DNA from: a bacterium
Lineage (GTDB): Bacteria > UBA10199 > 2-02-FULL-44-16 > JAAZCA01
Direction: 5' to 3'
DNA length: 64,000 nt
NCBI GenBank assembly: GCA_021810905.1
Contig: JAJZQH010000002.1
Location: 1 to 64,000, forward strand
The position numbers and the translations under genes are program-made. Under the pieces are notes generated by a model. The model did not search any database and was not told where the DNA came from. It saw nothing but the letters and a program-made list of their open reading frames with translations. Shown here piece by piece: positions 1 through 64,000 of the stretch. Each line of letters starts with the position of its first letter. Positions within the stretch are counted from its first letter, which is position 1.

Positions 1-274
1 TATCCACGTCCCAGCGAGAGGGGGGTATCTCCTTGATGGAATTCACCCCGCCCATCAGATTGTGCCAGAATTCGTTGTAATTATTCGCGCCTGGAAAGCG
101 GCATGCCATTCCGATTATTGCGATGTCGTTATTTTTGGAGATATCCTTCGTTGCGCTATCTGTCGTTTTTTCTTTTGCCTGCTCGCTCTTTAACGCCATT
201 TCCTTTTTTAAAGAGCTGTTCGCTCCAAAGGCCTTCATCATCTTTCTGCCGAATTTTCCAAGGACGCCGCCCAT
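1..274 (-). CDS. Beta-ketoacyl synthase / polyketide synthase, 5' part only
   Basis: The first ~91 codons of a minus-strand gene that leaves the window on the left. After a basic, Lys/Ser-rich lead of about 48 residues comes the opening of a ketosynthase domain: DIAIIGMACRFPGA, then FWHNLMGGVNSIKEIPPSRW, the standard N-terminal KS signature of type I polyketide and polyunsaturated fatty acid synthases. The catalytic Cys-His-His lie outside the window. The ATG at 272-274 has GGAG seven bases upstream. It is last in a minus-strand run behind a phosphopantetheinyl transferase, a metalloenzyme and a stand-alone acyltransferase, so a trans-acyltransferase polyketide or unusual lipid pathway is likely. 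The product cannot be read from this fragment. Confidence 0.88.
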   Translation of the reverse strand, partial: MGGVLGKFGRKMMKAFGANSSLKKEMALKSEQAKEKTTDSATKDISKNNDIAIIGMACRFPGANNYNEFWHNLMGGVNSIKEIPPSRWDVD

Positions 275-302
275 TTCAAATCTCCTTTTGTACTGTTCCC
301 GT

Positions 303-342
303 CCTTTGTAAGCCTGCCTGCTAGCAGGCAGGCTTACAAAGG
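303..342. repeat. Perfect 40-bp palindrome (palindromic element copy 1)
   Basis: Arms 303-322 and 323-342 are exact reverse complements centred on CTAG, followed by GGGGAGGA. The ends (CCTTTGTAAG / CTTACAAAGG) match the core of the dispersed element seen at seven other places, and the inner GCCTGCCTG arm recurs in the copy inside mnmG. It lies 29 bp upstream of the ketosynthase start, where it could form a strong RNA hairpin in the leader. The rest of 275-556 shows no convincing gene. Confidence 0.85.
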
Positions 343-556
343 GGAGGACTGTCTTCAAGCGGACGCTCGCCGCCACAGCATATTATTTTTTCTGGGGAAA
401 TTCACGCCGTTACAATAGCGACCGGAAAACGCTCCCATCATGATTTAATAATGGGCTCGCGATGGCACTTGGAAAACACCCCGTAAAGTTTCGGTGTATT
501 TCAAGCGGAGCAACTCGTAATGTAAACGATGAATCCCCCAGTAAAACGCTAACTGA

Positions 557-1507
557 TTATAGCAAAAAATCATGCATTTTATGGAGATTTTTTAGGTCCT
601 GGCCGAAGGGTGTAATTATGCCAAAGGTCTTGGAATCAGACTCTTGCTTTAAATTATATTTCAGAAAAGTCGCGAGCGTCCCGGACGGTCCGAGGTCAAT
701 ATATATATAATTATTATTTTGTTCCAACGCGCGAACTGCCTCTTGAAACTGGATCGGCTTTCTCACTATCTCCCAGAGATAAGTGTCGGAAATATCCGCT
801 ATCTCTTTGCCATAAACCCCTGATATAAAACGTTTTTGTGGCTTCTCAAAATCCTTCTGCGCCAGATAGTTTACAAAGGTATAGCCGGCGGGTTCGATGA
901 GCGATGAATGAAACGCCTGTAAGACTGGAAGGAGTTGATAATTAATGCTTTTCGCCTTCAGAAAAGCGATGATATTTTTTAAGCTGTCATCATTGCCGGA
1001 AACCACGAAATGCGAGTCGAAATTGATACCTGCCAATTCGCTATGTTCGCATAACATCGCTTCATTATAATAGAGCGCTGGTTTCTCGAGAATGGCGAGC
1101 ATCCCGCCTTTTGGGCAAAGCTCCAATGCCTGCGCCTGTTTCATAAGAATATCAATTATGCCTTCCAGTTCCATGACCCCGGAGCACGCTGCAGAGGCAA
1201 ACTCACCCATGCTCGAACCAAAGACATAATCGGGCGTGATCCCCTCGTCCAGCAGCACCCTAGTGAGCGCCATCTCGACCATGAAGATCGCGGGGTGGGT
1301 GTAGAGCGTGCGGTTGAAGAGCTCGCTCTTCTTTTTTGCCTTGGAATAGATCTGATCGATGACCGATTCCCCTATTATTCCAGAGACGATATCATTAAGA
1401 AAAAATATCTGCTCGCGAAAGAGCTGATGATTCTCAAAGAGGTCACTCCCCATGTGGAAATATTGCGACCCTTGGCCCGAATACATGAAGATGATTTTTT
1501 GAGGCAT
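557..1507 (-). CDS. Stand-alone acyltransferase (FabD/PKS AT family; possible acyl hydrolase)
   Basis: 316 aa, the full size of a malonyl-CoA:ACP transacylase-fold protein. It opens with the family motif YSGQGSQ (about residues 9-15), has the nucleophile elbow GSSMGE near residue 96 and the catalytic His in QAFHSSLIEP near 200. Such discrete acyltransferases load acyl-CoA units onto carrier proteins of trans-AT polyketide synthases. Aligned by eye, the Arg that binds the malonyl carboxylate (usual context LRAKL) appears as Gln (KQAQAL), a change associated with trans-acting acyl hydrolases that clean stalled synthases rather than load malonate. The gene starts 1 bp after the metalloenzyme stop, so the two are translationally coupled. 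Confidence 0.85.
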   Translation of the reverse strand: MPQKIIFMYSGQGSQYFHMGSDLFENHQLFREQIFFLNDIVSGIIGESVIDQIYSKAKKKSELFNRTLYTHPAIFMVEMALTRVLLDEGITPDYVFGSSMGEFASAACSGVMELEGIIDILMKQAQALELCPKGGMLAILEKPALYYNEAMLCEHSELAGINFDSHFVVSGNDDSLKNIIAFLKAKSINYQLLPVLQAFHSSLIEPAGYTFVNYLAQKDFEKPQKRFISGVYGKEIADISDTYLWEIVRKPIQFQEAVRALEQNNNYIYIDLGPSGTLATFLKYNLKQESDSKTFGIITPFGQDLKNLHKMHDFLL

Positions 1508-1508
1508 A

Positions 1509-2408
1509 TCAGTTTTCCAGGATCGACAGAATTATCGGCGCGATATCGGTTATTGATCGAGCCGCACCAAACTTTTGTGCGTCTTTTCCAAATGCGAGCA
1601 GCGGAACCGGATTTAACGTATGTCCGCCCGACGACATATCCTCCATATTGCCATGGTCGCTCGTGATGACGATCGTTCCTGCATCGCCAAGTTCTGAAAG
1701 GCTCGTTCCCACAAAGCGATCCATCAGCTGCACGAACGAAACAGCCTTGTCGAATTCCCTGTGGTGGCCGAGAATATCGGGCATAAAGCATTCGAACAGA
1801 ATCAGATCGTTCTTGTTCATGAGCATTACCAGACGTTTTCCGGCCTCCTCCGGCGTAATCAGTTCAATATCCTTGTTCCTATGCGTTCTCAAATGCTCGC
1901 CTGTTATGTCCCAGTATACGGCTTCGCCATTTCTCAAATCATCCAGCGTGCGAAAGGGAAGGTTCGCGCCCAACACGGAAAGCGTTGTTGCTGAATGTAA
2001 AATCCTTCCTTCCTGAATCAGCTGATTATACGCATTCAGATCATAGGCATTTGCGAAAGTCGCAGAATGTCCTTTGTCAGTGGCAACTTTTAAAATATTG
2101 CGCTCCGAGATAATTTCAGTGAGCCTGTTGTCCGGATATGCCGTCAAGTGATGGCCGAGGATTTCAGCTGCATTCACACCTGTAAACAATGCGGTCTGCC
2201 CAGTGGCGCTCTGGGGTATTCCGGGAACGCCCAGCTGCGCATCTATTCCCTTAAACACGACGCGCTTTTCATCTATCGGTTCCCCTTTGACAAACCCGGC
2301 GCCTGATACGCCTTTTGTAAGCGACATCGGCGCCGCGCTGAAGGGATTGTGTTCGCCCTCTGGAGCGAGCCCGATGCCGTCAAAAAAAATGAAAAGGATT
2401 TTGGACAA
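1509..2408 (-). CDS. Alkaline-phosphatase-superfamily metalloenzyme (phosphoglyceromutase-like)
   Basis: 299 aa. The N-terminal FIFFDGIGL gives the first metal-binding Asp, and the C-terminal TSDHGNMEDMSSGGHT matches the Asp-His / His metal motif of cofactor-independent phosphoglycerate mutase and related phosphatases; SATGQT near residue 67 is the likely nucleophile region. At 299 aa it lacks the large inserted domain of true iPGM (about 510 aa), so it is better seen as a phosphatase or phosphotransferase of unknown substrate. It lies between the phosphopantetheinyl transferase and the acyltransferase, so a role in the same pathway is an inference from position only. Confidence 0.75.
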   Translation of the reverse strand: MSKILFIFFDGIGLAPEGEHNPFSAAPMSLTKGVSGAGFVKGEPIDEKRVVFKGIDAQLGVPGIPQSATGQTALFTGVNAAEILGHHLTAYPDNRLTEIISERNILKVATDKGHSATFANAYDLNAYNQLIQEGRILHSATTLSVLGANLPFRTLDDLRNGEAVYWDITGEHLRTHRNKDIELITPEEAGKRLVMLMNKNDLILFECFMPDILGHHREFDKAVSFVQLMDRFVGTSLSELGDAGTIVITSDHGNMEDMSSGGHTLNPVPLLAFGKDAQKFGAARSITDIAPIILSILEN

Positions 2409-2425
2409 TGCGGCTCCTTGGTAAA

Positions 2426-2541
2426 TTCCCCTCCTATGTTAGGAGGGGCCAGGGGAGAGGTAGATCCAGGATCTACCCCCTCCAACTCCCCCTTACAAAG
2501 GGGGAGGGTTCACGTCTCCTCCCCTTACAAAGGGGAGGAGT
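2426..2541. repeat. Palindromic element copy 2 (overlaps 3' end of PPTase gene)
   Basis: Composite palindrome: an outer CCCCTCC...GGAGGGG hairpin, the GGGGAGAGGTAGAT / ATCTACCCCCTCC pair, then two successive CCCCTTACAAAGGGG hairpins. The right-hand hairpins run into the downstream end of the phosphopantetheinyl transferase gene and provide its last codons and stop. Confidence 0.85.
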
Positions 2542-3296
2542 AATCTCTCAGCATCAAAAAATCTCTTCGTCACGTTCGTTCGATTCGCTGAGACGACCGC
2601 AGCGAAATAGTCGTCCGCCGGTGAAAAAGAATCGATCTCCCATTGTTTCATCAGTCCCGGCCTCCCCGCGGATATAAGCTCGAGCGGAACGCCGTCCGGT
2701 GACAATGAAACTTCAATATCTTCCAGCCCTGACAATCCTTCTCCGGTGGCCTTCAAATACGCTTCCTTGATGGTCCATATCGTAAAAAACATCTCCTGTT
2801 TTTTTGCCCCTGATGAAGCGTTAACGAGGCGGTATTCGCGCTCGGAAAAAAACCGCCTCGCAAGACCCTCGACGTCTTCTATAGACCTCGCGCGTTCCAC
2901 GTCGACCCCGATCGGATGGTCTCGCGTAAAAGCATACAGGACAAGCTCATGGGAATGCGAGAGGCTGAAAGAAATTCTCCCTGCTTCAGCGCCATCATCG
3001 ATTTGCGGTTTGCCGCGCGAGGTATAGGTAAATTTTATATCTTCGGATTTCTTGTCGATGTAACGCGCGAGGATCTCGCGCAACATCCCCCTGCCTGCGA
3101 TGAAACGCCTTTTGTCCCTGTCAAAATGAAACCTGCCTGCCCTTTCTATTTCATCCGGAGAAAGTATTTTCGACAGCTCAGCCATCTTTTTTTCCTGCAC
3201 ATCGAGAGAAGACTTCCAGATATGGATTTCATTATCAGGTAAACGACTGGGTGCCTCGGGCTTGTCCCACGATATTTCGTATTTCATCATCGACAT
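2493..3296 (-). CDS. 4'-phosphopantetheinyl transferase, Sfp type
   Basis: 267 aa. Sfp-family signature: the Mg-binding GVDVE (about residue 125), a FFSEREY stretch and WTIKEAYLKATGEG with the catalytic Glu/Lys. It transfers the phosphopantetheine arm of CoA to acyl or peptidyl carrier proteins, and its place at the head of the ketosynthase/acyltransferase run fits activation of those carriers. The last ~18 residues (LLLPFVRGG, then a Pro-rich end) are encoded by the palindromic element, whose TTTGTAAG provides the TAA stop; the native C-terminus was probably a little different. It is divergent from the biotin ligase gene with 30 bp between starts. The start is the first Met; no strong ribosome site is visible. 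Confidence 0.9.
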   Translation of the reverse strand: MSMMKYEISWDKPEAPSRLPDNEIHIWKSSLDVQEKKMAELSKILSPDEIERAGRFHFDRDKRRFIAGRGMLREILARYIDKKSEDIKFTYTSRGKPQIDDGAEAGRISFSLSHSHELVLYAFTRDHPIGVDVERARSIEDVEGLARRFFSEREYRLVNASSGAKKQEMFFTIWTIKEAYLKATGEGLSGLEDIEVSLSPDGVPLELISAGRPGLMKQWEIDSFSPADDYFAAVVSANRTNVTKRFFDAERLLLPFVRGGDVNPPPL

Positions 3297-3326
3297 TTTC
3301 AGATAGTTATCACAATTTCAGGCAGA

Positions 3327-4064
3327 ATGAACAGGATTCATTTCCCATCTATCGATTCAACGCATGATTACGCCATTCAGAATGGACGCAATTTTCCGCA
3401 CTGGACAGTCGTCACTGCCGATTTTCAGACAAGCGGCCGCGGCCGTGGAAACAGGAGCTGGATCTCGCCGCCAGGCTCAGGCCTTCTCTGTTCGATCGTC
3501 ATAAGAGAGCCTCTGCAGGCAGCGCAGCTTGCCTCCATAATTCACGTCATGACCGTATCTGTGGCCGGCTTCATTGAAAGCTGCGGTATGACGCCGGAAA
3601 TTATCTGGCCAAACGACGTTCTCGTAGGGGCAAAAAAAATTGCCGGGGTCATGGCACAATCTGTGGCCGGCGGAGGCGTATCGGATCTTGCCGTGCTGAG
3701 CGCCGGCATAAATATCAACCATGATATGGAAGCGCTGCGGGCTATCGACAGGCCTGCCACCTCGATTTTTGTCGAGACCGGGATAAGGCATGGCGCTCAG
3801 GAACTCCTTCCGCAATTTCTAAATTGTTGCAAAAAATTCTATCACATCTTCAAGAAAGAAGGCTTCGCCCCTATCATGGAACTTTGGAGAAAATGGGAGA
3901 TGCTGACCGGCAAGAGGGTGATATTTGACTCTGGAACCGATTTAATCGGGGGTACTGTTGCTGGGTTCGACGACGACTGCGCAATACGCATCGCCGATAT
4001 GGCTGGTTCGATCCGAACGTTTCACAGTGGCGAGATCAACAGGCTTGTCATAACGAATACTTAG
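3327..4064 (+). CDS. birA: Biotin--[acetyl-CoA-carboxylase] ligase, class I
   Basis: 245 aa. Biotin protein ligase catalytic core: GRGRGNRSW (biotinyl-AMP loop, residues ~37-45), WPNDVL, then KKIAGVMAQ with the catalytic Lys, and a small C-terminal beta domain. There is no N-terminal helix-turn-helix, so this is a monofunctional ligase and not the E. coli-type repressor. The only biotin acceptor seen here is the carboxylase two genes downstream (Lys in ESMKME), its likely substrate. It is followed on the same strand by BioY, so uptake, attachment and use of biotin are co-located. Confidence 0.93.
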   Translation: MNRIHFPSIDSTHDYAIQNGRNFPHWTVVTADFQTSGRGRGNRSWISPPGSGLLCSIVIREPLQAAQLASIIHVMTVSVAGFIESCGMTPEIIWPNDVLVGAKKIAGVMAQSVAGGGVSDLAVLSAGININHDMEALRAIDRPATSIFVETGIRHGAQELLPQFLNCCKKFYHIFKKEGFAPIMELWRKWEMLTGKRVIFDSGTDLIGGTVAGFDDDCAIRIADMAGSIRTFHSGEINRLVITNT

Positions 4065-4106
4065 CGTTAAACGATATCTAACTCTGAGCCATGGGGGGCT
4101 TGGTCC

Positions 4107-4658
4107 ATGATTAATTCTAATACGCTCACGTATCGCAATATTATTAATACACGAACTCTCTTCTGGTCGACGATGAGTCTTGCATGCGCTTTTCTGGTCG
4201 GCCTCAGCGCATGGGTCAGGATCCCAATGCCGGGTACGCCCGTGCCGGTGACCCTGCAGACCTTCGCCCTTCTCGCTTCCGCAGGGGTACTTGGAAGGTA
4301 TTATGCGGTTCAGATGGCCGCATGGTATATTTTGCTGGGCCTGGCGGGCCTACCTTTCTTTTCAGGGGGTTCGGGACTGGCCCATCTAGCAAGCCCTACG
4401 GGGGGTTATATTGCAGGATTTCTCATGGCCGCCGGCATCGTTGGTTTTTTGGATTCCAGCTCAAAGAGGTGGTATGCGCGCATGCTGGTATTCATAATTG
4501 CGACAATAGCAATTTACGTACCAGGCCTTGTTCAGCTCCATCTCGCAACCGGCTTCAGCTTGCGCCAGACAGTAGCAACCGGATTTATTCCCTTCATTAT
4601 ATATGACATAATAAAGGCACTGGCCGCCTGGAGGATATCCAGCGCGATTCGTCATTGA
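4107..4658 (+). CDS. bioY: Biotin transporter BioY (S component)
   Basis: 183 aa, almost all hydrophobic, with about six membrane helices and family features: a Pro-rich PMPGTPVPVTLQTFA stretch after the first helix and the GLPFFSGGSGLAHLASPTGG motif. BioY captures biotin either alone or with an ECF energizing module, which is not encoded nearby. GGGGGG lies 8 bp before the ATG. It sits 42 bp after birA and just before the acyl-CoA carboxylase. Confidence 0.93.
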   Translation: MINSNTLTYRNIINTRTLFWSTMSLACAFLVGLSAWVRIPMPGTPVPVTLQTFALLASAGVLGRYYAVQMAAWYILLGLAGLPFFSGGSGLAHLASPTGGYIAGFLMAAGIVGFLDSSSKRWYARMLVFIIATIAIYVPGLVQLHLATGFSLRQTVATGFIPFIIYDIIKALAAWRISSAIRH

Positions 4659-4660
4659 GA

Positions 4661-4694
4661 TCTACCTCTCCATCCCCTCCTTACAAAGGAGGGG
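4661..4694. repeat. Palindromic element copy 3 (half copy)
   Basis: Contains the TCTACC...CCTCC half followed by the hairpin CCCCTCCTTACAAAGGAGGGG, between the bioY stop and the carboxylase start. It would form a strong hairpin in the intergenic mRNA. An upstream in-frame ATG at 4655 would translate the repeat and is not favoured as a start. Confidence 0.8.
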
Positions 4695-4717
4695 CTAAAG
4701 AAAATGGCAGGTTGACG

Positions 4718-7700
4718 ATGCATAAGAGCTACGGCGAAATACGAAAGAAGATAAAGCGCCTGCTCATAGCAAACCGCGGAGAGCCTGTGATGAGGGCCAT
4801 CCGCACTTGCAAGGAGCTGGGCATCGAATCCGCGGTCGTCTACTATGAAGTCGACGCGTTCTCAGACTGGGTCTTTACGGCGGACTTCGCCTTTGAACTG
4901 GAACGCACGGACGCGGATGTCGACTCCCCTTACCTGGATGGAAAACAGATCATAGAAATCGCCAGATCGCGCAACTGCAACGCAATCTGGCCCGGATGGG
5001 GCTTTCTCTCCGAGAACGCGGAATTCGCCGAGCAGGTCGCTGCAGCCGGCTTGATCTGGGTCGGGCCGCCTCCCAAAGCGATGAGGGAACTCGGCGGAAA
5101 ATCCGAATCGCATTCCGCCGCAGTGCGCGCGGGATTCGATACGATCGAGCAGATCCTGGTGACGGACTCCGACAATCTCGACCGGATTAAGGGGCTCGGT
5201 TTTCCCCTCGTGATCAAGCCGGTCTATGGCGGAGGCGGACAGGGCCAGAAAATCGTCACTGAAGACGACGACCTCACCACCGCCATCAACGACTCCATAC
5301 GACAGGCGCAGACGCTCTTTGTAGATGGAAGCCTCATCGTGCAGAAATACCTTCAGAAGGCCAAGCATATCGAACTGCAGATGATCGGCGACACGTTCGG
5401 CAACGTCTGCGTCCTGGGCACAAGGGACTGTTCCATACAGCGGCGCAACCAGAAGATCATCGAGGAAGGACCTGCACCCAACATTGATCTGGAAGCCCTC
5501 AAGCGCCCATCTGAAGCAGCCGTAAATCTTTTCCGCGATTCCGGATATTTCAGCGCGGGAACGATTGAGACTCTCTATTGCGACGGGAAGTTCTATTTCC
5601 TTGAGGTAAATGCCAGATTGCAGGTCGAGCATCCCGTAACTGAAGAGAGCACGATCATATGCGGCGAGGGGCATAGCGGCAGGCCGGACATGCTTGCGGA
5701 AATGCTCAGCATCGCCGCTGGAAATCCGCTCACCTTCACGCAGGAAATGGTTTCTACCGATAGATGCGCGATAGAAGCGCGATTATACGCCGAGGATCCG
5801 GACAAAGGGTTCCAGCCTACGCCGGGTTCGATCTACCTGATAAGATATCCGCGAGGATCCGACGTGCGCGTCGATTCAGGCATCGTCGGACACGCTGGAG
5901 AGATCCTGAAGGATTTCGATCCCATGTTCGCCAAGATCGTTACGTGGGACGTCGACAGAAACAGGGCGATAAGAAAACTTCATCGCTATCTGCGCGACAC
6001 GATCATACTCGGCATTCATACGAATATCGATTATCTCAGGCGCATCACCGCGCACCCTAATTTTCTTTCCGGCGATTACGTCACAAGGTTCATTGCCGAC
6101 TCGGGTCGAGAACTCGCTCCTTCGCTCGGCAAAAAGCATTTTGCTTCGACAATAGCGTCGACGCTCGGCTACATCGATGCCCATAAGCAGGCGTATGCCG
6201 AATTGAAGGGCTCCAGCGCGCACTACATTGACATGGCGATGAACATCCTCCCCGAGGGATCGATAAGCTACATCCTAAAACTCGGAGACGATAATTATTC
6301 GTGCATCGTCAATGAGTGGAATGACTCGCGTTTCTTCGTAACAAGCGGCGACAACTGCACGCTGCTGGATGTATCGCAGATCGACCCGAACGTTTATTCT
6401 GTCAGGGATTCAACCGGAAGAATCTATGAGGTCTTTGCATTCACCGAAGCAAATGAAATCCAGATGATGCTTGACGGAGAGCAATACATATTCGGCATCG
6501 CCAGAGAAGGCGCCAAAGACGAGATCAAGGACCCTCACGCGACTCCATACGGCGGAAGGATCGTGCGCCTTTGTGTGAAGGCCGGCGATCCCGTCAAGGC
6601 TGGAGACGATCTCTACGTCATAGAATCGATGAAGATGGAGACGATTATCAGGGCTTCATTTAACGGTATCGTCGAGAACACGTGTTTCTCCGCGGGGCAT
6701 GCGGTTGAAGCCGGCGACGTAATTATGCGCATAGTCCCTCTTGAAAAAATCGAGGAAAAAAAGGCGAAAATAGATTATGTCGCTCCGCCGGACGATCAGG
6801 ATCCGCTCCTCGGCAGCATATTTCTATCGAAAAACAGTAATTCGTTAATTTCCGAAGAACATAATGAGCTCTACAATAAATATCGGTATATCCTGACTCA
6901 GCTTCCACTGCTTTATTTTATCGGATATAACATCACGGCCGCGGCGGCCATGACTTCGTTCGAGATTACCGCTCGGACAGCGCCTGAAAAAGCCGTCTCC
7001 ATAATCAAAGACGTTGTGCACGCCATGATAGCCATCTGGAGGTTATCGGACGACGACATGTCCGATTATCTCATCGATTACATAAGGCGCCACGCGCTTC
7101 CGGATAATCAGAAATATTTCGGAAACCTCCTTTCGGAAGTGCTGTCGTGCTATGGAGATCCAAACACCAGAAATTTTGAAGAAGCCGACAAACACATGCC
7201 CAGAATCCTGCTGGGCATGAGAAGGTCTGGGCCGAAGCAGCTGGAAATGATCATCGACATGATAGACCACTCTATCGCCAACTGCTCCGACAAGGCGGAG
7301 CTTGCCAAGGCGACGGCTTCATTGATCAGCTCCGGCATCCTCGATCAAGAGGAAGTTCTTAAGCATGACGCTACGATGATATTGTCGGAGTTGCACAGCC
7401 TTGAATATTACAAGACTGTTCAGCCTCCAGTCGCTATGGATTACCTCTCCGAATACGAGGACTTCCAGATCACGCCGTTGGCCGGTCTGACGCCCGAAGA
7501 TATCGGCAAGATGCGTTATTGCGTCGAAAAAGACAGCGAATGCAAGCCGTCGGATTCCGGCTTTGAATTGCCGGACTGGCTGAAATCATTTTTTTGCAGA
7601 TGGTTCGAAGGATTCGGCGTAAGGGAATTGTATGTCAATCCCCGCGCTGAAAAATTCGGTATCAAAATTTTCGAGCTCTGCAACAGCTCAGATGCAAAGG

Positions 7701-10282
7701 ACAAGCGGCTGGCTGTAATAGGGTTGCTTAAAACCGACGACATCGTCGTGGATGGCGAGGGCAGCGCCGCGGCTATTGAAAAAATTATATTGGAAGCTCA
7801 CAGATGCATCAGCCAGTATGACCTGCTTGGCGATGATTATAAGATAAATCACGTCTTTTCCGTGTTCCCCCCCGAGATCATGTGCAAATGGGAATCCGGC
7901 AGGGGCGGCTTCCGGATCAACTCATCTATCATCAAGGATTGCTCCGCGCGCATAGCAGGTTTCATAAGCGGTACGCGCGTATTCGCAAACGAACTTCTTT
8001 TGAATCTGGAAATAGGGGGCAACAGTTTTTATCATATCATAGAAATTCAGCGAGTGACTTCCGGAAGAATAGTCATCCGGCCTCCCTACCCTATATCAGA
8101 ACGAGTTCCGGAACTGGCGAAGCAGGAAGTCGCATATCTCAATGAAAAGCAGCATATGCGCGGCAAGCTCTTGAACGTCGACAGGGCGAAACTATTGTTC
8201 GACGGCGGCAACTACGAAGAACTTTTTTTCCCTGAAGTGGATGGAGGCGGTACTCCAATAGGCCTTAACGTATACCGCGGCAATATCAACGGGACGCCGG
8301 CCCTTGCTTATGCCGGAGATTTCAGAATCCGCGGAGGCGCACTTGGGACCAGGGAGGGAAAGAAGCTCGCGGCGACCGTCGTTCTCGCTTACGTCTGGGG
8401 CGTGACCCTTATCGGTATTCACGATGGAGCAGGCGCGGACATCAAGGATTCCGTGGCGTCGCTAGGCTGGGCGGGCGCATATTTCGGAGCGATCGCAAAC
8501 ACCGGCGGTTTTTCAAATCCAGGAAAGTTCTGGGAATGGTACGATGAGCACCTCGAGCGCAAATACTTCGATACGGTTCTGCGCCATTTTAACGTGCGTC
8601 CTCACAGACATGAAAAACTGGACGGAGACTGGAGCCAGGCGGGAAGCAGGTTCCTACACCTACACCTCAATATCGGCGCTTCAGTGGGAATGCTCGTCTA
8701 CGGAGCGGCGATATCGGCCATGTCCATAATGTCGGTTCATCCTGAAGTTTACAGGGTGCTCACTGGCGCTCAAACGGTTGAGAAGGTATTGGGAGAAAGA
8801 GCGACCAATTACGAACTCGGGGGGGCGAGAACCCACGCACGCTATTCCGGCGACATAGACGTAGACTGCCCATCCGAAGAAGACGCCATAAGAAAGGCCC
8901 GCCTGTTCGCAAAGTTCGTAATGACCAATCGCGACCGCCATGCGAAACACTGGTCGAGGGGTGGAGATAAAGCCCTTTTTTCAAAATGTACCGCTTATTC
9001 CAGGTCCGCTCATCGCAGCAAAATCATCTGCACGTTCGACGAAGGCAGTTTCATCGAAACGCGGAATAAACTGAAAGGCGCCAGCCAGCTCATGACTGGG
9101 TATGCCTCGATCAAGGGCTCGCCCTTCGGTATTGCAGCGCAGCTTTCCAAATACGGCATCAGAAATCCCAGGACGCTCAAGAAGTTGCTCCTGCTCTTTG
9201 CCGGATGCCAGGAATTCGGACTTCCGCTCGTCATGATCACCGTAGAAAGCTGGTATGGCATACCGCCCAAGTCTCCTCCGAAGACGATGTATTTGAGATC
9301 CGAATGCGACCTGATGTTTTCAAGCATCTCAGTGCCCCGCATATCGATAGCGATCGGTCCGAGGTCGCTCGATAAATTTGTGCACCAGAACTCGGATCTC
9401 TTCTTCTATGTGGTAGACGGTACGGAGACTCCGTTCGATTTGACCAAAGTTGACATAATGTCTCACCTCCAGTTCCAGGATCTGGAATCGTGCATGGAGA
9501 CGGTGGCATTTCTGCTTCCCTATCTCACAAAGAAGGAAGTTCACGCACCCGGGGCTTCGCATCATTCTCCAGTGCGTTTGCCGGAGAGCATGGATACTCC
9601 GTATGATATGAGAGAGGTGCTGCCGCACATATTCGATGAAGGCAGTTTCATTGAGCTTCAGGGAAAAGACGCGCTGCCTCTTGTTACCGGCTTCGCAAGA
9701 GCTGGCGGTCACGCCGTGGGCATAATCGCGGACAACCCGATAATCGCAGGCGGCGCACAGACCGCTTTCTCGCTCGGCAAATTCACCAGATTCAATCGCA
9801 TCTGCGAAAAATTCAACATACCGCTGATCGAATTCAACGACAGCCCTGCATTCCAGCCTGGAAGCAAGCAGGAGCAGATGGGCATACAGGGCGAAGGAGG
9901 AAAGTCGCTGAGGGAAGAATGTCTTGGCAGAATTCCGCGGCTCTCGGTGACGCTGCGCCAAAATTATGGAGGCAGGTTTATCCATGCAAACTTGAAGACA
10001 CTTGGGCCAAACAGGGCGGCCCTTGCTTGTGAAGGTTCGAGAATTGGAGTGATGGGTGCGGGCGGGGCGATTTCAGTCCTGCACGGCCGGAAGCTCAGCA
10101 GTCTTTCCGCCGACGAAAAAAAGGCGGAAGAGGTGAGGCTGAAAGATACATATATCCGCGATTATCTCAGCCCGGAGAAGGCCCTGCAGCTGGGCTATAT
10201 AGACAAGATCATTCCGCTCGACAGGCTCATGACCGAAATCCACAAGTGGCGAAGCGATGTCATCAATCTGCTGAAGAAATAG
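4718..10282 (+). CDS. Single-chain multidomain acyl-CoA carboxylase
   Basis: 1854 aa. Residues ~12-480 are biotin carboxylase (LLIANRGEPVMRAIRTC; ATP-grasp loop KPVYGGGGQGQK near 168; LEVNARLQVEHPVTE). Residues ~600-675 are a biotinyl domain with VIESMKMET, biotin-Lys at 639. Then about 450 residues of unrecognised helical sequence resembling in position the central region of eukaryotic ACC, and a carboxyltransferase part from ~1140. The reaction is ATP-dependent carboxylation of an acyl-CoA, probably acetyl-CoA to malonyl-CoA. The carboxyltransferase part seems to hold three crotonase-like segments (~1147-1400, ~1438-1600, ~1637-1850) where two are usual. Start at 4718 (MHKSYGEI) chosen because the longer reading runs into the palindromic repeat. 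Position after birA-bioY supports the call. Confidence 0.93.
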   Translation: MHKSYGEIRKKIKRLLIANRGEPVMRAIRTCKELGIESAVVYYEVDAFSDWVFTADFAFELERTDADVDSPYLDGKQIIEIARSRNCNAIWPGWGFLSENAEFAEQVAAAGLIWVGPPPKAMRELGGKSESHSAAVRAGFDTIEQILVTDSDNLDRIKGLGFPLVIKPVYGGGGQGQKIVTEDDDLTTAINDSIRQAQTLFVDGSLIVQKYLQKAKHIELQMIGDTFGNVCVLGTRDCSIQRRNQKIIEEGPAPNIDLEALKRPSEAAVNLFRDSGYFSAGTIETLYCDGKFYFLEVNARLQVEHPVTEESTIICGEGHSGRPDMLAEMLSIAAGNPLTFTQEMVSTDRCAIEARLYAEDPDKGFQPTPGSIYLIRYPRGSDVRVDSGIVGHAGEILKDFDPMFAKIVTWDVDRNRAIRKLHRYLRDTIILGIHTNIDYLRRITAHPNFLSGDYVTRFIADSGRELAPSLGKKHFASTIASTLGYIDAHKQAYAELKGSSAHYIDMAMNILPEGSISYILKLGDDNYSCIVNEWNDSRFFVTSGDNCTLLDVSQIDPNVYSVRDSTGRIYEVFAFTEANEIQMMLDGEQYIFGIAREGAKDEIKDPHATPYGGRIVRLCVKAGDPVKAGDDLYVIESMKMETIIRASFNGIVENTCFSAGHAVEAGDVIMRIVPLEKIEEKKAKIDYVAPPDDQDPLLGSIFLSKNSNSLISEEHNELYNKYRYILTQLPLLYFIGYNITAAAAMTSFEITARTAPEKAVSIIKDVVHAMIAIWRLSDDDMSDYLIDYIRRHALPDNQKYFGNLLSEVLSCYGDPNTRNFEEADKHMPRILLGMRRSGPKQLEMIIDMIDHSIANCSDKAELAKATASLISSGILDQEEVLKHDATMILSELHSLEYYKTVQPPVAMDYLSEYEDFQITPLAGLTPEDIGKMRYCVEKDSECKPSDSGFELPDWLKSFFCRWFEGFGVRELYVNPRAEKFGIKIFELCNSSDAKDKRLAVIGLLKTDDIVVDGEGSAAAIEKIILEAHRCISQYDLLGDDYKINHVFSVFPPEIMCKWESGRGGFRINSSIIKDCSARIAGFISGTRVFANELLLNLEIGGNSFYHIIEIQRVTSGRIVIRPPYPISERVPELAKQEVAYLNEKQHMRGKLLNVDRAKLLFDGGNYEELFFPEVDGGGTPIGLNVYRGNINGTPALAYAGDFRIRGGALGTREGKKLAATVVLAYVWGVTLIGIHDGAGADIKDSVASLGWAGAYFGAIANTGGFSNPGKFWEWYDEHLERKYFDTVLRHFNVRPHRHEKLDGDWSQAGSRFLHLHLNIGASVGMLVYGAAISAMSIMSVHPEVYRVLTGAQTVEKVLGERATNYELGGARTHARYSGDIDVDCPSEEDAIRKARLFAKFVMTNRDRHAKHWSRGGDKALFSKCTAYSRSAHRSKIICTFDEGSFIETRNKLKGASQLMTGYASIKGSPFGIAAQLSKYGIRNPRTLKKLLLLFAGCQEFGLPLVMITVESWYGIPPKSPPKTMYLRSECDLMFSSISVPRISIAIGPRSLDKFVHQNSDLFFYVVDGTETPFDLTKVDIMSHLQFQDLESCMETVAFLLPYLTKKEVHAPGASHHSPVRLPESMDTPYDMREVLPHIFDEGSFIELQGKDALPLVTGFARAGGHAVGIIADNPIIAGGAQTAFSLGKFTRFNRICEKFNIPLIEFNDSPAFQPGSKQEQMGIQGEGGKSLREECLGRIPRLSVTLRQNYGGRFIHANLKTLGPNRAALACEGSRIGVMGAGGAISVLHGRKLSSLSADEKKAEEVRLKDTYIRDYLSPEKALQLGYIDKIIPLDRLMTEIHKWRSDVINLLKK

Positions 10283-10286
10283 GAAG

Positions 10287-10652
10287 TTATTCGGCTTCTG
10301 GAGGATTGATTTTCACCTTAGCTTCACCCGAACCGGAGATGTTGCACGTGGCCAGCACTTGCACGTCGTCGCCCGGCACGGCCTGAATCTTGAAAGGCGG
10401 AGTTGTCTGGTTGCGGTGGCTGGTCTGGAAATCGAAAGTGCGCTTTTCTATGACGGTTCCGTTCTTCGTAAGAACTATTTCATTTATATAGTGCTGATTC
10501 CGTTTTGTTACGGGATGCTGAACAATTACCTCGAGCTCGCCGCGTTCGGGATAATATTTCGTGTGAATCCCACTCGGCGGCGTCGCCGACGCAGATCCTG
10601 ACACGCATAAAAAACCAAGGAGGAGCGCTGCTGAAATGTATTTTGTCTTCAT
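10287..10652 (-). CDS. Secreted protein resembling the superoxide-reductase-like (SORL/desulfoferrodoxin) fold
   Basis: 121 aa with a clear Sec signal peptide (MKTKYISAALLLGFLCVSGSASA). The mature part resembles the iron-binding domain of class II superoxide reductases: IVQHPVTKRNQHYINEIVL has the two spaced His, a KIQAVPGDDVQVLA strand follows, and then the Cys in ATCNISGSGE. In active enzymes the last motif is CNxHG; here the His is Ser, so an intact Fe(His)4(Cys) centre is unlikely. Alternative: another immunoglobulin-like periplasmic protein such as a SoxZ relative. Convergent with the carboxylase gene, 4 bp apart. Confidence 0.5.
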   Translation of the reverse strand: MKTKYISAALLLGFLCVSGSASATPPSGIHTKYYPERGELEVIVQHPVTKRNQHYINEIVLTKNGTVIEKRTFDFQTSHRNQTTPPFKIQAVPGDDVQVLATCNISGSGEAKVKINPPEAE

Positions 10653-10682
10653 ATGGCAGCCTTATACCACAAAAACAGCATC

Positions 10683-10712
10683 TTGACAGCATAACCTGCG
10701 ATGGACTAGGTT
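10683..10712 (+). promoter_or_regulatory. Possible promoter of tRNA-Arg
   Basis: TTGACA at 10683-10688 and TAGGTT at 10707-10712 with an 18-bp spacer. The -35 is perfect, the -10 poor (three of six). It is the only -35 match seen between the secreted-protein gene and tRNA-Arg. Confidence 0.3.
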
Positions 10713-10770
10713 GCCGCCCTCCCAGGCGCACCATCGAAGGTTCGGCTGGGGGGTGAAATTGAAAACAAGG

Positions 10771-10869
10771 AGCAGTCAGCGCGCCTGTAGCTCAGTGGAT
10801 TAGAGCACTTGACTACGGATCAAGGGGCCGGGGGTTCGAATCCTCCCAGGCGCGCTGACTGCTCTTTTT
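10771..10869 (+). terminator. Extended tRNA stem plus T-run (terminator or processing stem)
   Basis: Bases 10771-10780 pair perfectly with 10854-10863, stacking on the acceptor stem to give a 17-bp helix, followed by TTTTT at 10865-10869. It could end the transcript or mark the ends for RNase processing. Confidence 0.5.
10781..10854 (+). tRNA. tRNA-Arg (anticodon ACG)
   Basis: Cloverleaf read directly: acceptor GCGCCTG / CAGGCGC, D arm GCTC...GAGC, anticodon stem CTTGA / TCAAG around loop CTACGGA (ACG, read as ICG after deamination), variable GGGCC, T stem GGGGG / CCTCC around TTCGAAT, discriminator G. CCA is not encoded. The 10 bases before the gene (AGCAGTCAGC) are the exact reverse complement of 10854-10863, so the acceptor helix continues through the discriminator for a further 10 bp and is followed by CTTTTT. 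Confidence 0.93.
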
Positions 10870-10873
10870 ATTT

Positions 10874-10993
10874 GGGGCCGGGGGTTTGCACGTACAGGAG
10901 CTATAATTAAGTTCCGAGCGTAGCGAGGAACAAATAGCCTTGATCGTCAGAACGAAGTGACAATCCTCCCGGGCGCGCTGATTGGGCTTTTTT
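10874..10993. repeat. Degenerate copy of the tRNA-Arg 3' half and its terminator
   Basis: GGGGCCGGGGGTTT at 10874 repeats the tRNA variable/T-arm, and AATCCTCCCGGGCGCGCTGA at 10962-10981 followed by a T-run repeats the tRNA 3' end and tail. About 75 bp of unrelated sequence, including an imperfect hairpin (GTTCC...GGAAC), separates the two pieces. It looks like a remnant of a duplicated or recombined tRNA end. Confidence 0.7.
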
Positions 10994-11041
10994 TGTCTGG
11001 AATTCGCAGGCGCATTCGCCATTCCCCGAAGTCGATCAAAC

Positions 11042-11074
11042 ATGACGTCTTGACGTTATGACGTTATAATGTTA
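11042..11074 (+). promoter_or_regulatory. Promoter and tandem operators of the RHH/RelE module
   Basis: Four adjacent 8-bp units, TGACGTCT, TGACGTTA, TGACGTTA and TAATGTTA (11043-11074), spaced as ribbon-helix-helix dimers bind. They overlap a perfect TATAAT at 11065-11070 with an ATGACG -35 at 11042-11047 and 17-bp spacing. Antitoxin binding here would block the promoter, the usual autoregulation of such modules. Confidence 0.65.
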
Positions 11075-11095
11075 TTCTGATGATGGAGGTGCTTG

Positions 11096-11329
11096 ATGGA
11101 CGAACAACAAAAAAGGGCTACGATCTATCTTGAGACGAATCTGCATAAGGCATTGAAACTCAAAGCCGCTGAGACCGACCGCTCCATCTCGGACCTGGTT
11201 AACGAGGCAGTGCGGTTAAGCCTCAAGGAGGACGCGATAGATCTTGAGGCTATCCGATCGCGTCGCAAGGAGCCGCGGCGTTCGCTGGAATCCTTCATAG
11301 CGGAGATGACGAAGAGTGGCCTCCTATAA
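11096..11329 (+). CDS. Ribbon-helix-helix antitoxin
   Basis: 77 aa. An N-terminal RHH DNA-binding fold (RATIYLETNLHKALKLKAAE, then DRSISDLVNEAVRLSL) is followed by a charged tail (RSRRKEPRRSLESF) that would wrap the toxin. The ATG at 11096 lies 5 bp after GGAGGT; the TTG just before it is too close. It neutralises the RelE/ParE-type protein downstream and probably represses the promoter through the tandem operators. Its 3' end overlaps the toxin gene by 14 bp. Confidence 0.85.
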   Translation: MDEQQKRATIYLETNLHKALKLKAAETDRSISDLVNEAVRLSLKEDAIDLEAIRSRRKEPRRSLESFIAEMTKSGLL

Positions 11330-11573
11330 CATTTTCATCTGCCGAAGCGCTGAGAAGGAAATCCTCGCGGCTCCGAAGGCCGATCGTCTGCGCATCATTG
11401 CGCGGATTAGAAAACTCGCCGTTAATCCTCGTCCTTCCGGGTGCGAAAAACTCAAGACAGGTACTGTCTATCGCGTCCGCCAGGGAGATTGGCGCATTAT
11501 TTATACGATCTCGGATCCAAACCAGGCGATCACCGTGGAAAAAGTGGGACACCGAAGGGAGGTGTATCGGTGA
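11316..11573 (+). CDS. RelE/ParE-family toxin
   Basis: 85 aa, basic, with the family pattern: IFICRSAEKEILAAPK at the N-terminus, KLKTGTVYRVRQGDWRIIYTI in the core and VEKVGHRREVYR at the end. RelE members cleave ribosome-bound mRNA; ParE members poison gyrase; the sequence does not decide between them by eye. GTG start (11316) inside the antitoxin gene, so translation is coupled. The pair is flanked by copies of the neighbouring tRNA-Arg 3' end. Confidence 0.87.
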   Translation: MASYNIFICRSAEKEILAAPKADRLRIIARIRKLAVNPRPSGCEKLKTGTVYRVRQGDWRIIYTISDPNQAITVEKVGHRREVYR

Positions 11574-11597
11574 GCGTGCCCTTTCCTCCCGGGCGCG

Positions 11598-11927
11598 TTA
11601 ATTGATTTTTATCTTCAGATACCTCTTCAACCTCGGCAGCTCGTCCTTCACCGTCTTCCATACGATCTCAAGATCTACCCCCATGTAATCGTGGATCAGT
11701 CGGTTGCGCATGCCAACTATCGCCCGCCACGGTACAGGAGCATCAGTTACTGCATTCGCCGAAACCTGGCCCGCAGCCTCACCCATGATTTCAAACTGCC
11801 TTATCACTGCGTCCTGCGTCTTTGGATCCGCCATGAATTCGCGCTTCTTATAGTCGCCGACGTATGTTTCAATCCGTTCCACGGATTCCAGCATGTGCTT
11901 GAAGAAGGCTTCAGGCGGCTTCTTCAT
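11598..11927 (-). CDS. hepT: HEPN-domain toxin, HepT family (DUF86)
   Basis: 109 aa, all-helical HEPN protein with the RX4-6H ribonuclease motif RNRLIHDY near residue 75, followed by the DLEIVWKTV helix typical of HepT. HepT proteins are ribonuclease toxins controlled by a partner nucleotidyltransferase, MntA, which modifies the Tyr of the RX4HXY motif. That partner is encoded immediately upstream and overlaps by 17 bp. The stop lies right against the third tRNA-end copy. Confidence 0.88.
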   Translation of the reverse strand: MKKPPEAFFKHMLESVERIETYVGDYKKREFMADPKTQDAVIRQFEIMGEAAGQVSANAVTDAPVPWRAIVGMRNRLIHDYMGVDLEIVWKTVKDELPRLKRYLKIKIN

Positions 11928-12423
11928 AGATTACCTCGCGCTGCGACATAACTTCTTCGCGAAAATGCCTTGAGAGCGCCTGTTCTGTCACGAGGTCGAT
12001 GCGATGTCCCTTTGGCATGAGTTGGGCCAGCTCTTCTTCTATGGAGGTTAATTCAAACAGGGAAACCGGCTTATGAAATTCGACCAGGATATCGATATCG
12101 CTCTTTGATGAGAAATCCGGGCGCAATATCGAACCAAAGAGAGAGAGCCGTCTGATGCCGTGCTTGCGGCATATGGCGCTCAACTTACGCCGGTTTATGG
12201 GGAAACGATCCTCCAGCAGCGCCATGGCCGCATGGGCCAGAGGGCCTGCCATAAGCTCCATACCAAGTGCCGCCAGGACCTTCTGCAGATTGTCGAGATG
12301 GATGTTGGCGCCGGTGAGAAACGCGGAGATGCTCTGCCTCCTCACCCCGCTTTTTGCCGCTAGGCCGCGCACTGAAAGCCCGCGTTCCTTGAGGAGGCGC
12401 TGAATGTGTACGCGAAGCTCCAT
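11911..12423 (-). CDS. mntA: HTH-MNT fusion antitoxin (MntA-like nucleotidyltransferase)
   Basis: 170 aa in two parts. Residues ~1-60 form an XRE-type helix-turn-helix (LSVRGLAAKSGVRRQSISAF). Residues ~75-170 are a minimal nucleotidyltransferase with the GSILRPDF and SDIDILVEF motif (catalytic Asp pair). MntA neutralises HepT by adding AMP to a Tyr near its active site. Many MntA proteins are the NTase alone; here a DNA-binding domain is fused, so the antitoxin may also repress its own operon. The start ATG lies inside a perfect 12-bp palindrome next to the promoter. Confidence 0.85.
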   Translation of the reverse strand: MELRVHIQRLLKERGLSVRGLAAKSGVRRQSISAFLTGANIHLDNLQKVLAALGMELMAGPLAHAAMALLEDRFPINRRKLSAICRKHGIRRLSLFGSILRPDFSSKSDIDILVEFHKPVSLFELTSIEEELAQLMPKGHRIDLVTEQALSRHFREEVMSQREVIYEEAA

Positions 12424-12458
12424 AACGTTATGGTACTATTAATCGGGCCACGTGTCAA
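12421..12458 (-). promoter_or_regulatory. Promoter and palindromic operator of the mntA-hepT operon
   Basis: Read on the minus strand: TTGACA (12453-12458), 17-bp spacer, TACCAT (12430-12435). CATAACGTTATG at 12421-12432 is a perfect palindrome overlapping the -10 and the start codon, so the message may be leaderless or nearly so. The ACGTTATG core also occurs in the RHH/RelE operators 1.4 kb away. Confidence 0.65.
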
Positions 12459-12480
12459 TTGGACCTAATTATAGTACATC

Positions 12481-13878
<1,398 letters not shown>

Positions 13879-13955
13879 TTACAACCTACTGATTTCTTTG
13901 GCGTTTGCGCCCTTAGAGCAAGACGCTGGGCTTATATCGACCGACCTCCTGGCGT

Positions 13956-14002
13956 GCAAGAAAAATGCTGGTTCCGCGCATTTGAGCCGACATTTTTCTT
14001 GC
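13956..14002. repeat. Inverted repeat upstream of the lyase gene
   Basis: GCAAGAAAAATG (13956-13967) and CATTTTTCTTGC (13991-14002) are perfect 12-bp arms around a 23-nt loop. It lies ~93 bp upstream of the lyase start and ~40 bp upstream of the plus-strand gene, so it could be a leader hairpin or operator for either. No U-run follows. Confidence 0.5.
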
Positions 14003-14040
14003 CTGCCGGCCATAAGCCGCTCTATCATCCTTTCCGCCGC

Positions 14041-14829
14041 ATGCTAAAGATCTTCACTCAGACCTCACCCACAGAGGGCCTCGCGACACGGCCCGCTGAA
14101 CGTCCCGACCAGATAGAATTTTCCGTTCTGCAGCCGCAGGTAAAGGCCCGCCAGTCATACGGCCTGCCCGCAGCTCCTGGTTTTTTCGGCTCGCTCTCTT
14201 CGCTCTCGAGTTCGATCGCGCTCCGCTTCGGCGGATTCACGGCAACGCTCGAGGCGCTCATCGATCCGATCACGCGTCCAATACCTCAGAGGCTCGCTGC
14301 TGATTTTTTCTCCAGGAAGCTGCCGGAAATTGCAGAGCTTGCGGAAAAAAATCCTCAGGCCGCGCATCGGATCATATCGACCAGGATGGAATCTTCGCCG
14401 AAACTCTGGCGCGACCTCATGCTCGTGGGCTGCGGAGACGGAAGCGCTCTTGCGCGCGCGCTTGACGACATAGAATCGTCTCCTCACTCAGATTCAAGAT
14501 ATCTGGCGGATTGCATATTCGCGGTCTCGCGCCAGCGGCCGCAGGAAGGGAAACACCTCATCCTCCACGGCTTTGCGCATGCCGACATCCCCGCGCAGAT
14601 CTACATGCTGGGCAGACTCGTTGAAGACGAATCAATAGGTTCGACTACTCTGGTGGGCGATCTCTTCCTGAAGATGATGGAGGGTTCGACTGCGGTGGAG
14701 CGCGAGGAGATCATCTATCCGGCACTCAATCAGATCATCGCGCTAGATGGCGGAATAAAGTCAGCGCGCCGCGGATTTCTCGGCGCGCTCTTCAGAGGCT
14801 GGCTCTCGGAATGCCCTTCAAAGGGATGA
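14041..14829 (+). CDS. Unrecognised soluble protein
   Basis: 262 aa from the ATG at 14041 (MLKIFTQTSP); an ATG at 13876 would add 55 residues of unlikely composition. No signal peptide. The N-terminal ~65 residues are Pro/Ser-rich and probably unstructured; the rest (LPEIAELAEKNPQAA, DLMLVGCGDGSALARALDD, a C-terminal ALDGGIKSARRG) looks helical with short repeats, perhaps HEAT-like. No catalytic motif is visible. It stands alone between divergent and convergent neighbours. Third-position GC is like the surrounding genes, which supports real coding. Confidence 0.6.
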   Translation: MLKIFTQTSPTEGLATRPAERPDQIEFSVLQPQVKARQSYGLPAAPGFFGSLSSLSSSIALRFGGFTATLEALIDPITRPIPQRLAADFFSRKLPEIAELAEKNPQAAHRIISTRMESSPKLWRDLMLVGCGDGSALARALDDIESSPHSDSRYLADCIFAVSRQRPQEGKHLILHGFAHADIPAQIYMLGRLVEDESIGSTTLVGDLFLKMMEGSTAVEREEIIYPALNQIIALDGGIKSARRGFLGALFRGWLSECPSKG

Positions 14830-14860
14830 TGCGATCGTCTCGTGATTTTCGGCGTTAGGC

Positions 14861-15532
14861 TCAAAAATCATGCATTGGATCAGCTAGTTCTATCGGAACA
14901 TTTTTTTTGCAATCGGCAGCGGGATAGAGCGGACCGGCATTTTTCTCGATGTTCGCCTCTTGTCCGCTGATACTCCCGATCAACGTCTCCAAAGTCCGAC
15001 TCTCGGCGTACTGCGGATAATTGCTCATGTAACATCTCACGCTCTCGATCAACGTATCGATGACCGCGGACGGAAAACAATATTCGTAATCCCTCTCTTG
15101 ACCATGCTCGATAACTCTGGAACTCATGCTCCAATTTCCGAAGGCTCCGTCGTATTTAAATGTCGTCGTGGCAGCCCCATTCCACAGGAGCATCTCGGCT
15201 TCGCTGTTCACTTTGATCTGGAGGACGTAATCGTTCTCTCCAACTTTCTGCCCATTGAAGGTCGTCGTATCTGTCGCAAATGGCTCGTGACCCCAATACC
15301 AATATGAAAGCCACGAAGAATAACATTTTGAGATTGCACTGAGTTCATTGTGCGGCTCACTGTTGTTCAATTTGTCGACATTGAACAAGCTGTATTTGAC
15401 TTCAAAGGAATCCAGCACCTTGCCCAATCCCGGGATCTCCACTTCTCTGGGGTCCGATTGTTGTACGGAGGCATCGGAATAGGATGGTGAAGTATCGCTT
15501 CTGGAACAGCCTAAAGAAGACAAGAATTCCAT
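14861..15532 (-). CDS. Unrecognised protein with a Cys near the N-terminus
   Basis: 223 aa from the ATG at 15532, chosen because AGGAGGG lies just upstream; an in-frame start 24 bp earlier lacks one. The N-terminus MEFLSSLGCSRSD looks like a lipobox (L-S-S-L-G-C) but is too short for a normal signal peptide, so either the signal is truncated or the protein is cytoplasmic. The body is acidic, rich in Tyr/Trp (SSWLSYWYWG), with several Cys. No family recognised. Divergent from the beta-propeller lipoprotein gene. Confidence 0.55.
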   Translation of the reverse strand: MEFLSSLGCSRSDTSPSYSDASVQQSDPREVEIPGLGKVLDSFEVKYSLFNVDKLNNSEPHNELSAISKCYSSWLSYWYWGHEPFATDTTTFNGQKVGENDYVLQIKVNSEAEMLLWNGAATTTFKYDGAFGNWSMSSRVIEHGQERDYEYCFPSAVIDTLIESVRCYMSNYPQYAESRTLETLIGSISGQEANIEKNAGPLYPAADCKKNVPIELADPMHDF

Positions 15533-15855
15533 GGAACCCTCCTGTTGGGCAAACACTGAATGTTGAATTGACCCGGCGTATAACGTCGTGCAATTTCAAT
15601 TGCAACGCAAATTCGATACTAACGGAGTAATTCCTGTCATTCCAGTCGAACAGATGTCCCTTCGGTGTCTATGCAACGGTTCCATCTTTTCCTGGTCGAT
15701 TATTGACGCTTATTATCATTTTGAGCGTTCGTCCCACAAAATCCGCATCAGACTCACCAGTAACATATTGATTTTCAATGAATTATCTTTATCCGACCCT
15801 GGTACATTACTTGCTAATTAAATGGTGTGGTGCAGTATCCCTTGAGGAGGTCGAA
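15533..15855. other. Divergent intergenic region, no gene seen
   Basis: 323 bp between two divergent genes, AT-rich toward the right. It contains a short dyad ATTGATTTTCAAT near 15769 but no promoter of good quality on either strand, and no reading frame with coding character. Confidence 0.5.
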
Positions 15856-17688
15856 ATGACTAATATCTCCAAGAACTATTCGTGGCGGGCAATGTGCATT
15901 TCCATGGCAATCGCTATGGTCACGCTCTCGGTCACGTCCTGCAACAAACAGGGTGGCGAAGGCGCTTCTACAGCATCTACAATATCGCCGCCTGCCAGCA
16001 GCTCGGGACCTGCAGTTGCAACGCCTGCGGAAGAAACTGAGGCGGAAATTCCTTCTGTCGCGCTCAAGCTCGTGCGGGCTGACGGAGTTGAGATTGATTT
16101 ATCGAGCAAACCGATTCCGCTCAGCGTCTCGGTCAAGGCCGTTTTCTCCGCAGCCATGGACAAGCAATCGGTAGAATCGGCCGCGTCACTGGTCGATCCT
16201 GACGGGAAACCAGTCGACGGCGCATTTTCGTGGAGTGCCGATGATAAAGAAATGAGCTTCGCACCAAATAAAGCTCTCAAATCAAAATCGACGTATGCTT
16301 TCAATATCTCCGCAGATGCTGTTTCTGCCGCTGCAAAACCGATCGAGGCGGTCGAACAGTCGTTTCTAACTATGACAGAGGGCGATGTCACCGGCGATGG
16401 ATTCCCTGATTTTCTCGTCGGCTCGCCTGGTTACAACGCTAATTCGGGGGCTGCGATTCTCTACAGCGTTGAACTCGATTATAACAACAAGATCAGCGAC
16501 AAGCCGATCACAACCATTGTCGGTGTAAAATCAAATTTTGATTTTGGAAAGGCGGTCGCAGTTGCCGGCGATCTGGATGCTGATGGATATGCGGATATCA
16601 TCGTCGGAGCGCCTGGAACCGAGGATTCGAACAACAACGCGACAGGAGCTGTGTACTTCTTCAGCGGCCGCCACTTTTCCGGGAAGGAAAAAACGGTTGA
16701 GCCGATCACAGCGGCTGAAGAGGCCGACGTTATAATCTACGGTAAAATCGATAATCAACGCTTCGGCGGATCGCTGCTCGGCATTGGAGATATAAACGCA
16801 GACGGCTTTGGAGAATTTCTCGTGGGCACGCCGCAGTTGCTCGTCCCTCCTCAAGTCTATGTATTCATCGGAAAGAAACTCACGGCCATGAAGGCAATGA
16901 CTACAGACGACGCTTCGTCTAACGTTGCCGGAGAGGACAAGAGCTTATTCGGCCATTCGATGGCAATGGCAGGCGACGTTGATGGCGATGGAATTGATGA
17001 AATCATCATTTCCGCTCCGTGGAAAGAGAAGGTCTATCTCTTCAAAACGAACGCTCTAAAGGACAATATCGATGTAGCTTCTGCAATATGCATGATCGTT
17101 GGCAACCCTGGGCAGCTGTTCGGTAAATCGGTCTCAGCGGCTGGAGACCTGGACGGTGACGGTTTTGCCGACATTCTGATCGGCGCGCCTGGATTTATGG
17201 GCCCGCTCTCAAATGGGGCCGCATACGTCTTCAGCGGTAAAAAAATATCCTCTTCCAAGCAACTGGGAATCAATGACAGGATGGTTCTATATATCGGTGC
17301 GAATGAAACAGATTTTCTTGGCTTTTCCGTAGTGGGAGGAATGGACATCAATGGTGACGGGAAAAAGGACATCGCACTTGGGGTGCCGGGTAATCCTGGA
17401 ACAGGCATAAATGGAAAGGGGATGGTCCTATATCACAGCGGCGCTGACCTCAATGGTCAACCGTTAGGGACTACATATGGTCTCGCGCCAAACGACAGGT
17501 TCGGAAGCGTTGTAACAACGCTGGGAGACTTAACAGAAAAAGGGAAGGCTGTTATTGTGGTTTCGGCGCCTGGGCACAACAGCGGCACTGGTAATGTAAA
17601 AATATTTGTGCCTGGAGCAGTTTCTACTCTGAGCGGAACTGCTTCTGGAGATGCGTTTGGTGAGGCAATCTCCGCGGACATTCGCTGA
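15856..17688 (+). CDS. FG-GAP beta-propeller lipoprotein with Ig-like N-domain
   Basis: 610 aa from the ATG at 15856, with GAGGAGGT upstream. Signal peptide with lipobox LSVTSC, then an Ala/Ser-rich linker. Residues ~75-170 resemble a bacterial Ig-like (Big_5) domain (AVFSAAMDKQSVESA). The rest is seven FG-GAP repeats, each with a DxDxDG-like calcium loop and a D(I/F)L(V/I)G(A/S)PG end, for example GDLDADGYADIIVGAPG; together they should form a seven-bladed integrin-alpha-type propeller. The last repeat (GDLTEKGKAVIVVSAPG) has lost the calcium ligands. Probably a surface or periplasmic binding protein; ligand unknown. Confidence 0.9.
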   Translation: MTNISKNYSWRAMCISMAIAMVTLSVTSCNKQGGEGASTASTISPPASSSGPAVATPAEETEAEIPSVALKLVRADGVEIDLSSKPIPLSVSVKAVFSAAMDKQSVESAASLVDPDGKPVDGAFSWSADDKEMSFAPNKALKSKSTYAFNISADAVSAAAKPIEAVEQSFLTMTEGDVTGDGFPDFLVGSPGYNANSGAAILYSVELDYNNKISDKPITTIVGVKSNFDFGKAVAVAGDLDADGYADIIVGAPGTEDSNNNATGAVYFFSGRHFSGKEKTVEPITAAEEADVIIYGKIDNQRFGGSLLGIGDINADGFGEFLVGTPQLLVPPQVYVFIGKKLTAMKAMTTDDASSNVAGEDKSLFGHSMAMAGDVDGDGIDEIIISAPWKEKVYLFKTNALKDNIDVASAICMIVGNPGQLFGKSVSAAGDLDGDGFADILIGAPGFMGPLSNGAAYVFSGKKISSSKQLGINDRMVLYIGANETDFLGFSVVGGMDINGDGKKDIALGVPGNPGTGINGKGMVLYHSGADLNGQPLGTTYGLAPNDRFGSVVTTLGDLTEKGKAVIVVSAPGHNSGTGNVKIFVPGAVSTLSGTASGDAFGEAISADIR

Positions 17689-17738
17689 GAAAACAGAGCT
17701 GACGGATAGCGCGGCTACTGCTCAGTCAATGCATCAAC

Positions 17739-18125
17739 TCAGGCCACCGCTATCGCCTCGATCTCAACGCCCACATCCTTTGGCAGGCGGCCGACCTCGA
17801 CGGTCGCCCGAGCAGGCTTGTACTCGGTGAAATAGGAGGCATAGACCTCGTTGACCTTCGCGAAGTTCCCCATGTTGGAGAGATAGATCGTCGTCTTCAC
17901 GACGTTGTCGAAGGTAAACCCCTCCGCCGCGAGCACGGCCTTTAAATTATCCATGACGAGCCTCGCCTGCGCCGCTGCGTCGCCGTCGAAGAGCTTAAGC
18001 CCACCGGTGGCCGGATCGATCGGGATCTGGCCCGAACAAAAGAGCATGTTGCCGGCGCGAATTGCCTGGCTGTAGGGGCCGACCGCATTTGGAGCCTTAT
18101 CGGTGTGGATCATTTTGTGTGACAT
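17739..18125 (-). CDS. ridA: RidA/YjgF family enamine/imine deaminase
   Basis: 128 aa, standard length. Motifs: [25 protein letters not shown] at the start, [19 protein letters not shown] in the middle, and [21 protein letters not shown] with the conserved Arg and Glu at the end. RidA hydrolyses reactive enamines released by PLP enzymes such as amino-acid dehydratases. It is last in an OPT-pepT-ridA run, which suits amino-acid catabolism. GAGAGG precedes the ATG. Confidence 0.95.
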
Positions 18126-18147
18126 TGATACCTCTCAGTATGAACGG

Positions 18148-18240
18148 CAGCAAGCAACGCGAGAAACGCCAGCAAGGCAAGCAACGCGTGCATAACAAGA
18201 AAACGTACCTGAGCTATTCAGCGTTGCTTGCCTTGCTTGC
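18148..18240. repeat. GCAAGCAACGC-type short repeats with 16-bp inverted arms
   Basis: Built from variations of GCAACGC, GCAAGC and CCAGCAA. GCAAGGCAAGCAACGC (18172-18187) and its exact reverse complement (18221-18236) form a hairpin with a 33-nt loop, between pepT and ridA. The same words recur at 47790-47828. No T-run follows, so it is not a classical terminator. Confidence 0.65.
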
Positions 18241-18263
18241 CTTGTTTACGTTGCTGGCATCGT

Positions 18264-19532
18264 TTATTGTGCAGAGCGTTCCACCCAGATATCGCACACG
18301 TTCATGATCGTCTCGACCGATTTCTCCATCCACTCGAGCGGTATCCATTCCTTCTTGGAGTGATAATTCATGCTCCCGTCGAAGAGGTTCGGGGTGAGCA
18401 GGCCCTGGAACGAGAGCCTGGCGCCGTCCGTTCCGCCGCGGATGGATGTGCGCTTGGGTGCAAGCCCCGCGCGTCGGATCGCCTCCTCGGCGTACTCCAC
18501 CACCTTGGGATCCCTGTCCATCGCGTACTTCATGTTGCGATACGATTCCTTGACCTCCACGTCTATCTTCGCGCCGTACTTTCTTCCCACGTATGACGCC
18601 GCGTGTTTGAGGATCGTTTCGAGTTCGCCTAGACCGTCCACTGTGAAATCGCGCACGAGGAAATGGATCTTGGCCTCGGAGACGTTGCCGTTCACGCTGA
18701 TCGGATGCAGATAGCCATCGCGCTTCTCCGTGGTCTCGGGCGTGCGATCCTGCGGCAGTGCCCAGATGAAGTCGGCGGCCGCGCGCAGTGCGTTGACCAT
18801 CTTTCCCCTCGCGTAGCCCGGGTGCACGTCCGCACCGGTTATGGTTACGAACGCGCTGTCTGCGCAGAAAGTTTCGTCCTCGATTTCGCCGACCGACGAA
18901 CCATCGACCGTGTAGGCATAGTCTGCAGCGAATTTTTTCACGTCAAAGAAATCCGTGCCCCTGCCGATCTCCTCGTCTACCGTGAAGCCCACGCGGATCT
19001 TGCCGTGCAGCCGCTTCGGCTCTTCCTTGAAGCGCCAGATCGACTCCATGATCTCCGCCACACCCGCCTTGTCGTCTCCGCCGAGCAGCGTCGTTCCGTC
19101 CGAGGTGATGATCGTCATCCCCTTGCATGCAACGAGCTCCGGTTCGTCTGCTGCACGAATGACTATCGACTGGTCACCGGGCAGCACGATGTCGCCGCCG
19201 GAATAGTTGCGGTGTATCTGCGGCTTCACGTTCTTGCCGGAGACCTCGTGATACGTGTCCACGTGCGCCAGCAGGCCCACCGTTGGCACCTTGCCGTACG
19301 CAGGATGATCCGCTGGAATATTGGACTGGAGCGTGGCCATCACGTAGCCATGTTCGTCCATCGTGGCGTCTTCGAGGCCAGCGGCCTTGAGGTCTTCGAC
19401 GAGCATCTTGAGCAGGACCTTCTGCCCTTCGGTGGATGGATACGTCTCCGATCCGTCCTTTGACTGGGTATCTACCTTCACGTATCTGCAGAAGCGTTCA
19501 AGCAGGTTCTCTCTCTTCGGTGCCTTTGACAT
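18264..19532 (-). CDS. pepT: Peptidase T (tripeptide aminopeptidase)
   Basis: 422 aa from the ATG at 19532 (MSKAPKRENLL), preceded by AGGAG; a longer frame upstream has no coding character. M20B metallopeptidase: first Zn motif LLAHVDTY, bridging Asp in GGDDKAG, catalytic Glu in FTVDEEIGRGTDFFD, Zn Asp in YTVDGSSVGE, and GGTDGARLSFQG near the end. PepT removes the N-terminal residue from tripeptides in the cytoplasm. The gene is 28 bp downstream of an oligopeptide transporter on the same strand, so imported peptides would be trimmed by its product. Confidence 0.95.
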   Translation of the reverse strand: MSKAPKRENLLERFCRYVKVDTQSKDGSETYPSTEGQKVLLKMLVEDLKAAGLEDATMDEHGYVMATLQSNIPADHPAYGKVPTVGLLAHVDTYHEVSGKNVKPQIHRNYSGGDIVLPGDQSIVIRAADEPELVACKGMTIITSDGTTLLGGDDKAGVAEIMESIWRFKEEPKRLHGKIRVGFTVDEEIGRGTDFFDVKKFAADYAYTVDGSSVGEIEDETFCADSAFVTITGADVHPGYARGKMVNALRAAADFIWALPQDRTPETTEKRDGYLHPISVNGNVSEAKIHFLVRDFTVDGLGELETILKHAASYVGRKYGAKIDVEVKESYRNMKYAMDRDPKVVEYAEEAIRRAGLAPKRTSIRGGTDGARLSFQGLLTPNLFDGSMNYHSKKEWIPLEWMEKSVETIMNVCDIWVERSAQ

Positions 19533-19560
19533 GTTTCTATCTCCTCGTTTCATGTTTCTT

Positions 19561-21591
19561 CTATTCGGGCTTCTTCGCACGACGCGCGTCGATGTAGACG
19601 TAGATGCAGAGGATGGCAAGCATACAGAGCCCCAGCCAGTTACCGAATGCACCGTCGTTTGCAAAATCGTGCAGTATGTTTATCGAATACTCCGACTCGA
19701 AATATTTTATGACCGCGCTCAGAACGCCCATGAGGGCGCCTCCGGCGATGAAGCCCGATGCAATGAGCGTACCGCGTTCGCGGCGCGCGTTGCCCAGCGC
19801 CTCGTCCTTGCCGGCGCTGCGCTGCACGTAATGCGATACCAGCGCACCCACGAGGATCGGCGTGTTGAGCGAGAGAGGTATGTACATGCCGAGCGCGAAT
19901 GCCAGAGGCGCAATCCCCAGCAGCTCCATCAGCACGGCGATGACCGCTCCGACTCCGTAGAGCATCCACGGCGCGCCCTTAGCCGCCATGATCCCCTTGA
20001 TGACCGCTGCCATAGCGTTTGCCTGCGGCGCGGGCAGGGGCTTCGTATGCAGTTCGGAAGGCACAAAGCCGTAGACCTTGTTGAGCAGGATGATCACGGT
20101 CGTAACCGTTACCGCGGCGAACACCGTGCCCAGCATCTTGCTCCACTGCTGTCTGGCGGGCGTAGCGCCGATCCAGTAGCCGATCTTGAGGTCGGTGATG
20201 AGCCCGCCTGACATGGCCAAAGCAGTACACACCACGCCACCGACGAGCAGCGCGGCCATCATGCCCTTGGGACCTCCGAGACCTGCTGCGACCAATATCA
20301 GGCACGTAAGTATGAGCGTGACTAACGTCATGCCTGAAATCGGGTTGATGCCTACGATGGCGATGGCCCGAGCGGCAACCGTCGTGAAGAGGAACGAGAT
20401 CACGAATACCACGGCGAGGGCGATGAATCCTATCTTAACCGGATTCGCCTGACCGTCGAGGACCGAGTAACGGAAAAAGACCCACGTCGCCACCGCCAGG
20501 AGCAATAAGCCCACTATGACTATGGGCATGCGGATGTCGCGCTGCGTGCGTTCCACCACCGTCTCGTCCTCATGCTTCTTGCGGGAGGCGAATATCTCCT
20601 TGAAGCCTTTGGTGAAGGCCTGCGCGATAATCGGGCTCGACTTGGCGATGCCGATGAGGCCTGCCGTGAAGATCGCGCCGATGCCTATGTAGCGCACGTA
20701 CGTCGAGAAAATCTGTGTGGCCGTCATCGACGCTATCAGCGATTCGCCCTCGGCGGGCGGCACGGCCACGGAGATGAAACCTCCGAAGTGATTGATGAGC
20801 GGAATGAGCACGAGCCACGAGAGGAACGAACCGCAGGCTATGATCATGGCGTATCGCAGGCCGATGATGTAGCCGAGGCCCATGACCGCGGCGCCCGTGT
20901 TGATCGAGAACACCGCCTTCACCTTGTCGGTCAGCGGCGAGAAGATCTGCACCATTCCAGTGGTGAATTCCTCCGCCCACGCGTGCATGCCGATGGAGAG
21001 AAAATCGTACGCGCCGCCGATTACCGCTGCCACTGCCAAGACCTTTGCCTGCGCGCCTCCCTTTGCGCCCGCTACCAGCACCTCTGTAGTCGCGGTAGCC
21101 TCCGGGAAGGGGAGTTTGCCGTGCATGTCCGCAACAAAATAGCGTCGAAGCGGTACGAGGAAGAAAACGCCCAGCGCGCCGCCAAGGACCGCGGCCATGA
21201 ATAGCTGGAAGAGGTTCACCTGTTCGTCGAGCCCGAGGATGAAGAGCGCGGGGAGGGTGAATATTGCGCCCGCGACGACGAGACCCGAAGCAGCGCCTAT
21301 GGATTGAATGATGACGTTCTCAAGTATCGTGGACTTGCGCGGAAAGATGCTTCCCAACCCCACTGCCAGTATGGCGATTGGGATTGCGGCCTCGAAGACC
21401 TGCGCGATCTTGAGGCCCAGGAAGGCCGCCGCGCCCGAGAAGAGTATCGACATGAGGATGCCGATGATCACCGACCGAACCGTGACTTCAGGCACAACCG
21501 CGTCGGCAGGCACGATAGGCACATAGCCCTCGCCCGGCTTCAGTTCAGTGTATGCGTTTGCGGGCAATCCGGATTTGCCGTGGTGTTCCAT
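19561..21591 (-). CDS. OPT-family oligopeptide transporter
   Basis: 676 aa with about 15 membrane helices. Start at 21591 because GGGGGAGG lies 6 bp upstream, with an in-frame ATG two codons earlier. Family features: VTVRSVIIGILMSILFSGAAAFLGLK at the N-terminus (first helix), FPEATATTEVLVAGA, and GGLITDLKIGYWIGATPARQQ late in the protein, typical of the bacterial/archaeal OPT branch. It imports oligopeptides by proton symport; metal-chelate transport is an alternative in the wider family. First gene of the OPT-pepT-ridA operon. Confidence 0.93.
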   Translation of the reverse strand: MEHHGKSGLPANAYTELKPGEGYVPIVPADAVVPEVTVRSVIIGILMSILFSGAAAFLGLKIAQVFEAAIPIAILAVGLGSIFPRKSTILENVIIQSIGAASGLVVAGAIFTLPALFILGLDEQVNLFQLFMAAVLGGALGVFFLVPLRRYFVADMHGKLPFPEATATTEVLVAGAKGGAQAKVLAVAAVIGGAYDFLSIGMHAWAEEFTTGMVQIFSPLTDKVKAVFSINTGAAVMGLGYIIGLRYAMIIACGSFLSWLVLIPLINHFGGFISVAVPPAEGESLIASMTATQIFSTYVRYIGIGAIFTAGLIGIAKSSPIIAQAFTKGFKEIFASRKKHEDETVVERTQRDIRMPIVIVGLLLLAVATWVFFRYSVLDGQANPVKIGFIALAVVFVISFLFTTVAARAIAIVGINPISGMTLVTLILTCLILVAAGLGGPKGMMAALLVGGVVCTALAMSGGLITDLKIGYWIGATPARQQWSKMLGTVFAAVTVTTVIILLNKVYGFVPSELHTKPLPAPQANAMAAVIKGIMAAKGAPWMLYGVGAVIAVLMELLGIAPLAFALGMYIPLSLNTPILVGALVSHYVQRSAGKDEALGNARRERGTLIASGFIAGGALMGVLSAVIKYFESEYSINILHDFANDGAFGNWLGLCMLAILCIYVYIDARRAKKPE

Positions 21592-21752
21592 AGTCATCCT
21601 CCCCCTGAAAAAATGCACGGGGCATCCTGCCTTCATCCTGGCTGGATGCCCCATGATATTTACATTAGAATCAGCGCAGCACTTCTTGTCATCCTGCAAT
21701 TGCTAAATAATCCGCCCGGTTTTGTCAACGCATGTAAGCAGAGACAAATCAT

Positions 21753-21844
21753 TCCCCTCCTTTGTAAGGAGGGGCGAGGGGAGGTAGTTCATGGTCGCAT
21801 CCGGGATCTACCCCTCCCATCCTCCCCTTACAAAGGGGAGGGGA
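21753..21844. repeat. Palindromic element copy 4
   Basis: Full copy between the OPT gene start and the NamZ-like gene: CCCCTCCTTTGTAAGGAGGGG hairpin, GGGGAGGTAG...GATCTACCCCTCCC pair, then the CCCCTTACAAAGGGG hairpin. Both flanking genes read away from it, so here it lies in a divergent promoter region. Confidence 0.85.
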
Positions 21845-21909
21845 TTTACCTGGTCAGCAGAGAACTGCTGCATTGCTAAGCGGTCGCTATTTCTGTTATT
21901 CACGATTTC

Positions 21910-23076
21910 ATGAAGCTCGGGATCGACATCCTCCTCAAAGAACGCCGCGACCTTATCGACGGCAAACGGCTTGGAATCCTGGCGCACGCAGCGAGCGTGG
22001 ACGCGTCCGGCCGGCATACCGTGGATCGCATAGCGGAGGAGGGCGGGCTCACGATCGGGGCGCTCTTCGGGCCTGAACACGGGCTCGCTACAAAGGCGCA
22101 GGACATGGAACCGGTGCAATCGCATGTGGACGCAGCGAGCGGGATAGCGATCCACAGCCTGTACGGAACAACTCTCGATTCGCTCAAACCGACCGCGGAA
22201 ATGCTCGCCGGTATAGATACGATGGTGATCGACCTGCAGGACATCGGCAGCAGGTATTACACCTATGTCTGGACCGCGATGCTCTGCCTTGAGGCATGCG
22301 CGGAGAACGGCAAATCCGTGATCGTCTGCGACCGGCCTAATCCGATCGGCGGCGAAATAATCGAGGGGCCCGGAATCGACGCTGGCTTTGAATCCTTCGT
22401 GGGGCTCTCCTCCCTCCCCGTCAGGCACGGCCTCACATTCGGCGAGATCGTTCACTGGTTGAACATTCGGGAGCACATAGACTGCACTCTCGATGTCATC
22501 CGCATGGAGGGGTGGCAGCGCGGCATGAGCTGGAACGAGACGGGGCTCGCTTGGGTCAACCCGTCGCCAAACATGCGCTCCTATACCGCGGCCCTTCTCT
22601 ATCCAGGCATGTGTCTTGTGGAGGCCACGAACATCTCGGAGGGCCGGGGCACGGACACGCCCTTTGAGATCGTTGGCGCACCCTATTTTGATTCCGAGGA
22701 ATTCATCACCGCGTTCGAGGCGCTGGGCTTGCCGGGCGTACACGCGGCGCCCACCGCGTTCATACCCACGCGCCAGAAGTGGTCTGGAAATTTTTGTCAC
22801 GGCGTGCGGTGGGTCGTAAACGATGTGCGCGCGTTCCGCCCATACCTCACCGGCCTCGCGTTCATATGGCTCGCGCACAAGATGTACAAGGACAGCGGAT
22901 TCGAGTGGAGGACCGAGCCCTATGAATTCGTGACCGAGCGGCCGGCAATAGATCTGCTGACGGGCTCCGCGAGATTCCGCGAGGAAATCGATACGTTCAC
23001 GATGGGCGAGCTCGCAATGCTGTCCGCAACCCCCCAAGCGCTGCTCTCCGCCAGGGAGAAGATGTTGATCTACTGA
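21910..23076 (+). CDS. DUF1343 protein, exo-beta-N-acetylmuramidase (NamZ)-like
   Basis: 388 aa. Features of the DUF1343/NamZ family: a conserved start (LGIDILLKE), LFGPEHGLAT with the His/Glu near residue 57, SLYG, DLQDIGSRYYTYVWTA, CDRPNPIGG, EATNISEGRGTDTPFEIVGAP. Characterised NamZ removes terminal MurNAc from peptidoglycan fragments. No signal peptide is present, so this copy probably works in the cytoplasm, for cell-wall recycling if the assignment holds. No good ribosome site is seen at the ATG. No other recycling gene lies beside it. Confidence 0.87.
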   Translation: MKLGIDILLKERRDLIDGKRLGILAHAASVDASGRHTVDRIAEEGGLTIGALFGPEHGLATKAQDMEPVQSHVDAASGIAIHSLYGTTLDSLKPTAEMLAGIDTMVIDLQDIGSRYYTYVWTAMLCLEACAENGKSVIVCDRPNPIGGEIIEGPGIDAGFESFVGLSSLPVRHGLTFGEIVHWLNIREHIDCTLDVIRMEGWQRGMSWNETGLAWVNPSPNMRSYTAALLYPGMCLVEATNISEGRGTDTPFEIVGAPYFDSEEFITAFEALGLPGVHAAPTAFIPTRQKWSGNFCHGVRWVVNDVRAFRPYLTGLAFIWLAHKMYKDSGFEWRTEPYEFVTERPAIDLLTGSARFREEIDTFTMGELAMLSATPQALLSAREKMLIY

Positions 23077-23225
23077 CTTCATTGCGAGGAGCGCATCGAA
23101 ACCTTGCATCTGTGAAATGCGTCATGATAGCCTGTTATCCGACAAATAGTAATGATGCGCCATGTGTCGGGTAGCAGGAAGATCTTCCAAGGATATCATC
23201 AGCTGCTGTGGAAAGGAGGTTTCCC

Positions 23226-23480
23226 ATGGGCCGGAAGATGACGTGGGAAGAGATAAAACAAGCGTTCCCGGACGAATGGGTCGCGGTCGTGAATTGTACT
23301 GAGAATGAGATCGGTGATGTGGATGGCGAAGTGGTCTTTCATTCGCATGACAAGTCGGAATTCTACCGTCACGCAAGAGATGTCATCTCGAAATATGGTG
23401 GAATGGCCATGCGATATACTGGCGAGCTCATCAAGAATGAGGACATACCCCTTTTATGGCAGATTTCCCCTACCGTGTAG
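23226..23480 (+). CDS. Small conserved-looking protein paired with a retropepsin
   Basis: 84 aa from the ATG at 23226 (MGRKMTWEEIK), with AGGAGG 6 bp upstream; an earlier ATG at 23208 lacks a ribosome site. Acidic and mostly polar: MTWEEIKQAFPDEWVAVV, then a beta-rich middle ending RYTGELI. No family name recognised. The 3' end overlaps the aspartyl-protease gene by 25 bp, so the two are coupled and probably work together. Confidence 0.65.
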   Translation: MGRKMTWEEIKQAFPDEWVAVVNCTENEIGDVDGEVVFHSHDKSEFYRHARDVISKYGGMAMRYTGELIKNEDIPLLWQISPTV

Positions 23481-23836
23481 ATAAGAGGCTCATCATCGTT
23501 CCTGTTACGCTCAGGAGTCCGACGAGCTTCTTAAAGGCTCAGTTTGTACTGGACACAGGCGCTTCTCATACCATTGTCGATTATCGTATCGTTGAATCGC
23601 TCGGGTATTCGCGCAACGATGCCATTGCACCTTCGCGGGTCAGCTCAGCAGTCGGTAAGGAAGAGGGTTTCAGGATTCGGCTCGCAACATTCGAAGCATT
23701 CGGGAAGAAGTTTTCGCCATTTGAAATAGCCTGCCATGCCCTTCTTGAACAGGGCGTCGAAGGTCTCTTGGGCATGACTTTTCTGGAGCAATTCCGCTTC
23801 TGTGTCGATCCCTCAAAGATGATGATCAGCATATAG
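23456..23836 (+). CDS. Retropepsin-like aspartyl protease domain protein
   Basis: 126 aa. FVLDTGASHTIVDYRI (residues ~30-45) is the D-T/S-G active-site motif of retroviral-type aspartyl proteases, and GVEGLLGMTFLEQF near the end is the second conserved hydrophobic-Gly strand. One motif only, so it would act as a homodimer. No membrane segment or fused domain. Bacterial members are poorly studied; the substrate is unknown. It overlaps the small upstream gene. Confidence 0.82.
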   Translation: MADFPYRVDKRLIIVPVTLRSPTSFLKAQFVLDTGASHTIVDYRIVESLGYSRNDAIAPSRVSSAVGKEEGFRIRLATFEAFGKKFSPFEIACHALLEQGVEGLLGMTFLEQFRFCVDPSKMMISI

Positions 23837-23924
23837 CGCGTGGGGAACGATGAACGCACCCCTGCAAAGGTCGGTCTCTGGCAGCGCCTCAGGGGATGGT
23901 TTCAGAGAGGGGGCTGACGGCGTT

Positions 23925-25622
23925 TCACAGCAGCTTTGCTGGATTTGCAATTGTCATCGGCTGAGACAGATCAAGTCCGAGTGGCTCAGCTAGTTCAGTT
24001 ACGGCAGCATCCGCATCAGGTGAGAGGCTTTGCTGCTCGCCTTCAGCGCCTTCAATGAAATCAGGCGCCGTCGCAGCGTTGGCTTCACTTTCCCATTCCG
24101 ACAGATCGATCAGAAGTTTTCCCTCTGTCCACTCACCGAGCTTCGAAGATAGCTGAAACTCCCAACCGTGTTTTCCTGCCAAACGATTGACCCCAGCCAG
24201 CCCGGTGCCGGTGCCATCGGCGAGATCTTCTCGTTCGCGCACGCCCAGACGCTGGACGTTGACGACATCCTTGACCCCGACGCCGTTGTCGTACGCGCTC
24301 AAAGACAAACGCTGTCCCTCCCGGGCTGCGATCAATCGAATGAGGTTGGAGGGTTTTTCTTTATCTGTGTATTTCAGGGAATTCAGCGCGAGTTCAAAGA
24401 TGATCCGAAAGAGATCGCGCCGCGCCCCATCTGGAACGGCGATACCGCTCGCATCGCCGAGCTGTATCTGGAAGTCGATATCCTTCCAATAATGCGCTTT
24501 GAGTTTATGAATGGCGTTGAAGAGAGAACCGACGGTTGAAAAATCCAGCGCCTTTGCCATGGCGCTGACATCTTCTCTGCACTGCTTCATGCCTTCTCTC
24601 CGCGCCACTTCCGGATCGCTGATGACGTCTCCCGGCCTGTGGATCGTCCACTCTCCATCTTGCTCTCCTGGAGTATTGTATTTGTCGAAACACCTATTCA
24701 TGCTACCATTTGACAATTGGTAAAAAATATTTCCGAAATCGTGGAACAAGAAATACATATCTTCACTCACTCCATTCCATGCAACCGAAGTCGCCGCGTC
24801 AACACCTGCCGCGCGTTTGATCATCTTCTTGATGCCATCGTAATAAAAAGGCGGCATCACGTTTTGCGCTCTGGTCAAGAACTCCCATGCGCGCATGAAC
24901 GGCGCTGCGGCAGTATTATTCTCATCGCTGCTATCGACAACGGCCCCTGCATCGATATCTCGAACCACCTGCTCCAGCGTACCGCGGAGATGGTCGAACA
25001 TCCAGGATTCAAAGGTCGCGATCCCCCCCTGCATCAAGGACGTCGTCGTTGAGTCGACGAGCGCCCGCTCCATGCGCTCAAGCGCATCGCTCGAACCGGC
25101 GATGGCATTCCCATACATCCGCACGATCGATAAGGCGTGTGCCTGCATGGCCGGATTGCCGCACAAGCTTTCGGCAATACACTGGAAGAGCGCCGCCGCG
25201 TCGCCAGCCTCCCGGATTCGCGCATCAACAGGCTCCTTGCGCCCGGCATCGTCCGGCGGCAGGACGAGGCATCGTGCTGAAAAATAGACCCTGCCGCTCA
25301 GGAGATATCCTTCGTATGCCTTTGCAAGGCATTGGGCGTCGTGAAACCGCGTGGCAAGGGGCGCGTGCGCAAAGCCCCTGGCGATGAGGCGGCGGGCAAA
25401 GCGCTCATAAGTATTTTTAAAACGATCTGCGTATTTCTCAGGATCCTCTTCGCCTGCGGAAAACGGAAAGGTTCGCTGATAGGCCTCTGCCGCCATGCGA
25501 TCAAAAGGCCTGCCCATTCTCTTGCGCAAGCTGCGTCGACCCTCGGACTCGAAGGCTGAAAACAGCTTCCCTTGGAGCTGATGATCGATTGCAGCGCTGA
25601 GGTTCACGCCTTTCGATGACAT
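23925..25622 (-). CDS. GHKL/HATPase-domain protein without a phospho-acceptor His domain
   Basis: 565 aa. The last ~170 residues form a histidine-kinase-type ATPase: N box ELALNSLKYTDKEKP, G1 DNGVG, G2 GTGTGLAGVNRL. The first ~390 residues are helical and unrecognised, with no membrane segment, PAS, HAMP or obvious H-box. It could be a kinase with a divergent acceptor helix or an ATPase regulating a partner by binding. GAGGAG precedes the ATG. No receiver gene is adjacent. Confidence 0.75.
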   Translation of the reverse strand: MSSKGVNLSAAIDHQLQGKLFSAFESEGRRSLRKRMGRPFDRMAAEAYQRTFPFSAGEEDPEKYADRFKNTYERFARRLIARGFAHAPLATRFHDAQCLAKAYEGYLLSGRVYFSARCLVLPPDDAGRKEPVDARIREAGDAAALFQCIAESLCGNPAMQAHALSIVRMYGNAIAGSSDALERMERALVDSTTTSLMQGGIATFESWMFDHLRGTLEQVVRDIDAGAVVDSSDENNTAAAPFMRAWEFLTRAQNVMPPFYYDGIKKMIKRAAGVDAATSVAWNGVSEDMYFLFHDFGNIFYQLSNGSMNRCFDKYNTPGEQDGEWTIHRPGDVISDPEVARREGMKQCREDVSAMAKALDFSTVGSLFNAIHKLKAHYWKDIDFQIQLGDASGIAVPDGARRDLFRIIFELALNSLKYTDKEKPSNLIRLIAAREGQRLSLSAYDNGVGVKDVVNVQRLGVREREDLADGTGTGLAGVNRLAGKHGWEFQLSSKLGEWTEGKLLIDLSEWESEANAATAPDFIEGAEGEQQSLSPDADAAVTELAEPLGLDLSQPMTIANPAKLL

Positions 25623-25768
25623 GAAATCTCCTCTTTCTCCTATTTACAGGGAACTCCCGTTGCGTGGTACTTATCGTCTCACCGAGGAAAAAGTTGCGTA
25701 AAAAAAACCGGCGCCAGAGACTACGGGCACCTTGCCTATCCCTCATATTTGGTGATACGGCAACGCGC

Positions 25769-26698
25769 ATGACCAGCGCCGTTTCATTTCCTGCCTATCT
25801 CGCCCTCTCCGAGAGCGGTGAACTCGCGCGGCGCGCCGGGTTGGGCTATGCAGCCATGCGCTCGTGCACGCTCTGCCCGCGCGATTGCCGCGTCAACCGG
25901 CTGCGCGGTGAGAAGGGGTTCTGCGGCATAGGAAAGATCGCCGGAGTCGCGAGCGCCAACATCCACACGGGCGAAGAGCCTCCGATCTCGGGAACGCGCG
26001 GCTCCGGCACCATCTTCTTCACCGGCTGCAACATGCGCTGCCGCTTCTGCCAGAACTGGCCGATCTCGCAGCTGAGGCACGGGCAGCCGACTCCTCCGCA
26101 GAGACTCGCATCCATGATGCTCAATCTCCAGAAACGCGGCGCCCACAACATCAACCTTGTGACGCCATCTCACGTGGTCCCGCAGTTTCTCGCGGGGCTT
26201 GCTATCGCCGCAAGGCAAGGGCTCATGCTCCCCATCGTCTACAACTCCAATGGCTATGAAGGGATGGAGGCGCTCAGGCTTTTGGACGGCGTCGTCGACA
26301 TTTATATGCCGGACATCAAATACTCGGATCGCGATTCCGCCGCGCGCTGCTCATGCGCGCCGGATTACTGGGACGTCGTGCGGCCGGCCATCAAGGAGAT
26401 GTTTCGACAGGTTGGAAATTTTGAGATAGATGAAGAAGGCATCGGCAGGCGAGGGCTATTGATCCGCCACCTCGTGCTACCGGGCGGACTCTCCGGTTCG
26501 GAAAAGATATTTGAGTTCATAGCGACCGAACTCTCGACAGAGGTCCCGGTCAACCTCATGAGCCAGTATTTCCCGGCGGACAAAGCTGTGGGCGATCCGC
26601 TGCTCGGCCGAGGAATCACGCACGAAGAGTTCGCCGAGGCCGAAAAGGCCCTGCACCGCCACGGCCTGACGAATGGATGGATTCAATACATGAATTAG
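25769..26698 (+). CDS. Radical SAM protein, PflX-like (COG1313)
   Basis: 309 aa from the ATG at 25769 (MTSAVSFPAYL); earlier starts read into the neighbouring promoter region. An N-terminal Cys cluster (CTLCPRDC, FCGIG) precedes the radical SAM motif CNMRCRFCQNW (CX3CX2C) within GTIFFTGCNM, followed by a TIM-barrel core. This order matches the PflX group related to pyruvate formate-lyase activating enzymes. The substrate is unknown; activation of a glycyl-radical enzyme is one possibility, but none is encoded here. Confidence 0.88.
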   Translation: MTSAVSFPAYLALSESGELARRAGLGYAAMRSCTLCPRDCRVNRLRGEKGFCGIGKIAGVASANIHTGEEPPISGTRGSGTIFFTGCNMRCRFCQNWPISQLRHGQPTPPQRLASMMLNLQKRGAHNINLVTPSHVVPQFLAGLAIAARQGLMLPIVYNSNGYEGMEALRLLDGVVDIYMPDIKYSDRDSAARCSCAPDYWDVVRPAIKEMFRQVGNFEIDEEGIGRRGLLIRHLVLPGGLSGSEKIFEFIATELSTEVPVNLMSQYFPADKAVGDPLLGRGITHEEFAEAEKALHRHGLTNGWIQYMN

Positions 26699-26832
26699 CG
26701 CATTTATGACTCCGCCAATATTCCTGACTCAGAGGCACGATTTCTCCCCAAATCCGCTTTTTTTTACAGACCAGTCACGTATAACTCATTAAAAAATAAG
26801 ATTATTTATATTTTCAAAAGAGGCAACTTCGC

Positions 26833-26869
26833 CCACCTCCACAGCCGATAATAATGATGATGGAGGTGG
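26833..26869 (+). promoter_or_regulatory. Hairpin covering a ribosome binding site
   Basis: CCACCTCCA (26833-26841) is the exact reverse complement of TGGAGGTGG (26861-26869), which holds the Shine-Dalgarno of the gene starting at 26873. The 19-nt loop is AT-rich. If it forms, translation would be shut until the helix opens, as in RNA thermometers or protein-controlled leaders. Confidence 0.55.
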
Positions 26870-26872
26870 TAT

Positions 26873-27745
26873 ATGACCGTGTTTATTGGTCCCCCTAGTG
26901 TTCCGAAACTGGACATACCAAGTCCCCTTGACCTTTTTTCCGATGCCGTAGACTGGGTCAAAAGGAAGACGGCAACAGAACCCGAACAGCCGCCCGATCC
27001 TGCGATCGTCGGCGAGCCGGGCGAGGTCGCTGGCGCTGAAGGTACGAGCAATTCAGGCGGCCCGGAGGCAGATTCCATCAGGCCGCCGTCAGACAAGCCA
27101 GTCGCTATGGCTGCAGTGGGACCGGTGCTGACGGGTATATTCAAGTACTATCCGACGGAAGTTCCTGGGGCGACCGGCGGTATCCCTACTGACGTGCCGT
27201 CAAAGATGCCGACAGATGTGCCAGAGGCGCGCGGCGGCAGGCCTACGGAAGCGGCTCCAAATACGACGACGACGGAAACGGGCAACAAATCCCCATCTCC
27301 CTCCCAGCGGGCGGAGACTCCGACAAATCCCGGCATACGCAATCCCAATACCGGACCAAAGCATGATACGGTTCCAGACGGAGTGCCTGAGGGATGCGAG
27401 GCAGGTGAGGGTGCAAACGGAATTTCGACGCCGAACGGCAAACAAATAGATGTGCGAGACGGCTGGAAACCTCCGAGCGATCTCGAGAGGCTGAAAAAAA
27501 TTCTCACAGATGCGGGGGAATACTACTATTCCGCCAGAAACCTCGCGCTCACAACGATTCCTGGCGCTGTCTATGTCTACGGGCGAGTGCTCTCCGCACA
27601 ACAGGATGCGGGACGAAACTATGCATCCGTAAAAAACAGCGCGGCCGAGGCATACCAGCATCCGAATTACTCAACGGTATCTGTCTTTACCGGGGAGCTT
27701 GGGATGTTCGCCGCAGGCGCCAGCGTCTTCGCGCTGGCCTTTTAA
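26873..27745 (+). CDS. Pro/Thr/Gly-rich unrecognised protein
   Basis: 290 aa with GGAGGT upstream. No N-terminal signal. Residues ~40-205 are low-complexity, rich in Pro, Thr, Gly and Glu, with short repeats of the form PTDVP and PTEVP. Residues ~205-290 look folded (DLERLKKILTDAGEYYYSARNLALTT) and end in a hydrophobic stretch (GMFAAGASVFALAF) that could be a C-terminal membrane anchor. No family recognised; a secreted or surface role without a Sec signal would need another route. Confidence 0.65.
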   Translation: MTVFIGPPSVPKLDIPSPLDLFSDAVDWVKRKTATEPEQPPDPAIVGEPGEVAGAEGTSNSGGPEADSIRPPSDKPVAMAAVGPVLTGIFKYYPTEVPGATGGIPTDVPSKMPTDVPEARGGRPTEAAPNTTTTETGNKSPSPSQRAETPTNPGIRNPNTGPKHDTVPDGVPEGCEAGEGANGISTPNGKQIDVRDGWKPPSDLERLKKILTDAGEYYYSARNLALTTIPGAVYVYGRVLSAQQDAGRNYASVKNSAAEAYQHPNYSTVSVFTGELGMFAAGASVFALAF

Positions 27746-27751
27746 TTTTCA

Positions 27752-28750
27752 TCAGATGCAGCGGGAGAGTATGGCTGCAGGAGCGAACGCCATGATCGAG
27801 GCACCCTGTTCGATTGCAGACGAAACATCTGTGACATTCATCTCTTCGGCAGCGGTCAGTTGACCGTCATCAGAAATGCTCGCCCCAGCGCCAGATGATT
27901 CGTTACAGAAAGCGACGATCTCATCGTTCCTCCCTGCGCTGCACGATCCTGAATACATCGCACGATCAGGAAGACCGTTGGCTTCCATCTCTTCGGAAAA
28001 ATGTTTTTCGTAGAGATTGAATGCCCTCTTGGCCTCGAGCAGACGCACCCAAATCTCCATCCCGATCTGCAGGATGTCGTGAAACTCCGCTGCCTCCAGA
28101 TGGCGATTCAACGCAAAGGTCTCCTCTTCGAGGCCTTCGGCCAGCGGTGATCGGCTGCCGACGATCTCCAGGATAGTCCTCGCTCGCTGCGCGCTGATCT
28201 GCACGAGCCACTTGTATCGCAGGTAGGGATTATCGTTGCGGGGCGTGATGCCGATGATGTCCTTCGTCATTCGCTCAAAATCCCCATAGGCATTGTGAAC
28301 CATGCATCCCCATTGCGCCGGACGCCTGAGGTACGATGTGCCCATCCAGCCGAGGAGGGTCATGACGCCTTCGATATGCGCCCTCACCGCGGGACTTTCT
28401 ATCAGAATGCCGCCGTCCAGATAGGTCCACGAAAGAAGCGCACGGCCGCTGTCCGTCGCGGCAATCGCCTTCAGGCCGAGGCTGGAAATGCGGTCTGCAA
28501 AAGAGAAGAATGATTCCATGCATTCCCGTCTTTGGCCGCCGCGGCCTCTGGTGATCCATTCGAGCTGTTGGACCGCTCGACCGAGCGCTGCTTGATCGAC
28601 GAGCGGAGCGCCGCCTTCTCCGATCAACGCTGCTTTTATCTGCGATTCGAATCCGAGATCAGCCGCCGCTTCGAGGAGGATCGCCCTTGCCGCATCGCCG
28701 TGCGGCGATCGCAACAGGCTGGCCAGCCGGGAAATGTCGATGCCCGCCAT
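27752..28750 (-). CDS. Unrecognised helical protein
   Basis: 332 aa from the ATG at 28750, chosen because GGAG lies 5 bp upstream; frames starting at 28768-28771 lack a site. No signal peptide or long membrane segment. Mostly helical by composition (LLRSPHGDAARAILLEAAADLG, ARTILEIVGSRSPLAEGLEEE), ending with a low-complexity acidic tail and a hydrophobic ASIMAFAPAAIL. Nothing catalytic can be seen. It converges on the Pro-rich protein gene with 6 bp between stops. Confidence 0.55.
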   Translation of the reverse strand: MAGIDISRLASLLRSPHGDAARAILLEAAADLGFESQIKAALIGEGGAPLVDQAALGRAVQQLEWITRGRGGQRRECMESFFSFADRISSLGLKAIAATDSGRALLSWTYLDGGILIESPAVRAHIEGVMTLLGWMGTSYLRRPAQWGCMVHNAYGDFERMTKDIIGITPRNDNPYLRYKWLVQISAQRARTILEIVGSRSPLAEGLEEETFALNRHLEAAEFHDILQIGMEIWVRLLEAKRAFNLYEKHFSEEMEANGLPDRAMYSGSCSAGRNDEIVAFCNESSGAGASISDDGQLTAAEEMNVTDVSSAIEQGASIMAFAPAAILSRCI

Positions 28751-28864
28751 CGAGGCTCCAGTGTCCATCAATCTTGTTATCGTATGGTCGTGGATTCTGT
28801 TGCGTGAAATTTTTGAATCGAACGAAACCCTTTGAGACCTGCCATAAAGGTCGTTCTGACGGCT

Positions 28865-29248
28865 TCAATACCCGTCGCCCTTCACTACTTCCACCGTCAG
28901 CGAATCCTCGTTGGAATCGCCGTCCGTGTCGGTGACCGTGATGGTGATCGTGGCTTGGCCTGTCTTGTTCGGCGCGGGCGTGATTGCGATCGTGCGGTCG
29001 CTCCCGGAACCGCTGAAGGTAACGCCTCCAGCGGGTATGAGGTCGGTGTTGTCGCAGGAATATGAGAGCGCAAGCTGGCCGGCCGGGGTTTCGTCATCGC
29101 TTACGTTGAACGGCATGGCGTCGCTCGAGCCGTTCATCATGATCCTCACGTTCGGGACGTCCGAGATGAAAGGATATGCCGCAGAAGCGACCGCAGAAGC
29201 GAGGATGACTGTCGCGACAACTGCCCGGGACAATAATTTGCGCACCAT
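28865..29248 (-). CDS. Secreted single Ig/cadherin-like domain protein
   Basis: 127 aa from the ATG at 29248 with GAGGT upstream. Signal peptide MVRKLLSRAVVATVILASAV ending ASA. The mature part is one ~95-residue beta-sandwich of the bacterial Ig/cadherin kind: PFNVSDDETPAGQL, then ITPAPNKTGQATITITVTD and DTDGDSNEDSLTVEV, where the Asp-rich DxDGD loop may bind calcium. Usually such domains are repeated in large adhesins; here one stands alone. 8 bp after the DUF1015 gene on the same strand. Confidence 0.78.
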   Translation of the reverse strand: MVRKLLSRAVVATVILASAVASAAYPFISDVPNVRIMMNGSSDAMPFNVSDDETPAGQLALSYSCDNTDLIPAGGVTFSGSGSDRTIAITPAPNKTGQATITITVTDTDGDSNEDSLTVEVVKGDGY

Positions 29249-29256
29249 GGCTGACC

Positions 29257-30159
29257 TCAAAAGGTATGCACAAAAAGGCCGCTCGCGAGCTTCGGAGCGA
29301 ACCACGTCGATTTGGGCGGCATGATGCCGTTTTTGTCCGCGAGGTCCATGATCGAGCCGATGGTGTACTGCGATATCGGGCGTTTGTCCGCCGGCCCGTC
29401 CCATGAATACTGGAACACGCGCAGCTCGTCCTCTGCATAGACTACTGCAGGGAAGAAATTGTAGGCCTCGTGCCCGGTGTGCCCCGCGTTCCTCTCGCGC
29501 ATCGCCTGCATGACGCGCGTGCCGCCTGCCGAGCGATGGTGACCGTCAGCGATATAGAGGGCGTCCAGTTTTTCAAACTCCCGGACCAAGTCGGAAGCGG
29601 CGGGCGCCCGCCAGAAGATATGCTGCACCCCCGCGTGGTCCGTGAGGTCGTAGAGCGGAGACTGTTTTACCGCATCTTCAAGCAAGCGCTTGATCGGCGC
29701 ATTCGAGCGGTGCGCGATCATGACGGGTTCCGCGTGCGCGCGCAGCGTCATCATGTGCCGCGTGCGGTCATCCTCCTTCTCCTTGCGCGTGAGTTCGTGC
29801 TTTTTGATGAGACCCTTCTCATACTCGTCAGCCGAAACGCAGCAGACTACTCCGGTCTGAGGTCTGCCGTGCATGACCTGACGGTAGACGTAGATGGAGG
29901 CGCAGTCGCGAACCAGATACCCCTCTTTCAGAAAGAGGTTCAGGTTCTCCACGGCCTTGGCGTAGACAGCATCGTCATACTGGCCGACGTTCGTTGGGAG
30001 ATCTATCTCGGGCTTGGCGACATGGAGGAAGGAATACGGGTTTCCTTCCGCCATCCTGCGCGCCTCATCCGACTCGATCACGTCGTATGGCGGACAGATG
30101 ATCTTTGCCGCGAGTTTGGGATTTGGAATCAGCGCCTCAAAGGGAATTATTTTTGACAT
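29257..30159 (-). CDS. Compact DUF1015-family protein
   Basis: 300 aa. Family motifs present: CPPYDVI near residue 22, NPYSFLHV, the REVxx-like HELTRKEKEDDRTRH, the hallmark ADGHHRSAGG near 210, and IMPPKSTWFAPKLASGLF at the end. Typical members are about 400-420 aa; here the ADGHHR region runs almost directly into the MPPKST end, so ~100 residues between them are missing without breaking the frame. Function is unproven; the family often sits beside serine-biosynthesis genes and has been related to the ParB/serine-kinase fold. Here it is divergent from serC-serA, 55 bp apart. Confidence 0.87.
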   Translation of the reverse strand: MSKIIPFEALIPNPKLAAKIICPPYDVIESDEARRMAEGNPYSFLHVAKPEIDLPTNVGQYDDAVYAKAVENLNLFLKEGYLVRDCASIYVYRQVMHGRPQTGVVCCVSADEYEKGLIKKHELTRKEKEDDRTRHMMTLRAHAEPVMIAHRSNAPIKRLLEDAVKQSPLYDLTDHAGVQHIFWRAPAASDLVREFEKLDALYIADGHHRSAGGTRVMQAMRERNAGHTGHEAYNFFPAVVYAEDELRVFQYSWDGPADKRPISQYTIGSIMDLADKNGIMPPKSTWFAPKLASGLFVHTF

Positions 30160-30214
30160 GCGCCTTGTCTATCTATAATGGAGGCATGCTGTCAAATACT
30201 TGGGAGGCCAAGCC

Positions 30215-31282
30215 ATGAACCGAATCCATAATTTCAACGCAGGCCCGTCGATCCTGCCGCTGGAAGCGCTCAACGAAGTCCGCGAAGAGATGATGAACTT
30301 CGGCGGAATGTCCGTGCTGGAGATCAGCCACAGATCAAAAGAATTTGATGCCATCCTTGAAGAGACCAAATCCCTCGTCGCCGAACTCATGAAGGTGCCG
30401 GCGGGCTACCGCATCCTCTTCCTCACGGGCGGGGCCTCCACTCAGTTCGCTATGGTGCCCATGAATCTCATGGACAAGGCCGCGGACTACTCAATCACCG
30501 GTTACTGGTCCAAGAAGGCCGTGGCCGAGGCAAAGCTCGTGGGCGAGGTGCGTACCGCATTCACCTCGGAAAGCGAAAAATTCTCGCGCTGCCCCAAAGC
30601 GGATGAAATCAAGCTCTCCGATGGGGCCAGCTACCTGCACATCACCACGAACAACACGATCTACGGCACCGAGTACCACGAATTCCCGAACTCCGGGAAT
30701 ACGCCGCTCGTGGCCGACATGTCATCGGACATCATGAGCCGCGAACTCGACGTCTCCAAGTTCGGCGTGATCTACGCGGGCGCGCAGAAGAACATCGGCC
30801 CCGCCGGCGTCACGCTGGTGCTGATACGCGAAGACCTCGCGGCGCGCAGCTATCGCCCGCTGCCCACCATGCTCAAGTACACGACGCACGTGGAGAACAA
30901 CTCCCTCTTCAACACGCCGCCGGTCTTTGCGATCTACGTTACGCGCTCGGTGCTGCGCTGGATCAAGCGTTCGGGAGGGATCGCTGCCATCGAAAAGGCC
31001 AATCGCAAAAAGGCCGCGCTCATCTACGACGCGATCGACCGCTCAAACCTGTACAAGGGCACGGCCGCCAAAGACAGCCGCTCGCTCATGAACATCACCT
31101 TCACGCTCCCTTCCGACGAGCTGACGGAAAAATTCATCGCCGAATCCAAGTCAAAGGGCATGGTCGGGCTCAAGGGCCACCGCGCCCTGGGCGGCGTCCG
31201 CGCCTCTACCTACAACGCGCTGCCGATTGAAAGCGCGATGGCATTGGCGGAGTTCATGGCAGAGTTCGAAAAAAAGGCATAA
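30215..31282 (+). CDS. serC: Phosphoserine aminotransferase
   Basis: 355 aa from the ATG at 30215 (MNRIHNFNAGPSILP), which has GGAGG 7 bp upstream. Class-V PLP aminotransferase: FNAGPS start, EISHRSKEF, FLTGGASTQFA, PLP Lys in YAGAQKNIGPAGVTLV, GHRALGGVRASTYNA end. It converts 3-phosphohydroxypyruvate and glutamate to phosphoserine. Followed by the dehydrogenase of the preceding step, so the first two reactions of serine synthesis are paired. Confidence 0.96.
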   Translation: MNRIHNFNAGPSILPLEALNEVREEMMNFGGMSVLEISHRSKEFDAILEETKSLVAELMKVPAGYRILFLTGGASTQFAMVPMNLMDKAADYSITGYWSKKAVAEAKLVGEVRTAFTSESEKFSRCPKADEIKLSDGASYLHITTNNTIYGTEYHEFPNSGNTPLVADMSSDIMSRELDVSKFGVIYAGAQKNIGPAGVTLVLIREDLAARSYRPLPTMLKYTTHVENNSLFNTPPVFAIYVTRSVLRWIKRSGGIAAIEKANRKKAALIYDAIDRSNLYKGTAAKDSRSLMNITFTLPSDELTEKFIAESKSKGMVGLKGHRALGGVRASTYNALPIESAMALAEFMAEFEKKA

Positions 31283-31285
31283 CCA

Positions 31286-31394
31286 TTCCCCCCTCCTTTG
31301 CGACCGAGCGCGGGGACCCGCAAAGCGGGTGCGCGAGGAAGTACCCGAAGGCGAGAGCCGGAGGGTGAAAGGAGGGGGCAAGGGGGGAGGTAGA
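31286..31394. repeat. Palindromic element copy 5 (divergent form) carrying the serA ribosome site
   Basis: Ends match the family (CCCCCTCCTTTG at the left, GAAAGGAGGGGGCAAGGGGGGAGGTAGATT at the right) but the middle is a different stem (CCCGCAAAGCGGG and GC-rich flanks). The terminal GGGAGG lies 6 bp before the serA ATG and is its apparent Shine-Dalgarno. Confidence 0.7.
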
Positions 31395-31396
31395 TT

Positions 31397-32353
31397 ATGA
31401 ATTACAAAATTCTCTGCACAGACGGGTTTTCGAAGGCAGGAATCGAAGAGCTGCAGAAAAATCCGACCTTTGAAGTCACCTACGTCAAGGCGATGACGCC
31501 AGAGGAGCTCCTGGCGCAGATCGAGCCTTATCACGGGCTGATCGTGCGTTCCGCCTCAAAGGTCACCTCTGCCGTGATCGACGCGGGTAAGAATCTCAAG
31601 GTGATCGCACGCGCTGGCGTCGGCGTGGACAACATCGACCTGGCTCACGCGGCAAAAAAGGGGATCTGCGTCTGCAATGCACCCGCCGGCAACACGGTCT
31701 CAACGGCCGAACTCTCCTTTGCCATGATGATGTCGCTGGCGCGCCACATCCCGCAGGCCTCCTGCTATATGCAGGCAGGCAAGTGGGAGAAGAAAAAATT
31801 CCAGGGCCACGAGCTGGCGCGCAAGGTCCTGGGAATAATCGGCCTGGGCCGCGTGGGCAGGGAGATGGCGCGTTTTGCACAGGCCTTCCGCATGACCACT
31901 GTCGGCTTTGATCCGTACATATCAAAGGATGTATTTGAGGCCGCGGGGGTAATGCAGCTCAACTTGAAGGACCTGCTCTCCACATCCGATTTCATAACGA
32001 TCCACACCATACTCTCGCCTGAGACCGAGAACCTCATCACAGCGAAGCAGATCGCGATGATGAAGCCCACCGCGTGCCTGATCAACTGTGCGCGCGGCGG
32101 CGTGATCAACGAACACGACCTGGCGGGCGCGTTGAAGGAAAACCGCATCGCTGGCGCCGCGCTCGACGTCTACACCAAGGAGCCCTATCCGGAGACGATC
32201 TTCCAGGGGCTGGAGAACATCGTGCTCACCCCGCACCTGGGCGCGTCCACCGACGAGGCCCAGGACGCAGTGGCCGTGGAGGCCGCACATTCGGTGGAGC
32301 AGTTCTTCCTCACCGGCGCCTGCCCCACGGCGATCAGACCCAAGAACGGCTGA
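31397..32353 (+). CDS. serA: D-3-phosphoglycerate dehydrogenase, short form
   Basis: 318 aa. D-isomer 2-hydroxyacid dehydrogenase: IVRSASKVTS, ARAGVGVDNID, the NAD-binding GIIGLGRVGREMAR, NCARGGVINEHDL with the catalytic Arg, and a C-terminal LTPHLGASTDEAQDA with the His-Ser-type pair. It stops where longer SerA proteins carry intervening and ACT domains, so feedback inhibition by serine through an ACT domain is not expected. Oxidises 3-phosphoglycerate. The ribosome site lies in the preceding palindromic element. Confidence 0.94.
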   Translation: MNYKILCTDGFSKAGIEELQKNPTFEVTYVKAMTPEELLAQIEPYHGLIVRSASKVTSAVIDAGKNLKVIARAGVGVDNIDLAHAAKKGICVCNAPAGNTVSTAELSFAMMMSLARHIPQASCYMQAGKWEKKKFQGHELARKVLGIIGLGRVGREMARFAQAFRMTTVGFDPYISKDVFEAAGVMQLNLKDLLSTSDFITIHTILSPETENLITAKQIAMMKPTACLINCARGGVINEHDLAGALKENRIAGAALDVYTKEPYPETIFQGLENIVLTPHLGASTDEAQDAVAVEAAHSVEQFFLTGACPTAIRPKNG

Positions 32354-32500
32354 TGACCCGAAATTTTGACACCCCGTCAAAAATGGAGACACCTGACTGT
32401 TGGATTATCATTTTTCTAAATCAATTCCAGATCCATCCAACACTCTCTCAATATGATATTATTATTTAAATTCAGGTGGTTACTCTTTAGGAATTGTCTT

Positions 32501-33019
32501 ATGTGCGCCCTGCCTGGCAGGCACGGTGATTGCAGATTTACTCCTGTGGTGAATAACCTGGCAAAAAGAAGGCGCTTCCTCCTATGCGCAATCGTCGCGG
32601 GCATCTTCTGCGCGATCTTGATATCAAAAAACTGGTCGATCGCTGCAGAAACCGCCGATCAGACCGTCGCAGATGAAGGCATTGCTGCGGATTCTGCGGC
32701 AGCGGATTCATCCTCTGCGCAGGCCGGAGGTTGCGGAACGGCCTTCCTTGGGAGCTACGTCAAAGGTCCGCAGGATGATGCAGCCAACGCCGAAGCAGAG
32801 GCATCAGGTGCAGAGGGTAAACAAACTTCCCAGGCCTCAATCAATCCGCAGGGCGCGCAGACGCCCCCGCCGTCGGCCAATGCCCAGCCTGGCTCGTACG
32901 AAGCCACCCTTCAGTGCTACGAACCGAACCCGGATAACACCGTCGTCTGCATCATGGATTCCAAAGAGGTCACCTGCACGATAACCGCAGACAGCCAGAC
33001 GATCTGCCCATCGAACTGA
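32501..33019 (+). CDS. Membrane-anchored or secreted small protein, unrecognised
   Basis: About 172 aa if read from the ATG at 32501 (AGGA upstream); an ATG at 32453 is also possible. A basic stretch (AKRRRF) leads into a hydrophobic segment LLCAIVAGIFCAILI near residue 25-40, a signal anchor or late-starting signal peptide. After it comes an Ala/Ser/Gln-rich linker and a C-terminal Cys-containing part (ATLQCYEPN, VVCIMD, VTCTIT, TICPSN) with evenly spaced Cys that could form disulfides. No family recognised. Confidence 0.55.
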   Translation: MCALPGRHGDCRFTPVVNNLAKRRRFLLCAIVAGIFCAILISKNWSIAAETADQTVADEGIAADSAAADSSSAQAGGCGTAFLGSYVKGPQDDAANAEAEASGAEGKQTSQASINPQGAQTPPPSANAQPGSYEATLQCYEPNPDNTVVCIMDSKEVTCTITADSQTICPSN

Positions 33020-33037
33020 AAACCTTCCTGAAAGATC

Positions 33038-34357
33038 TCAAATCAGAAGTTTGCCATTTTCTATTAAGACATAATGGGTGCCGTCTTTCAGCTTCATGAT
33101 AAGTTTGCTACAGATGATTGAACGATCCCTCGCATAAACTATATCCTGATGGACCACAAATTCTGGAGATAAGAAATGCTCTGCTCCTACCTTGCCGCCG
33201 GGAATATGTTTATCACGCCCATACGCCCAGTGGATGCCATGCGCTTTTTCAGCTTCAACGGTAGCTGGCGATGTGCCTGATGCCCAATCATTTATACCCA
33301 CAGCAAATTCAGCGATATTCCGGCGGCTCGGATCGAGATCGAAGTATGCACGTCTTTCCATAGCTACAGGTTCATCACCTTCAATATCAACTATCTGTTT
33401 ATTACGTACGGAATATACAACGAGTCCTCCTTCTATGACATGGGGTAACTTGCCCTCTGCATTGCTTGGCACCATACAGACTTCGCCCGCTGGCAAGTTA
33501 CATAATCTGCTCCCTCTTCCATTTGACGGATGAAGTATACCGTTATCATAACATGTGATGTTACCTAAACGAAAATTGCATCTGTGCCCCGTCGAGAAAA
33601 TCACCTCCGCGCTAATGGCTCTATCAAATATGCGGCCAACCTCGATGCTTTTTCTCTTAAGTTCAGCATAATCGGCTGAAAGAGCAGTGGACTCCATGGA
33701 TTTGAGAACTCCTGGCATTGATGCTACGCGCAGCCGATCATTTTTTTCTGTCCATCCCATGAGTGGGGCCGAAGCTGAAAACTGAGTCATCGCCATAATC
33801 ATAGACGATTCCATAATAACTTCGCCAAGCGACCTCACTTTGCCTTCGATAAAACAGGCATCGGGCAGCTCTCCGTTATTATATCCCGTAGCTAAATATG
33901 AGGCGATCGGATTAACTTGAATATTCCATCGAGCAGCTTGGCTCTTTATCATTTCCCACCATTCTTGGATCATCGCTCTGCGTCTCGCCCATGCGGGTTT
34001 ATCGGCTATTTCGCCATGTGGAAGATCTTGCATCATGGTTAGTACTTCGCCAGGCGCAGGATTGAAAACAGCACTAAATAATCTTGCCGCATCAAATTTA
34101 TCACCTTGATCGCGACCATCGCCAAATGGATATTGTGGTTTACTGCAGAAAGAATTCGGAAAATCATTTGATCCGTCAGAACACAATGCGGGAATTTTAA
34201 GACTCTCGTCCACGGAGTTCGGCAGTTCATCTGAAGGTCTATCATCGATAAAGCCGGAAGTAGTCGGATATTCACGGGCGGGATCGATAACGTCAATACC
34301 GAACGCATCCGCCGAAATTCCACAGGAGCCTAAGCAATTGGGCAGATATTGGTTCAT
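33038..34357 (-). CDS. Divergent M29-family metallo-aminopeptidase-like protein
   Basis: 439 aa. The C-terminal half matches the thermophilic aminopeptidase (M29) pattern: NLPAGEVCMVP (first metal Glu), RRNIAEFAVGIN (second Glu), HGIHWAYGR (His) and VVHQDIVYA (the His-x-Asp pair), with the usual spacing. The N-terminal ~200 residues do not resemble the family by eye. M29 enzymes remove N-terminal amino acids using two metal ions. Base composition is more AT-rich than the serine genes beside it, so it may belong with the island that follows. Confidence 0.65.
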   Translation of the reverse strand: MNQYLPNCLGSCGISADAFGIDVIDPAREYPTTSGFIDDRPSDELPNSVDESLKIPALCSDGSNDFPNSFCSKPQYPFGDGRDQGDKFDAARLFSAVFNPAPGEVLTMMQDLPHGEIADKPAWARRRAMIQEWWEMIKSQAARWNIQVNPIASYLATGYNNGELPDACFIEGKVRSLGEVIMESSMIMAMTQFSASAPLMGWTEKNDRLRVASMPGVLKSMESTALSADYAELKRKSIEVGRIFDRAISAEVIFSTGHRCNFRLGNITCYDNGILHPSNGRGSRLCNLPAGEVCMVPSNAEGKLPHVIEGGLVVYSVRNKQIVDIEGDEPVAMERRAYFDLDPSRRNIAEFAVGINDWASGTSPATVEAEKAHGIHWAYGRDKHIPGGKVGAEHFLSPEFVVHQDIVYARDRSIICSKLIMKLKDGTHYVLIENGKLLI

Positions 34358-34743
34358 GTTCTATTTTCGTCCGTCATCCAGAAATGTTGCTAGAAACTTC
34401 ATCGAAGTAGCGCTTATTTCCGCCTAGTCTCGATGGTGTAAATTTGAGCACAACACGTCAGACATGGCTTTTAAATACAACGAGTTGGAACTAGTGCGGC
34501 TACCTCATACCGACAAACTTTCTTAAGAGCCACGAAACATCGGCTCTGGAATATGGCAATAGTTTGTTCCTTATCCTGTTCGTCACCCAAGCAATGGTTC
34601 AGACAATCAAATAGCGTTGTCAATCCGATATATATGTGGTTGAGCTGATTCATCATAATCCGTGAAATTTTTTTTAAAATCCGGTTGATATCTGGTCGAC
34701 ATGCAGTGGGAGCTGCCCGCCTCCTTTTACGCGCTCAGGCGTC
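34358..34743. other. Intergenic region, possible tiny gene
   Basis: 386 bp. One minus-strand frame (34471-34656, 61 codons) has plausible composition but no ribosome site and no recognisable motif, so it is not called. No promoter or repeat was recognised. Confidence 0.4.
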
Positions 34744-36228
34744 ATGGATAAGATCATCACTATGAAAACACTATTTATTTTCCGAAATGCCGAATGGCTT
34801 GGAATAGAATATTTATCATCGGTGTTAAAAAAAGCCGGCCATCAGACGAAATTGTTATTCAACCCGGGAGCAGGCGACATTGAATTTAAAATTCCCTTCT
34901 TTGAAAAGATTGGCAATATTGATGCTGTAATTATTGAAGAAGCTATTCGTTATAATCCGGATTTAATTGCGTTCAGCTCATTGACGAATATCTACAGCTG
35001 GCAAAAAAAGATCGCCGTAGAATTAAAGAAACATCTTGCTGCTCCTATTATTTTTGGAGGTATCCATGCTACCGCTGTTCCCGATCAAATGCTATCCCAG
35101 GATTTTGTCGATATGGTCTGTATTGGGGAAGGGGAAGAAGCGCTGGTTGAACTTGCGCATGCGATGGCAAACCATGAAAATATATACTCAATACAAAATA
35201 TCTGGTTCAAAAATAATGGTTCAATCATAAAAAATTCTGTGCGGCCGTTAATTCATGATTTGGATGTGTTGCCTTTTCCTGACAAAGAAATATTTTATAA
35301 ATATGGTTGTTTTTATGATCGGCTCTACATAATGACCGGAAGAGGGTGCCCCTTTTCGTGTAGTTATTGCTACAATGCAACGTATAAAAACCTCTATGGT
35401 TCAAAGAATCCGTATGTGAGAAGACGATCGGTTCGTAATGTTATTGATGAGATACTCTATTTTCGATCTCGCTATCCTATTAAAGAAATTTTCTTCTATG
35501 ATGATATTTTTACCATACAAAAGCAATGGCTGGAAGAGTTCGCGTCGTCGTACCCAAAAGAGGTTGGTTTGCCGTATAAATGTTTAATCCATGTCGATAC
35601 GATTGATGAAGAAATTATGCGCCTTCTTTCGAAATCTGGTTGCTACTATGTAGACATGGGACTTGAATCCGGTAATGAAAAAATACGAAAGCAACTTTTA
35701 TATAGAAATACGACTAATGAACAAATTAAACGCGTTGCTCATCTGCTTCGAAAATATCGAATACCCTTTACGACGCTTAATATGGTGGGATTGCCTTCTG
35801 AGGCGCAAGAGGAGATGTGGGATACGGTTGATTTAAATATCGCCATTAAGCCGAACAATGCATTATTTACTACTTTTTATCCTTTCCCCAACACACCGCT
35901 GACTGATCGTGCAGAATTATTGGGCTACATTGATGATGAGGTGAGATTAAAACTGAATAATGGAGAGAAAAGTTATAAAGAATCTACGATTCTAAATCAT
36001 CCCGAAAAAGACACTATTTTATGGATAAGTAGTTTTGCCCCTATACTTGTTAAATGGACTTTTCTGACAGCTATTCTGAAACGACTAAAACCGAACAGGT
36101 TCTTCAGATTTATAGCGATCTTTTTTTCCTCCCCTTTGCGAAATATATTTTTTAGAACAAAAGAACTTGTTTTGATGTACGTCAAAACAAGAACCTATTA
36201 TTATATGAAAAGAAATATAAGAGAGTGA
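34744..36228 (+). CDS. B12-binding-domain radical SAM protein (1)
   Basis: 494 aa (an alternative ATG is six codons in). The N-terminal ~150 residues have the cobalamin-binding fold pattern (GIEYLSSVLKKAGHQTKLL, FSSLTNIY, PIIFGGIHATAVPDQML, CIGEGEEAL), then the radical SAM motif CPFSCSYCYN within MTGRGCPF. The C-terminal ~80 residues are hydrophobic/basic and may touch the membrane. Members methylate or rearrange lipids, polyketides or peptides. No DxHxxG cobalamin lower-ligand motif is evident. First gene of the AT-rich island and followed by a GT-C-type membrane protein. Confidence 0.87.
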   Translation: MDKIITMKTLFIFRNAEWLGIEYLSSVLKKAGHQTKLLFNPGAGDIEFKIPFFEKIGNIDAVIIEEAIRYNPDLIAFSSLTNIYSWQKKIAVELKKHLAAPIIFGGIHATAVPDQMLSQDFVDMVCIGEGEEALVELAHAMANHENIYSIQNIWFKNNGSIIKNSVRPLIHDLDVLPFPDKEIFYKYGCFYDRLYIMTGRGCPFSCSYCYNATYKNLYGSKNPYVRRRSVRNVIDEILYFRSRYPIKEIFFYDDIFTIQKQWLEEFASSYPKEVGLPYKCLIHVDTIDEEIMRLLSKSGCYYVDMGLESGNEKIRKQLLYRNTTNEQIKRVAHLLRKYRIPFTTLNMVGLPSEAQEEMWDTVDLNIAIKPNNALFTTFYPFPNTPLTDRAELLGYIDDEVRLKLNNGEKSYKESTILNHPEKDTILWISSFAPILVKWTFLTAILKRLKPNRFFRFIAIFFSSPLRNIFFRTKELVLMYVKTRTYYYMKRNIRE

Positions 36229-36268
36229 AAGAACGAATAATCAAGGGCGGCATGTGAGGGTGGTATAG

Positions 36269-38029
36269 ATGAACAAATGCTACAATGAGAAACATGTTCC
36301 AGGTACGGGGGGCTTGGCATTTAGACAATATCTTTTGCCATACCTTCTGCTGGTCGTCGTGCACATCATTGTCGTTCTGAAAGCTTCCTTTCCAAGCGTT
36401 CTTCCAGACGAATTTTCATTTTTGGTGACTGCTCGATATTTATCGGGATTTAGCATGCTACCTGATTTGGGCGGACAGGCTATTCGTCCGTTTGGATATC
36501 CACTTCTCATCGCTCCTCTGTATTGGTTTTTTTCGGATCCTCTGGATGTTTATCATGCTGCCACTATACTTAATTGTTTTACAATAAGTTTATTGTATTT
36601 TCCGATCTTTTTTTTACTTAACCGCATTTTAAAGTATTCCTTCAAAGTATCATCTCTGACCGCATTCGCTACGGCTCTTTATCCAGCATTTATCGCGAAT
36701 TCGATGCTTATTCTTTCTGAAAATGCATTTATCCCACTATATCCATTAGTGGCGGTCTGTTTTTGGTTGTTATGCACTAAGCGCTCAATATTTTATGCGA
36801 GTTTGTTTGGCTTGCTCGTTCCTCTGTTATATGCGGTTCACGGACGCGCTTATCCAGTTGTCCTCATAGCAATATTGTTTATCTGCCTGCTTGTATTTCT
36901 GAAAATTGTCACAAAGCTTCAGTGGTTGGTTGCGACGGTATTGATAGCGGCCGGCTATCTGGTCGTAGAACTAGTCAATATCAGATTAGCCACAATGGGA
37001 AGCGCAATAAACCACTCTGTGCTGAACTTGCTTGATAAACTACTAACCCTCGATGGATGGGAAAAATTCGCCATAGGGGCTTGCGGTCAAGCATGGTATC
37101 TCACAATCGCCACTTATGGTCTATTCATTGGCGGTATTTTTTTCGCTGTTAATGTTGTTTGGAATCGTGGTCGCCAAACAATTGGCGGGTGCTTATACGA
37201 CCCGACTTCGCTGACGATTCTCTTCATACTGGCCACATCCCTCGGCATGTTTATTGCCTCGATCTTAAATATAGCTGGCGTCGCAGTCATTTCACCAAAT
37301 TGGATAGGTTATATCTATGGTCGCTACAATGAAGGCTTTCTCGCGATCTTTATCGCTTTCGGACTGTTGAGCCTCTATCGGCATTCTGATAATCCGGAAG
37401 TGAAATATCCCGGTGCAGCGTTCGTCTCCATTATCCTGTATACAATGACCCTGACTTTATTTGTGCTGCATGGTGTAGAGATTTTTGCAAACATTCACGA
37501 TCCCGGATCAAGCCTGTTGGGAATTGGGCCCTGGTTTATACATGGGACCGCGACCTCTCGCGCTTTTTTAGGTATTCTTGCTGTGACGATAATCTGGTTA
37601 ATCCTGTGGGTTTGTACGCGATGGAACTATTCTGCAGGCGTGATATTCATTATCGGCATGTTCTGCATAGGAACGACTTATGCGTATGGCCGAATCCTCG
37701 GCAGAGAAGGATACATTGAAAAATTCTTCAATTTATCTTCGCAGGTCCGATTTTTGGGACTGTCTTCAAAATATATAAGTTATGATATGGACTCCTCTTT
37801 GCAATATCCCAGCGGAACAGCTTTCATAACAGGGTTACAGTTTCTATTGCCTGAGGCAAATGTCACCAGATTTTATTCGCGTCGTGACGAGTTGCCCGGC
37901 AATCCCGTTGTCATCAGCAGTAAAAATTGGCAGGCTGCAAAGGGATTCCACATGAGGCCATTTATGGACGCATATGAGACAGATCATGTAATCTGGATCT
38001 TGGAGAAAGGATCTAATGAAAATCGCTAA
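36269..38029 (+). CDS. GT-C-type polytopic membrane glycosyltransferase, predicted
   Basis: 586 aa, about 11-12 membrane helices. After the first helix comes a loop with acidic residues ([18 protein letters not shown]) and [16 protein letters not shown], the arrangement of GT-C enzymes such as ArnT and protein O-mannosyltransferases that use polyprenyl-phosphate sugars. The C-terminal ~100 residues form a soluble extracytoplasmic part. The downstream DPM-type GT2 could make its lipid-linked donor. Acceptor unknown. Overlaps the next gene by 14 bp. Confidence 0.72.
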
Positions 38030-38969
38030 ACGAATTCTTGTTACCGGAGGAGCAGGTTTTCTGGGATCGAATCTCTGCGAGCGCCTTCTGAAGGAAAATC
38101 ACGAGGTCCTTTGCGTAGATAATTTCTTTACCGGTGCAAGGTCCAACATTGCTACTTTGATGTCCAATCCCGGATTCGAATTATTAAACCATGACATCTG
38201 CATTCCGCTTAATGCAGAAGTAGATGAAATATACAATCTGGCCTGCCCCGCGTCTCCAATTCACTATCAGCAGACGCCGGTGCAGACGGCAAAAACCAAT
38301 GTCACCGGGGCAATAAACATGCTTGATCTTGCAAAATTGCTCCATGCAAAGATCTTGCAGGCCTCCACAAGCGAAGTATATGGAAATCCCGCGGTTCATC
38401 CACAGACTGAATCATACTGGGGCCATGTCAATCCTATCGGAATTCGCGCCTGTTACGATGAAGGTAAACGATGTGCGGAGACGTTTTTCTTTGATTATTA
38501 TCGACAGCATCGCTTTCCGATCAAAGTGGTGAGAATTTTCAACACTTATGGACCACGGATGAGTCTTAATGACGGCAGAGTGATTGCAACGTTTATCGTA
38601 CAAGCCCTGAACGGAGAGCCGATCACGATATTTGGTGATGGAAATCAGACACGATCATTTTGTTATGTTGATGATTTAATCGATGCTCTTATCCGTGTGA
38701 TGGATACCGATGATGCCTTTACTGGTCCAGTAAACATTGGAAATCCACACGAAATTACAATTGCCAATCTGGCTCAACTGATAAAGGAATTGGTGGGTTC
38801 GAAATCAGCAATTGAATTCAGGCCTCTTCCTGATGATGATCCGCGCCAAAGGAGCCCTGATATTGCATTGGCAAATTCGCAAATCGGCTGGCGACCTGTA
38901 ACGGATCTTCATGAGGGGCTTCTACTTACCATAAGTTATTTTGATAAAATGTTGGCAAATAATCGATAA
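38016..38969 (+). CDS. UDP-glucuronate decarboxylase-like SDR epimerase
   Basis: 317 aa. NAD-binding [15 protein letters not shown] at the N-terminus; [21 protein letters not shown], the Tyr-x3-Lys in [21 protein letters not shown], and [14 protein letters not shown]. These match the UXS group that turns UDP-glucuronate into UDP-xylose; an NDP-sugar epimerase/dehydratase is the alternative. It would supply an activated pentose to the neighbouring glycosyltransferases. The start overlaps the upstream gene by 14 bp. Confidence 0.88.
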
Positions 38970-38973
38970 GAAA

Positions 38974-39714
38974 ATGCCTACGCTAATTATGCATTCCATC
39001 AAATTATCGGTGCTTATTCCTGTTTATAATGAACAATCTACGATATTGGAAATCGTCGAACGCGTACAGCGGATAAGCATATCTAAAGAGGTCATCATTA
39101 TAGATGATGGATCTACAGATGGGACGAGAGACCTTCTACAGGTAATAGAACAAAAATACCCCAACGTGATTGTCATTCGCCAGACACGCAACCTGGGAAA
39201 GGGTAAAGCTTTGCGGTCGGGTTTTGCTATTGCTCAGGGAGAATATGTCATTGTGCAGGATGCCGATCTTGAATATGATCCTCTCGACTATTACAAATTG
39301 ATCGATCCTCTGGAAAAAAAACAGGCTGATGTTGTCTATGGATCAAGATTGCGATCGACTCAGGCGCATAGAGTGCTGTATTTTTGGCATTATATCGCAA
39401 ACAAAATCCTCACTTTTCTTTGTAATATGCTAACCAATCTTGACCTTACTGACATGGAAACATGCTTCAAGGTATTTCGGCGGCATTTAATTCAATCAAT
39501 CGAGCTTCAAGAGGATCGCTTTGGATTCGAACCTGAAATTACCTGTAAATTGGCGCGTATTAATGCCAGAATATATGAAGTTGGAATTGCCTATCACAGC
39601 AGAACATATCGTGAGGGTAAGAAAATCAAGTTGCGAGATGCATTTCGAGCATTGTGGTGTATTTTATTGTATAGTTTTAAGCCATTTCAAGTTGATATGA
39701 AAATATCTGAATAA
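38974..39714 (+). CDS. GT2 glycosyltransferase, dolichol-phosphate-mannose-synthase-like
   Basis: About 246 aa from the ATG at 38974, 4 bp after the previous stop (38989 also possible). GT-A fold: LSVLIPVYNEQSTILEIVE, IIIDDGSTDGTRD, the metal motif QDADLEYDP, and a C-terminal MET-CFKVFRR / EDRFGFEPEITCKL pattern of polyprenyl-phosphate glycosyltransferases. No C-terminal membrane helices, so a soluble or peripheral DPM-like enzyme. It probably makes a polyprenyl-phosphate sugar used by the GT-C protein two genes upstream. Confidence 0.85.
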   Translation: MPTLIMHSIKLSVLIPVYNEQSTILEIVERVQRISISKEVIIIDDGSTDGTRDLLQVIEQKYPNVIVIRQTRNLGKGKALRSGFAIAQGEYVIVQDADLEYDPLDYYKLIDPLEKKQADVVYGSRLRSTQAHRVLYFWHYIANKILTFLCNMLTNLDLTDMETCFKVFRRHLIQSIELQEDRFGFEPEITCKLARINARIYEVGIAYHSRTYREGKKIKLRDAFRALWCILLYSFKPFQVDMKISE

Positions 39715-39737
39715 GCCCCTGGCGTGCACTGAAGCCA

Positions 39738-41255
39738 ATGATAACTCTTATCAACCATCAAGGCCTTAAGAAAGTATCGGGCATACAAATTCAAACGCCT
39801 TCGCCTCCAATTGGGCTTGCATACATTGGGGCTTATCTCAAAAAAAGAGGTATTTCCTATAATGCAATTGATGCATGTGGCGAGGCATTGAATCAGCTCG
39901 GCCGTTACAATGAGATCGATGATGTCGTAATCCAAGGTTTGACGTCTGAGCAGGTTGTCAGAAGGATCAAGCCTGATCAAAAAATTATAGGCATAACCTC
40001 ATTATTTAGTCATGCATGGCCTTTAGTTTTAAATTTGGCTTCACGCATAAAGCGCGAGTTCCCATCTACCCTCATAGTAGTTGGCGGTGAGCATCCTACG
40101 GCGATGCCTGAATATTGCCTGCAAAATTCACTGATAGACATCGTCGTCGTTGGCGAAGGCGAAGTTACATTTTTCGAACTTTGTTCGTTAGTGCTATCTA
40201 AACAACCCTGGAATCACATCGACGGCATTGCCTACAGAGATTCGGCTGGAAACATAAACATCAATCATCGTAGATCAAGGATATCGGACCTTGATGCTAT
40301 CCCCTTCCCCGATTGGGATAGCTGGTTTATTGAAGGCTATATTACCAAGAAGCAAGTTTCTGGTATCCACTTGGGGAGATCGATTCCCATCATAGGCTCA
40401 AGAGGTTGTCCTTATTCCTGTGATTTTTGTTCCAGCAGGCAAATGTGGATGAAGACTTATGTCTTTAGGAATCCTCGCAGTATTGTCGATGAAATGGAAT
40501 ATTTTAAAGACAAATATACGCTTGACGGATTTTCATTTATGGATCTGACGCTTTTTGTAGATCGTGGCATGATTCATAAATTCGCAGATGAGCTTATTAA
40601 ACGTAGATTAAATATACGCTACCAGCTACCCACAGGAACAAGATGCGAAGCCATTGACGATGAACTTATAAAAAAATTAGAATCATCTGGATTAAAGAAC
40701 TTTGCATTAGCACCGGAATCCGGCGACGAGGATATACTCAGGTCAATCAACAAACAAATGAATCTGAGGCGCTTCCACGACACAGCCGATCGCATATTGA
40801 AACATTCACGAATGACCCTCGGCTGTTTTATTGTACTCGGCTTCCCTCACGATTCTAAAATATCGATGAAAAAAACTTTAGCTATGATTCGCAGGCTGGC
40901 AATAAAGGGCATTCACGATGTAACCATCTCTCAGTTTACTCCCTATCCCGGTTCTGTGTATTTTGACCACCTGATTGCTAAACGCAAATTATCGAAGGAT
41001 TTTAATGAATTGAACAATATCATCAGCTTCTATTCAAATTCAAATCCAAGCTATTGTGAACAACTTACATCAAAACAGATATATCGATGGATGATTTGGA
41101 TGTATCTTAATTTTTATATTATCTCATTTTCCATTCGTCCTTGGAGGCTGGTTTATAATTTCTGGATATATATTACCACCGGCATTGAAAGAACACGATA
41201 CATGAGATTTTTTTCGGATTATTTTATGAACCGGCATAAATGGAAAGTACGGTAA
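39738..41255 (+). CDS. B12-binding-domain radical SAM protein (2)
   Basis: 505 aa. N-terminal cobalamin-fold pattern (PPIGLAYIGAYLKKRG, TSLFSHAWPLVLNL, VVGGEHPTAMPEYCL, VVGEGEVTFFEL), then the radical SAM cluster CPYSCDFCSS in IGSRGCPY, and a C-terminal ~90-residue helical region. Resembles the other island enzymes at 34744 and 43097 in layout, though the paralogues are clearly diverged. Catalyses SAM- and probably cobalamin-dependent chemistry on an unknown substrate. 23 bp after the GT2 gene. Confidence 0.87.
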   Translation: MITLINHQGLKKVSGIQIQTPSPPIGLAYIGAYLKKRGISYNAIDACGEALNQLGRYNEIDDVVIQGLTSEQVVRRIKPDQKIIGITSLFSHAWPLVLNLASRIKREFPSTLIVVGGEHPTAMPEYCLQNSLIDIVVVGEGEVTFFELCSLVLSKQPWNHIDGIAYRDSAGNININHRRSRISDLDAIPFPDWDSWFIEGYITKKQVSGIHLGRSIPIIGSRGCPYSCDFCSSRQMWMKTYVFRNPRSIVDEMEYFKDKYTLDGFSFMDLTLFVDRGMIHKFADELIKRRLNIRYQLPTGTRCEAIDDELIKKLESSGLKNFALAPESGDEDILRSINKQMNLRRFHDTADRILKHSRMTLGCFIVLGFPHDSKISMKKTLAMIRRLAIKGIHDVTISQFTPYPGSVYFDHLIAKRKLSKDFNELNNIISFYSNSNPSYCEQLTSKQIYRWMIWMYLNFYIISFSIRPWRLVYNFWIYITTGIERTRYMRFFSDYFMNRHKWKVR

Positions 41256-41297
41256 TTCGTTTTGAATTATATTTGAAGGTATATTGCGTGCGACAAT

Positions 41298-42593
41298 ATG
41301 AAAATACTTTTAGCTAATTTACCTTTTGGCAGGAAGATCCAACGCGACTTTGGCTGTCCGCATACGGTCAAAGCGGATTACTACTGGCCTCCAGTAGACC
41401 TTCTTGCTTTTGGGGCTATCCTCAACGGTATAGCTGAATTAGAATACCTGGATTCGATAATCATTAGCATGAAAAGGGAGCAATTTATAGATGAAGTCAT
41501 TCGCATTAACCCTGACCATATCTTTGCAGTCACGTCTTCGATAACCTTGAAAGATGATCTGGCCGTTTTCAGTGAGCTGAAAAACCTGCTGCCTGAAGTC
41601 AAAATTTGGGCCACTGGAGACGTTATTTTTTTTGAGGATAAAATTTATGAAGGCATTGATTTTCACGTCCGTGATTTCACAAACAAGCGTGCGATTCTAG
41701 ACCTGTTTGTCGGAAATGCTGCTACGGGAGTCGTGGAGCACGATCCGTCGCCTGAATATTCCATCGGCATATGCCCGCATGAAATTGTAATGAAATACTG
41801 CTACGCAATGCCATATTCACTATACGCACCTGTAAGTATAGCGCTTACAAATTACGGCTGCCCGTTTAAATGCAAGTTCTGCAACTCTAATAAACTAACT
41901 TTCAAGAAAAGGAACTTGAACGAAATAATTGCAGATCTGAAGCACGGTCAGAATGTCGGAATTAAAGAATTTTTTTTCAGGGATTTTACATTCGGGATTC
42001 CTCAGATCGAACAACTTTGCGATGAAATCATAAATAAAGGCATCAATATTAGGTGGAGTTGCGAAATTCGTGTCGATGTAGTTGATGAACCGACACTGAA
42101 GAAAATGAAGACCTCGGGTTGTTATTTGATTTTTTACGGCGTCGAAACCGGTACGGACGAGGTGCTCGCCAATATGAACAAAGGATTCACCATTTCAAAA
42201 GTCAAAGAATCCATAAAAAAAACGAATGCACTCGGAATTGAAACGCTTTTGAGTTTCATATTTGGTCTTCCAGGCGAGGACATTGAGGCTACCACTGATC
42301 TCATTTTCGATCTGGACCCGGATTACGTCTCAATCAACCTATTTGTCCCACGCGTGGGAAGCGTAATCAGAAATGAAATGCGTATTGATGACAACGCATA
42401 CAATACAGATTCTTTATTTTCCAGCAGCGTTCTAATCAAAAAACGTAACAGCGTGGAACGACGATTCTTTTTCGGGCCATCAAAGCTCGCTCGTTACCTT
42501 TATCTGGCCACCAAATCGCCATTCCGGATTAAAATTTTTCTAAAAAATGCATTCGGTCTTTTAAAAAGATCGTTTGTCAATGCGTCTGTATGA
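41298..42593 (+). CDS. Radical SAM protein (3), with reduced N-terminal domain
   Basis: 431 aa. Opens MKILLANLPFGRKIQRDFGC, as in B12-type enzymes, but the later half of the cobalamin domain (the usual GG-H-P and GEGE stretches) is not recognisable. Radical SAM motif CPFKCKFCNS within NYGCPF near residue 190, then YGVETGTDEVLANMNKG. It may have lost cobalamin binding. The last 17 bp overlap the convergent repeat-protein gene. Confidence 0.82.
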   Translation: MKILLANLPFGRKIQRDFGCPHTVKADYYWPPVDLLAFGAILNGIAELEYLDSIIISMKREQFIDEVIRINPDHIFAVTSSITLKDDLAVFSELKNLLPEVKIWATGDVIFFEDKIYEGIDFHVRDFTNKRAILDLFVGNAATGVVEHDPSPEYSIGICPHEIVMKYCYAMPYSLYAPVSIALTNYGCPFKCKFCNSNKLTFKKRNLNEIIADLKHGQNVGIKEFFFRDFTFGIPQIEQLCDEIINKGINIRWSCEIRVDVVDEPTLKKMKTSGCYLIFYGVETGTDEVLANMNKGFTISKVKESIKKTNALGIETLLSFIFGLPGEDIEATTDLIFDLDPDYVSINLFVPRVGSVIRNEMRIDDNAYNTDSLFSSSVLIKKRNSVERRFFFGPSKLARYLYLATKSPFRIKIFLKNAFGLLKRSFVNASV

Positions 42594-43026
42594 TAACTTT
42601 TTTCTGCTGTAATTTTTTCCCCGGCGCGCCGTACTCGGTTTTTGTGGGTGTCGGAGCGCCGTACTCAGTGGTCGTTGGAGTTGGAGCACCATATTCCGTA
42701 GCCGTCGGAGTTGGCGCGCCGTACTCGGTTTTTGTGGGCGTCGGAGCGCCGTACTCAGTAGTCGTTGGAGTTGGAGCACCATATTCCGTAGCCGTCGGAG
42801 TTGGCGCGCCGTACTCGGTTTTTGTGGGTGCCGGAGCATCGTTCTCTACTGTCGCAGGTTCGTCAGTTGCGGTTAATAGGATCGGCTTTTTCACCTCCTT
42901 CTTGAATGCTAAGTATTGAGTCGATTTATCCGCCGCTACGTCGTGTTGATTGGTGAATGTCCCTACCAAGAAACCGATCAATACAGAAAAAAGTGATACA
43001 AGTTTGAGTTTCATTTTATTGATCAT
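42577..43026 (-). CDS. Secreted tandem-repeat protein (GAPTPTxTEY repeats)
   Basis: 149 aa from the ATG at 43026 (MINKMKLKLVSLFSV), preceded by GGGAGA. Signal peptide or anchor LVSLFSVLIGFLVGTF, a spacer, then seven 10-residue repeats of the form PTPTxTEYGA in which x cycles K, A, T, and a basic end (GKKLQQKKVIIQTH). Every repeat offers four Thr beside Pro, good O-glycosylation sites, and one Tyr. It is placed between radical SAM genes and downstream of a GT-C/DPM-type pair, so it may be the substrate of these enzymes, which is inference. No family recognised. Confidence 0.72.
   Translation of the reverse strand: MINKMKLKLVSLFSVLIGFLVGTFTNQHDVAADKSTQYLAFKKEVKKPILLTATDEPATVENDAPAPTKTEYGAPTPTATEYGAPTPTTTEYGAPTPTKTEYGAPTPTATEYGAPTPTTTEYGAPTPTKTEYGAPGKKLQQKKVIIQTH
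42623..42832. repeat. Seven 30-bp tandem repeats
   Basis: Units begin at 42623, 42653, 42683, 42713, 42743, 42773 and 42803. They form a 90-bp higher-order unit (types 1-2-3): units 3 and 6 are identical, 1 and 4 differ by one base, 2 and 5 by one base, which points to a recent block duplication. The period is a multiple of three and encodes the repeats of the secreted protein. A degenerate eighth unit follows at 42833. Confidence 0.92.
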
Positions 43027-43096
43027 AAGATCTCCCAGTAATACTACGCGGTTAACGACTATATGTAGAAAAAATGTACAACTCACGATTAAAATG

Positions 43097-44653
43097 TCAA
43101 CAGAAGGCTTCCATAATTCCGTGGGTTGCTCGCAAAAAATCTGCGAAAGTACCCAATAGAATCTGCCTGTTCATGGGATGGTTTGGATATTCGCGGCATT
43201 TCCAATCAGCCCAGCAGCGGAATAAATTTAATGGATTCAATGGGGTCGTATCAAATATGTTTTGTATATCTGAAGCCATGCAATTGATAAGTTCGTGATA
43301 AAAGAACGCTACGGATTCGAGATTAAGAGAACCAATAAAAGGTGTGATAATCGAATAAAAGGAGGTAAAAAGCCGTGGATTAGCCTTAATGAATTGTTCT
43401 ATTTCTTTGTCAACGTGAGGTTGTTTGTTGAAGTCCCACGAAATGCTTATTGGATCGTACAAAAGGCTGAAATGATTATCTTCATAAATTTTGGTGCCGG
43501 GTAAAACACGAAGTGGATGAAGCTGAACAACAGAGGAACCATTCAATTTTGCCCAAAGCCCAAGTCGAATCGTATATTCTATATCTTCTTCTGTTTCCTC
43601 CGGAAAGCCGATAATTAAAGAAGTGATGGGTGGAATGCCAATGGAAGCTGCAATTCTATGGTTTTCTTGAAACTGCTCGAGATTTAAATGTTTATGTATC
43701 GCCTTTTGTATCGTTGGCGATCCAGATTCAACGCCAAAAAAAAGCCCCCGACACCCAGCCCGTTCCATGTCATACAATCGTTCTCGATTCAATGCGTCGC
43801 TACGAGCGCTCGCCGACCAATGGAAGTTCTCATGATTATTGTTTATAAAAAAGTCACAGAATTCATCCATAAAACGCCGGGAGGTTGTAAAGTTATCGTG
43901 GATCAGGCCAAAAGATGTGAGCTGATATCTTCGCGAGAGAAATCTCATCTCTTCGAGAATGCGATCCGGTGATTTGATTCGAAATTGTTGTCCCCACATC
44001 TTGGATGTCGAACAAAAAGAACAAAAGAAAGGACAGCCACGCCCCGCTTCTATCAATGATATACGTGGCGCATATGAAAGGTAATTTTCAAGGACTACAA
44101 GATCGAAATCGGGAAAGGGTAAACTGTCCAGACTGTCTATCGGTTCCCTATTTGGCGTCCGGATTATCTCCTCTCCATTCCGAAAAACGATGCCGGAAAT
44201 ATCTTGAAGGGAGCTTGCGCTGAAATCGGTTTTTGCGAGTTCAAGAAATGTAACTTCGCCTTCTCCGATGACTACAACATCAACCCAAGGACAAACTCTC
44301 AGCGTTTCTTCAGGGACAGCAGAGGGGTGGGGGCCGCCGAAAACGATATGACACTTAGGCCATCGCTTACGTATTTCCTTCGCGAGCAATAAAGCCACAG
44401 GATAGTTTGAACAAATGCTCGTAATTCCAAAGAACTCGGCTCCCGTCTTTTTAAGTCTGCGAATAACGTAATTTTTAAAGTAATGCCATTTTTTCAATAA
44501 TAAATGTCTCTTGAGTTCCAAATCAAAATCAACGATTTCCAAGTCTACACGGTTTTTTCTCAAGAAACTTCCGATGGCGAGCAGTCCCATGGGAAAAGAT
44601 ATCTCGCCCATTTCTGTCGTAGTGGGAGGATTTATTAAACATATTCTTGGCAT
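43097..44653 (-). CDS. B12-binding-domain radical SAM protein (4)
   Basis: 518 aa from the ATG at 44653 (MPRICLINPPTTTE); 11 more codons upstream would be read from the MITE-like element and are not favoured. N-terminal cobalamin-fold pattern (FPMGLLAIGSFLRKN, TSICSNYPVALLLA, IVFGGPHPSAVPEETL, VIGEGEVTFLEL), radical SAM cluster CPFFCSFCST in EAGRGCPF near residue 200, and FGVESGSPTIQKAI. The C-terminal ~100 residues are helical. Faces the repeat-protein gene on the same strand (71 bp upstream of it), so the two may be cotranscribed. Confidence 0.87.
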   Translation of the reverse strand: MPRICLINPPTTTEMGEISFPMGLLAIGSFLRKNRVDLEIVDFDLELKRHLLLKKWHYFKNYVIRRLKKTGAEFFGITSICSNYPVALLLAKEIRKRWPKCHIVFGGPHPSAVPEETLRVCPWVDVVVIGEGEVTFLELAKTDFSASSLQDISGIVFRNGEEIIRTPNREPIDSLDSLPFPDFDLVVLENYLSYAPRISLIEAGRGCPFFCSFCSTSKMWGQQFRIKSPDRILEEMRFLSRRYQLTSFGLIHDNFTTSRRFMDEFCDFFINNNHENFHWSASARSDALNRERLYDMERAGCRGLFFGVESGSPTIQKAIHKHLNLEQFQENHRIAASIGIPPITSLIIGFPEETEEDIEYTIRLGLWAKLNGSSVVQLHPLRVLPGTKIYEDNHFSLLYDPISISWDFNKQPHVDKEIEQFIKANPRLFTSFYSIITPFIGSLNLESVAFFYHELINCMASDIQNIFDTTPLNPLNLFRCWADWKCREYPNHPMNRQILLGTFADFLRATHGIMEAFC

Positions 44654-44660
44654 AAAGGAA

Positions 44661-44797
44661 CCTGTTGCACAAACCCTGTATTTCATCGCGAAGAAACCAA
44701 AGGCCGACGCGGCGATCCCATGAAATCAACGTTTTGCAGGTAACTGCCGCGTCGCTTCGCTCCCCGTAATGACACAATAACGGGTTTGTGCAACAGG
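44661..44797. mobile_element. 137-bp MITE-like element with 16-bp perfect terminal inverted repeats
   Basis: CCTGTTGCACAAACCC (44661-44676) and GGGTTTGTGCAACAGG (44782-44797) are exact inverted repeats. The interior is GC-richer, contains CGTCGCTTCGCTCCCCGTAA-type sequence common in non-autonomous palindromic elements, and has no gene. It lies 7 bp upstream of the radical SAM start and at the boundary between the AT-rich island and the GC-richer genes to the right. Confidence 0.75.
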
Positions 44798-45021
44798 CTC
44801 AAGGATTAACCAAATTCTATTGAATTATCCTTGAATGAGTGGCCTTAACTCATTTAGCTTCTTTCTGACTCATTCCGATTATTCCTTCCATGTCTACACC
44901 CTCCCAAAAGGAGACATTTTCCATTGGCTAACACACGTGCTGAGGAATTATTTGCCTCCGGGCCCCTGTTTTGCTAGGGATGGCGAGCTCCGGCCATCTG
45001 CGGCCGCCAAGAGAGGCCAAC

Positions 45022-46431
45022 ATGCCTACTGATATTCGCACGCTGCTGGAGGCCCATTCAGGCCGTCAGCATGAAATCTTCGGAAGGACCGTCAATCCTC
45101 AGCTCGTTCGCGTGCTGCGCACCATCGGCTTCGATCGCAATTACGTGCGCGCAGAGGGCCCGCTGCTCTACGACGCCGACGGAAACGATTACCTCGACCT
45201 GCTCTCCGGCTACGGCGTTTTTGCGCTGGGCCGCAATCATCCCAGGATTTTAAAGGCGCTGCATGAAGCCCTCGATCTTTCCTACCCCAACATGGTGCAG
45301 ATGGATGCGCCGCTCGCGGCCGGGCTCCTTGCGGAGCGCATACTCACGTACATGCCCGAGGGCGTTGATACGGTCTTCTTCACCAATTCCGGCACCGAGG
45401 CGAACGAGGGCGCGATAAAATTCGCGCGCAAGGCGACCGGACGCACAAGGATCATTTATTGGGATCACGCGTTTCACGGGCTCACTACCGGATCGCTCTC
45501 AATGAACGGCGGTGCGGAATTCAGAAAAGGATTTGGAGATCTGTTGCCTGGCGCGACAAAAATCCCGATGGGCGATCTCGACGCGCTGGAATCGGAGCTC
45601 AAAAAGGGTGACGTTGCCGCATTTTTCTTCGAGCCGGTTCAGGGAAAGGGCGTCTTCGTCGCCGACCCCTCCTTCTATCCTGCGGCGCAGACGCTCTGCA
45701 GAAAACACGGCGCACTGCTCATATGCGACGAGGTGCAGACGGGCTTCGGCCGCACTGGAAAGATGTTCGCGCATGAACATTGGGGGCTCGCGCCTGACAT
45801 CGTCACCATGGCAAAGGCGCTCTCGGGAGGCTTCGTGCCGGTCGGCGCGATCTGCTATCGCCGCTGGATCTACGACAAGGTCTTCACGGATATGGAACAC
45901 TGTGTAGTGCACTCAAACACGTTCGGCAGGAATATACTCGCGATGGCAGCGGGACTCGCGTCGCTCGATATCATCGAAGAGGAACGGCTTGTAGAGAATG
46001 CCGCGCTCATGGGACAGCTGATCATGGACGGGGTGCGCGAGATGAGCGGCCGCTTCGAGATGCTCTCTGAGGTGCGCGGCCTGGGACTCATGATAGGCAT
46101 CGAGTTCGGCGAGCCGCGTTCCCTCACTCTGAAGGCCGGGTGGAAGCTCGTGCACGCAATGAACCAGAGCCTCTTCGGTCAGATGATAACTGTCCCGCTC
46201 ATGAAGGAACACCGTATCCTCACGCAGGTCGCGGGACATCACCTCGATGTCGTGAAACTCCTGCCGCCGCTCGTGATCGACGAGTCGCACGTGGGCCGTT
46301 TCCTCAATGCATTCGAGAGCGTGATGAAGGAGTGCCACAAATTTCCCGGCAGCGCATGGAAGGTCACCAAGGATCTTGCGGCGGCTGCCGCTCGATCCGG
46401 AAGGACCGCAAAGGAAGAAGCGGCGACATGA
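45022..46431 (+). CDS. Class-III PLP aminotransferase
   Basis: 469 aa from the ATG at 45022 ([14 protein letters not shown]) with GAGAGG upstream. Fold type [49 protein letters not shown], the PLP Lys in [14 protein letters not shown], and HSNTFGRN. It resembles the acetylornithine/4-aminobutyrate group in overall pattern, with an unusual opening [23 protein letters not shown]. Amino donor and acceptor cannot be decided. The stop codon overlaps the start of the outer-membrane protein gene (ATGA). Confidence 0.9.
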
Positions 46432-47216
46432 TGCGAGTCAGGTCAGTCAATCCAGTCAGGCGAGATAAACCATCCTTGAGCGTCGTTTTTCTCGCCTGTC
46501 TCGCGCTTCTCGTTTTTCTGGCGAACGATGTAATCGCCATGCAGCCCCCTCACAAGATCAAGCAGCCTCAGCAAGAGCTGGAACGGGTTGCAACGCCTGC
46601 GCCTGCGGCGTCTGAAACAAAATCCGAAGAAAAAAAAGGCGATGAGAAATCCCTGCTTCACGACGCGCTCGATCGCGGGTATCGTTTTTCCAAGCGGATG
46701 CAGAGCGAATTCGGCGTGTTCGGCGGCGATTACCTGGGTGACGAGTGGTATAACACGTGGGACGCCGGCGGGCGCTACTTCCTGCACCTCAACAACACCT
46801 TCGCCGTCGGCGGCGAATATATGTACTCTCCGATACGCGCCGACAGCTCCGGCGACTTCGGCAAGAACCTGACGACGAAACATGGCCATACCATCGACGC
46901 GCAACTGCTCATCTCCAACGACGCCGCGTTCCGTTCCGGAAAATCGGTGATCGAATGCGACCTCATGCTCTCTGTGGGCGGCGGCTCGATGAAGATCGGC
47001 TCAAAGTGGTACTGGATGGGCGTCATCGGCGGCGGGCTCAAGATCTACACGCCGCTTCCGTGGTTTGCTGTGCGATTCGACGTTAATTCCTATCTGCACC
47101 CAACGCCAAAGCCTACTGGCGATGCGTTCAATGCAGATCTTGTCATCAATCTAGGCACTTCATTCCTGTTCCCGATCAAGAAGGCAAAGGACGATACGGG
47201 CCAGGAGCAACAGTAG
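46428..47216 (+). CDS. Predicted outer-membrane beta-barrel protein
   Basis: 262 aa. The start overlaps the upstream stop (ATGA). Signal peptide with hydrophobic core SVVFLACLALLVFLANDVIA, then a ~35-residue Pro/Glu/Lys-rich linker, then alternating aromatic strands: GRYFLHLNNTFAVGGEYMYSP, HTIDAQLLISNDAAF, KWYWMGVIGGGLKIYTP, WFAVRFDVNSYLHP, LVINLGTSFLFP. About eight strands, as in small OmpA/OmpX-size barrels. Function not evident. Confidence 0.78.
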   Translation: MMRVRSVNPVRRDKPSLSVVFLACLALLVFLANDVIAMQPPHKIKQPQQELERVATPAPAASETKSEEKKGDEKSLLHDALDRGYRFSKRMQSEFGVFGGDYLGDEWYNTWDAGGRYFLHLNNTFAVGGEYMYSPIRADSSGDFGKNLTTKHGHTIDAQLLISNDAAFRSGKSVIECDLMLSVGGGSMKIGSKWYWMGVIGGGLKIYTPLPWFAVRFDVNSYLHPTPKPTGDAFNADLVINLGTSFLFPIKKAKDDTGQEQQ

Positions 47217-47267
47217 CGCCTGTCGAGAATTTTTTTCAAGATCGCGAGCCTTTGCTCAATTGCGCCG

Positions 47268-47720
47268 CTAGAAATTCAGGATAACCGCCGATACCTTGCC
47301 GTCATCATCCGGAGCGCTTACCTCCTCAGTGGCTTCGAGGGCCGCTGACTCCGGTTCGCCGGCAAGGTAGAGTGTTCCGCTCACCAGAAGCTGCGCACCC
47401 TTTGGAACCCGAATCTCTGGAAACGAAAAGGAGCCCAGGCCGTCGAACGTGTCCATCGCGATCATGCTTGTGGGATCGTTCTTCAACGAAATCTCTACAA
47501 GAAGTCCGGTGATGTCGGCCTTTGCGCCGCAGGAATCGCACGCCGCCCTGCCGCTGATGCCTATCGTTACTAGATCAACCTTGTTATATTGAAGAAGGTT
47601 CCCCTCCAGCGTCGAGCTGTGGACTCCTCCAGAACCGGAACACCCCGTAGCGATCCAAAATAAAGAAGCAACTGCAATGGCTATGAAACCCGCCGCCGTC
47701 CTCGCGAAGAAGAGCTGCAT
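47268..47720 (-). CDS. Lipoprotein, unrecognised
   Basis: 150 aa from the ATG at 47720, with GGAGGT 4 bp upstream. Signal peptide MQLFFARTAAGFIAIAVASLF and lipobox IATGC, then Ser/Gly. The mature part is beta-rich with one CDSC pair (RAACDSCGAKADI) that could bind metal or form a disulfide. No family recognised. Convergent with the outer-membrane protein gene, 51 bp apart. Confidence 0.75.
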   Translation of the reverse strand: MQLFFARTAAGFIAIAVASLFWIATGCSGSGGVHSSTLEGNLLQYNKVDLVTIGISGRAACDSCGAKADITGLLVEISLKNDPTSMIAMDTFDGLGSFSFPEIRVPKGAQLLVSGTLYLAGEPESAALEATEEVSAPDDDGKVSAVILNF

Positions 47721-47789
47721 GAATACCTCCGCCATAATAGTAACCCATAATTGACATCCGTGGCAATCGCCGTTACAGAGAATTCAAAA

Positions 47790-47828
47790 TCGCCAGCAAC
47801 GCCAGCAAAGCGAGAAACGCAAGCAACG
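47790..47828. repeat. GCAAGCAACG-type short repeats (second locus)
   Basis: CGCCAGCAACGCCAGCAAAG and following words, closely matching the array at 18148-18240, just upstream of the deoxyhypusine-synthase-like gene. No inverted arms of note here. Confidence 0.55.
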
Positions 47829-47850
47829 AAAATCGCCACGGAGGATCATC

Positions 47851-48969
47851 ATGAGTTCACCAAAGTTCACGTTCCTTGAAAAGCCTTCGGCGCACGTCTT
47901 TCCAACTCTCTCCGCCGAACAGCGGGCGCAGAAGGAGCGCCTCTTCGCTCCCAAGGTCAAGCAGATCGACCTGGACAAGATCGATTCCATAGACGCGCTC
48001 GTCGACGCGTACAGCGGTGCATCCATTCAGGCGCGCAACATCGGCCGCTGCGCCGAGGTGCTGGAGCGAATGGTCACCGACGAGGACAGGCCGACCATAT
48101 TGCTCGGTCTCGCAGGGCCGCTCGTGGCGGCGGGGCTGCGCAAGGTCATCCGCGATATGATAGAGCATAAGCTCGTGGACGTGATCGTCTCCACGGGCGC
48201 CATCCTCTATCAGGACTTTTACCAGGCGCAGGGCTTTCCGCATGCAGTCGGCACGCCTGACGCCGACGACCGCGCGCTGAGGGATCTCTACATCGACCGC
48301 ATCTACGATACGTACGTCGATGAAGAACTCTTCTGGCGGCTCGATTGCTCCGTGGGCGCGTTCACGGATTCGCTCGCGCCCGGCCGCTATTCGAGCAGGC
48401 AGTTTCTTGAAATTCTCGGCCACACCATCAAGGACCCCAATTCCATACTCGGCGCTGCCGCGCGAAACGGCGTGCCGGTCTTTTCACCCGCGCTCAATGA
48501 TTCGTCTCTCGGCATCGGCCTCACCGAACACTATCACCGCTGCCTGCAGGAGGGCCGCGAGAGCGTCGTGATCGATTCTATCAGAGACAACTACGAGCTC
48601 ACGCAGATCGTGGTGAAGTCCCCGGCGACTTCCGCGATATACGTAGCCGGCGGCGTGCCCAAGAACTTCATCAATGATTCGGTGGTCATGGCCTACATCT
48701 TCGGCCTCGACACCGGCGGGCACCGCTACGCGATACAGATGACCACGGATTCCCCGCACTGGGGCGGTCTCTCCGGGTCTACCCTCTCAGAGGCAACGAG
48801 CTGGGGCAAGGTGAGCAAGAAGGCGACGCACAGCATGGCATTCGTTGAGCCGTCGGTATCGCTGCCGCTCGTCGCTGGAAGCGTGATCAAGAAGGGGAGC
48901 GCGAAGAATCGCAAGCGCCTCGCCTTCGAGTGGAACACGCCCTATCTGAAATCGATAAAGCCGGTGTGA
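47851..48969 (+). CDS. Deoxyhypusine-synthase-like protein
   Basis: 372 aa, GGAGGATC upstream. Matches the DHS fold: LLGLAGPLVAAGLRKVIRDM, VDVIVSTGAILYQDFYQ, PVFSPALNDSSLGIGL, VAGGVPKNFIND, and SEATSWGKVS with the Lys that carries the aminobutyl intermediate. Eukaryotes and archaea use DHS to modify eIF5A; bacteria have no eIF5A, and bacterial relatives act on free polyamines (for example homospermidine synthesis) or are unknown. Active-site residues look intact. Placed before mnmG on the opposite strand. Confidence 0.92.
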   Translation: MSSPKFTFLEKPSAHVFPTLSAEQRAQKERLFAPKVKQIDLDKIDSIDALVDAYSGASIQARNIGRCAEVLERMVTDEDRPTILLGLAGPLVAAGLRKVIRDMIEHKLVDVIVSTGAILYQDFYQAQGFPHAVGTPDADDRALRDLYIDRIYDTYVDEELFWRLDCSVGAFTDSLAPGRYSSRQFLEILGHTIKDPNSILGAAARNGVPVFSPALNDSSLGIGLTEHYHRCLQEGRESVVIDSIRDNYELTQIVVKSPATSAIYVAGGVPKNFINDSVVMAYIFGLDTGGHRYAIQMTTDSPHWGGLSGSTLSEATSWGKVSKKATHSMAFVEPSVSLPLVAGSVIKKGSAKNRKRLAFEWNTPYLKSIKPV

Positions 48970-49018
48970 TCTCGGTATCGCTGCGTGACTCCGTCGTCCA
49001 TCGAGCGATCTTCTTTTT

Positions 49019-50968
49019 TCACCTCCGCGCGAGCGCGATCATCAGCACCGAGACCGCGGCCGGCGTCACTCCTGGTATGCGCGATGCCTGGGCGAGAGTC
49101 GCGGGCCTTATGCGCGTAAGCTTCTCCCTTACCTCTGAAGAGAGACCGTGCGCCTTTGAATAATCAAAATCGTTCGGCACTCCGGCGCACTCAAGTTCCG
49201 TGAGCCTGCGCACGAGATCGCGTTCGGCCTCGATGTATCCGGCATACTTGATTTCAACCTCGGCGCGGAATTGTGTTTCCTCGGTGATGCGTGAGAGATC
49301 GTCCGGAGCGAAATTCTTCATCACGGATGCGAGTGAAAGCTCGGGCCTCGACACGAGCTCCGCGAGCGTCATCGGCTTCTTGAGTGAGGCGCTTCCAAGT
49401 CCAGTTACCGCATCGTTCGTATTCGCCGTAGGAGAGACAACCGTCTCCCTGAGTATCGATATGGTGCGCGCTACCGAATCTTCCATCTGCTTGAAGATGC
49501 GCCACCGCTTGTCGCCGATCAGCCCAACTTCCTTTGCGATCGGCGTGAGCCTTGACGCGGCATTGTCCTCGCGCAAGAGCAGCCTGTGTTCAGCGCGCGA
49601 CGTGAACATGCGGTACGGCTCCTCTGTCCCCTTTGTCACTAGGTCATCTATGAGCACGCCGATGTAGGCTTGGTCGCGCCTGAGAACGAGCGGCTCCTTT
49701 CCGCGTAGCGAAAGCGTCGCGTTGATGCCGGCCATGAGCCCCTGCGCCGCGGCCTCTTCATAGCCAGAAGTGCCGTTGACCTGGCCGGCGAGATACAGGC
49801 CTGCCACGCGCTTTGTCTCGAGCGTCGCGTACAGCTGCGTCGGCGGTGCAAAATCGTATTCCACTGCATAGCCTGGCTGCACTATGCGCGCCCGCTCAAG
49901 CCCGGGAATCGTGGACAGCATCGCATATTGCACGTCGAGCGGAAGCGACGTGGAGAGCCCGTTGATATAGATCCAATCCGTATCGAGCCCCTCGGGCTCC
50001 AGGAAGAGCTGATGCCTCTCCTTGTCCGCGAATCGCACCACCTTGTCTTCTATCGACGGGCAATAGCGCGGACCTGTACCCTTTATCTTCCCCGCAAAGA
50101 GCGGCGAGCGATCGAGATTCGCGCGTATGATCTCGTGCGTATTATGATTCGTGTACGTGATGTGACATGCGAGCTGCCGCAGCTCGTTAGTTATCTCGTC
50201 ATGGGAGAAGCGCGGCCTGGGCATATCGCCATCCTGCCGCTCGCATCGTTCGAAGTCGATCGAATCGGACGCGATGCGGGGGCAAGTACCGGTCTTCAAG
50301 CGGCCGAGTTGAAATCCAATCCCTCGCAGCGAATTCGAGATCCCCGCGCTCGCATGATCGCCGATGCGGCCGCCGGATTTTGACTCCATGCCGAAGTGGA
50401 GCAGCCCGTTCATGAACGTGCCCGCTGACACGATGACGCGCGCGGCCTCGATCTTGGTTGCCCCTCCTTTGTAAGCCTGCCTGCCGGACAGGCAGGGTGG
50501 AGTAAGGGGAGGTAGATCACGATCTACCCCTCCTAACCTCCCCTTACAAAGGGGAGGGACCACAGTTACCCCTTGCACACATCCATCGCACACGGGGATA
50601 TCAATGACCTCAGCCTCAAGGATATCGAGATTAGACTGCGCCTCCAGCACGCCGCGCATGTAGAGGTGATAGCGCCGCCGGTCTGACTGGCAGCGCGTGG
50701 CGCGCACCGCAGGCCCCTTGCTCATGTTGAGGCGGCGGTACTGAATCCCGGTTGCATCCGCGGCGCGGCCCATCTCCCCGCCGAGCGCATCGATCTCACG
50801 CACGATGTGGCCCTTGGCGAGCCCGCCTATCGCAGGGTTGCAGCTCATCGCGGCAATCGTATCGAGCCGCCCGGTGACAAGGCACACGTGTGCATCCATA
50901 CGCGCGGCCGCGAGGGCCGCCTCGCAGCCGGCATGGCCCGCGCCTATTATGACGATGTCGTATTGCAT
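49019..50968 (-). CDS. mnmG: tRNA uridine-5-carboxymethylaminomethyl modification enzyme MnmG
   Basis: 649 aa. FAD-binding [73 protein letters not shown], and the C-terminal [12 protein letters not shown] motif. With MnmE it forms cmnm5U/nm5U at the wobble base of several tRNAs. Residues ~137-170 ([18 protein letters not shown]...AYKGG) are encoded by a palindromic element inserted in frame between two strands of the region just before the conserved [13 protein letters not shown]; without it the length would be about 615 aa, normal for MnmG. Catalytic parts are intact, so the protein is probably functional. Confidence 0.96.
50461..50558. repeat. Palindromic element copy 6, in frame inside mnmG
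   Basis: CCCCTCCTTTGTAAG, an inner GCCTGCCTGCCGGACAGGCAGG hairpin, GGGGAGGTAGATC / GATCTACCCCTCC and a terminal CCCCTTACAAAGGGG hairpin. On the coding strand it is read LCKG...GVDR, with no stop in this frame. The inner hairpin is shared with copy 1. Confidence 0.92.
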
Positions 50969-51011
50969 CAGGCAGAGGCGTTTACTTGCGGAAGACGGGA
51001 ATTACAATAAA

Positions 51012-51039
51012 AAAGGCCCCGGGAGGACCCGGGGCCTTT
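51012..51039 (-). terminator. Rho-independent terminator
   Basis: Perfect 12-bp stem AAAGGCCCCGGG / CCCGGGGCCTTT with an AGGA loop; on the minus strand it is followed by TTTTTTATTG. It ends the lipoprotein transcript starting at 52480, before the mnmG start at 50968. Confidence 0.9.
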
Positions 51040-51061
51040 CAGTATCCGACGACTCGCTGAC

Positions 51062-52480
51062 TCAGAACGCCTCGAATATCAGGTACTGCAGCACCCTCTC
51101 CTGCGGCCAGAAGCCGAGGGTGGGGCATGTGTCAGCCGTGTGATATGAAGAATAAGTAGCTGTACCGCCGTTGGTACCGATGCCCATCGAGACCGTCAGA
51201 GGACGATTGTCGAGGCCATCGACCGCGTTGGCGCCCGTACCGCCGGCGATCCAGATGTTGGGGCTCTCGCCGGTATGCGGCCCTGTCATACGCGCCCATG
51301 CACCCAGAAAATCTCCCACCGGTATCGTCTCGTCGGCATTGAGCGCGCCGGTCACCGTGGTGTATCCGGTCGCTCCTCCGATGCAATCAGCGGTCGGGTT
51401 CCCAGCAACCGTGCCGGCTGTATTTGCGTTGACCGTCACGGTCTTTAGCCAGCTCTTCATACCAGCATTATTGACGATGGCGTTTGGCGTCTCGCCTCCG
51501 TCTCCTACCTTTGCAAGCCCAATTGCACCGGGTATCGTCGCGCTGTCCGGATCGCCTTCAAACTTCATGACCTGCGGGAAGGCCTGCTCCATATTGTCGT
51601 AGGCGCGATCTGTCACGTAGATCCTGCCGCCGGCGTTCACATACTCCTGCAGCACCGCCTTGTAGGTGGCAGTGTCCGTGCCGAAATCGCCGCAGTTCAG
51701 GAAGACGATGTCAAATACCGGCGCGCCGCTCACCACGAGCTTCTTGTTTCCGTTGAGATACGTGGTCCAGTCGTCGTAGGTAAGGCTGGCCGCGTTTTCC
51801 ACGGGAGTCTCTGTGGTTGTTCCGTTGATAATGGTGAGGTTAGTGCCGAACTCGGAGCCGTAGACGAACGTGCCTGAGGTGGAATCAACTCTGCCGTAAC
51901 TGCCGTTGACCGTATCCGTGTGATCGCTGTCAGCAAGCTTTGCCAGCACGTCCTGCATGCGGTCCCACGAACCCGTCACCACTGCAACCTTCGGCCAGGT
52001 CGTAGTGCCGCCGCCGAATGTGGTGGATGAGGTGGGAAGGGCGCACGGATCTGCGGTGCAGTTAAGTGGCTGCACCATCCGCAGATTACCCTTCATGAAA
52101 ACTAACTGGGTAGGGTTGGTGGTGACTGTGGAGGTATCGATGACGAGCGAGCCATTCGCTCCGGAGCATCCAGCCGCAACGGACTGATCGGCTGCTGCCG
52201 GATCTTCGCACTGCGTGCCGTCGGGCGCGGTAATCACCTTTGCGTACGTACGCGTGGCCTTTGCAACCTGTGCCGCCACCTGCGCGCCAGGCAGATATAC
52301 AGTAACGCCAGGCATTGGGTCGCCGTTTGCGGAAAGGACGGTGCCGGTCACCGACTTCGCGGCGTTTAAGCCTCCTCCGCCGCCACCGCCGCCGCCACCG
52401 CTATCTCCTCCGCCGCACGCTGCGAGCGAGAGGGACAACGCTGCTGCAGCACAGACAAAACAAATCAGTTTTCTCTTCAT
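51062..52480 (-). CDS. Large lipoprotein with carboxypeptidase-regulatory-like N-domain
   Basis: 472 aa, AGGGGG upstream. Signal peptide with lipobox LSLAAC, then a Gly-rich spacer. Residues ~42-110 look like a carboxypeptidase-regulatory-like fold (SVTGTVLSANGDPMPGVTVYLPG). The rest contains alternating strands and helices with DIVFLNCGDFG and EYVNAGGRIYVTDRAYDNM, resembling a glutamine-amidotransferase-like/ThuA-type fold that binds but has no clear catalytic triad; several Cys pairs suggest disulfides. Probably exposed in the periplasm or at the surface. Ends at a strong terminator. Confidence 0.8.
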   Translation of the reverse strand: MKRKLICFVCAAAALSLSLAACGGGDSGGGGGGGGGGLNAAKSVTGTVLSANGDPMPGVTVYLPGAQVAAQVAKATRTYAKVITAPDGTQCEDPAAADQSVAAGCSGANGSLVIDTSTVTTNPTQLVFMKGNLRMVQPLNCTADPCALPTSSTTFGGGTTTWPKVAVVTGSWDRMQDVLAKLADSDHTDTVNGSYGRVDSTSGTFVYGSEFGTNLTIINGTTTETPVENAASLTYDDWTTYLNGNKKLVVSGAPVFDIVFLNCGDFGTDTATYKAVLQEYVNAGGRIYVTDRAYDNMEQAFPQVMKFEGDPDSATIPGAIGLAKVGDGGETPNAIVNNAGMKSWLKTVTVNANTAGTVAGNPTADCIGGATGYTTVTGALNADETIPVGDFLGAWARMTGPHTGESPNIWIAGGTGANAVDGLDNRPLTVSMGIGTNGGTATYSSYHTADTCPTLGFWPQERVLQYLIFEAF

Positions 52481-52601
52481 GAAGCCCCCTTTTGTTGAAA
52501 AGTGACAAGACTGCTAGCACGTTATCGTTCAAAGGAAAAGTTCAAATATCTCGGCTGCCGAAAATTGGGGTGGCGGACAGGAAGGCCGCAACCCGCAGGC
52601 G

Positions 52602-54089
52602 TCACTTGCCTATGCAGAACCTCGAAAAAATCCTGTCCAGCAGCTCGTCCGTGGTGACTTCTCCGGTAATGGAACCGAGCGCATCCTGCGCCGAACGCAG
52701 GTGCTGCGCGATGCATTCGATTGGATCGTTGGCGGCGAGCGCGTCCGAACCGCCCTTCAGCGCCGTGAGCGCATCGTCCAGCGCTGCCTTGTGGCGCGCC
52801 GACGTGACAATCGCGGATTCGTGCGCTCCCGCGATGTTGTCTTCTGAAAGCACGGCAGCTGCAAGACGGGCCGAGAGATCATCCATGCCCATGCCCGTGA
52901 GGGCGGAGATGCGAAGCGGAATTCCCTGCGCATCGTGCGACGGCAACTTGAGCCGCTCAGGCAGATCGGATTTGTTGATGATCGTGATCGCAGGCCGCGC
53001 ACATACGCACGCCATCACCTCTTCGTCTTCCTTTCCGAACTCCCTTGAACCATCGAAGACAGCCAGCACGAGGTCCGCCAGCGCTATCTCCTCGCGCGTG
53101 CGCGCTATACCTAGCGCCTCCACCTCGCAGCCTGCATCGCGCACGCCGGCGGTGTCTCGCAGCCTGAATTCAACGCCGCCTATCTGCACGCGCTCCTCGA
53201 TCACGTCGCGCGTGGTGCCTGGCTCGTGATGGACGAGGGCGCGATCGCGGCCCGCGAGACGGTTCATCAGGCTGGACTTTCCGGAATTCGGCCTGCCCAC
53301 AATGGCAACGCGAACGCCGTCGCGTATCATCCTCCCGCATCCGTAGGTAGCCGTCAGCTTTTTCACGCGCGACGCGACGTCGTTTATGCGATCCGCGATA
53401 TCGCCGCACCACTGTTCTATCCCCTCTTCGGGAAAATCTATCGACGCCTCCACAACAGCCCTGATATCGGCAAGCCTCGACCCGGCCTCGCGAACCTCGG
53501 CCGAGAGGCGGCCCTCCAGCTGCTCGGATGCCTGCCTCGCCCCGCGCTCGCTTGTTGCGCCTATCAGGTCCGCAACCGCCTCTGCCTGGGCGAGGTCGAG
53601 CTTGCCCGCGAGAAAGGCCCGGCGCGTGAATTCTCCCGGAGCTGCGATCCTCGCACCTGCGGCACCGCAGGCCTCTAGAATGCGCGAGAGGATTATCTGC
53701 GATCCGTGGCAGGATATCTCCACGACGTCGTCGCCTGTATAGGTATGGGGGGATGGCATGAAGACGGCGAGGGCCTTGTCGTGAAAACCGTGAAGCGTGA
53801 TCCGTGATCCGTGAATCGTATCAGTAATTCCCCTCCTTTGTAAGGAGGGGTTAGGGGAGGTAGAGACTGTACGATCTACCCCCTCCGACTCCCCCTTACA
53901 AAGGGGGAGAGTTATGCTTCCCAGATAAAGTTTTCTTGCTTCAAATTGCGACGGATGGACGCGGCCGCGCCACAGCGCAGTCAGGACCTCCCTTGCCCTG
54001 GGTCCGCTAATGCGCACCACTCCGATGCCGCCCGCGCCCGGAGGCGTGGCGATGGCGCAGATGGTATCCTCTGCCGCTTTGGTCGTCAT
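52602..54089 (-). CDS. mnmE: tRNA modification GTPase MnmE (TrmE)
   Basis: 495 aa from the ATG at 54089 (MTTKAAEDTICAIATPPG). N-terminal folate-binding domain, helical domain, then the G domain: P-loop GRPNSGKSSLMN, EPGTTRDV, DTAG, NKSD, and the C-terminal FCIGK motif with the essential Cys. MnmE is the partner of MnmG in wobble-uridine modification. Residues ~61-87 (LPLCKGESEGVDR...LQRRGI) come from a palindromic element and the next ~15 from GTGATCC-type short repeats, so ~40 residues are added to the N-domain before GFHDKALAVFMPSPHTYTG. Typical length without it is ~455. Confidence 0.95.
   Translation of the reverse strand: MTTKAAEDTICAIATPPGAGGIGVVRISGPRAREVLTALWRGRVHPSQFEARKLYLGSITLPLCKGESEGVDRTVSTSPNPSLQRRGITDTIHGSRITLHGFHDKALAVFMPSPHTYTGDDVVEISCHGSQIILSRILEACGAAGARIAAPGEFTRRAFLAGKLDLAQAEAVADLIGATSERGARQASEQLEGRLSAEVREAGSRLADIRAVVEASIDFPEEGIEQWCGDIADRINDVASRVKKLTATYGCGRMIRDGVRVAIVGRPNSGKSSLMNRLAGRDRALVHHEPGTTRDVIEERVQIGGVEFRLRDTAGVRDAGCEVEALGIARTREEIALADLVLAVFDGSREFGKEDEEVMACVCARPAITIINKSDLPERLKLPSHDAQGIPLRISALTGMGMDDLSARLAAAVLSEDNIAGAHESAIVTSARHKAALDDALTALKGGSDALAANDPIECIAQHLRSAQDALGSITGEVTTDELLDRIFSRFCIGK
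53830..53909. repeat. Palindromic element copy 7, in frame inside mnmE
   Basis: CCCCTCCTTTGTAAGGAGGGG, TTAGGGGAGGTAGA, TCTACCCCCTCC and CCCCCTTACAAAGGGGG. Same orientation and the same reading frame (LCKG...GVDR) relative to the host gene as the copy in mnmG. GTGATCC-like heptamers (53789-53820) adjoin it on the left. Confidence 0.92.
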
Positions 54090-54203
54090 GATCGGAACGG
54101 GACTTATCGCCCGCAAGCAGTCGGTGTCAACAGCGCAACTCCGGTTGCGCAAAGCCCGGGCCTCTGCTAGAGGAGCGCCTTATTGTCTTTCCGGAGCTGA
54201 AGG

Positions 54204-56690
54204 ATGTTTTTTGACGTACAAAAATTTCTTCGCGCCTTTGCCGTCTGGCTTGAACGCTGGTGCTGGCTGGTTGTGGCGATCTCAGTCGCTGCTGCGGCCG
54301 TTGCGGCGCCGCGCGCCATCCATCTCTTTGCCAACATAGACACCGACCTCACCAAGCTCCTTCCCAAAAACTACAAGAGCGTCGAACAGATAGATCTGAT
54401 CAGAAATCTCTACGTGGCAAAAAAGGCCCTGTCCGTAATCGTTGAGGGAAACGATCCCGAGAGGGCAAAGGCATACGCCGTGGACCTCGCATCATACCTG
54501 CAGCAGGATCCGGCGGTATCTTCCGTTGAATACACCAAGCGCGGCTATGAATTCTTCGACAAGCACAAGCTGCTCTTCATAGACCTGAACGACCTTGAAA
54601 CGATACGCGACCGCATCGACCGGCGGATACAGAAAGAAAAACTCGGCGGTCTGTATATAGATTTTGAGTCAGATGGAAACGGCGAGGAATTTCAGTTCGG
54701 AGATCTCGACAAGAAATACAAGGAAAAATATTCCCCCGGCACGCGCAGCGAGTACTACACTAACGATGCCGGCACTATCTATGTCATGTACGTGCGCCCT
54801 GAAGGCGCAGACGAAGACATAAGGGAGCTGCGCTCGTTCTATGAACGCATCCGCGGAGAGGTTGCCCAGTACCGCACGGTCTATCCGGACGAGACGATAG
54901 CCATACACTTCAGCGACACGATCCGCACACGCGTGGATGAATACTCGACCCTCATGCGCGACCTGGGCCGCGCCGGCCTCATATCCGGCATCGGAATATT
55001 CATCGTGCTCATGCTCTATTTCCGCCGCATCGCGGCAGCGGCCCTGGTCTTTGCCCCGCTAACGATCGGCATTCTTTGCACGTTCGCCATCTCATCCTAT
55101 GTAATCCACAGCCTCAATCTCATCACCTCATTCCTCTTTGCGATCCTCGGGGGACTCGGTGTCGAGATAGGCATCCACATGTTCTCACGCTACGTGGAAG
55201 AGCGCAGGGCGAGACAGGAAATGCCTCGCGACAGGGCCGTAGCGGAATCGATCTTCGCGGTAATGTACCATACCGGAGGTTCCGCGCTCACGTCCGCGGC
55301 TACCGTCGCCGCCACGTTTTTCGTGCTCATCGTCAACGACTTCAAGGGATTCTCGGAGTTCGGGTTCATCGCCGGCACCGGCCTGGTCATCAATTACATC
55401 TCCTACATGCTCGTCTTCCCATCAATGCTGATATTGACTGAAAAAATTCGTCTGCTCAATTTCAAACGGGGAGTCGGCTTCGATCGCATCAGCTTCTTCA
55501 GCCGGGGCAACGCGCAGAAAAATCCAACCGCGCCGCGCCCGCAGCGCTTCCCGCTGCCGCGTTTTGTCCTCGCTGCATTTGCAGTCCTGGCGGTGATAAC
55601 GATCGTCGATCTCCCTCACGTGCAGTTCGAGTGGCGCTTCTCCAAAATCAAGGCAAACCTTCCGGAGTCGCTTGTCGCGAAATCAAAGCAGCAGCAGACG
55701 AGCTCGTCCGTAAACAGTCCGGCAGCGGTCGTAATCCACAACCGCGAAGAAGACGCTGCTATTAAAAGGGCTATCGAAGAGTCACAAGTGAAAATGGGCG
55801 CCGCAAACGTCGTCAACGCTTATAAATCCTATTATGATCTGGTTCCTGAAGAGCAGGGAGCCAAGATGGGTGTGGTCGCCGACATGAAAGGGCTGCTCGC
55901 GGACAAGACCCTCAAGCTGGTCAAGGGCGAGCACAAGAAGGACCTCGACACATTCAAGGAGGCGTTGAATGAGACCGAGCCGGTAGAGGAATCCGAGATC
56001 CCCGAAAACGTGCGGGAAATCTTCAAGGGCAAGCGCAGCGAGCTCGGATACGAAGTGGCCTTCATCAATCCCCTGCCGAAGATGGAACTGGATAACGGAC
56101 GCAACGCGATACGCTTTGCCGAGCAAATCGGCGAGATCGATACGCCGATAGGAAAATTCTATCCGTCCAGCGATGCGATCGTATTCGCCGATGTGCTCCG
56201 GACCATGATCCGCGATGGAAAGCGCGTGGTCGTGCTGGCGTTTTTAATAGTCTGCGCGATCGTATTCCTGGACTTTCGCTCGCTCCGCGTCACAGCTCTC
56301 GTAGTCTCTCCGATAGCGCTCGGCGTGCTCTTCACGTTTTTAATAATGTACCTGCTCGATATCCGTCTCAATTTTTATAATATCGTCGTCATACCTACGT
56401 CGGTCGGCACCAGCATCGACAACTCGATACATCTCTATCACCGATATCGAGAGCTTGGCCGCGGCTCTATCATGGCGGCGCTCAAATCGAGCGGTGGAGC
56501 GGCGCTGACGAGCTCGCTCACTAACATCTTAGGCTTCCTCGGTCTCGTATTCGTCTACCACAGCGGGCTCCGCTCCATTGGAGAGCTGGCTGTAGCCGGA
56601 CTCCTCGCATGCCTGCTCACCACGCTGGTCTTCTTTCCAGCATTGCTTCAATGGCTTGAAGATAGAAATATGCGAAAGTCGTGCTCCTAA
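54204..56690 (+). CDS. RND/MMPL-family exporter
   Basis: 828 aa. Two repeats of the RND plan: helix 1 near residue 15-35, a ~230-residue periplasmic loop, five helices with GGLGVEIGIHMFSRYVEERR (TM4 region), then a second periplasmic loop and PTSVGTSIDNSIHLYHRYRE with GGAALTSSLTNILGF. Such single-chain MMPL proteins move lipids or hydrophobic molecules, including hopanoids. A coiled, Lys/Glu-rich insertion lies near residues 490-600. GGAG upstream. A hairpin-like stretch follows the stop at ~56695-56715. Confidence 0.87.
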   Translation: MFFDVQKFLRAFAVWLERWCWLVVAISVAAAAVAAPRAIHLFANIDTDLTKLLPKNYKSVEQIDLIRNLYVAKKALSVIVEGNDPERAKAYAVDLASYLQQDPAVSSVEYTKRGYEFFDKHKLLFIDLNDLETIRDRIDRRIQKEKLGGLYIDFESDGNGEEFQFGDLDKKYKEKYSPGTRSEYYTNDAGTIYVMYVRPEGADEDIRELRSFYERIRGEVAQYRTVYPDETIAIHFSDTIRTRVDEYSTLMRDLGRAGLISGIGIFIVLMLYFRRIAAAALVFAPLTIGILCTFAISSYVIHSLNLITSFLFAILGGLGVEIGIHMFSRYVEERRARQEMPRDRAVAESIFAVMYHTGGSALTSAATVAATFFVLIVNDFKGFSEFGFIAGTGLVINYISYMLVFPSMLILTEKIRLLNFKRGVGFDRISFFSRGNAQKNPTAPRPQRFPLPRFVLAAFAVLAVITIVDLPHVQFEWRFSKIKANLPESLVAKSKQQQTSSSVNSPAAVVIHNREEDAAIKRAIEESQVKMGAANVVNAYKSYYDLVPEEQGAKMGVVADMKGLLADKTLKLVKGEHKKDLDTFKEALNETEPVEESEIPENVREIFKGKRSELGYEVAFINPLPKMELDNGRNAIRFAEQIGEIDTPIGKFYPSSDAIVFADVLRTMIRDGKRVVVLAFLIVCAIVFLDFRSLRVTALVVSPIALGVLFTFLIMYLLDIRLNFYNIVVIPTSVGTSIDNSIHLYHRYRELGRGSIMAALKSSGGAALTSSLTNILGFLGLVFVYHSGLRSIGELAVAGLLACLLTTLVFFPALLQWLEDRNMRKSCS

Positions 56691-56717
56691 TCACCTGAAA
56701 AACAGGGGTTTTCACCC

Positions 56718-56745
56718 TTGACGCAGGACCGGCAATATGTATACT
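56718..56745 (+). promoter_or_regulatory. Promoter of the gap-pgk-tpiA-secG operon
   Basis: TTGACG (56718-56723), 16-bp spacer, TATACT (56740-56745), giving a ~55-nt leader before the gap ATG. Near-consensus sigma-70 type. Confidence 0.65.
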
Positions 56746-56805
56746 CCGCCGTCCTTTCAACAAACCCGCGCCTTAATCGGCGTCCAAGACATTCAGGAGG
56801 ATTTT

Positions 56806-57810
56806 ATGGCATTGCGCATAGGTATCAACGGCTTTGGCCGCATCGGAAGATTCGCGCTGCGCGAGATGGCAAGCGGCAAGGGCATGAAATGCGTCGGCAT
56901 CAACGATATCGTATCCGCCGATGTGATGGCCCATCTGTTCAAGTACGATTCAGCCCACGGCCGCTTCGACGGCGAGGTCTCCTGCAGGGAAAACGCCCTC
57001 ATCGTCAACGGTCACGAGATCCCCGTCACAAGCGAAAAAGACCCTTCCGCGCTGCCGTGGAACAAGATGGAGTGCGATATCGTGCTTGAGTGCACTGGAA
57101 GATTCGTGGACACCGAGTCCGCGAGCGCGCACCTCAAGGCAGGCGCAAAGAAGGTGATCATCTCCGCGCCGGCAAAGGGCAAGGATACGCCCACGTTCGT
57201 GTACGGCGTGAACCACGAGACGTATGACGCCGCAAAGCATAACGTCATCTCTAACGCCAGCTGCACCACCAACTGCCTTGCCCCCGTAGCCAAGGTCCTG
57301 AACGAAAACTGGGGCATCGAGCGCGGCTTCATGACCACGATCCACTCTTACACTAACGATCAGCGCCTCGTGGATTCTCCTCACAAAGACCCGCGCCGCG
57401 CCCGCGCAGCAGCGGTATCGCAGATCCCCACGACCACCGGCGCAGCCAAGGCGGTGGGCCTGGTTCTCCCGGCCCTGGCCGGAAAGCTCGACGGCCTTGC
57501 GATCCGCGTGCCCACCATCAACGTATCGCTGGTGGACCTCGTAGCCACGCTCACAAAACCGGCCACGGCAGAAGAGATCAACGAGGCGCTGAAGAAAAAC
57601 GCGGAGGGTTCGCTCAAGGGCATCCTCGCATTCTGCACGGATCCTTGCGTCTCAGTGGACTTCATGGGCGACACGCATGCATCGATTGTGGATGCGGCTT
57701 CAACAAAGGTAATCGGCAACATGGTGAAGGTGATGTCCTGGTACGACAACGAAATGGGCTTCACGCACCAGATGCTCAGGATGGCTGAATACATGGGTAA
57801 GAAACTGTAA
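56806..57810 (+). CDS. gap: Glyceraldehyde-3-phosphate dehydrogenase
   Basis: 334 aa from the ATG at 56806, with CAGGAGG upstream; the earlier ATG at 56737 is inside the promoter. INGFGRIGR NAD-binding start, catalytic Cys in SNASCTTNCLAPVAK, the His in HSYTNDQ, and SWYDNEMGFT at the end. Oxidises and phosphorylates glyceraldehyde-3-phosphate. The Asp before the phosphate-binding region and overall wording fit the common NAD-dependent type. First gene of a glycolytic operon. Confidence 0.97.
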   Translation: MALRIGINGFGRIGRFALREMASGKGMKCVGINDIVSADVMAHLFKYDSAHGRFDGEVSCRENALIVNGHEIPVTSEKDPSALPWNKMECDIVLECTGRFVDTESASAHLKAGAKKVIISAPAKGKDTPTFVYGVNHETYDAAKHNVISNASCTTNCLAPVAKVLNENWGIERGFMTTIHSYTNDQRLVDSPHKDPRRARAAAVSQIPTTTGAAKAVGLVLPALAGKLDGLAIRVPTINVSLVDLVATLTKPATAEEINEALKKNAEGSLKGILAFCTDPCVSVDFMGDTHASIVDAASTKVIGNMVKVMSWYDNEMGFTHQMLRMAEYMGKKL

Positions 57811-57819
57811 TAATGTTAA

Positions 57820-57907
57820 CCCTCCCTTTGTAAGGGAGGGGAGGGAGGGTAGACCGTGAAAAACCTGCGATCTACCCCCTCTGACTCCCCCTTACAAAGG
57901 GGGAGAA
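57820..57907. repeat. Palindromic element copy 8 between gap and pgk
   Basis: CCTCCCTTTGTAAGGGAGG hairpin, GGGAGGGTAGA / TCTACCCCCTC pair, CCCCCTTACAAAGGGGG hairpin. The final GGGGGAGAAGG lies just before the pgk ATG (57918) and is its likely ribosome site. Confidence 0.88.
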
Positions 57908-57917
57908 GGATGACTAC

Positions 57918-59105
57918 ATGACCATCAAATACATCGATGAGCTCACGATCGCAGAGAAACGCCTGTTCATACGCGTCGATTTCAACGTCTCGTTCGACGA
58001 GCTTGGAAACATCAGTGACGACACGCGAATCCGCGCCGCGCTTCCCACGATCCGCTACGCGCTGGGTCAGAAGGCGAAGGTGATACTCGCATCGCATCTT
58101 GGCAGGCCCAAGGGCAAACCGAATCCCAAATACTCCATGAAGCCGGTGGGTGAGAGGCTCGCGCAGCTCCTGGAAGACGTCGACGTTTTGTTGCCTGAGG
58201 ATTGCGTGGGAGACGCCGTGAAAAAACTCGCGGGCGAGCTTCTGCCGGGGCAGGTGATGCTGCTTGAAAATCTGCGCTTCCATCCCGAGGAGGAGGCAAA
58301 CGACGAAGGCTTCTCAAGGCAGCTGGCCGCGCTCGCCGAGGTTTACGTCGACGACGCATTCGGCGCTGCGCACAGAGCGCACGCCTCCACTTCCGGCATG
58401 GTTCAGTTCGTGCCCGTTAAGGGCGCCGGCTTCCTCATGCGCGCGGAAATACAGTCGCTCTCCAAATTGCTGGAGAAGCCCGCGCGTCCGTTTGTGGCGA
58501 TACTCGGCGGCGCAAAGGTCTCTGACAAGCTTGGAGTGATAGAAAATCTGATGAACATCTGCGACTGCCTGCTCATCGGCGGAGGGATGTCCTACACGTT
58601 CCTCTCGGCCAAGGGCGTGCAGATCGGCAAGTCTCTCGTAGAGGAAGACAAGATCCACACTGCCCGCAGGATCCTGGAGCGGGCTGAGGCGCGCAACATC
58701 TCCATCATGCTCCCGCTCGATCACGTTGTGGCCGCTGCCTGCGATGCCTCGGCAAAGGCTCTCACTACCGATGGCGTATCCATTCCCGACGGCATGATGG
58801 GTCTGGACATCGGGCCCAAGACGGTCGCCGAATATTCGACGCAGGTGCTCAAGGCAAAGACGATATTCTGGAACGGACCGATGGGCGTGTTCGAGCTGGC
58901 GCCGTTCGCAAACGGCACCAACAAGATCGCCATTGCGGTAGCCGAGAGCAACTCCAGCTCGGTGGTGGGCGGCGGCGATTCGATCGCTGCGATCAACAAG
59001 GCCGGAGTCGCTTCGCGCATCGGCCATATATCCACGGGCGGAGGCGCGTCCCTCGAATTCATCGAGGGCAAAAAGCTGCCCGGCATAGTGGCGTTGGAAC
59101 AATGA
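57918..59105 (+). CDS. pgk: Phosphoglycerate kinase
   Basis: 395 aa. RVDFNVSFDE start, SHLGRPKG, MLLENLRFHPEE, DDAFGAAHRAHAS, GGAKVSDKLGVIENL, and the C-terminal WNGPMGVFE and STGGGASLEF nucleotide motifs. Transfers phosphate from 1,3-bisphosphoglycerate to ADP. The ribosome site is in the end of the preceding palindromic element. Overlaps tpiA by 4 bp (ATGA). Confidence 0.97.
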   Translation: MTIKYIDELTIAEKRLFIRVDFNVSFDELGNISDDTRIRAALPTIRYALGQKAKVILASHLGRPKGKPNPKYSMKPVGERLAQLLEDVDVLLPEDCVGDAVKKLAGELLPGQVMLLENLRFHPEEEANDEGFSRQLAALAEVYVDDAFGAAHRAHASTSGMVQFVPVKGAGFLMRAEIQSLSKLLEKPARPFVAILGGAKVSDKLGVIENLMNICDCLLIGGGMSYTFLSAKGVQIGKSLVEEDKIHTARRILERAEARNISIMLPLDHVVAAACDASAKALTTDGVSIPDGMMGLDIGPKTVAEYSTQVLKAKTIFWNGPMGVFELAPFANGTNKIAIAVAESNSSSVVGGGDSIAAINKAGVASRIGHISTGGGASLEFIEGKKLPGIVALEQ

Positions 59106-59857
59106 GAAAACCATTCATAGCTGCAAACTGGAAGATGAACAACACCGTGCCCGAGGCGATCAGGTTCGTGACCGCGCTCACCTCGGATCTCAAGGCGATT
59201 TCCGGCGTTGACGTCGTCATTGCACCGCCGTTCACCGCGCTCTATTCCGCGGGCGTTGCCCTGGCTGACACGGAATTTTACCTCTCCTCGCAGAATCTCT
59301 TCTGGGAGGATTCCGGCGCATACACGGGAGAGATCTCGGGCCCGTTCCTTGCGGACGTGGGATGCAGGTATGCGATCGTGGGGCACTCTGAACGCAGGCA
59401 GCTCTTCAGCGAGACCGATGAGACCGTCAACCGCAGGCTCAAGGCCGCCCTCAGAAACAATCTCGTGCCCATCATGTGCGTCGGTGAAACCCTTGCCGAG
59501 AGGGAAGCCAATCAGACGTGGGACGTGATCCGAAGGCAGCTGGACGGCGGGCTCTCCGGTATAGATTTAGCGGCGCTTGCCGATTTCGTAATCGCGTATG
59601 AACCGGTGTGGGCTATAGGCACTGGCAAGACGGCTACGTCCGGTCAGGCTCAGGAGGTACACGGGCTTATTCGCCGGTATATCGCGGATAAATTCGGCTC
59701 TGCGGTTGCAGACAAGACCAGGATAATATACGGCGGCAGCGTTAAACCTTCGAACAGCCGAGAACTGCTTTCGAATCCGGATATCGATGGCGCCTTGGTG
59801 GGCGGCGCATCTCTGGATCCAAAACAGTTCGCCGCTATCGTCAGAAGCGCGCATTGA
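59102..59857 (+). CDS. tpiA: Triosephosphate isomerase
   Basis: 251 aa. AANWKMNNT with the active-site Lys, GHSERRQLF with the His, and AYEPVWAIGTGKTAT with the catalytic Glu; YGGSVKPSN and GALVGGASL bind the phosphate. Interconverts dihydroxyacetone phosphate and glyceraldehyde-3-phosphate. The ATG overlaps the pgk stop. Confidence 0.97.
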   Translation: MRKPFIAANWKMNNTVPEAIRFVTALTSDLKAISGVDVVIAPPFTALYSAGVALADTEFYLSSQNLFWEDSGAYTGEISGPFLADVGCRYAIVGHSERRQLFSETDETVNRRLKAALRNNLVPIMCVGETLAEREANQTWDVIRRQLDGGLSGIDLAALADFVIAYEPVWAIGTGKTATSGQAQEVHGLIRRYIADKFGSAVADKTRIIYGGSVKPSNSRELLSNPDIDGALVGGASLDPKQFAAIVRSAH

Positions 59858-59876
59858 ACCGAAAGGAAGTACGAAT

Positions 59877-60215
59877 ATGGAAACGTTTCTCATAATTATT
59901 CACTATCTCATCTGCTTCTTTCTGATCGTAGTGATTCTGCTCCAGGCTGGAAAGGGAGCGGACATCGGCGCGGTCTTTGGAGGCGCATCGCAGACGATCT
60001 TCGGAAGCCGCGGACCCGCTACGTTCCTTAGCAAGATTACGGCGGGCGTGGCCATCGCCTTTCTCGGAACGTCCATCTGGCTTGCGCATATTTCCAAGAC
60101 GCGCACCATCGGCTCTGTGCTGGACAAGGCGCCGATAACCGAGCAGGCCCCGGCAAATGCGCCGGCTGAGGCCGCGCCCCCGGAAGCTCCGGCGGCGCCA
60201 GCGCCCGCAAAGTAG
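59877..60215 (+). CDS. secG: Preprotein translocase subunit SecG
   Basis: 112 aa from the ATG at 59877, with GAAAGG upstream. Two membrane helices: FLIIIHYLICFFLIVVILLQ, then after GKGADIGAVFGGASQTIFGSRG (the conserved loop) a second, ITAGVAIAFLGTSIWLA. An Ala/Pro-rich tail follows. SecG assists protein export with SecY and SecE. tpiA-secG pairing is common in bacteria. Confidence 0.94.
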   Translation: METFLIIIHYLICFFLIVVILLQAGKGADIGAVFGGASQTIFGSRGPATFLSKITAGVAIAFLGTSIWLAHISKTRTIGSVLDKAPITEQAPANAPAEAAPPEAPAAPAPAK

Positions 60216-60278
60216 CTCTTGCACGCGACTATGAGGTGGGCTAAGGCCTTGCTGCTTTTTTGACAATGTGACTTGTTC

Positions 60279-60405
60279 GCAGGCTGTTCAAAACGGTCCA
60301 GATGCGAGGCGGCCGACGAGTTCCGACTGAGGCGTACGTGGGTGTACGCCGCAGGGAGTGGACGAGGAGGCCAACGAAGTAGATGGACTGTTTTCAACAG
60401 CCTGC
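60279..60405. mobile_element. 127-bp MITE-like element upstream of tRNA-Leu
   Basis: The 22-bp ends (60279-60300 and 60384-60405) are inverted repeats with two mismatches. The interior is GC-rich, without a gene. It ends 5 bp before the tRNA. A perfect TTGACA at 60260-60265 lies 13 bp to its left, without a good -10, so insertion may have separated the tRNA promoter elements. Confidence 0.7.
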
Positions 60406-60410
60406 CCTTT

Positions 60411-60492
60411 GCCCAGGTGGTGGAATTGGCAGACACGCACGTTTGAGGGGCGTGTGGGGTAACCCATGCGGGTTCGAGTCCCGCCCTGGGCA
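60411..60492 (+). tRNA. tRNA-Leu (anticodon GAG)
   Basis: Class II tRNA: acceptor GCCCAGG / CCTGGGC, discriminator A (60492), Leu-type D arm (GTGGAATTGGCAGAC), anticodon stem CACGT / GCGTG around loop TTGAGGG (GAG), a long variable arm, T loop TTCGAGT. Only CA follows, so CCA is not fully encoded. Confidence 0.93.
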
Positions 60493-60536
60493 CACAAAAC
60501 AAAAGGAGGGGCGCAAGCCCTTCCTTTTGTTTTGTG
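60493..60536 (+). terminator. Perfect 20-bp hairpin after tRNA-Leu
   Basis: CACAAAACAAAAGGAGGGGC pairs across a GCAA tetraloop with 60517-60536, one G-T pair apart from Watson-Crick pairs. The 3' arm is T-rich. It starts one base after the tRNA discriminator and should end or protect the tRNA transcript. Confidence 0.8.
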
Positions 60537-60595
60537 AACTGGATTGCGGTGGCGAGAACCGCGGCCGATCCCGTTTTCTTTGGTGCAGGGCAGTA

Positions 60596-60626
60596 ATAGA
60601 AAAGCAGGGGGTCAACAGCCCCCCGC
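60596..60626 (-). terminator. Terminator of the receiver-gene operon
   Basis: On the minus strand: GCGGGGGGCTGTTGACCCCC TGC, followed by TTTTCTATT. The stem pairs G-run with C-run across a 7-nt loop. It lies 35 bp after the receiver gene stop. Confidence 0.75.
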
Positions 60627-60660
60627 TTCCCCGTACCTCGCCAGACGCCTTACTGGGGTT

Positions 60661-61068
60661 TCAATTGTAAGCCTCTTCTCTATCGTTCGCGGTCTTTCTC
60701 GCCGCAAGCACGGAGGTTATCGCTCCGGCAAGTTCGTCGTGATCGGCCATCTTCTCCACAAACGCGTCGACGCCCAGATCCTTTATCAGGCCGCTCGCGC
60801 CAAGGCGCGTAATTGCCGAAAGTATCACTATCGGTATGTTTTTGAGGCCATCATCCTTTTTGATCACTCTACAGAATTCATATCCGTCGAGGCGCGGCAT
60901 CATCAGATCCAAAACTATGAGATCGTATTCCCCGGTGCGCAACTTTTCGAGCCCGTCTATTCCGTCGGAAGCGGTCGCCACGTCATAGCCCTTGAACTTG
61001 AGCCAGTCTCCGAGGATTTCGACGAAATCGTCTTCGTCATCAATCAATAACAGGCGGATGGACATCAT
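60661..61068 (-). CDS. Single-domain response regulator
   Basis: 135 aa from the ATG at 61068 (a GTG two codons earlier lies on the ribosome site). REC domain: [13 protein letters not shown] (acidic pocket), [15 protein letters not shown] with the phospho-accepting Asp, LSAIT switch residue, and FVEKM with the conserved Lys. No output domain, so it acts by protein contact. It is 12 bp after the GHKL ATPase gene on the same strand. Confidence 0.93.
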
Positions 61069-61080
61069 CCTCACCTCCCC

Positions 61081-61614
61081 TTAGCTCTCCCATATCATGA
61101 CGGAATCGTCCTTCTCCGCTTCATTCAACGGCAGCCTGAAAATGAATCTCGCTCCGTGACCAGGCAGGCTCAAGACGTTTATCGAGCCGCCATGCAGTTC
61201 CGCTATGCGCCTTGCGACCGCGAATTCCGTATCTACGCCGTTGAACATCTCCCTCTGTCTTTCCAGCTGCATACCAGCCCCGTGATCTATCACGATGATC
61301 GATGCGCACTTGCGATTTTTTATCATCAATATCTCTATCGCGCAATCTTCGGGACTGTTCGAAATCGCATTATCTACAAGCACGGAGAGCGCGATGCGTA
61401 TCAGCCTCTCGTCCGCCCGTAATCTGACTCGTCCCTGGAGATTACTGAACGCATCGAAGGTTATATGCTTCTTGAGGCGTTCGGCGTCGTGCTTCTTCAG
61501 CACGTTTTCTATAATTTCACCTACGTCGCACTCCACCCTGTCGAGCGTGTAGTCGCCCCCGACCGCCGATATAGGCATGCCTTCAAAGCCGGTTGATTCG
61601 GTCCTGGTAGACAT
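61081..61614 (-). CDS. GHKL ATPase / histidine-kinase catalytic domain without an H-box
   Basis: 177 aa from the ATG at 61614 with GGGGAGGT upstream. Nearly the whole protein is a HATPase: ADERLIRIALSVLVDNAISNS (N box), VIDHGAGM (G1), FAVARRIAELHGG and GHGARFIFRLP (G2/end). No dimerisation/phospho-acceptor His domain and no sensor domain. It may work as an ATPase regulator or transfer through a partner. Coupled with the receiver downstream. Confidence 0.85.
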   Translation of the reverse strand: MSTRTESTGFEGMPISAVGGDYTLDRVECDVGEIIENVLKKHDAERLKKHITFDAFSNLQGRVRLRADERLIRIALSVLVDNAISNSPEDCAIEILMIKNRKCASIIVIDHGAGMQLERQREMFNGVDTEFAVARRIAELHGGSINVLSLPGHGARFIFRLPLNEAEKDDSVMIWES

Positions 61615-61802
61615 AACGACCTCCCCTTTAACCGGGCCTTCTTCCATATCGTATTAATATGCATATTGTGTTCCAAGATCTCACGATCGCGGGCTATTCT
61701 TTAATACGTTGATTATATTGAATTAAATAGGGCGTCTCTGTGGCGAACGTTCAAGAAATGAACGATTTGGATATCTTTTTATCCATCGGTCTCGGCAAGA
61801 AG

Positions 61803-63581
61803 CTATCCAACTGAGCCTGCATGCGAGGCGGCAAAAAGCCGGATTTCGAACGTGGTCCCGCGTCCGACCTCGCTTGAGACTTTGATCTCAGCCCCATGTT
61901 GATCCACGATCCTCTTCACAAGCGCGAGCCCGAGTCCCAGGCCATGCCGCTTGGTGGTCACAAAATCGGAAAATATCGTCTCGATCCTGTCTGGAGGAAT
62001 TCCGCATCCGGTATCTGCGATTGAAACGACGACGGAACGGGCATCGCCCGCCTGCTCCGTGGAGGTTCGAATTGAAAGACTGCCGCCGCTCCCCATTGCC
62101 TGAATCGCATTGTTGACGAGATTGGACAACGCGCGCGTCATGGAAAATTTATCGGCGTAGATCTTGATTTCGTCTGATGCATACTGCTTTCTGATTTCAA
62201 CTCCCTGCTTCTGCGCGTCCATAGAAAACGTCTCGACGACCTCGTCGAGAAGGGGATGAAGCCCAAGCTCTATGGGATGATATGGGATATCGTGCGACAG
62301 CGTCTTTAAATTATCCAGGAAGACGTTGACCTTTGAAAACTCACGATCGACCACGCGCCTGAACGTGGCCCTGAATTCCGCGTCCGCGTACTTCTGATCC
62401 ATGAGGCGGCTTGCGTTTTCTATGCTGCGTATCGGGTGACGCAGATCGTGCGCGAGGCCGGATGCGATGCGGCCGAAGAAGGCCATGCGCTCTTGTTTGC
62501 GTATGTTCTCCTGCATGAGCGAAAGTTCGCCGGCCATCTTGTTGAACGATGTTGCCAGTTCGCCAAGCTCGTCGCTCGAGGAGATGGCGACCCTGCAATC
62601 GAGATCGCCCCCGGCTATGCGGCGCGTTCCACCTATAAGCCCAAGGACGGGATTGATGATCTGCCATCTGGCGCCGAAAAATCCCAGCATGCACATGGCC
62701 GCCGCGAAGACGGCCACGAGTCCGGTCAATATCAAGGTCAGATTTCTCGCCAGCGCAAATGCCTCGGCGGTCGGCTGCTCCATCACAACGACCCACGAAA
62801 ACGGCTTTGGAAGCGAGGCAGCGGCGACGAGCAGTGTATTCCTTCCGTCTCTTCGCTCGGCGATCGAAACGCCTTTTGATTCATCCGTCGTGAGGTGCGC
62901 GAGCAGCGCGACGTCCGGGTAGTCTTTCTCCTGAAAGACAAGCCTCTTCATCTCGCCCGAGCCGCTTGCGATGAGCCTGCCGCTCGGAGCCACGACGCTC
63001 AGGTAGCCTTGCCTGCCGATGCGTATGTGGTCGGCCAGACGCCACATGTTGAGCAGATCAACTTCGGCAATCGCTGCACCGGTCACGTCGCCGAGCGTCT
63101 GTACGGGAAGCGCGACTATCATCGCTGGCACGAATTCGTCCGTTATGAATACCTGCGAGTAATATTCGTTGCCAGCCAGCGACGATGCGATCGCATCAGC
63201 AGCGTATGGAGATGACATCGCCCCCGATTCTCCCACGCCCGAATCCGCTTCCATGCTGCCCGAGGCGTCGACCAGCACGATCTCGCTGAACTCGTTGAAC
63301 TCAAGCGCCATGTTGCGTATCACGCGCTCGCGCTGCCACGGCTTGAGATCCACCCGGCTTACGTTCTCCGCCGTGGAGCGGAGTATTGCGATGGAATTAT
63401 TGATGTATTGATAGATCTGATCTGCGGCCCTCTCGGCCACGCGCATGTTGCCCTGCAGCACGACCTCCCTTGCGGTCTTCCTCGCCTGCCACACGGAGAT
63501 AGCGCCGAACATGGTCAGCGGCAGGAGGGCCGCCAGGACAAGAAGCGCTACGAGCTTCCAGGCTATTGATTTGAAGAACAT
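61803..63581 (-). CDS. Membrane sensor histidine kinase (dCache-HAMP-HisKA-HATPase)
   Basis: 592 aa from the ATG at 63581 (GGGGG six bases upstream; an ATG two codons earlier is possible). TM helix ~10-30, a ~250-residue periplasmic double-Cache-like region (VSRVDLKPWQRERV), a second TM near 280-300, HAMP with GGDLDCRVAISSSDELGELA, H-box LAHDLRHPIRS, then N box NLVNNAIQAM, G1 DTGCG, and GLGLALVKRIVDQHG. Senses small ligands outside and phosphorylates a receiver, plausibly the one 0.7 kb downstream. A 188-bp gap separates it from the ATPase gene. Confidence 0.93.
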   Translation of the reverse strand: MFFKSIAWKLVALLVLAALLPLTMFGAISVWQARKTAREVVLQGNMRVAERAADQIYQYINNSIAILRSTAENVSRVDLKPWQRERVIRNMALEFNEFSEIVLVDASGSMEADSGVGESGAMSSPYAADAIASSLAGNEYYSQVFITDEFVPAMIVALPVQTLGDVTGAAIAEVDLLNMWRLADHIRIGRQGYLSVVAPSGRLIASGSGEMKRLVFQEKDYPDVALLAHLTTDESKGVSIAERRDGRNTLLVAAASLPKPFSWVVVMEQPTAEAFALARNLTLILTGLVAVFAAAMCMLGFFGARWQIINPVLGLIGGTRRIAGGDLDCRVAISSSDELGELATSFNKMAGELSLMQENIRKQERMAFFGRIASGLAHDLRHPIRSIENASRLMDQKYADAEFRATFRRVVDREFSKVNVFLDNLKTLSHDIPYHPIELGLHPLLDEVVETFSMDAQKQGVEIRKQYASDEIKIYADKFSMTRALSNLVNNAIQAMGSGGSLSIRTSTEQAGDARSVVVSIADTGCGIPPDRIETIFSDFVTTKRHGLGLGLALVKRIVDQHGAEIKVSSEVGRGTTFEIRLFAASHAGSVG

Positions 63582-63682
63582 CGACATCCCCCAGACTGTC
63601 AGCAATATCCCGATGATCCCTTGAGATCACAAGTGAAATTTTCGCAGGGATGTTTATTATGAAGAAGATATCTGCTGGATAT

Positions 63683-63705
63683 CAATTGTGCAGTAAGCAC
63701 AATTG
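63683..63705. promoter_or_regulatory. Dyad, possible operator
   Basis: CAATTGTGC and GCACAATTG around AGTAA, perfect 9-bp arms, between the kinase start and the next gene's end. Could be a regulator site for the kinase promoter. Confidence 0.4.
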
Positions 63706-63727
63706 GGATCGATGACGATCATTGTGA

Positions 63728-64000
63728 TCACATAGCTGCTCTGGATGAAACCGCCGTACTTTCATTGAACTTGCGGAACGATTCAGCAAGTTCACGCGCG
63801 CCTCGCGCGGCGGCCGAATCTGAGGATGAATTCAACAGACTTGCCGCATAATCGCAGCATAAAGCCGCGGCCTGAGTGTGGGACGCATCAAGTGAGGCGC
63901 GCTCTTCCCAAAGCACTCGTAGAGCAGCAAGGGATCGCAAAGCTTCCTTTTGTTTCTCGGCATAGGGCGCAGCATCCGTAACGCGTATTCTGCAGACTTC
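63728..64000 (-). CDS. 3' part of an unrecognised gene
   Basis: The last ~90 codons of a minus-strand gene entering from the right, with no stop in frame up to 64000. Ala/Ser-rich and helical: KEALRSLAALRVLWEERASL, DASHTQAAALCCDYAASLL, ARGARELAESFRKF. No motif. The start is outside the window; a TTG at 63940 is a possible internal start but unlikely. Confidence 0.6.
   Translation of the reverse strand, partial: EVCRIRVTDAAPYAEKQKEALRSLAALRVLWEERASLDASHTQAAALCCDYAASLLNSSSDSAAARGARELAESFRKFNESTAVSSRAAM

Follow-up and report, generated by a model that had tools for sequence, protein, structure and literature searches.

What can a third crotonase-like segment be doing in the carboxyltransferase (CT) of a single-chain bacterial carboxylase, and where could it have come from? 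To our knowledge, all known carboxyltransferases of this superfamily have two crotonase halves per active unit, and a literature search returned no papers on three-crotonase carboxylases or on pseudoenzyme CT domains. The question is raised by one gene of the window (the whole stretch of DNA that was analysed, 64,000 nucleotides), in which a reading from the sequence alone, the original prediction, had placed an additional segment between the two expected halves of CT. The three segments are called N, M and C below, in their order along the chain, and their coordinates are collected in Table 1 with those of the other features discussed.

Table 1. Position of the carboxylase, its parts and the related features in the window and in other genomes of the phylum.
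Feature	Location	Strand	Basis or remark
Single-chain acetyl/acyl-CoA carboxylase, 1854 aa	4718..10282	+	Open ORF; Pfam BC, biotinyl and Carboxyl_trans domains
Biotin carboxylase (BC) domain, residues 10-460	4745..6097	+	PF00289, PF02786, PF02785
BT-like region between BC and BCCP, residues 461-605	6098..6532	+	Alignment position; BT named by position only
Biotin carboxyl carrier domain (BCCP), residues about 606-675	6533..6742	+	PF00364, E 6e-14
Central non-catalytic region, residues 691-1143	6788..8146	+	Lies between BCCP and CT N-half
CT N-half (N), first crotonase domain, residues 1144-1403	8147..8926	+	Carboxyl_trans 3.6e-25; hhalign to PccB N-half 99.9%
CT middle segment (M), degenerate crotonase-like, residues 1433-1603	9014..9526	+	Profiles, models, tree
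Linker M to C	9527..9604	+	Alignments
CT C-half (C), last crotonase domain, residues 1630-1854	9605..10279	+	Carboxyl_trans 2.4e-40; hhalign to PccB C-half 100%
bioY, biotin uptake protein	4107..4658	+	PF02632, 5.8e-36; directly upstream of carboxylase
birA, biotin-protein ligase	3327..4064	+	PF03099, 1.1e-15
Sfp-type phosphopantetheinyl transferase (PPTase)	2493..3296	-	PF01648, 4e-21
Stand-alone malonyl-CoA:ACP acyltransferase (FabD / trans-AT type)	557..1507	-	PF00698, 5.6e-33
PKS-like frame, 6068 aa, open at contig start	G000:C8:1-18204 (L060)		Window's genome; four KS, plus KR, DH, ACP
Fungal-type type I FAS, 3147 aa, G007	L053:6071-15511		Directly upstream of homologous carboxylase gene
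Fungal-type type I FAS, 3309 aa, G023	L054:5773-15699		Directly upstream of homologous carboxylase gene
Separate CT C-half ORF, 226 aa, G020	L039:10255-10932		ATGA overlap with upstream stop; PYDMR linker lost
Eukaryote-type ACC, G014	L044:2759-10426		PF08326; nine other genomes likewise

Organization of the carboxylase

The reading frame runs uninterrupted from the ATG at 4718 to the stop codon at 10280-10282, and encodes the 1854-residue enzyme that had been predicted. From the N- to the C-terminus, Pfam matches and alignment give the order BC, BT-like region, BCCP, central region and CT, the BT part being assigned by position only. The BC domain is 30-53% identical to its homologues, keeps the motifs RDCSIQRRNQK and EVNARLQVEHPVTEE, and matches PF00289, PF02786 and PF02785 above cut-off, so that the ATP-grasp and BC motifs of a biotin-dependent acyl-CoA carboxylase are all present; the BT-like region that follows is poorly conserved (14-35% identity). 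In BCCP, VIESMKME stands at residue 634 with Lys639 as the predicted biotinyl-lysine, and the Met-Lys motif is invariant across the aligned family, as in a biotinyl carrier domain. The central region has no convincing match in Pfam or among PDB sequences; a remote profile match (hhalign 89.6%, E 2e-6) links its first ~145 columns to the N-terminal central region of an acetyl-CoA carboxylase (ACC) of the eukaryote type from a bacterium of the same phylum.

In CT, the Pfam Carboxyl_trans matches are split over three separate stretches instead of forming one, and three crotonase-like segments can be delimited. N bears the acyl-CoA-side motifs HDGAGADIKDSVASLG and GASVGMLVYG, and C bears the biotin-side motifs NDSPAFQPG and RQNYGGR; an N-type and a C-type half, with both catalytic motif sets, are thus in place. 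The linker between M and C holds PYDMR, the canonical N-to-C linker motif, which extends into the start of C. The original prediction had set its feature to begin at 8158, which falls about four codons inside N, and to end at what is the stop codon. Its two FDEGSFIE segments, estimated at residues ~1438 and ~1637, are found at 1440 and 1639, and the other motifs that it named (VLGERATNYELGGARTH at 1357, ASIKGSPFG at 1463 and DLTKVDIMSHL at 1574) were likewise recovered within about two residues.

The middle segment as a domain

M is a real domain. Used alone, its profile matches PCC-beta chains (E 9e-22), and in 9/9 aligned proteins its ~170 residues follow collinearly after a complete N-half; C comes after M in all nine except for the split gene of one homologue (G020). 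The structure prediction and the profile searches proposed with the original prediction bear out a third crotonase-like segment in this single-chain CT. Searched segment by segment, N, M and C each match PccB-type CT halves. In the AlphaFold model of CT, which like that of M alone was built on five sequences and so on shallow alignments, the blocks of M lie mostly at pLDDT 70-86 in a crotonase-like order of strands and helices, and the N-half is poorly modelled, with many residues at pLDDT < 50. M modelled alone has a mean pLDDT of 76, and a Foldseek search with this model hits CT crotonase domains, PCC-beta among them, at probability 1.00, with TM 0.64-0.69 among the best matches; the repeated beta-beta-alpha core of the crotonase fold is therefore present in predicted M. 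A fold with two crotonase domains only and the middle segment as a linker, the outcome that was to count against the claim, was found neither in the CT model nor in that of M alone, each of which has a crotonase-like core.

At the aligned positions M has neither the N-type (GGAR/GPCAGG) nor the C-type (PGF.PG/YGG) catalytic motifs; in place of DSGGARIQEG and GPCAGG (N-halves) or PGFLPG and YGG (C-halves), it reads VESWYGIPPKSP and IGPRSLDKFVHQ. Within the close family, GxRSLxxxVHQxxD, a Trp, Lys-Lys and GxE are invariant in M. The G020 gene is divided precisely at the boundary of M and C, where stop and start overlap as ATGA; this shows that C can be its own chain, with M remaining on the chain that carries N. 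M is most likely a non-catalytic structural domain, and its role is most likely that of a spacer or scaffold, which would position N from one chain against C from another when the oligomer is formed. Since crotonase folds bind CoA, M could be thought to bind a CoA ester, the more so as the invariant residues of the close family show no free drift. However, both known CoA/oxyanion motif regions are lost from M and the conserved residues could equally serve packing, which makes CoA-ester binding rather unlikely.

Origin of the middle segment

M does not resemble the same half along its whole length, being C-like up to about residue 1538 (base 9331) and N-like from residue 1539 (base 9332). In hhalign comparisons the front scores 84 against C-half fronts (PccB-like) and 54 against N-half fronts, with a shuffled maximum of about 17, and it is 32% identical to the family's own C-front. 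When the M profile is compared with PCC-beta, the front gains 47.8 bits on the C-half and 23.8 bits on the N-half, and the tail matches the N-half tail weakly. The tail scores 40.7 against N-half tails (shuffled maximum 14.8), and its score of 18.8 against C-half tails is within shuffled noise (maximum 21.2); in single-sequence scores the likeness of M-tail to N-tail is modest (mean 3 bits). Across the domain boundaries, the block formed by N-tail, linker and M-front aligns with the block formed by M-tail, linker and C-front over 162 columns (E 1.2e-18), continuously across the linker and with a score of 123 vs a shuffled maximum of 23.

The middle segment had been likened to a degenerate N-half. 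It is indeed degenerate, and its tail is of the N type, but its front is nearer to the C-half; the plain degenerate N-half was dropped in favour of a hybrid on account of the C-like front, the N-like tail and the block alignment across the linker. The pattern of that alignment is what one in-frame tandem duplication, starting in mid-N and ending in mid-C, would leave, and, as judged from the sequences, such an event would be the simplest origin of M. It would have produced the arrangement N-front/(N-tail, C-front)/(N-tail, C-front)/C-tail, in which the duplicated half-domains would together make up a complete but hybrid crotonase fold; M would then have lost both catalytic motif sets and been retained as a non-catalytic domain. 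In a tree of halves, which has long branches, the nine M segments group together as one clade (98/91) that falls on the side of the C-halves; this fits one event predating the divergence of the lineages. M looks like an old, conserved internal duplication.

M could instead be the decayed duplicate of one whole half, either N or C, and no hybrid at all, which would leave its function unchanged. The M profile matches both PccB halves (N 97.9%, C 98.6%), and the place of M on the C-half side of the tree would suit a copy of C whose tail has changed strongly. Such a copy of C is at odds with the tail scores, which are at noise level for C-tails and well above it for N-tails, and a copy of N with the match of M-front to N-fronts, which is weaker than that to C-fronts; the alignment that continues over the linker stands against both, and a whole-half duplicate is unlikely.

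Function and genomic context

The window genome, which is 99.5% complete, has no PF01039 or PF02785 locus other than the carboxylase, and neither AccA nor methylmalonyl-CoA mutase was found in it. The position of PccB Asp422, which we take to steer substrate choice, is occupied by Ile in the C-half (alignment with 1xnw, D422I, and 3iav, D422V). Ile is also the residue of 7w5u, a solved beta chain of an acetyl-CoA carboxylase, and of other beta chains named propionyl-CoA carboxylase (1vrg), and is an indicator only. The link between residue and substrate is based on the PDB mutant structures (D422I, D422V) and on general knowledge, the literature search having found no paper on the PccB/AccB specificity residue.

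Upstream of the carboxylase, birA and bioY lie on its strand, and the genes for the PPTase and the acyltransferase, the latter the sole PF00698 match in the window genome, are divergent. A short inverted repeat (ctccatcccctccttacaaaggaggggct) is located at 4660-4695, between bioY and the carboxylase start. Around the homologous genes, in loci reaching up to ~20 kb, the only relative of birA or bioY to be found is a BirA domain in G010. In that homologue (2458 aa, L040:7636-15009, minus strand) a PF03099 biotin-protein ligase domain is fused C-terminally, and the carboxylase seems, from its sequence, to carry its own biotin-attaching enzyme. Other genes of the window encode a beta-eliminating lyase (PF01212; tryptophanase / tyrosine phenol-lyase type) of 460 aa at 12481-13863 on the minus strand and an FG-GAP repeat (integrin-like) protein with a Big_5 domain, of 636 aa, at 15778-17688 on the plus strand.

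At the left edge of the window lies the start of a ketosynthase gene, and two further contig ends of the window genome break inside KS starts. The long PKS-like frame of this genome ends in a PF01553 glycerolipid-type acyltransferase and has no AT match. Since the window genome has neither FAS I nor a stand-alone ketosynthase over the whole domain, the sink for malonyl-CoA appears to be a PKS-like megasynthase and not classical fatty acid synthesis. In two relatives (G007 and G023), the homologous carboxylase gene is immediately preceded by one for a fungal-type FAS I with the domains PF08354, Fas_alpha_ACP, FAS_I_H, MaoC, AT, KR and KS; PF08354 is present in 13 of the 46 genomes examined from the phylum.

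In the proposed reaction, BC would carboxylate biotin on BCCP, and CT would transfer the carboxyl group to acetyl-CoA; the malonyl-CoA so formed would supply an acyl/polyketide megasynthase. Catalysis would fall to the first and the last crotonase domains as a pair, N with the acyl-CoA-side and C with the biotin-side motifs. Acetyl-CoA is most likely the main substrate, given that this is the sole carboxylase, that there is no mutase, that Ile stands at the D422 position, and given the gene context and the FAS I beside the relatives. An enzyme acting mainly on propionyl-CoA or long-chain acyl-CoA, for example to make unusual PKS extender units, would accord with a genome that has a multi-module PKS-like megasynthase, a stand-alone acyltransferase and a PPTase but no FAS I. 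Nevertheless, the malonyl-CoA would have to come from the same enzyme, as no other carboxylase was found in the genome, and the Ile in place of the Asp of PccB, the lack of the mutase and the FAS I adjoining the gene in relatives also make this substrate preference quite improbable. Domain order, the three segments, their conservation, motif loss, the hybrid signal, the status as sole carboxylase and the gene context are computed results. In our judgement the protein is probably the genome's single-chain ACC feeding a megasynthase, with N and C as the catalytic pair and M as a non-catalytic hybrid derived from a mid-N-to-mid-C duplication.

Distribution in the phylum

M is carried by 10/46 genomes of one small and poorly known phylum, all in one class (E < 1e-55), and the profile score drops from 191 bits to 60 for ordinary PccB proteins. 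M does change faster than its neighbours (35% identity to L036, vs 58% for N and 52% for C), as might be expected of a linker in decay or of an artefact of assembly or annotation, but M is collinear in ten independent genomes, is monophyletic, has a predicted fold and keeps invariant residues, and either explanation is hardly credible. As a linker only, M is ruled out by the CT and M-alone models, its profile matches and its occurrence in ten genomes; as an artefact, by that same occurrence, its profile matches and its predicted fold. Among the ten genomes, the named records of four are uncultured MAGs, three labelled Deltaproteobacteria bacterium and one labelled bacterium. The wider distribution was sampled by two pattern scans; a protein scan of genome contigs found nothing, and an alignment scan with N-half patterns found four relatives. 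Because the patterns of the latter were limited to the N-half, M may also occur outside the phylum.

The eukaryote-type ACC (PF08326) is found in 10 other genomes of the 46, with no overlap with the three-segment type. The probability of zero overlap is about 0.06 over the 46 genomes and about 0.01 over the 31 with a CT-query match, as calculated by hand from the hypergeometric distribution with relatedness ignored. The remaining 15 genomes (G001-G006, G008, G021, G022 and G032-G037) have no CT-query match and no PF00698, which suggests that they are without de novo fatty acid synthesis.

Comparison with known carboxylases

The nearest described relative by architecture is SACE_4237 of Saccharopolyspora erythraea, which has been reported to be the first homodimeric multidomain ACC from a prokaryote and an essential bacterial supplier of malonyl-CoA (PMC6491548). 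Like this protein and the ACCs of yeast and human, the present carboxylase is one chain with the order BC-BT-BCCP-central-CT (BT by position only), and a part of its central region shows a remote relationship to theirs, via the eukaryote-type ACC of the same phylum. It differs from them in that its CT has a third crotonase-like segment and not exactly two halves, its central region is shorter, neither the protein nor the window genome has a match to PF08326 (ACC_central), and its CT sequence is nearer to PccB/AccB-type beta chains than to eukaryotic CT. In yeast ACC, CDC1 and CDC2 may represent an internal duplication, which lies in the central domain and not in CT, and is of a different fold (PMC4833862).

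The beta subunits of PCC and ACC (PccB, AccB, AccD5, AccD6), together with transcarboxylase 12S, align end to end with the N- and C-halves, the catalytic motifs being kept, but they are separate two-half subunits, whereas here M lies between the halves and CT is fused to BC and BCCP. The LCC-type carboxylase (PDB 4rcn) is also a bacterial single-chain acyl-CoA carboxylase with a related CT sequence; its domain order differs, and we know of no third CT segment in this type. The LCC type and the eukaryote type are regarded as independent fusions (PMC6491548). AccA and AccD of E. coli are the same crotonase superfamily pair in the form of two subunits, and the G020 homologue comes in two pieces as well, the break in its case lying between M and C. 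Among the 46 phylum genomes no true AccA was seen, the PF03255 matches being weak and falling in PccB-like or multidomain frames.

Significance

That an organism's only carboxylase keeps a third, apparently catalytically dead hybrid domain raises the question of what the extra domain's job is, and the carboxylase with M offers a way to test what it does. M may be a new functional module of acyl-CoA carboxylases, that is, a duplication-born hybrid pseudo-CT domain. In bacteria whose ACC goes together with fungal-type FAS I or PKS-like megasynthases, it would provide the enzyme with an allosteric site for CoA esters or with an oligomeric architecture of a new kind, a proposal that we hold with somewhat less than even confidence. 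The phylum also has eukaryote-type two-half ACCs, in genomes that do not overlap with those of the three-segment type, as well as fungal-type FAS I, and is for this reason a good place to study the rise of multidomain fatty-acid enzymes in bacteria.
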